Position numbers and translations under genes: made by a program. 20,160 nucleotides of DNA from positions 1 through 20,160 of the IMG/VR virus record IMGVR_UViG_3300049796_000012; one strand, 5' to 3'. How positions within the stretch are numbered: position 1 is the first letter of the stretch; every line of letters begins with the position of its first letter. This stretch comes from a virus. This document shows positions 1 to 20,160 of the stretch, piece by piece. The notes beneath the pieces were generated by a model. That model searched no databases and had not been told where the DNA came from. It saw nothing but the letters and a program-made list of their open reading frames with translations.

Positions 1-1037
1 TGCGTCCCCGACGGTTGCCCCGGCACGTTGTACTCATACTGGCTCGCATGCAACGCCCCAAGCGCTTCGTCCAGCTTCGGCCCCGCATCTCGGATGTTGT
101 CTTTCGCGCGCACATCAGACATCATCATCGCGCTGCCTGCCGCGCCAATGAGGCCCGAAGCGGCTTTGGCGGCGGCTGCGGCATTGCCCTCATTCAGGCC
201 ATAGGCATTGTTTTGGTTGTTCATTTGCGCTTGCATGTTCTGAGCATGCGCGTTGAACGCCAACTGTTGATACGCCAAATCGCCCTGTTGATTGAGCGCG
301 TTTTGACCCGCTTGGAGCTGCGCTTGATTGTACGCGTTTCCCTGCAGCCCCGCCGCGCCTTGCATCCCAAGTCCTAAATAGCCCTGTTGTTGTTGGGCGT
401 ATTGGTTCTGCATTTGATTCGACATGCCGGCGTATTGCGACTGCGCTTGCTGCATCTCCTGAGCGCGGAGTTGCGCGGCCTGATTTGCCGCAGTCCCGGC
501 CATTTGCGCGTTCGACCCGAGCGCGTTTTTCTGCGCGTTTGCAATGCCGGCTTGTCCGCGCGCCGAATTGGCCATGGCCATATTGGAAGCAATGCCTTGT
601 TCCAGACCCGACTGGAGTTGGTTCTGAGCCGCAGATGGCCCGTTACCGCGGGCAGCTTCGAACAATTGGCCCATAGCCGTACGCTGATTCAGTTGCGCAT
701 CACTATTTCCCTGTTGTGCGTTCCCGAATCCAGCATTGGCTCCCCCGATTTGCTGGTTGTACGCGTCGACCCCGGCCCCGTTTATTTGAGGCCCTTTTTG
801 CTTCAACGCGCGCGCGGCCGCTGCTCTATAGTCGTGAGCCATACCACCCGCGGCCAACGGAGTCCCGCCGAAATAGACATTGTCGGGCGCGGATGCTTGG
901 CCGAAGATACTGCCGCCGAAATCGTTGCCTTCGTTGCCATAGGCACCAGGGTCCTGCCGACCGTAGGTTTGATTTGGGTCGTATGAGCCGGAGAACGCGT
1001 CGTTTGCCCCCGTCCAATCCATAGTTGTCTGACCCAT
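1..1037 (-). CDS. Gln/Ala-rich virion protein with S74-type chaperone domain (partial, C-terminus off the window)
   Basis: The reading frame starts at an ATG at 1037, after an AGGAG ribosome site 8 nt upstream that overlaps the stop of the gene before it, and runs open off the left edge (345 codons visible). Residues about 80-300 are very rich in Gln, Ala and Asn, as in a long helical or fibrous virion protein. At residues 307-315 the motif SDVRAKDNI appears. This is the hallmark start of the S74 intramolecular chaperone domain, which helps tail spikes and fibres trimerise and then cuts itself off; the rest of the domain is beyond the window. Its place right after the nozzle gene suits a tail fibre or needle component. 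The S74 start is clear; the role of the Gln-rich body is inference, and an ejection protein is an alternative. Confidence 0.8.
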   Translation of the reverse strand, partial: MGQTTMDWTGANDAFSGSYDPNQTYGRQDPGAYGNEGNDFGGSIFGQASAPDNVYFGGTPLAAGGMAHDYRAAAARALKQKGPQINGAGVDAYNQQIGGANAGFGNAQQGNSDAQLNQRTAMGQLFEAARGNGPSAAQNQLQSGLEQGIASNMAMANSARGQAGIANAQKNALGSNAQMAGTAANQAAQLRAQEMQQAQSQYAGMSNQMQNQYAQQQQGYLGLGMQGAAGLQGNAYNQAQLQAGQNALNQQGDLAYQQLAFNAHAQNMQAQMNNQNNAYGLNEGNAAAAAKAASGLIGAAGSAMMMSDVRAKDNIRDAGPKLDEALGALHASQYEYNVPGQPSGT

Positions 1038-1048
1038 GATAAATACTC

Positions 1049-4000
1049 CTATCCGCGTTGTCCGGGCGGCAAATTTTGATTGCGGCCTTGGTCGTCAACT
1101 CCCACTTCGAGTGAGATGCTGGCCCATGAAAACCCTTGTCCTGTAGTATAGCCCCCAATGGGCTGAGTGTCCGTCAATGTCACCTGAATGGCCTTCGCTT
1201 TTTGGTTACCGACCAGATGCTCGATATCCACTTGCGGGATTCGGTCGAAGGCTGCGATAGCGGCATCCGTCCACGAATTGGTTTCGGTGTAGTAGCTCGA
1301 AGGGGCGTAATCGAACTGAAACCCCACGGAAAGTTGCGCTGGGTCAAGCCGGTCTCCTTGCACTTGCGCGCGCCAAAATCGCGCGAATCCAGAGAGAGAC
1401 GGCTTGAACCATGCGGACGTGAACGTGGCCGTAACCCAATGCGTGACCGAGGCGAGCGGATGCGCATCTACGTAAGCATTCGCGACCAAGACGCCGCTGT
1501 TCTCACGATAGACAGCGCCCGTCACGTCGGTCCAATAGACCAGCGGCATATTCGCCGTGCCGCCGAGGGTGTCACCCCGCCCGCCGGCTACCCAAGTGGA
1601 GCGCGCGGCCGCGAAATCACCCCCCAAGTCAAAACTGAAATGCGAGTCGACACTCCAGCACTGCGCGATGTAGTCGTACACGAGCCGGGCCCCAGTGCCG
1701 ACCGTCGGCGAATCATTGGGCGCCATTTCGAAATATACCCGCCCTTGACTAGGGTGCGCAACCGCCCCCGTGCAAATGGGGTTCGCGTCGATGTAGTCTT
1801 CGACATTTCCACTGAGGTAATGCACCTGCAAATCCCTCGATAGGAGGAAAATCCCGCCGCCGCCATTGGGCGCCCCAGTAGGTGAGAGGAACATGCACCC
1901 GAGCTCCGTCACCACGATGCTACGTTGGTCGACGGCGCCCACGTTGCTCGGTACGGGCTGCGGCGGATTCGTCCAATCATTTGAGCTACCGGTGTCGAAT
2001 GGCCCCTCACCCACGACATATTCGATACCAAATTGGTCGGTGCCTCGGCGAACGAACACGATGAGCTTTTCATCAATTGATGCGAGCGCGGTTACTGCAC
2101 CCGTCGCGGAGATATTCATGTCTTCGTTGAATCCAGGTACCTCACCGGAAGTGAATGCTTTCGACGGCCAGATGACTGTCGGGTCGTCGCACCCACTGAG
2201 AAAGAATCGATTCTTGTGCGTTATGCAAATTCTAGCGGAGGGTGGAATGAAATTGTCGAGTACTCCGCCCGTCGTGTAGAGAAGTGCCGCGTTAGTTAGC
2301 CCGCCAACGGTGTCCAAGAATGTCACTGAGCTCGTGCTCGTATCGTTGTCTCTTGAGCCGATGAAATAGAAAATGGCGCCATTTGCGACAGTCGCATAAA
2401 CGCAAATCTTGACAGCGGGCGCGGCATTCTCCGCGAGCGCGGCCCCGAAAAATACCGTCGCTTGCGGGCGTTGCCTCCACGTAATTCCGAGTGTTGGAAG
2501 AGTGAGTGTGACGTTGTTGCCAGCCAACGTAATCACGAATGGCGGACTCGTGGCGCTGCGGTGAATGTTACCGCCTGCATCCGTCCACTCGTAGGTTATG
2601 ACGTACTGAAAAACGCCCGTCATCGACCCGGCGCCAGTCACCCCGGTGATGACTTCTGGGTACCAGAGGAATCCCATCTCCGCTGGCACCTGGCCGTCGA
2701 ATGTGAACGGCGCCCCAGCACTCAATCCCAATGTATTGCTCCCAGCCAATGTGTTGCCAAAATATCGGAGCTGAGAAGCGAAATCGAACGGTTGAATGAA
2801 CATTCCGATGCGGGTGAGCGACGTATTCACGTACGTCAGCGTGGCAATCGTCGTCGACGATGTCGCAACTAGTTGACATGGATAGGTGGGCCCAATTTGG
2901 TCTGGCGATGCGAGACTTGCAGACCCAATCGCTTTCGCCAATCGGGGCGCCACCGTCACCACAAGACGCGCTGGAGAATTGGCGGGCGCCCCCACAACGC
3001 CAAACCAATCGTAGCAAACGAGCGCTTGCGTGCCTTGGAGCGAGCTCGCGACGATGACCATCGAGTAACAGCGAACGCCAACCGTCGTGGTGATGACGAT
3101 AGGCCTACTGCTCAGAAGGACGCCCGGCGTTCGCTTGGTCGCTCCGACTGCACTTGCAGCTCCCGCGATAACGCTCACCTGTTGTGCATATGTCGATACC
3201 AAATGAGGCGCGGGGGTGCTATCGAATACTCCGTAGAACACATACGCCGAAGTACTCGACAGGCGAGCGATTCCCATTTGGGAATACCCGCCAATCGTGT
3301 AACTACCCCAATTGACCGGGGTTGTCTGAGCGAAACTTGTGTCATTGAATGACCACGCCTCCGGAGTATTTACTCCTCCGGCAACTTTCATGTATGCAAC
3401 CCAACATTGCTCTCCGAGAGTCGCAAGAATGGTGATTGTGCCGGTGGCCGCTGTCCCCACACTGTTGAATGTGTGGACAATCGAAAATGTTGACGGGTTG
3501 ACCGTGACGACCTTGTTGTTACCGCCAGCCGAAACGATGTCCGCAACTGCGAAACGAGTGGGGTCGCCGACCACGGGAGTGATATCGTAGGTGCAAACTA
3601 GACTTGGGACGATTGCAGCATCAAATAACGATGGCGCACTCCAACCGGCGTTCACGTTGGTTAAATCGAGGCGGCTCAAATATAAACCCGCTGAGGCGCC
3701 ACCTATTCGCATCCACGAGGCAATGGCGAAGTTGCCGCATACGATAATTTTCGGGAACGCGGGTATTTGATTGACTCCGCCATATGTATCGATGATGAGC
3801 GAAGGTTGGACTACTGCCCCAGAACTTCCATCCGTCACGACGGTATTTATCGAACCCGTGAGCGTATTCGACGAAGGGTTCAACGTGAGATTGTTGGTGT
3901 AAATAGTAATGTAGTAATTTTGAGTGGCCGCATAGGCCATATCGGAGCCCTGAAACAACCCGGTGTTGGGGCCAATGGCCGCGACAGAAATATGGTCCAG

Positions 4001-4324
4001 CGCCACGGCTTCCGGTGTCGAATCGAGTAGTGTCCAAGTGGCTTCGGCATCCGAGTACTGAGAGAACACATAGCCATCGAAATGCAATGGGCTGGCGCCA
4101 TAATTCACCCCGCGCACCGACCCGAATTCAGAGTGGGAAATAGCGCCGCGTTTGAGGGTGCTCGCCAGCCGTTTGCACCCCACACGTTTTCGAATCGCGC
4201 CGCTTTTGGTGCGGACGCAATTCGTCATCGACACGGCCCCATCAATCGCCAGACTTCGCCGGTCACTCTCTTGATTTAATCCGCTCGAGAGTGGCGCTTC
4301 AATCAGTGCTTTTCGGAGCGGCAT
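1049..4324 (-). CDS. Large tail nozzle / hub-like protein (1091 aa)
   Basis: The N-terminus reads like the opening of T7 gp12-type nozzle proteins: a short basic start, then SSGLNQESDRRSLAIDG, then a stretch ending GAIRKRVG, a pattern shared by these proteins. The rest is almost all beta-strand with little charge, suggesting beta-propeller and immunoglobulin-like folds. A region near residues 580-640 looks fibronectin-like, and the part around residues 770-880 resembles the blade repeats of P22 gp10-like hub proteins. It is longer than T7 gp12 (about 800 residues), so extra beta domains are likely. It lies downstream of the adaptor gene, where a nozzle is expected. In the particle it would close the tail tip and line the DNA channel. 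The family is judged from motif and context only. Confidence 0.62.
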   Translation of the reverse strand: MPLRKALIEAPLSSGLNQESDRRSLAIDGAVSMTNCVRTKSGAIRKRVGCKRLASTLKRGAISHSEFGSVRGVNYGASPLHFDGYVFSQYSDAEATWTLLDSTPEAVALDHISVAAIGPNTGLFQGSDMAYAATQNYYITIYTNNLTLNPSSNTLTGSINTVVTDGSSGAVVQPSLIIDTYGGVNQIPAFPKIIVCGNFAIASWMRIGGASAGLYLSRLDLTNVNAGWSAPSLFDAAIVPSLVCTYDITPVVGDPTRFAVADIVSAGGNNKVVTVNPSTFSIVHTFNSVGTAATGTITILATLGEQCWVAYMKVAGGVNTPEAWSFNDTSFAQTTPVNWGSYTIGGYSQMGIARLSSTSAYVFYGVFDSTPAPHLVSTYAQQVSVIAGAASAVGATKRTPGVLLSSRPIVITTTVGVRCYSMVIVASSLQGTQALVCYDWFGVVGAPANSPARLVVTVAPRLAKAIGSASLASPDQIGPTYPCQLVATSSTTIATLTYVNTSLTRIGMFIQPFDFASQLRYFGNTLAGSNTLGLSAGAPFTFDGQVPAEMGFLWYPEVITGVTGAGSMTGVFQYVITYEWTDAGGNIHRSATSPPFVITLAGNNVTLTLPTLGITWRQRPQATVFFGAALAENAAPAVKICVYATVANGAIFYFIGSRDNDTSTSSVTFLDTVGGLTNAALLYTTGGVLDNFIPPSARICITHKNRFFLSGCDDPTVIWPSKAFTSGEVPGFNEDMNISATGAVTALASIDEKLIVFVRRGTDQFGIEYVVGEGPFDTGSSNDWTNPPQPVPSNVGAVDQRSIVVTELGCMFLSPTGAPNGGGGIFLLSRDLQVHYLSGNVEDYIDANPICTGAVAHPSQGRVYFEMAPNDSPTVGTGARLVYDYIAQCWSVDSHFSFDLGGDFAAARSTWVAGGRGDTLGGTANMPLVYWTDVTGAVYRENSGVLVANAYVDAHPLASVTHWVTATFTSAWFKPSLSGFARFWRAQVQGDRLDPAQLSVGFQFDYAPSSYYTETNSWTDAAIAAFDRIPQVDIEHLVGNQKAKAIQVTLTDTQPIGGYTTGQGFSWASISLEVGVDDQGRNQNLPPGQRG

Positions 4325-4340
4325 GTGTCCTGTCCCTCAA

Positions 4341-4823
4341 TCAGAAGACATAAATGTCATAGGTGCCAGAACCTCCGCTGAAGAGCGGCACAACAGAATC
4401 AGCCTTGACACCAACTGGGTAAACGCCATCTGTAAATGATGGGAAGTTGCTATTGTCGGTGGCGTGCACGCAAAAATACCCTTGCCACTCTCGCCCCAAT
4501 CCGTGCGCAAGCACCTTCGTCTGCCCGGCGGTAAATGTCACTCCGCGAAGAATATTTCCCGGTATGAGTTGGTTGGTCGACACTACGCCCAGCACCCCGA
4601 GCATGCTTTCCTGCAGCTTGTTGAGGATGTCGAAGAGCTTGTCGGTGGCTCCAACATCAGACGCAGTAAAAAACACCCGCTTGAGTGTCACCCATGATTT
4701 CGTAGTGACACTCAGTGGGGCGCCGGGTGGGGCGGGCTTGCCTCCTTGTGTGCTCGCCGTGTTCTCCTGAGAAAGGATAGATGACGCACGCGGCGCCGAA
4801 TTTTTGGTAGCCGGGGCCGCCAT
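4341..4823 (-). CDS. Hypothetical virion protein (160 aa)
   Basis: This gene sits between the fibre-like gene and the nozzle gene, with gaps of 5 and 16 nt, so it belongs to the tail operon. The first 40 residues are rich in Ala, Pro, Ser and Thr and probably disordered. The remainder is beta-rich, with a helix near residues 58-80 and a closing stretch typical of small beta-barrel virion proteins (GLGREWQGYFCVHATD, then a Gly/Ser-rich end). The start ATG has only a weak AGG ribosome site 10 nt upstream. I do not recognise the family. A short fibre or tail accessory subunit is the most likely role from position, but that is inference. Confidence 0.75.
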   Translation of the reverse strand: MAAPATKNSAPRASSILSQENTASTQGGKPAPPGAPLSVTTKSWVTLKRVFFTASDVGATDKLFDILNKLQESMLGVLGVVSTNQLIPGNILRGVTFTAGQTKVLAHGLGREWQGYFCVHATDNSNFPSFTDGVYPVGVKADSVVPLFSGGSGTYDIYVF

Positions 4824-4828
4824 GATGC

Positions 4829-5863
4829 TTAGACCTGGTTGAAGATGCCGACCGTGAGAACAGATTGGTCAGCGGTATTCGCGGTGCCTGCCGCCACGGA
4901 TGCTTGCACCGTGGTCGTCGCCGTTCCGAGCGCTCCCGGCGTCGGAGCCGCTGCAGTCTCATAGCGAATGGTCGATGTCACCGTACCCCCGCTGGCCGTT
5001 TTATCGCAGACCACGAGGCTTTGCGTGGCGCTCAAAATAGGCACATTGGTGATGGCGCGATTTCCCGACGCACTCAACGTCACGCTCTGAAACACGGCTC
5101 GCGGGTAGAGCGTAAATGATGCAGTTCCGACTGCATTGGTTGACCCGGTGTTGGTGACCACCCACGTGGTGCCGGCAAACACCGTCCCGCGCGCGATGAG
5201 GATTTCAGCCTTGTTCGGGATGATTGCGCTTTGTTGCCAGCTGCTCGCCTGCACAGCGCTGAACTTCGCGCCCGCAGCACCGACCGCCGTGATGACGTAG
5301 AGTCCGACGTCGACGGCCGCGCCGGCAATCCCCGGCGGGAGCAGGAATGTGTCACCGACTGCGGGTGTCACACCATCGGCCATAGTACTTGTAATAGCGC
5401 CATTGGCATTTCCCAGAAGGGAACCCGCCGTATTGGTGTATGCAGGAAGCGCTGCGACGATGACATAGTCAGCCGCCATTTGGAAGTCGATTGAATCGCC
5501 CCCAGTTTTCGATTCGATATAGTTGGCCGCCGATGCGATGCCACTGACACCATCGCTGACCGTAACTGCAACGAGAATCCCGCTCAACGTTGACGCCGAA
5601 CTGACTTCGGTGTTGGCCGGCATGACTACCGTGAACGCGTTCACCTGCCCAGGCGTCCAAACGAACGTGTTCTGGTGAAGGCCAGGATAACGCGGGCAGA
5701 TAAGCGTGTATTCTGCACGTGCGATACCCGTAGTGGATTGAAGTGCAAATGTCACGGTAGCGCCGGGAGTAAACAAGCCAATGCTCGTTCCCGATATAAG
5801 ATTTACTGCGGGCAGCGGCCCATCTTGGATGCTGATTTGAGCGTTCGTTGTCGTGAGTGCCAT
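4829..5863 (-). CDS. Fibre-like structural protein (344 aa)
   Basis: The protein is rich in Ala, Thr, Val and Ser and nearly free of Lys and Arg, as expected for an extended beta-structured virion protein. Around residues 160-240 it carries a signature common in phage fibre and appendage proteins: a DGVTPAVGDTFLLP stretch, then GLYVIT, and later a block ending GTTWVVTN. This matches the usual 'DGV..AVGDRVLV...NGIYVV...G..W.LT' pattern. The N-terminal part looks like an attachment or immunoglobulin-like domain. An AAGGA ribosome site lies 10 nt before the ATG. It is encoded between adaptor and nozzle, so a tail or head fibre subunit is likely. Which structure it decorates cannot be told from sequence. 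Confidence 0.72.
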   Translation of the reverse strand: MALTTTNAQISIQDGPLPAVNLISGTSIGLFTPGATVTFALQSTTGIARAEYTLICPRYPGLHQNTFVWTPGQVNAFTVVMPANTEVSSASTLSGILVAVTVSDGVSGIASAANYIESKTGGDSIDFQMAADYVIVAALPAYTNTAGSLLGNANGAITSTMADGVTPAVGDTFLLPPGIAGAAVDVGLYVITAVGAAGAKFSAVQASSWQQSAIIPNKAEILIARGTVFAGTTWVVTNTGSTNAVGTASFTLYPRAVFQSVTLSASGNRAITNVPILSATQSLVVCDKTASGGTVTSTIRYETAAAPTPGALGTATTTVQASVAAGTANTADQSVLTVGIFNQV

Positions 5864-5894
5864 GGTTGCAAATTCCTTTGGGCTACGCGCCCGA

Positions 5895-6644
5895 TTAGTA
5901 GCCCGGACGGCCTATCCAACCGTCATTGAGAGTGACATCCTGCACGCGTTGAGGATTCTCAGCATCATGCGTGACGAGCATGGCCATAATGCGTTGCTCT
6001 TCCTGTTGTTGCCGCGCCATCAACAAATTGGCGTGGTCGAACCGCTCTTGTTTGATGAGAATTTTGATGGCGGCGTCGAGCACCGCGTACTCTTCAAACC
6101 CATTGATGCCGTCGAACTGGTCTGCGCCGGAAACCAACGGCGCCAATACGGGGTAGTACCACAAGGTGCAGTTGAACTGACCATTTGGCATCGGAATCAA
6201 TTTGATTGAATCTGTCCCCGCATTGGCGACCGCGCCGGACGCCTTGCCAATGAATTGGTAGAAAACCGGCTGGCTATAAATCCAACCGGGGTACCATTTG
6301 AATCGATTCCGCTCACTCCACATGAATGGTCTTGCAGAGATGACTATTTGCTGGCCAAATGAGACATCGAGTCCTTTTCCCTTGTAGAAATCGGACACGT
6401 TTATGAGCTGGCCGGCGCCAATTTTGTAGACTTCCGTCCCATTTACGGTGTTGAAGTTGACCGAGCTTAAATAGTAGGGCTGGTCTTGCTGCGCGATAAT
6501 CAAATCATACAGCTTTGCCAACCCCTCATTGATGTTATCCGTGAGCTCGGCGGCGGAATACAGCGCGCTGTTAGACGCCACTTCGACGTTCGCGCGCTGC
6601 TTCACGCGTGCCGTCAACGTGGTGAGACTTACTAAGCGCGCCAT
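5895..6644 (-). CDS. Head-tail adaptor (tail tubular protein A-like)
   Basis: The protein has the layout of podophage adaptor (T7 gp11-type) proteins: an N-terminal helical segment with ALYSAAELTDNINEGLAKLYD near residues 27-47, a central beta-rich part with the FYQFIGK..G....I.L.P.P pattern, and a C-terminal helical bundle with EEYAVLDAAIKILIKQER followed by a Gln/Glu-rich helix. It ends with the DV..NDG tail often seen in this family. The adaptor ring sits under the portal and joins it to the nozzle. The ATG follows a GGA element by 7 nt and starts 3 nt after the upstream stop. Length (249 aa) fits the family (about 200-250). The call rests on pattern and gene order. Confidence 0.72.
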   Translation of the reverse strand: MARLVSLTTLTARVKQRANVEVASNSALYSAAELTDNINEGLAKLYDLIIAQQDQPYYLSSVNFNTVNGTEVYKIGAGQLINVSDFYKGKGLDVSFGQQIVISARPFMWSERNRFKWYPGWIYSQPVFYQFIGKASGAVANAGTDSIKLIPMPNGQFNCTLWYYPVLAPLVSGADQFDGINGFEEYAVLDAAIKILIKQERFDHANLLMARQQQEEQRIMAMLVTHDAENPQRVQDVTLNDGWIGRPGY

Positions 6645-6647
6645 GGT

Positions 6648-6893
6648 CTATTCCGGGCCCTCTGGCGCCATTTCCATGTCGTCTTCACCGGGTGGCTTCA
6701 CGGTGAGATTGAGGGCAGAGAACGCATCGCGCACGCCGGCCGCATCTTTGGCGTGGATGGCGTCGAGGAGCGCTTGCGCGGCGCCGAGCCCATCGTCCTC
6801 GCCGAGCGCGTCTTCCTCCGCGGGCGTCGTCGGCGCGTCTTTGCCCATTAGCATTCCGAGCGGGTCATCTTTGGTGATGTCACTTTTAGCCAT
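6648..6893 (-). CDS. Small acidic protein between capsid and adaptor genes (81 aa)
   Basis: The start chosen is the ATG at 6893, which follows an AGGG element 9 nt upstream and lies just after the stop of the previous gene. An earlier in-frame start at 6944 would overlap that gene by 40 nt and add residues with little support. The protein is acidic, with a disordered N-terminus and a helical core near residues 35-62 (GAAQALLDAIHAKDAAGVRDAF). Many phages have a small protein with this 'A..LIDAI.AGDA.GV..AL' pattern in the head-to-tail region. Its role is not established; a morphogenesis helper is an inference from place. Confidence 0.7.
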   Translation of the reverse strand: MAKSDITKDDPLGMLMGKDAPTTPAEEDALGEDDGLGAAQALLDAIHAKDAAGVRDAFSALNLTVKPPGEDDMEMAPEGPE

Positions 6894-6904
6894 TTGACAT
6901 ATCC

Positions 6905-7411
6905 CTACGGCTTCGAGAAGCCGACGCTGGAATCGCGCAGCCAAAGATGAAAACCAATGCGATAGGTCGGACCGAAATCCGTGAGTGTGCCGCCCGAAGT
7001 GGCCACATTAAATGTGAATGTCGGAGCCTTCCCACCAGTCCCCAACAACGTTGGAAGCGTGAGAATTCGTGCGATGTTGGTGAGCGTGCCGCCCGACGGC
7101 GGGATGACGTGCGCCTCCCAATCCGTGGCATCGATGTAACTGTCATCGAGTGTCATTGTATAGACACCCGCCGAAACCCAAATGACGCCGGGCACTGATG
7201 AAATCCCCGGGCGGGCGGCCGCTTGCAAAGCCATGATGCCTTGCTGATTTGGCGCATACCCGAACCCAAGTCCCTTGACGCTAGTTGGGTCGAATGCGCC
7301 GTTGGCGGCACCTGCGCCACCTACACCAGTTGGCGCGGCGAACGAGCCGAAAATGTGGGCCTGGCGCTTTCCAAGCAGCAGGTGGCCGCGGTCGAAATTA
7401 TGAGAGCTCAT
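6905..7411 (-). CDS. Probable capsid-associated (decoration-like) protein (168 aa)
   Basis: A strong GGAGG ribosome site lies 8 nt before the ATG, among the best in the window, which suggests high expression. The gene directly follows the major capsid gene. The product is Gly/Ala/Thr-rich with many predicted beta-strands and no membrane segment, for example ARPGISSVPGVIWVSAGVYTM, and a C-terminal block of alternating hydrophobic residues. These traits and its place suit a head decoration or cementing protein made in many copies. I recognise no specific family, so the function is inference; a minor tail or connector protein is the alternative. Confidence 0.7.
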   Translation of the reverse strand: MSSHNFDRGHLLLGKRQAHIFGSFAAPTGVGGAGAANGAFDPTSVKGLGFGYAPNQQGIMALQAAARPGISSVPGVIWVSAGVYTMTLDDSYIDATDWEAHVIPPSGGTLTNIARILTLPTLLGTGGKAPTFTFNVATSGGTLTDFGPTYRIGFHLWLRDSSVGFSKP

Positions 7412-7448
7412 TTATTTGGCCTCCAAATTGTTTAGTGGCTTAGCCAAA

Positions 7449-8684
7449 TTACCAGGTGCCGTGGAGGTTGTACCCAGGAGCTTCGCACCCATACTGGAAG
7501 TACCCACCCATGCGCCATTGATAGCCGTCGTTGTTGGCTTCGCGCAGCATTTTCAGGCCGTCGTCGTCGAGGATGCGCGGAACGCCCTTCGCGCTCTTCA
7601 ACACCCACGTATCCATTTCGAGGAGCGCGAACTCTCCTCGCGGAATGTTCACGTCGGAGAACACTTTGATGGTCGAATCGGGTCCTTCGATGCAAAGTGC
7701 ACGGAAGCCGATATCGCCATCGGTGGAATTCACCGGCTCGTAAATCACCTTGCTCCCGAGGCTTTTTACCAGGTCAGCGCGGTCCAAATTGTTGATGAAA
7801 CACGTGAGGTCCTCGGCACCCTCGCGGCTGGCTAATTCGGCCGCATCGATGATGGTCTCCTCCTTGTTTCCGCCGTTGCCGTTATAGCGAATACCGGCGA
7901 GACGCACGGCGTCGACGGACCGGTCTACTCCAAAATGGGAGTCGCCCGTCGTGGGCGCCGTAGCCGGAACCCAGCGAAAAACACCCGCTGGGCCGAGGCT
8001 GTAGTCGCCATTTCGAAACAGATAATCCGTAGTAGACGCGCCCGTGATGGTATTGATATTTGCGTTGAACGTGATGGTGCCCGCGGTGCGGTCGACGGCG
8101 ACAACGGTCAGCGGACCGTTTGCCTTCACACCCGCGAGCGCGCCGCCGTTGTTGTAGCCATCATCCGCACTCAAATCAACCTTCATTGCGACTTCGAAAC
8201 CGACAATATCAGCGGCTTGCAAGAGAGTCCCGACCGCGGTCGCCGTCGTGCTATTCGCCAACCGCCCTCTCTGCCCGCCACCATTACGCCATGCGCCAAT
8301 CTGGAGAGAGCGGTTCAAATTCCGCATCGAACCCTCCATTTCGCCGCGCAGCGTATTGTAAATGGTGTTCTCGTCACCGTCGCCGGTTGCCAATGCCTCA
8401 CCGCTGATTCCGGACACCTGGTAGTCTTTAGCGCGCGTCAGGAGGAAGCCAACATCGCTGGACGACGTCGCATTCGCCATTGCGATTTGCAAGTTGAATG
8501 AGCCGCCTTGGGGGGCACCATAGCGAAGAGAAATTCGAGCATTATTGCCGCCGAACTTCTCATCTTTTCGAAGTTGCCCGATGAAGGGCGCCTTCTTATA
8601 GAACATTTGGCGAAAGACTTTTTGGTCGTAGCGCGTCTTCAAAATGTTAGTGAGCGCTGCTACTGTTGCATCACCAGCCGGCAT
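7449..8684 (-). CDS. Major capsid protein (411 aa)
   Basis: The gene lies directly after the scaffold gene and before the probable decoration gene, the standard place for the capsid subunit, and the length is usual for HK97-fold coats. Near the N-terminus is a segment typical of podophage coats (FRQMFYKKAPFIGQLRKDEKF), then an extended beta arm. A helix around residues 125-150 (EMEGSMRNLNRSLQIGAWRNG) resembles the spine helix region. Residues about 160-245 form a Gly/Thr-rich beta insertion. The C-terminal part carries WVLKSAKGVPRILDDDGL and ends in an aromatic stretch. A GAGG ribosome site sits 6 nt before the ATG. It would build the icosahedral shell. The HK97 fold itself is assumed. Confidence 0.88.
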   Translation of the reverse strand: MPAGDATVAALTNILKTRYDQKVFRQMFYKKAPFIGQLRKDEKFGGNNARISLRYGAPQGGSFNLQIAMANATSSSDVGFLLTRAKDYQVSGISGEALATGDGDENTIYNTLRGEMEGSMRNLNRSLQIGAWRNGGGQRGRLANSTTATAVGTLLQAADIVGFEVAMKVDLSADDGYNNGGALAGVKANGPLTVVAVDRTAGTITFNANINTITGASTTDYLFRNGDYSLGPAGVFRWVPATAPTTGDSHFGVDRSVDAVRLAGIRYNGNGGNKEETIIDAAELASREGAEDLTCFINNLDRADLVKSLGSKVIYEPVNSTDGDIGFRALCIEGPDSTIKVFSDVNIPRGEFALLEMDTWVLKSAKGVPRILDDDGLKMLREANNDGYQWRMGGYFQYGCEAPGYNLHGTW

Positions 8685-8714
8685 GGGAAACCTCGAAACA
8701 GTGGAAAGATTTAA

Positions 8715-9677
8715 CTACTTCTTTCCGGCGCTTCGTGCGATTCGGTCTGCCTCAGAGGCTTTGCGGAGAATAGCTAAATCGGCTTCAATCTCCTCCTCCT
8801 TGGTCTTCTGTCGCTCTTGCACCGGAATCCTCTTCCCATTTGCTGGTTGGGCGACCTTGGATGCCGGTGTTACTGCGACCGTCGACGCGGGGGGCGGGGC
8901 GCCGAGGAGCAATCCGCGGCGCTCTGTTCTCTCAGTATGTACCTGTTTTGCCTTACCTTCAAGATAATCCGCGACTTCGCTCGCGGAGTATGCCTTGTCG
9001 TTTTTCTTCGCCCAATCGGCGACGGCGGCTACCTGATGAAAAATCTCAGTCTGAGAGAACTCGGCATTCAAGTGCTTGAATTTCGACTTCATCTCATCGC
9101 CAGTAACCCAGAGGGTAAACTGTCTCAGCTTCCCCTCATCCTGAGTGCGCTGTATCTCGGCGAGGCGTTTCGCTTCCTCTTCTTCGCGCGCTTTCGTCGC
9201 CCCGGTAATCTCCGCGAGGCGTGCCTCGAACGCCTCTTTTTGCTCGGTCATTGCCTTTTGCATCTGTATGATTTGCGCTTCGGGAGTCCCCTGGGCGACG
9301 AGCTCACGCAGGTGAGCATTGACATCGACACCCGGCTTCAACAGCGGATTACCCTGCTTATATTCCGCAAGTTCTCGGCGCAGCTCCGCTATCTCCGCGG
9401 TGCGCGTCTTCTCCGTCGCAACCTGCGCCTCCGCGTGTTCCCGACGCTCACGTTCGAATTTTTGCCGGTCTGCATGTAGTGCATCGGACTTTCGCTTCAC
9501 ACGTTCGAGCCGCGCGCGCTCCTCGGCGCGGCCGCGAGCTGCCTTCGCGGCTTCACCTGGCGTGAGGGGCTCCGCGGGCATCTCAGGCGTCTCTGCCGGT
9601 GATGGAGGCGCCGCTTCGGAGGTGGCCGCCGCGGCGGATTGATTCGGTTGCGTGTCAGGTATCACGTTCATCGTCAT
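8715..9677 (-). CDS. Scaffolding protein (320 aa)
   Basis: The product is highly charged and mostly alpha-helical: residues about 40-180 are rich in Glu, Arg, Lys and Ala in a coiled-coil pattern, flanked by Pro/Ala/Glu-rich disordered ends. The C-terminus is basic and helical (residues about 285-320), as in scaffolds that grip the coat protein through a basic helix. It sits between portal and capsid genes, the usual place. Its ATG overlaps the portal stop (ATGA), and a GGAG element inside the portal end serves as ribosome site. It would direct procapsid assembly and then leave. No protease domain is visible. Confidence 0.85.
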   Translation of the reverse strand: MTMNVIPDTQPNQSAAAATSEAAPPSPAETPEMPAEPLTPGEAAKAARGRAEERARLERVKRKSDALHADRQKFERERREHAEAQVATEKTRTAEIAELRRELAEYKQGNPLLKPGVDVNAHLRELVAQGTPEAQIIQMQKAMTEQKEAFEARLAEITGATKAREEEEAKRLAEIQRTQDEGKLRQFTLWVTGDEMKSKFKHLNAEFSQTEIFHQVAAVADWAKKNDKAYSASEVADYLEGKAKQVHTERTERRGLLLGAPPPASTVAVTPASKVAQPANGKRIPVQERQKTKEEEIEADLAILRKASEADRIARSAGKK

Positions 9678-11644
9678 GTCGGCATTACTCCGTTAGCGCC
9701 GGGAGGCGGCATAGGTGCACCAGGAGCCGGCGGGCCCCCGGCAGTAGGCATCGGCGGGGCGCCAGGGATTGGCCCACCTGGCGACATTGCACCGGGTGGT
9801 GGGGCCGGTGGCGGAGGCGGCTTGAGGAGCCGATTGCATTGATTGACGAAATCCTGGACCTGACTCAAATAGGTATCATCCACTTCTTTGAGCTCCGCCA
9901 TGTTTCGCATCTCTGTCGCGATTTCTACGGCCTCCGGCAAATTGAGAAATGGGTGCGGCGCATACCCGCCTTCGCCGCGGAGCATTCTCCCGACCATCTT
10001 CTCAACAAGCTTGCGGCTAGCCTCTTTTCGCTTGCGTATTTGCATCAGGTCACCCATACCGACCATCTCGACAACATCCTGCGGGGAGAACGCGCCGATT
10101 TGCATCATGTCTTGCGCAGTGCTCAATTTACCGGGCAATGTCCCTGGCAACGCCGATGTCGTCTCTACGTACGTGACGAAGTCATCCGGGTCTTCCAGCT
10201 CCACCCAATCGATGCTTTGAAATCCGTCATCCGCCTTGGTGCGGACCTCATAGGTCCCGTGTTTGGCGAGGCACTTGGCGGCGTTGGCGATCAACAAGCC
10301 ATCTTTCTGAACGACCTTTTCGAATCTCTTCCCCTTCTCGAGGAGCGTCTCTGTCTGCTGGTCTGCATAGACGCGCTGCGCCTCGCCGGAGTCGAGCCCC
10401 ACCGGGCGCTGCGCCGATGCTGCCTGCTCATTTACACCGGCGAGCTTGTAGTATTGCCCGACGAGACCCCAGAGGTGTTGATAGACTTCGGGGCTGATGA
10501 TAGTCGGGGCCTGATACAACGGCGCCGTGCCCTGATAGCGGATGATGGTGCTCAAGTCATTATTTATATGTGAGAGAGTGATTTTACTCCCCATGTCCAC
10601 CAAATAATGGCCCGTTATCAGGTGGTGGCCATTTTGAATCTGGCGCACGAGTTTATTTATTTCAGCCTGAATTCCAGCGCCGCATTCAACGAGACCTTGC
10701 CCATAGAAACCCACGATGGGGTTTTTCCACCGGTACCAACTGAACTCACTACAGTACTCGTCAAGCTTGCGGTCGATGAGCGTGCAATTCTCGACGCCGA
10801 CAACATAGCGGCCGTCTGACGCCCCGACTCCGCTTGGCCGGTGCCAGGCCTCCTCGACCATCACTCGATTGACTGTTTGCTGATACCCAAATTCGGCGTC
10901 GTTGTCTCGTAGCCCCTTCAACTTATCGAGGAGGTCGACCTTATATGCAATGGTTGCGTCGTCACCATCCGCATACCAGTTTTGCCCCTCAGTGACATGT
11001 GTTTGAGCGCGGTGCATCAGCACACCGCGGTCAACGTAATAGCGGAGATAAATACATCTCGGGCCATCCCACAACGTCCCGCCATCCGTCATCGTCTCAC
11101 CGTCATCTACGATGACTTCGTACGGCATCATCCGGAGGACATCGACGTTCTTCTCATCGTAATTTGGGCGGATTCGGCTGAACCCAGTTCCAAATACGCA
11201 CGCGTCGAGCCCCTTCATGACCGACTTTTCATAATACTCCGTTTGGCGCATGACGCCGTCAATACCGTACTCCAATTGCTCGGCGGCTTGTTGTCGCTCG
11301 TAGTCGCCACCAATTGTCGCCACCGAGACGCGCGGCTCAGATTTGCTAAATATCCGAGCGGCGACTGCGTCACACACATTGGCGCTGACATTGAGACTGA
11401 GCTTCGACCCACCAACACCGGGCGTTGAGCGGACGTAGGAGTCGACCGCGAGCCCACCACCACCGGGCGGCATCCCGCCAGCATACATGCTTCCGTAGAG
11501 GAGCATGTCGCGCTTGCGGTCTTGGTTCCGGACGATATGGTCCAACACCACCCGCAATTTCTCGTGCGCTTTCGGGTCTTCGGTCTCGGTATCATCGTCG
11601 GGGCGGACCCACCATAGTTTTTCAGTGGGGGAGAGGGTGGGCAT
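9674..11644 (-). CDS. Portal protein (656 aa) with Pro-rich tail
   Basis: The dodecameric portal forms the DNA entry vertex of the head. Support comes from length, position between terminase and scaffold, and portal-like segments: YEKSVMKGLDACVFGTGF near residue 140, the aromatic WYRWKNPIVGFYGQGLVE stretch near residue 310 followed by an IQ.EINKLVRQIQ helix, and a helical C-terminal wing and crown. The last 50 or so residues are unusual: runs of Pro with Gly and Ala, likely disordered. The ATG lacks a strong ribosome site and begins 4 nt after the upstream stop, so it may rely on re-initiation. The family resembles podophage portals of the P22 or T7 size class. Confidence 0.9.
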   Translation of the reverse strand: MPTLSPTEKLWWVRPDDDTETEDPKAHEKLRVVLDHIVRNQDRKRDMLLYGSMYAGGMPPGGGGLAVDSYVRSTPGVGGSKLSLNVSANVCDAVAARIFSKSEPRVSVATIGGDYERQQAAEQLEYGIDGVMRQTEYYEKSVMKGLDACVFGTGFSRIRPNYDEKNVDVLRMMPYEVIVDDGETMTDGGTLWDGPRCIYLRYYVDRGVLMHRAQTHVTEGQNWYADGDDATIAYKVDLLDKLKGLRDNDAEFGYQQTVNRVMVEEAWHRPSGVGASDGRYVVGVENCTLIDRKLDEYCSEFSWYRWKNPIVGFYGQGLVECGAGIQAEINKLVRQIQNGHHLITGHYLVDMGSKITLSHINNDLSTIIRYQGTAPLYQAPTIISPEVYQHLWGLVGQYYKLAGVNEQAASAQRPVGLDSGEAQRVYADQQTETLLEKGKRFEKVVQKDGLLIANAAKCLAKHGTYEVRTKADDGFQSIDWVELEDPDDFVTYVETTSALPGTLPGKLSTAQDMMQIGAFSPQDVVEMVGMGDLMQIRKRKEASRKLVEKMVGRMLRGEGGYAPHPFLNLPEAVEIATEMRNMAELKEVDDTYLSQVQDFVNQCNRLLKPPPPPAPPPGAMSPGGPIPGAPPMPTAGGPPAPGAPMPPPGANGVMPT

Positions 11645-11648
11645 GGTT

Positions 11649-11960
11649 TTATTCTAACTCGAAAACCTTCGGGTCTAGCATCCTGTCGCATTGCTCGGGC
11701 GATAAATCCCAGATTCCGAGCTTGGCTCGAATCTCTTCTCGTGCAGCCTCTACACGCGCATCACGACGCGCTTCGGGCGTATCCTCCGAAGCAGCCCGTT
11801 CCTCGAGTTTCTCCAACGGCGTAAGGCGCCTCGGCGCCGGCCCGAGGGTGACGCCGAATGCGCTGGTGACTCCGAGCTCCCGCATGACGCTGACTCGCTG
11901 GCGGAGCCGCTGCTCCTCTTCCGGCCACGGAAAATAATCCCAACCCGTCAAACTGCCCAT
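11649..11960 (-). CDS. Hypothetical protein between terminase and portal (103 aa)
   Basis: A strong AGGAG ribosome site lies 8 nt before the ATG and is inside the end of the terminase gene, which it overlaps by 13 nt. The protein begins with aromatic residues (WDYFPWPEEEQ) and continues as charged helices rich in Arg, Glu and Ala. There are no Cys, no signal peptide and no membrane segment. Small helical proteins at this spot in other phages are often unnamed. A packaging or portal-assembly helper is conceivable, but nothing in the sequence proves it. Confidence 0.78.
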   Translation of the reverse strand: MGSLTGWDYFPWPEEEQRLRQRVSVMRELGVTSAFGVTLGPAPRRLTPLEKLEERAASEDTPEARRDARVEAAREEIRAKLGIWDLSPEQCDRMLDPKVFELE

Positions 11961-13363
11961 TGCACATTCTCCTCTTCCTCATCGCGGCACGCAAGCCGCT
12001 CAAGTTCCGCCGCCATTTCCGCAATCGCCTCCGGCGACCCCTTCGCGGGGCGCTCCTCTTTGGGCTGCTCATTGTAGGCGTTGCATGCGCGCCACCCATA
12101 GAGGACACCGTCGCTTGCATGGTTCTTGAACCCCGGCGCCTCCTTCGCCCCATCGGCGGTCTTGGGCAATTCCAGCCACTCATCCACCAAATCTGTACAG
12201 CTACCATCGGAGCACACCTTGATGGTCCCGCGCGCCAAGGCAGAATTGAGCAGACTCACATAGCCCATCTTGTTGGTCTTCTCGGCCGCTTCGATAGGCA
12301 GATGCCGGCGCTTACGTATCTCGGCCTGAAACAATTTCCCCATGCCGCCGACGTCGCCCACAATCTTGACGAACTGATAAATCTTGTCGAGGTCTCGTAC
12401 TTCGTCTGCCACATCGTCAGTCAACCCGGTGAGTCGATAGCTGCGCCGCACATAGATACACGGGTCATTGTCACGCCACCCAAGTACGTTGATGCTGTTC
12501 TGGTCGTTGACACCGAAATCCAACGCGCAAATATAGTATTGGAGAATCGGGATATCTTTCGCGGCAATATAATTCCGGTCCTCGGAAAATTGGCCATAAA
12601 TCAAGCCGCCGCCATCTCGTACCCAAATACCATCTCGCAATTGCTGGCGGGTAATGGGGTCAAGAACATCGAGCGTCAGCATATACTCGCCGAGGTCCAG
12701 ACTCGGATTGTCTCGAGCCAACGCGGGCACGAAGGCGCCTTTGGCGCCGACCTCGACGAATCCGCGGCGCACCCAATCATGGCCGATGCCGCCAGGGTTG
12801 GCCGAGAATCGAGCGCGGATAGGGACATTGGAGCCTGCGAGACGCCGCAGCCGTGATGTCAAATATCGAACGCGAGATTCAGGGAATTGGGTAGTTTCAT
12901 CCACTGCCAAATACTGAATCTCCGCGCCCTGATACCGGTCCTTGTCATTCTCAGATTCAAGGTAGCCAAATGTAATGGTGGCCCCTGATGGGAACGTGAG
13001 CCGGCGGTCATCTTCATTCCATTTGATGCCGAATCGGTTCCGCCACCATTGCAATCCGCGGTCCATGATGGCGCCGGGGAGTGCTAAGTCCTTGTAAGTC
13101 TTACGGATTATGAGGGCGGCGTAACCCGGCACATGAACATATTGTGCGGCGCCCATCAGGAGTGCGTCGCTTTTGCCTCCGCCCGCGGCACCCCCGAATA
13201 GCGCCTCGCGGTCCGTCAACCGAAGAAACTCCAGCTGCTTCGGATGCGGAAAATGCGGCACCATGTGCGCTGTCTCGCGCGGCATCAACCCGGATTCAAT
13301 AAGCCGGCGTCGCCGAAGCTCGGCCACTGCGGCAAACGGAGTAATGGCGCGAGCGGCACTCAA
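11948..13363 (-). CDS. Terminase large subunit (TTG start)
   Basis: This is the ATP-driven DNA packaging motor and genome-cutting nuclease. Walker A is GGAAGGGKS at residues 57-65, preceded by the Q-motif-like HPKQLEFL. Walker B with its catalytic Glu is LAVDETTQF near residue 150. The C-terminal RNase H-like nuclease begins at CALDFGVNDQ near residue 285, continues through VGDVGGMG, and ends with a HASDGVLYGW motif that supplies the last acidic residue. The start taken is TTG at 13363, directly after the upstream TGA, with GAGG 6 nt before it. An ATG 26 codons later would still keep every motif but has no good ribosome site. Length (471 aa) is normal. Confidence 0.93.
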   Translation of the reverse strand: MSAARAITPFAAVAELRRRRLIESGLMPRETAHMVPHFPHPKQLEFLRLTDREALFGGAAGGGKSDALLMGAAQYVHVPGYAALIIRKTYKDLALPGAIMDRGLQWWRNRFGIKWNEDDRRLTFPSGATITFGYLESENDKDRYQGAEIQYLAVDETTQFPESRVRYLTSRLRRLAGSNVPIRARFSANPGGIGHDWVRRGFVEVGAKGAFVPALARDNPSLDLGEYMLTLDVLDPITRQQLRDGIWVRDGGGLIYGQFSEDRNYIAAKDIPILQYYICALDFGVNDQNSINVLGWRDNDPCIYVRRSYRLTGLTDDVADEVRDLDKIYQFVKIVGDVGGMGKLFQAEIRKRRHLPIEAAEKTNKMGYVSLLNSALARGTIKVCSDGSCTDLVDEWLELPKTADGAKEAPGFKNHASDGVLYGWRACNAYNEQPKEERPAKGSPEAIAEMAAELERLACRDEEEENVQWAV

Positions 13364-13513
13364 TCACGGCCTCTTCTTGCCCTTCGATTTCCTGCCTTTG
13401 CCGGCCTTGCTATATGCAATAGCAGCGGCCTGGTCTTTCGGGCGTCCCGCCTCAATCTCCGTTTTGATATTGGCGCCAATGACGCCTTTGCTACTACCTT
13501 TTTTGAGTGGCAT
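13364..13513 (-). CDS. Small basic protein (49 aa)
   Basis: An ATG at 13513 with AAAGGG 7 nt upstream opens a 49-codon frame that ends exactly where the terminase start begins. The protein is Lys-rich: MPLKKGSSKGVIGANIKTE, then AGRPKDQAAAIAYSKAG and a basic tail. This closely matches a small protein found widely in phages, with the 'PLKKG.S...I..NI..E...G.P..QA.AIA...AGK' pattern, usually close to terminase genes. Its function is unknown; its charge suggests it binds DNA or RNA. Confidence 0.82.
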   Translation of the reverse strand: MPLKKGSSKGVIGANIKTEIEAGRPKDQAAAIAYSKAGKGRKSKGKKRP

Positions 13514-13532
13514 TTGCGTGCCCTTTCGAGTT

Positions 13533-13922
13533 TCAGTTGCTCTTGTCGACGCCTTCCGACGTCAATGTCTGTTCAAAATCCCGACCTTCGGAGAGGGCAT
13601 CGGGCGCAAAAAACGCGAGCCGCGCCACGATGTCTGTCAGACGATTGCCGCTCCAACCGACCTTCTTGATGATGGTGCAGCTACTCTTCATTGTCTGATG
13701 CACCTGCACCCGCTCGCCAGTCACGACGCTCTGTTGCAGCCCGTCACACCGCGCCCAAATTTCCACCTCGTAATCCGTGTCATTCTCCAACCCATATGCA
13801 GATACCGGCACCTTGCAAATCATACATTTGGGCCAATTCGTCACGCCCCCCGCGACCGGGCGAGGGAGGACGATGCTCCCTTGTGGCCGATTTCGCCTGG
13901 CGAATTTGCGCATGAAGCTCAT
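13533..13922 (-). CDS. Hypothetical protein with a CxxC pair (129 aa)
   Basis: The ATG has GGAG 5 nt upstream and overlaps the preceding stop (ATGA). The protein starts with a basic helix (MRKFARRNRPQ), then WPKCMICKVPVSAYG near residues 30-44 and a further Cys at WARCDG near residue 59. With one more Cys at SSCTII near residue 81, metal binding is possible but not proven. The C-terminus is acidic. It is part of the chain of small overlapping genes ahead of the terminase. I do not recognise a family. Confidence 0.72.
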   Translation of the reverse strand: MSFMRKFARRNRPQGSIVLPRPVAGGVTNWPKCMICKVPVSAYGLENDTDYEVEIWARCDGLQQSVVTGERVQVHQTMKSSCTIIKKVGWSGNRLTDIVARLAFFAPDALSEGRDFEQTLTSEGVDKSN

Positions 13923-14101
13923 GATTGCTCCTTGACGCCCATCACACGAATGGCGGCAACGACGTCCCTCACAATCTGGTCAACCACCTGACCGAGCACC
14001 TCGGCAGCGCGCTCTTGCGCCATTGCGCCAAATGCCCCATCGCATCGCCTCTCGGCCTCGTGCAGTCGAGTGATGAGCGCGTCGTCAATTTCTATCTTCA
14101 T
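13919..14101 (-). CDS. Small helical protein (60 aa)
   Basis: The start chosen is the ATG at 14101 because it overlaps the stop of the upstream gene in the ATGA arrangement used throughout this block. An upstream ATG at 14158 would add 19 residues but overlap the upstream gene by 61 nt. The product (from MKIEIDDALITRLHEAE) is a single helical unit with an amphipathic C-terminal half (EVLGQVVDQIVRDVVAAIRVM), suited to coiled-coil or dimer formation. Function unknown. Confidence 0.68.
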   Translation of the reverse strand: MKIEIDDALITRLHEAERRCDGAFGAMAQERAAEVLGQVVDQIVRDVVAAIRVMGVKEQS

Positions 14102-14316
14102 GCTTTTGGCCACCCATCCGGCGCCGCTGCGCCCTCTCGTGTCGTCTGTTCGAGGCATAAGTCACATACCCCCGAAGCCCCTCGCGGCAGCCGTCGTGGG
14201 CACCATGCGCATTGAGCACGCCGCGCCCGCAGCACTTCGCGCCGCACCACGAGAATGCTCAATGGCGTTGCCGCGCCGAGGCAGAAAATGAGAATGACGA
14301 GCGCGAAGAAGCTCAT
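14098..14316 (-). CDS. Membrane-anchored zinc-ribbon-like mini-protein (72 aa)
   Basis: Residues 3-24 form one hydrophobic membrane segment, followed at once by positive residues (RREVLRARR), so the tail should lie in the cytoplasm. Two CxxC knuckles follow at C36/C39 and C51/C54, separated by a basic Pro/Arg loop, the spacing of a zinc ribbon. Both ends overlap neighbouring genes by ATGA, which supports real translation. The combination of a membrane anchor and a zinc knuckle points to binding a host protein or nucleic acid at the membrane. Function not known; it has no holin-like second helix. Confidence 0.72.
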   Translation of the reverse strand: MSFFALVILIFCLGAATPLSILVVRREVLRARRAQCAWCPRRLPRGASGVCDLCLEQTTREGAAAPDGWPKA

Positions 14317-14618
14317 TTTCGGGCGGCACCGCTCTTCGCCCCATCGGCAAAAGGCTTGCTGCCCTCAAGCGGCGTTTCCCTCATGGCGAGGACATTGCTC
14401 ATGGGCACTTTCTCCGGCATTCCGGCATTGTCCGGGTGGCCCACATAGACGTAGGCATCGTCATGCCAGAGATTGAAATGTTGCTTGCTGCTCAGACGAT
14501 TGTTCGGCGCCGCCTGACTCACGACCGCCTTCTCGCGAGTGGGATATTGGTCTACCTCCCGCCCCGGCGCATTGATTGCCTCTTTAAATTCCACTCGGTC
14601 CAATTTGATTTGACTCAC
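14313..14618 (-). CDS. Hypothetical protein (101 aa, GTG start)
   Basis: The frame opens with GTG at 14618, preceded by AGGA about 4-5 nt upstream, 6 nt after the stop of the gene before. The protein has a central aromatic segment HFNLWHDDAYVYVGHPDN near residues 47-64 and a Lys/Ala/Gly-rich C-terminus. It has no Cys, signal peptide or membrane segment. No family recognised; it belongs to the run of small pre-terminase genes. Confidence 0.7.
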   Translation of the reverse strand: MSQIKLDRVEFKEAINAPGREVDQYPTREKAVVSQAAPNNRLSSKQHFNLWHDDAYVYVGHPDNAGMPEKVPMSNVLAMRETPLEGSKPFADGAKSGAARK

Positions 14619-14624
14619 GTCGTC

Positions 14625-15083
14625 CTACCCTATCTCTTTCTTACCCGCATTGTTCGCATTGCGTTTGAGCTCGGCTGCATCTTGGATGGCCTGCTCCAAA
14701 TCGGCGAGCGGCACATCGTCGAGCGATTGCGAGTTTGCGGCCCGAGATTCAATCCGAGCCTTCTCGATAGCGGGGATGATGTCACCCCATCGCGCACGAT
14801 TGCGGCGCTGCAGCCACCAGGCCAACCCCTGCCACCCTGGCTGCCCGGTCCGAATTTTCTCGACAACTTCGTCCTCCGCAATGGCCTCAGCCTCTCGTAT
14901 CTGAATCGCAAATGCGATGTAATCGGGGTGGCCGGCCTTACCTTTGTGCAGCCAATCACCGAACGTCGAAGGGTTGACGCGCGCTAAGCGGCATGAATTT
15001 ATCCGCGTATTGCCGCGCTTGAGCGCATCCACAATCCGGCGGATGACGAGGTCATTGAGGGCGGTAGGTCCGTTGGCGGGCAT
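14625..15083 (-). CDS. Probable terminase small subunit / HTH DNA-binding protein
   Basis: The N-terminal part is a helix-turn-helix-like domain (residues about 8-50, with NTRINSCRLARVNPSTFGDWL), followed by the family pattern seen in many phage small terminase-like proteins: HKGKAGHPDYIAFAIQI, then AEAIAEDEVVEKI, then GWQGLAWWLQRRNRARWG. The C-terminus is a helical tail with Asn and Ala. Such proteins recognise the packaging site and feed the large subunit, encoded about 1.3 kb downstream. The ATG at 15083 lies 10 nt after the previous stop but has no clear ribosome site. A TTG at 15119 with GAGG only 4 nt away would add 12 residues. A plain HTH regulator is the alternative reading. Confidence 0.72.
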   Translation of the reverse strand: MPANGPTALNDLVIRRIVDALKRGNTRINSCRLARVNPSTFGDWLHKGKAGHPDYIAFAIQIREAEAIAEDEVVEKIRTGQPGWQGLAWWLQRRNRARWGDIIPAIEKARIESRAANSQSLDDVPLADLEQAIQDAAELKRNANNAGKKEIG

Positions 15084-15093
15084 GATGTTTGAT

Positions 15094-15264
15094 TTAGCGC
15101 TTGCTCGCGGCGTATGCAATTTCCCTCACGTCAATGAGACGTCCGCTTGGGGAGCGGATGATGTCTTCGACCTCTTTGACGCGAGGGTCCTCGCAGCATG
15201 GCGTGGTGTGTTGCTGATGCGCCGCACACTCGCGCCCACAATTGAAGCACATGAGCGCGTTCAT
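15094..15264 (-). CDS. Cys-rich mini-protein (56 aa)
   Basis: This short frame starts at an ATG that overlaps the TGA of the regulator gene (ATGA) and stops with TAA. The first half is a dense Cys/His cluster: C6, C9, C13, H16, H19, C23 and C24 (MCFNCGRECAAHQQHTTPCC), enough ligands for one zinc site. The second half is a charged helix (VKEVEDIIRSPSGRLIDVREI). The coupling and composition favour a real gene although it is short. It could act as a small zinc-finger regulator; function unknown. Confidence 0.7.
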   Translation of the reverse strand: MNALMCFNCGRECAAHQQHTTPCCEDPRVKEVEDIIRSPSGRLIDVREIAYAASKR

Positions 15265-15776
15265 GCCTTCGGCGCCCCCTTCCTCGGTTTGCCGAGCCCA
15301 ACCTGTTTGAAAAACTTGGCCTCGATTAAGTTCTTGACTTTATCGCCCGGTTTGAATGTGCCTTTCTCCAAATTGCACATATGAGGCTGCTTGATTCCGA
15401 AGAATGTTGCAAATTCTGCCTGCGTGTAGCCGAGCTCCAAGCGCTTGGCGCGGACCATTTTGCCCCATTTTTTGGACCCGTCTCGACGCCGGTCTTCGGG
15501 CGCCCAACCCTTGGGTCCACGATTAGATTTGGTGGACCTCGTCTTAGCCGGAGTCTTCATCTTCGGAGTCTTGCGCGGCCCGGCGCTGCGTCGCTTCAAC
15601 GGCCGCTTGGCGGCCATCTTCTCAGCCCTCAACGCAGCACGCTTCTCACGCAGCGCCTTGTTTTTCCGGTCTCGTTTGACTTGCGCCTCGTCAATTTCAC
15701 TTTCAACAATCGGCAATATCCCCACTTGAAGCACTCCAGATTCAATCAACGCGTCCGCCATTTCTCCCAAATTCAT
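15261..15776 (-). CDS. XRE-type HTH protein with long basic linker (171 aa)
   Basis: The C-terminal part (residues about 104-152) is a lambda-repressor-like helix-turn-helix: MVRAKRLELGYTQAEFATFF, then GIKQPHMCNLEKG as recognition region, then a closing helix. Residues about 33-100 are very rich in Lys, Arg, Ala and Pro and probably bind nucleic acid without sequence preference. The N-terminal 30 residues are acidic and helical. A GGAG site lies 6 nt before the ATG, which overlaps the polymerase stop. It may control the switch between replication and packaging genes, but it could also be a structural DNA-binding protein. No peptidase domain for SOS cleavage is present. Confidence 0.8.
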   Translation of the reverse strand: MNLGEMADALIESGVLQVGILPIVESEIDEAQVKRDRKNKALREKRAALRAEKMAAKRPLKRRSAGPRKTPKMKTPAKTRSTKSNRGPKGWAPEDRRRDGSKKWGKMVRAKRLELGYTQAEFATFFGIKQPHMCNLEKGTFKPGDKVKNLIEAKFFKQVGLGKPRKGAPKA

Positions 15777-17308
15777 AAATCACTCCATCTATCTCCGCGC
15801 TTTAAATCAATAGATAAAATAAGTTTTCCACCTGCAGTGTCAATAGGCCGAGACCAAATTTCTGCAATCAACGATTGCGCCACATTTAGCATATTGTTGG
15901 GCACGTCATAAATACAAGCATCGTGGACCTGCGCGACGAGGTGCGGGCCGATGGGACTTTTGCTCAGTTCGATGGTCCTCCGATTCACGATGTCGGCCAG
16001 GCCCGACTGGATAGGATAGTTGGCCACATCGGTGATTTTGGGGAACCATCCCAACCAACGTATGCGACCCAGGAATGGTGTGCGCATAAATCCACATCGG
16101 CGGACTTGGGCGAGGTTGGCGTCGACCCATCGGTAGTACACGCGGTAAGCGGCATGGAGCTTGTCGAGGATAAGGCTCACGGCAGACATGCTCACATCGA
16201 ACCCCTTCGACCGCAGCGTCATGTAGACTTTCTCCGCCTCCGCGCAGTAGCTGATGGCGAATCCAAGGTTCTTCGCAATGTCGCGAAACTGCTTGCCGCG
16301 CGCGGCGTCTTTCTTCGCATCGCCGTCGAGCCATCCGCGCGCCGATATCTCTGGAAATACCGCCTTGGCATTGTTGGCATGCACATCTCCGGCGCATGCC
16401 GCGATAAAATTCGGGTCATTGCTCAAATATGCCGCAAGTTTCATCTCCGCCTGCCTCACGTCGTAGTAGATGAACGTATGCCTGGGCCGCGGAACGTAAA
16501 TCTCGCGGACTCGCGCTTCCGGTGGCGGGCTTGGCTCGCCGATTGGATACCTCGGCACAGACTGAAACCGACAACTCAATCGACCAGAGACAGTCCCGAA
16601 CGGCTTCCAGTTGAAGTGCGCGCGCGCCCCGCGCATGAAAACGCCTTTTTTCCCCGGCGCCCCCAGCGCATCCAAATAGGTGCTCTTGATTTTGCCGACC
16701 AGCCGCCACGTGAGAAGCGCGGTCGCAAACTCCGCGTGCCGCGTATTGCCGCTCATCCGCAGTCCTTCGAGAGTCTCGTCGGCGGTCGACGCGGCGCCCT
16801 TTGGCGTCAATTTGACATATCGTGCCCCGAGGCTATGCGGGCTGAATAGATGGTACCGGACACTATCGAGCTTGCCGGGATTGAACAGCGGGTCGCCGAC
16901 GATGTTTTGGAGTTCTCGTCGGAGGGCCTCGCGACGCACCGATAGAGACTCGGAAAGCTCCCGTTTTTTCTCGAGGTTGACGCCAATTCCGGTCCGCTGC
17001 ATCTCGCGGCACACTGCCGCCAACTGCCGGTCATGCTCGTAGACAGCTCGCTCAGGCTGCAAATCGCCTTGCATTCGCTGCCACGCGAACATGGTGAGAA
17101 TTGCATCACTCGCATTGTATTTGCAGAGTGTATCGCCATCGAGCCTATCCGGCGTCGTGCCCTTCTCATCCTCTGAACTACCTTTGAATATTTGCTTCCA
17201 CGGCCTCGAGTCAGTGTAGCAACTAGCGACGTGGTCGAGCCGCTGCGGAAGGTGGGATGCGAATGCGTGGTGAGCGAGCAAAGTGTCGTGACAATTCGCA
17301 AACTTCAT
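15773..17308 (-). CDS. Family A DNA polymerase lacking Exo I/II (511 aa)
   Basis: The phage replicative polymerase. Residues 1-75 are only the last third of a 3'-5' exonuclease: the HDTLLAHHAF segment with D8 and Exo III Y64-x3-D68. Exo I and Exo II are missing here and are found at the end of the uracil-DNA glycosylase gene upstream. The polymerase domain is complete: TVSGRLS (239-245), motif A with D283 and E288, motif B with R342, K346, F350 and Y354 in exact family spacing, N430YPIQSG, and motif C H462-D463. Motif C reads HDA, where the family usually has HDE, and motif B ends YC instead of YG. The ATG overlaps the upstream stop (ATGA). Confidence 0.93.
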   Translation of the reverse strand: MKFANCHDTLLAHHAFASHLPQRLDHVASCYTDSRPWKQIFKGSSEDEKGTTPDRLDGDTLCKYNASDAILTMFAWQRMQGDLQPERAVYEHDRQLAAVCREMQRTGIGVNLEKKRELSESLSVRREALRRELQNIVGDPLFNPGKLDSVRYHLFSPHSLGARYVKLTPKGAASTADETLEGLRMSGNTRHAEFATALLTWRLVGKIKSTYLDALGAPGKKGVFMRGARAHFNWKPFGTVSGRLSCRFQSVPRYPIGEPSPPPEARVREIYVPRPRHTFIYYDVRQAEMKLAAYLSNDPNFIAACAGDVHANNAKAVFPEISARGWLDGDAKKDAARGKQFRDIAKNLGFAISYCAEAEKVYMTLRSKGFDVSMSAVSLILDKLHAAYRVYYRWVDANLAQVRRCGFMRTPFLGRIRWLGWFPKITDVANYPIQSGLADIVNRRTIELSKSPIGPHLVAQVHDACIYDVPNNMLNVAQSLIAEIWSRPIDTAGGKLILSIDLKRGDRWSDL

Positions 17309-17568
17309 CTGCTTAGTTGTCTCCGGCTCACCGCGAACACGGCTGATTTTGCCGCACCGTCAAGGGCACCATACAACGCCTGATTTGGACTCTGTTTGCT
17401 CCAAAACCATACAGTGTACTTGCCCCTCATATTGGGGCATTTTTCGCGACACTGAACGGCGGCCAACCAGCCGCTCTTCTTCTCAACCCAACGCATACGA
17501 ACACGCACCTTTGAGCTGTCGACGGTGAAGTCTAGAGGGCTAGGGCCCCATATTTGCTCAATCACCAC
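17305..17568 (-). CDS. Unknown protein encoded inside the split exonuclease (87 aa, GTG start)
   Basis: The frame begins with GTG at 17568, overlapping the glycosylase stop by 7 nt, and its own TGA overlaps the polymerase ATG (ATGA). It therefore fills exactly the gap between the two halves of the exonuclease domain and should be translated by coupling with both neighbours. The protein is basic and looks beta-rich (SSKVRVRMRWVEKKSGWLAA, then KYTVWFWSKQ) with a C-terminal helix (ALDGAAKSAVFAVSRR). There are two Cys (QCREKC) but no HNH, GIY-YIG or LAGLIDADG motif and no intein block. I do not recognise the fold. A nucleic-acid-binding bridge between the two halves or the remnant of an inserted element are both possible. 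Confidence 0.72.
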   Translation of the reverse strand: MVIEQIWGPSPLDFTVDSSKVRVRMRWVEKKSGWLAAVQCREKCPNMRGKYTVWFWSKQSPNQALYGALDGAAKSAVFAVSRRQLSR

Positions 17569-18494
17569 ACCACCCCATGATTCTCCAGTACCAGCAAATC
17601 AAAATTCTGCCCGTTGTGGAACACTACCTGCTCCAACCCCGCCAAATGTTTCGCCACCTCAGGCCCATACGCATCTCGCCACGGCCAAATTTCGACCACG
17701 TTCTGGAACGAATCTGAGAATCCGATGCTCAAAATGTTACATTCCAACGGTTTGATGCCATTCGTTTCGATGTCGCAGGACACCGCACGAGGAAGCAGAT
17801 GTTTTAGGACCTCGGGCCCGCCGACGTGGTAATTGCATTCGTCTTCGAACGGGGCTGTCGTCTCTCCGCGCACGATACGACCCGCGCGCCGAAAATCGAG
17901 CTCGGAAATGGGTTTCCACGTGTCCGCCCTGAGCACGAAGGCAGGGTGGATGCTCGGTAGCACCAGTCGCATCGCCAAGGCCGCCCGGCCTCGCAGCGTG
18001 TCGCCGCGTAGAATGCCGCCCGTTTTGGACTTGAACGCAGCTTTGATGACCTTTTCGTCAATCTCGGGGGCCGACCAAATAAAACCACGTGCGACAAGAA
18101 TGTTGCGCACGCCCAACACGGAGCGCATTGCAGTTTTGCCGAGCGCCACAATAGGCGCAGAACGCGGAAGGGCTGCAAGCTCCGTGAGCAGACGAGGAGC
18201 ACAACATTCCGCGGCACGTTCGTTGTCGTCATCACTCTCTCCGCGGCAAAGCGCCGCATTAGTCACATGGCAGTCACCCCGCGGGACTTTGGCATCTCGG
18301 CGGAGTCGCTCATCGAGAAACTTGCCGGAGAGTCCCACGAACGGCACACCAAGTTTCTCCTCGATGCGCCCCGGCCCCTCACCCACGATGACGAGTCGCA
18401 CTCTGTTGGTAGCCGGAGTGGGCGGAACGACAACGGCCCCGGCGAGCGGGCAGATGTCGCACCGCGCGCCGTGGGCCTGAGGATTATAGATCAT
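17562..18494 (-). CDS. Uracil-DNA glycosylase (family 4 type) fused to N-terminal exonuclease motifs
   Basis: Residues 1-225 are an iron-sulfur uracil-DNA glycosylase: C12 and C15 with C83 and C97/C98 as cluster ligands, motif GEGPG at 38-42 followed by GVPFVGLSGKFL, and the IHPAF motif near residue 180. It would remove uracil from DNA. Residues 238-310 are not glycosylase: CDIETNGI (D241, E243) is Exo I and FHNGQNFD (N294, D299) is Exo II of a DnaQ-like proofreading domain, and the protein then stops. The rest of that domain begins the polymerase gene. Fusions of this kind of glycosylase to family A polymerase are plausible ancestors. The ATG overlaps a 13-codon ORF by ATGA and has only a weak ribosome site. 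Confidence 0.9.
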   Translation of the reverse strand: MIYNPQAHGARCDICPLAGAVVVPPTPATNRVRLVIVGEGPGRIEEKLGVPFVGLSGKFLDERLRRDAKVPRGDCHVTNAALCRGESDDDNERAAECCAPRLLTELAALPRSAPIVALGKTAMRSVLGVRNILVARGFIWSAPEIDEKVIKAAFKSKTGGILRGDTLRGRAALAMRLVLPSIHPAFVLRADTWKPISELDFRRAGRIVRGETTAPFEDECNYHVGGPEVLKHLLPRAVSCDIETNGIKPLECNILSIGFSDSFQNVVEIWPWRDAYGPEVAKHLAGLEQVVFHNGQNFDLLVLENHGVVW

Positions 18495-18532
18495 TTCTCG
18501 GCGGCGTTCGTTGCAGTGTTTGCGGTGTTCAT
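18491..18532 (-). CDS. Possible leader peptide (13 aa) coupled to the glycosylase gene
   Basis: A 13-codon frame (MNTANTATNAAEK) begins at an ATG 7 nt after a candidate -10 box, so the transcript may start at this ATG with no leader. Its TGA overlaps the glycosylase ATG in the ATGA arrangement used between most genes here. The glycosylase ATG itself has a poor ribosome site, so translation could depend on ribosomes ending this peptide. The composition (Ala, Asn, Thr) is unremarkable and chance is possible. Confidence 0.4.
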   Translation of the reverse strand: MNTANTATNAAEK

Positions 18533-18539
18533 AGAGTAG

Positions 18540-18567
18540 AGAATAGCTCTAAATATTTGGGAGTCAA
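18540..18567 (-). promoter_or_regulatory. Candidate sigma70-type promoter for the replication block
   Basis: On the minus strand TTGACT (18567-18562) is a 5/6 match to a -35 box and TATTCT (18545-18540) a 4/6 match to a -10 box, with a 16-bp spacer in an AT-rich stretch. The expected start point is at or next to the ATG at 18532. It would serve the glycosylase and polymerase genes and those behind them. Confidence 0.45.
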
Positions 18568-18589
18568 GAACTCTGAGCAAATAAATAGC

Positions 18590-18605
18590 GTCCGTCTCTC
18601 CGGAC
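18590..18605 (-). terminator. Stem-loop with T-rich tail, possible terminator of the RNA region
   Basis: Read on the minus strand, GTCCG-GAGAGA-CGGAC forms a 5-bp stem with a 6-nt loop, followed by GCTATTTATTTGC. The T-tract is broken, so termination may be partial. It lies between the tRNA-like elements and the promoter of the glycosylase unit, the right place to separate them. Confidence 0.35.
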
Positions 18606-18664
18606 TGTCACGGCTACTCTCATTTGGCCTACCGTTGGTCAGGTGTTACGTGGGGAGTCACACG

Positions 18665-18719
18665 CCAGGGCTCTAGCGCCGCGTTCCCTGGAAGCCCTCA
18701 GAGTCACCATCTCGTGGTG
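18665..18719 (-). other. Cluster of hairpins with two mutually exclusive pairings
   Basis: CCAGGG (18665-18670) can pair with CCCTGG (18686-18691), or the overlapping AGGGCT (18667-18672) can pair with AGCCCT (18693-18698); both cannot form at once. A separate hairpin CACCA/TGGTG with a 5-nt loop lies at 18705-18719. No gene is seen from 18614 to 18796. The arrangement could be an RNA switch or an unrecognised structured RNA. Confidence 0.35.
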
Positions 18720-18796
18720 CGGCGGGCTATATTGAAGGGGCTTACACGGACTCGCCCACAAGACATGCTAGCGCGTCATGGGTTACCGATGCCCAG

Positions 18797-18883
18797 TGCG
18801 ATAGTCGGGCTTCGAACCCAACACCCGGATGTCCGCCGCTGGTCATTCCCATAAAGGCAGCATCCCCGTACCTCATTTATCGC
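18797..18883 (-). ncRNA. tRNA-like RNA with long variable arm, irregular anticodon arm
   Basis: The acceptor strands GCGATAA and CTATCGC pair in 6 of 7 positions and are followed by A as discriminator. The T-arm is near-perfect (TTGGG, loop TTCGAAG, CCCGA). The 87-nt length and a small CGG/CCG hairpin before the T-arm resemble class II tRNAs (Leu, Ser). A D-stem GGT/GCC is possible. However, no 5-bp stem with a 7-nt anticodon loop can be formed: the best helix, TGCTG/CAGCG, closes a 16-nt loop and competes with the D-stem. No anticodon can be assigned. A degenerate tRNA or a tRNA mimic is likely. No CCA is encoded. Confidence 0.45.
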
Positions 18884-18884
18884 A

Positions 18885-18913
18885 TTGGCGCCTGATTGTC
18901 CCTCGGTGCCATA
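18885..18913 (-). repeat. Hairpin repeat, copy 1, one base upstream of a tRNA-like element
   Basis: On the minus strand it begins TATGGCACCGA and ends ATCAGGCGCCAA; GGCACC can pair with GGCGCC apart from one A-C mismatch. A second copy with the same ends is at 19556-19587. Both copies stop exactly one base before the acceptor stem of a tRNA-like element. It may guide processing or belong to the RNA. Confidence 0.5.
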
Positions 18914-18984
18914 GGGAGTGTACTAACACCACCGACCCTCGCTCTATCAGCCGCGTGTCAAGTTGGCTTCATCGAGTCCGAGTG

Positions 18985-19066
18985 TGGAACGGGCTGGGAT
19001 TGCACCAGCGACCTCGCAGCGTGATACCAAGCACTGCTGCACGCTCTCCTTCTGAGCTACCGTCCC
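18985..19066 (-). tRNA. tRNA-like gene with a 17-nt anticodon loop
   Basis: The most regular of the tRNA-like elements. Acceptor GGGACGG/CCGTTCC pairs in all 7 positions (one G-U), bases 8-9 are TA, and the D-arm GCTC-AGAAGGA-GAGC is canonical. The variable loop AGGTC is normal, and the T-stem GCTGG/CCAGC closes a 7-nt loop TGCAATC. The anticodon stem TGCAG/CTGCG is intact, but its loop is 17 nt instead of 7 and can fold further as GTG/CAC around CTTGGTAT. TGG (Pro) follows CT in that tip, but the loop context is not standard, so the amino acid is undetermined. Discriminator A; CCA is not encoded. Confidence 0.6.
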
Positions 19067-19069
19067 AAT

Positions 19070-19083
19070 CCCCCTCTCGGGGG
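19070..19083 (-). other. Strong G/C hairpin just upstream of the tRNA-like gene
   Basis: CCCCC-GAGA-GGGGG (minus strand) is a 5-bp all-G/C stem with a GAGA tetraloop of the stable GNRA type, 3 nt before the 5' end of the tRNA-like gene. There is no T-run, so a processing or stabilising role fits better than termination. Confidence 0.5.
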
Positions 19084-19129
19084 TAGCAACAACTGGGGGG
19101 TCATTGCCGTAGACGCGTCGAGTTTTTGC

Positions 19130-19170
19130 TTACATTGTCCGCTCCTTATGCCCGCGAAATTGCGGGAGCG
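19130..19170 (-). promoter_or_regulatory. Start-stop element with a ribosome site that can be sequestered
   Basis: On the minus strand AAGGAG is followed 6 nt later by ATG and at once by TAA, a minimal start-stop unit. The GGAGCG of the ribosome site is the exact complement of CGCTCC at 19170-19165, which overlaps the 3' end of the tRNA-like element upstream, with a further small CCCGC/GCGGG hairpin between. Pairing would hide the ribosome site. It may be chance, as nothing downstream is a clear gene. Confidence 0.3.
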
Positions 19171-19236
19171 CCACTTGTCGGATTCGCACCGCACGGCCCC
19201 TCATCGGAGCGACTACAGCATCGCTGCTCAGTGGCA
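19168..19236 (-). ncRNA. Short irregular tRNA-like RNA
   Basis: Acceptor strands TGCCACT and AGTGGCG pair over 7 positions (one G-U end pair). A T-like arm has loop TGCGAAT, with 3 continuous pairs and 2 more if one G is bulged. An AGCA/TGCT hairpin sits where a D-arm would be, but lacks the usual GG. The anticodon region folds as GCTCC-GATGA-GGGGC, a 5-nt loop. The total length of 69 nt is short. It would not work as a standard tRNA; degenerate tRNA or mimic. Confidence 0.35.
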
Positions 19237-19266
19237 AAACACGAGTACATTTTCTTGCAACGCGTT

Positions 19267-19314
19267 AAAATGACAACGCTGTCTTTTGACGCAAGGGGGC
19301 GCGTAGCCCCCCTT
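19267..19314 (-). terminator. Two hairpins after the 35-codon ORF, possible terminator
   Basis: Read leftwards, AAGGGGG/CCCCCTT forms a 7-bp stem (19314-19293) starting 6 nt after the ORF stop. It is followed by GACA-GCGT-TGTC flanked by AAAA on one side and ATTTT on the other (19287-19267), a small A/T-bordered terminator-like hairpin that could work in both directions. Confidence 0.4.
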
Positions 19315-19320
19315 CCTTTC

Positions 19321-19428
19321 TCATCCTCGGTTCCGAGTCGCCAGCCCTTTCTTGATTTTGGCGTCGAGTTCTGCCCGAGCCGCCGCGAGTCCGTCTGCCG
19401 CCGTCCCCATATTGTCCGCGTTGTTCAT
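19321..19428 (-). CDS. Possible 35-aa protein in its own small transcription unit
   Basis: An ATG at 19428 opens a 35-codon frame beginning MNNADNMGTAADGLAAARAE and ending in a basic stretch; the middle should form one amphipathic helix. The ATG lies 7 nt downstream of a good -10 box with no ribosome site between, as for a leaderless mRNA. Hairpins and a terminator-like element follow the stop. The surrounding promoter, operator-like repeats and terminator favour a real gene, but it is short and unrecognised. Confidence 0.45.
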   Translation of the reverse strand: MNNADNMGTAADGLAAARAELDAKIKKGLATRNRG

Positions 19429-19464
19429 GTCTATTTATATAGACCCGCAAATAGACCTAGTCAA
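19429..19464 (-). promoter_or_regulatory. Candidate promoter with overlapping GTCTAT operator-like repeats
   Basis: TTGACT (19464-19459, 5/6 match), 17-bp spacer, TATATA (19441-19436). Over the -10 box is a palindrome with GTCTAT and ATAGAC half-sites (19429-19444), and a third half-site GTCTATTT lies in the spacer (19456-19449). A repressor, perhaps the XRE-type protein of this phage, could bind here; that link is inference. Confidence 0.5.
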
Positions 19465-19488
19465 GGTGTTCGCTCAAATTATTTATAG

Positions 19489-19554
19489 TTCAACTGGCAG
19501 GATTCGAACCTACACGCATCATACGGAGCTCCAGCTCCTCGCATGCTCAGTTGA
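19489..19554 (-). ncRNA. tRNA-like RNA without a D-arm and with extended hairpin
   Basis: Acceptor TCAACTG/CAGTTGA is a perfect 7-bp stem with discriminator A, and the T-arm GTAGG, loop TTCGAAT, CCTGC is canonical. Between them only 34 nt remain, too few for both D and anticodon arms. These form one long hairpin: CATGC/GTATG, then GGAGC/GCTCC closed by the TGGA tetraloop. There is no 7-nt anticodon loop, so it cannot decode in the usual way. No CCA is encoded. A D-armless tRNA, a decayed tRNA or a tRNA mimic are the options. Confidence 0.45.
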
Positions 19555-19555
19555 G

Positions 19556-19587
19556 TTGGCACCAGATTTTCCTCGGTCGGTGCCATA
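19556..19587 (-). repeat. Hairpin repeat, copy 2, one base upstream of a tRNA-like element
   Basis: On the minus strand it begins TATGGCACCGA and ends ATCTGGTGCCAA. GGCACC and GGTGCC pair perfectly over 6 bp around a 15-nt loop. It matches copy 1 at 18885-18913 at both ends, with C/T changes in the stem that keep most of the pairing, and has the same one-base distance to the next tRNA-like acceptor. Confidence 0.5.
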
Positions 19588-19630
19588 CCGCGCCGCATCC
19601 CACTCACCCGCAGCTAGGTGTCGGTTGAGC

Positions 19631-19661
19631 GGAGCCGCCCGTAGATGAGACAGGCGGCTCC
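19631..19661 (-). terminator. Perfect 9-bp inverted repeat after a gene end
   Basis: GGAGCCGCC and GGCGGCTCC enclose a 13-nt loop, 12 nt after the stop of the small gene at 19674-19943. No T-run follows, so it may act as an mRNA-end stabiliser, a processing site or a factor-dependent stop rather than a classic intrinsic terminator. Nothing else was recognised between 19588 and 19673. Confidence 0.4.
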
Positions 19662-19673
19662 TCTCAGTGGCCT

Positions 19674-19943
19674 CTATTTTCCACGCACTACAGCGCGCAC
19701 CGCACGGACAATCTCATCTAGCGCCGCATCTGGCAGGCCCACCAACCCGTGCGATAACCAATGCTCGCGCGTTCTGCCATATGCAACCAGATTCCCAGCC
19801 CGGTCGGTCGACAATGCCACCTCGCCCTGACCAACTGAATTCCCCTCGTCGTCATGCACTCTGACGACCGCGTCGACCGCCCCCTGGTTCTCAACGCAGT
19901 CACTCGGGAGAACTCGCTCTACCGTAACAGCATAATCAGTCAT
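19674..19943 (-). CDS. Hypothetical protein (89 aa)
   Basis: The start taken is the ATG at 19943, with GGA 7 nt upstream; an in-frame GTG four codons earlier (19955) has no better site. The protein opens with MTDYAVTVERVL, then a beta-rich part (DAVVRVHDDEGNSVGQGEVALSTD) and a C-terminal helix (DAALDEIVRAVRAVVRG). It has one Cys and no membrane segment. No family recognised. A candidate promoter lies about 50 nt upstream and a strong hairpin follows, so it may be transcribed alone. Confidence 0.7.
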   Translation of the reverse strand: MTDYAVTVERVLPSDCVENQGAVDAVVRVHDDEGNSVGQGEVALSTDRAGNLVAYGRTREHWLSHGLVGLPDAALDEIVRAVRAVVRGK

Positions 19944-19994
19944 CTTCTCATCCACTTTCTGTTTGCGAGGAGCACCGCGCCCCTCACACCAATC

Positions 19995-20022
19995 AATCTA
20001 GCACCGACTATTTGCCGGTCAA
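19995..20022 (-). promoter_or_regulatory. Candidate promoter for the 89-aa gene
   Basis: On the minus strand TTGACC (20022-20017, 5/6) and TAGATT (20000-19995, 4/6) are separated by 16 bp. The -35 box overlaps the stop of the gene to the right, and the next start codon is about 50 nt downstream, leaving a normal leader. Confidence 0.4.
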
Positions 20023-20160
20023 GGGGGCGACAAGAAAATAATTTGAGGCTGTTTCCGCCAAATTAAGACACCCTGCTCGTTTTCGCCCGGTGGGGCATCG
20101 AGCTCCCAATGACCGCCAAAAATACGGTCCAGCGTTTCATTGACGTTGAAGTCCGTATCG
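20019..20160 (-). CDS. Unknown protein, C-terminal 46 residues (partial)
   Basis: An open frame enters from the right edge and stops with TGA. The visible end reads from DTDFNVNETLDRIFGG through HWELDAPPGENEQG to a beta-like finish with IWRKQPQIIFLSPP. The even mix of charged and hydrophobic residues looks coding, and a promoter candidate begins at its end. The start and the identity lie beyond the window. Confidence 0.6.
   Translation of the reverse strand, partial: DTDFNVNETLDRIFGGHWELDAPPGENEQGVLIWRKQPQIIFLSPP

Follow-up and report, generated by a model that had tools for sequence, protein, structure and literature searches.

A viral family A DNA polymerase whose proofreading exonuclease is divided between two genes

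Gene content of the split polymerase locus

The window analysed here is the whole stretch of 20,160 nt of viral DNA that makes up positions 1 to 20,160 of IMG/VR record IMGVR_UViG_3300049796_000012. Three open frames on its minus strand, gene A, a spacer ORF and gene B, follow one another without a gap. Gene A combines a uracil-DNA glycosylase (UDG) domain with the first half of a 3'-5' exonuclease, and gene B contains the second half of this exonuclease followed by a family A polymerase. The features are as follows, in the order of transcription:

17562..18494, minus strand: gene A, 310 aa, UDG domain and N-terminal half of the 3'-5' exonuclease (PF03167, phrog_17)
17919..18404, minus strand: UDG domain, gene A residues 31-192 (PF03167; family 4 UDGs are its closest relatives of solved structure)
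17565..17789, minus strand: ExoN half-domain, gene A residues 236-310 (phrog_17, alignment, dN/dS)
17766..17774, minus strand: Exo I, D241-x-E243 of gene A (motif in the alignment)
17598..17618, minus strand: Exo II, HNGQNFD, gene A residues 293-299 (motif in the alignment)
17305..17565, minus strand: spacer ORF, 86 aa, GTG start, without Pfam or PHROG match
15773..17308, minus strand: gene B, 511 aa, C-terminal half of the exonuclease and family A polymerase (PF00476, phrog_17)
17054..17305, minus strand: ExoC half-domain, gene B residues 2-85 (alignment, dN/dS)
17105..17119, minus strand: Exo III, Y64-x3-D68 of gene B (motif in the alignment)
15782..16966, minus strand: DNA_pol_A domain of gene B (PF00476)

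The UDG domain of gene A matches PF03167 with 70.2 bits against a Pfam cut-off of 24.3. This match, the motifs and the paired cysteines place it in the UDG superfamily as family 4-like: C12, C15, C83, C97, C98, GEGPG and HPAF are all present. After the UDG domain, about 75 residues match the start of the Pol I 3'-5' exonuclease, and the C-terminal end of the protein reads FHNGQNFDLLVLENHGVVW. A sequence-only reading of this DNA had placed Exo I (CDIETNGI, with D241 and E243) and Exo II (FHNGQNFD, with N294 and D299) at the C-terminus of the UDG gene, and both motifs do lie in its last 75 residues. In Pfam, the exonuclease part of gene A has just a sub-threshold RNase_H_2 match (E 0.081). Gene B begins with MKFANCHDTLLAHH. 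It opens, as the same reading held, with HDTLLAHH (residues 7-14) and, close to the start, the Exo III residues Y64 and D68. The remainder belongs to family A, with a PF00476 score of 114.5 bits against a Pfam cut-off of 34.3.

The motifs of the two genes, taken together, are Exo I D-x-E, Exo II N-x4-D and Exo III Y-x3-D, in an alignment of 30 rows that includes intact polymerases. This set is that of the DEDDy class of 3'-5' exonucleases, to which the proofreading domain of Pol I belongs. The DNA polymerase profile phrog_17 is matched at positions 603-749 in gene A and 754-1231 in gene B, so that hardly any profile column is lost at the cut, and a profile built from the relatives matches Klenow continuously across the junction (E 2.4e-65). 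The expectation that the two ends would join at near-native spacing is borne out.

Recurrence, structural position and conservation of the cut

The cut recurs in six further IMG/VR contigs, giving seven contigs and five lineages when the window is counted. Five of the six were found close to the window in IMG/VR scans, and all five are cut at the identical place: L002 (gene B 99% identical to that of the window), L003 and L005 (73% each), L004 (70%) and L007 (79%). Gene A of the three other closer lineages is 64-76% identical to that of the window. L002 is a separate contig of 28.9 kb, about 99% identical, with three ORFs as in the window, gene A being truncated by the contig end. The sixth, L014, is distant (45% identity for gene A and 51% for gene B) and has two ORFs cut at the matching place, which lie in different frames, share 17 nt and have nothing between them. 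All loci are metagenomic, and L014 is a single contig. PF00476 was found by profile search in eight of eight records, split and intact; in each of the seven split records, which may be fragments, there is just one match to a family A polymerase. The exonuclease family profile PF01612, at E 0.001, is found in the intact relative L013 and in none of the seven split records. It may be that each half falls below the threshold since this profile spans the cut; the half-domains were identified by phrog_17, the alignment and the motifs.

Intact one-chain relatives, anticipated by the sequence-only reading, exist as well: L013 (with an apparent intein), L015 and four phage records. In the latter (BK063670, PP438425, MW202622 and MW202489; four of four opened, a sample of 18 records with a UDG match) UDG and polymerase lie in one CDS. 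Two records with a polymerase match were also opened, and one of them has UDG as a separate gene. Searches for named phages gave only distant polymerases and UDG polymerases, without a split among the six records examined, and a scan of genome contigs for relatives returned one ordinary bacterial Pol I. As a control, a stop at most 60 codons from the Exo II motif was sought in IMG/VR loci collected with a DNA pattern of the Exo II region (at least 80 loci, a few of them non-polymerases); it occurs in 0 of the 80 loci listed, 58 of which passed the length filter. Many of these 80 look, by motif, like T7-type exonuclease-polymerases. Judged from the contigs compared, the cut is conserved beyond chance in this phage group.

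The history of the split is less simple than its position. On the gene B tree the split L014 and the intact L013 group together (97/99) inside a group that also holds the window clade (100/100), and the label split or intact needs two changes. The UDG tree, with a support of 56/0, leaves the origin open, and the trees contain several long branches. Either two breaks occurred, or one break was followed by re-fusion in L013, or the split of L014 is a recent frameshift or a single-contig error; a single origin is not claimed. The window group is independent of this question, and its cut stands either way.

The cut was located on a model of intact L013 (610 residues, ending before the intein; 30-row alignment; mean pLDDT 88.9). 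The UDG part of this model superposes on Thermotoga maritima UDG 1vk2 with Z 21.5 and 2.2 A over 171 residues, family 4 and UdgX structures being tied, and the exonuclease-polymerase part on Klenow 1d8y with Z 19.6 and 4.9 A over 347 residues (Foldseek was also used). The Exo II helix spans residues 327-337 and the next strand 347-349; the cut maps to residues 338-346, which form a loop containing a three-residue turn. The model thus places the cut in a surface loop of the intact relative. On this layout, the Exo II helix and four strands would belong to chain A; the Exo III helix and the last strand would come from chain B. As an intact single chain, the model locates the cut and says nothing on two chains meeting. 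A model of gene B alone, built on five sequences, had a mean pLDDT of 45.2 and was not used.

The claim that all acidic catalytic residues are kept holds across the group: D241, E243 and D299 of gene A and D68 of gene B are invariant in five of five split lineages, as are N294 of gene A and Y64 of gene B. Compared pairwise (six pairs), the four closer lineages give dN/dS values of 0.094-0.155 in ExoN, 0.028-0.153 in ExoC, 0.092-0.200 in UDG and 0.091-0.122 in the polymerase domain; in the four pairs with L014 the corresponding values are 0.175-0.236, 0.204-0.306, 0.235-0.304 and 0.156-0.165 (Nei-Gojobori, with synonymous sites near saturation and a cap at pS 0.74, so that only the order of size is meaningful). 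These ratios indicate that both exonuclease halves are under purifying selection, about as constrained as the polymerase. The UDG domain has a different record. The histidine of HPAF is gone in L004 (APSF) and L014 (GPTF), which therefore lack the HP motif, and GEGPG is also altered in L014; every Exo residue is kept in both lineages despite this loss. The sequence-only reading had further proposed that the arrangement physically ties uracil removal to proofreading and synthesis, and this link is weakened because two split lineages lack the HPAF histidine of UDG while retaining the Exo residues.

Variable spacer ORFs between the two halves

In the window, the GTG start of the spacer ORF lies in a 4-nt GTGA overlap with the stop of gene A, and its own stop in a 4-nt ATGA overlap with the start of gene B. 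The same GTGA and ATGA overlaps are found in L003, L004, L005 and L007. Overlaps of 4 nt are common in the window (six of 19 neighbouring pairs in a hand-drawn gene list). The 86-aa ORF is absent from the sequence-only reading, which noted that the two ends would join if the sequence between the genes were removed. The intervening DNA is not inert, and each closer lineage has a different small ORF there: 86 aa both in the window and in L002, 81 aa in L004, 56 aa in L007 and 29 aa in L003 and L005.

The four spacer ORFs have no Pfam or PHROG match over the cut-off in searches up to E 10. For that of the window, relatives amount to two chance-level phage matches (E 6-10) and, in IMG/VR, to L002 only. 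In a search of 8 records, three spacer ORFs (those of the window, L004 and L007) each found only their own lineage. The chance that a random stretch of the same composition stays open is 0.028 for the window, 0.098 for L004, 0.013 for L007 and 0.32 for L003; because this chance is low, the longer spacer ORFs look translated, and the 29-aa ORF is unremarkable taken alone. No clear ribosome-binding site was seen by eye in the 25 bases before the gene B start of L004, and reinitiation would fit this arrangement. No homing endonuclease was found among the four spacer ORFs in the Pfam and PHROG searches up to E 10; a past insertion of such a gene, since replaced, is conceivable.

A probable two-protein polymerase, its alternatives and known split systems

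The locus is best explained, and probably so, as coding for a two-protein family A polymerase whose proofreading site would need association of the chains in order to form. A UDG-fused family A polymerase, a single chain elsewhere, would exist here as two proteins. Chain A would consist of UDG and the first four strands and Exo II helix of an RNase-H-like 3'-5' exonuclease, and chain B of the rest, from the last strand through the Exo III helix to the complete polymerase. One message would code for both, translation of the second being coupled to the first by reinitiation after the small variable ORF. The chains would associate through the exonuclease fold, so that neither alone would have the full proofreading site (D, E and D from chain A, Y and D from chain B). 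The UDG domain, with any glycosylase activity it may have, would thereby be held on the polymerase.

Loss of proofreading is an unlikely alternative. Under it the exonuclease halves would be leftovers, with the two proteins acting separately or with chain A doing no more than docking. Cutting through the core of a fold may indeed abolish its function, PF01612 goes undetected in the seven split records, and the decay of the UDG motif in L004 and L014 indicates that parts of chain A can lose catalysis. However, loss is disfavoured because the six checked Exo residues are invariant in every split lineage; moreover, the halves are constrained about as much as the polymerase, and the stretches adjoining the cut are the most conserved of those tested by dN/dS.

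The break may, beyond the two-protein arrangement itself, be useful to the virus, although this joint reading is speculative and we hold it improbable. Proofreading and UDG would form a detachable subunit and the gap a slot for exchangeable small genes. The polymerase would then work with or without proofreading depending on the amount of bound chain A, and translation of the small ORF would set the ratio of the chains, or its products would act on the complex.

It is very unlikely that the halves are joined into one chain by a self-splicing intron, by bypass or frameshifting, or by a split intein. The junction is precise, with almost nothing lost, and in L014 one frameshift would join the overlapping frames. 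Against this, the window gave no Rfam hit at gathering thresholds, and at E up to 5 the sole match in 17200-17700 is a sub-threshold sRNA, no intron family being found (the intron scan covered the window only). The spacers are differing ORFs, 90 to 261 nt long, each overlapping its two neighbours stop to start, and no common slippery sequence was seen by eye at the junctions. Gene A ends in HGVVW-stop and gene B starts with MKFANCHDT, which by reading leaves no residues for a split intein. In L014 alone a one-base error may lie behind the split. Assembly or sequencing error, a thought prompted by metagenomic contigs, can be set aside for the window group because L002, with the same three ORFs on a separate and nearly identical contig, and L003, L004, L005 and L007, three more lineages with other spacer ORFs, repeat the cut.

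The proposed two-protein polymerase has partial counterparts. Pseudomonas phage PaBG gp205 and its relatives carry UDG, exonuclease and family A polymerase in one chain (PMC7412058). The three parts, UDG, 3'-5' exonuclease and family A polymerase, come in that order in both cases; gp205 is one chain, whereas here there are two, cut inside the exonuclease. In the T4-like Aeromonas phages 25 and 44RR gene 43 is split into 43A and 43B, and the two proteins of phage 25 are reported to co-purify and polymerise (PMC2988022). Both systems have a phage replicative polymerase in two genes. The gap between 43A and 43B is a homing-endonuclease gene (seg-type) or untranslated, whereas in the present group various unrelated small ORFs occupy it; furthermore, 43A/43B is a family B polymerase without UDG, in contrast to the family A polymerase with UDG of the window, which is not of the T4-like family B.

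The nrdA gene of Aeromonas phage Aeh1, split by mobE, is reported in the same source to give an active enzyme (PMC2988022); it is likewise a gene in pieces, the enzyme being ribonucleotide reductase. DNA polymerase B of phage MIJ3 is described as split, with a split intein proposed (PMC6892783), and jumbo phages as having split Pol III alpha-like proteins (PMC7824862). These, too, are polymerases in pieces, of other families, and a split intein is not seen here.

No account of a cut inside the Pol I proofreading domain was found in the open-licence literature searched, nor was the combination suggested here, namely a family A polymerase cut in its proofreading domain, with UDG carried by the partner chain and with a spacer that changes. 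If the two-protein reading is true, the locus would represent a natural, selected split of a family A polymerase through its proofreading exonuclease fold, which would draw its active-site residues from two chains. Whether a Pol I proofreading site can assemble from two proteins would become testable, and so would the question of whether the separation gives the virus control over its mutation rate. The small ORF, which changes while the gap stays fixed, would in addition clearly document how genes insert in nature between co-translated enzyme halves.

Altered UDG motif and a putative intein in relatives

The HPAF motif of the uracil-DNA glycosylase (UDG) domain in the window is altered in two relatives that share the two-gene cut: sequence comparison revealed APSF in its place in L004 (L004:1815-2762) and GPTF in the distant L014 (L014:3001-3981), the motif histidine being lost in both. 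Despite this loss, the UDG-domain cysteines and every exonuclease catalytic residue are retained. The UDG domain of L004 and L014 may be retained for a structural role, akin to that of a non-catalytic subunit.

Inspection by eye of L013, a relative with an intact UDG-exonuclease-polymerase (L013:2872-6522), revealed a putative intein at about residues 653-969. From its position in the sequence, this element seems to lie in the polymerase palm, adjoining the catalytic aspartate.

Regions flanking the UDG and polymerase genes

15776-15261, minus strand: helix-turn-helix gene with a basic N-terminus; its start codon and the stop codon of the polymerase overlap as ATGA
19489-19554: tRNA-like stretch (Rfam tRNA, 20.2 bits, under the cut-off of 29)
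18984-19066: tRNA-like stretch

An ORF resembling the helix-turn-helix gene follows the polymerase in five split relatives (L002, L003, L004, L005, and L007). Upstream of the UDG gene, about 1.1 kb (18550-19650) lacks a long minus-strand ORF and contains tRNA-like stretches, the two above among them; ARAGORN called no tRNA in this region.

Structural region, terminase and methanogen viruses

4324-1049, minus strand: 1091-aa protein of the structural region
13363-11948, minus strand: large terminase

The 1091-aa protein gave no PHROG match at E 0.1. Among the matches listed for the large terminase, the top phage matches are methanogen viruses, including psiM100 (41.8% over 61% of the query). 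One of the intact UDG-polymerases examined, that of record BK063670, comes from a methanogen-linked virus.
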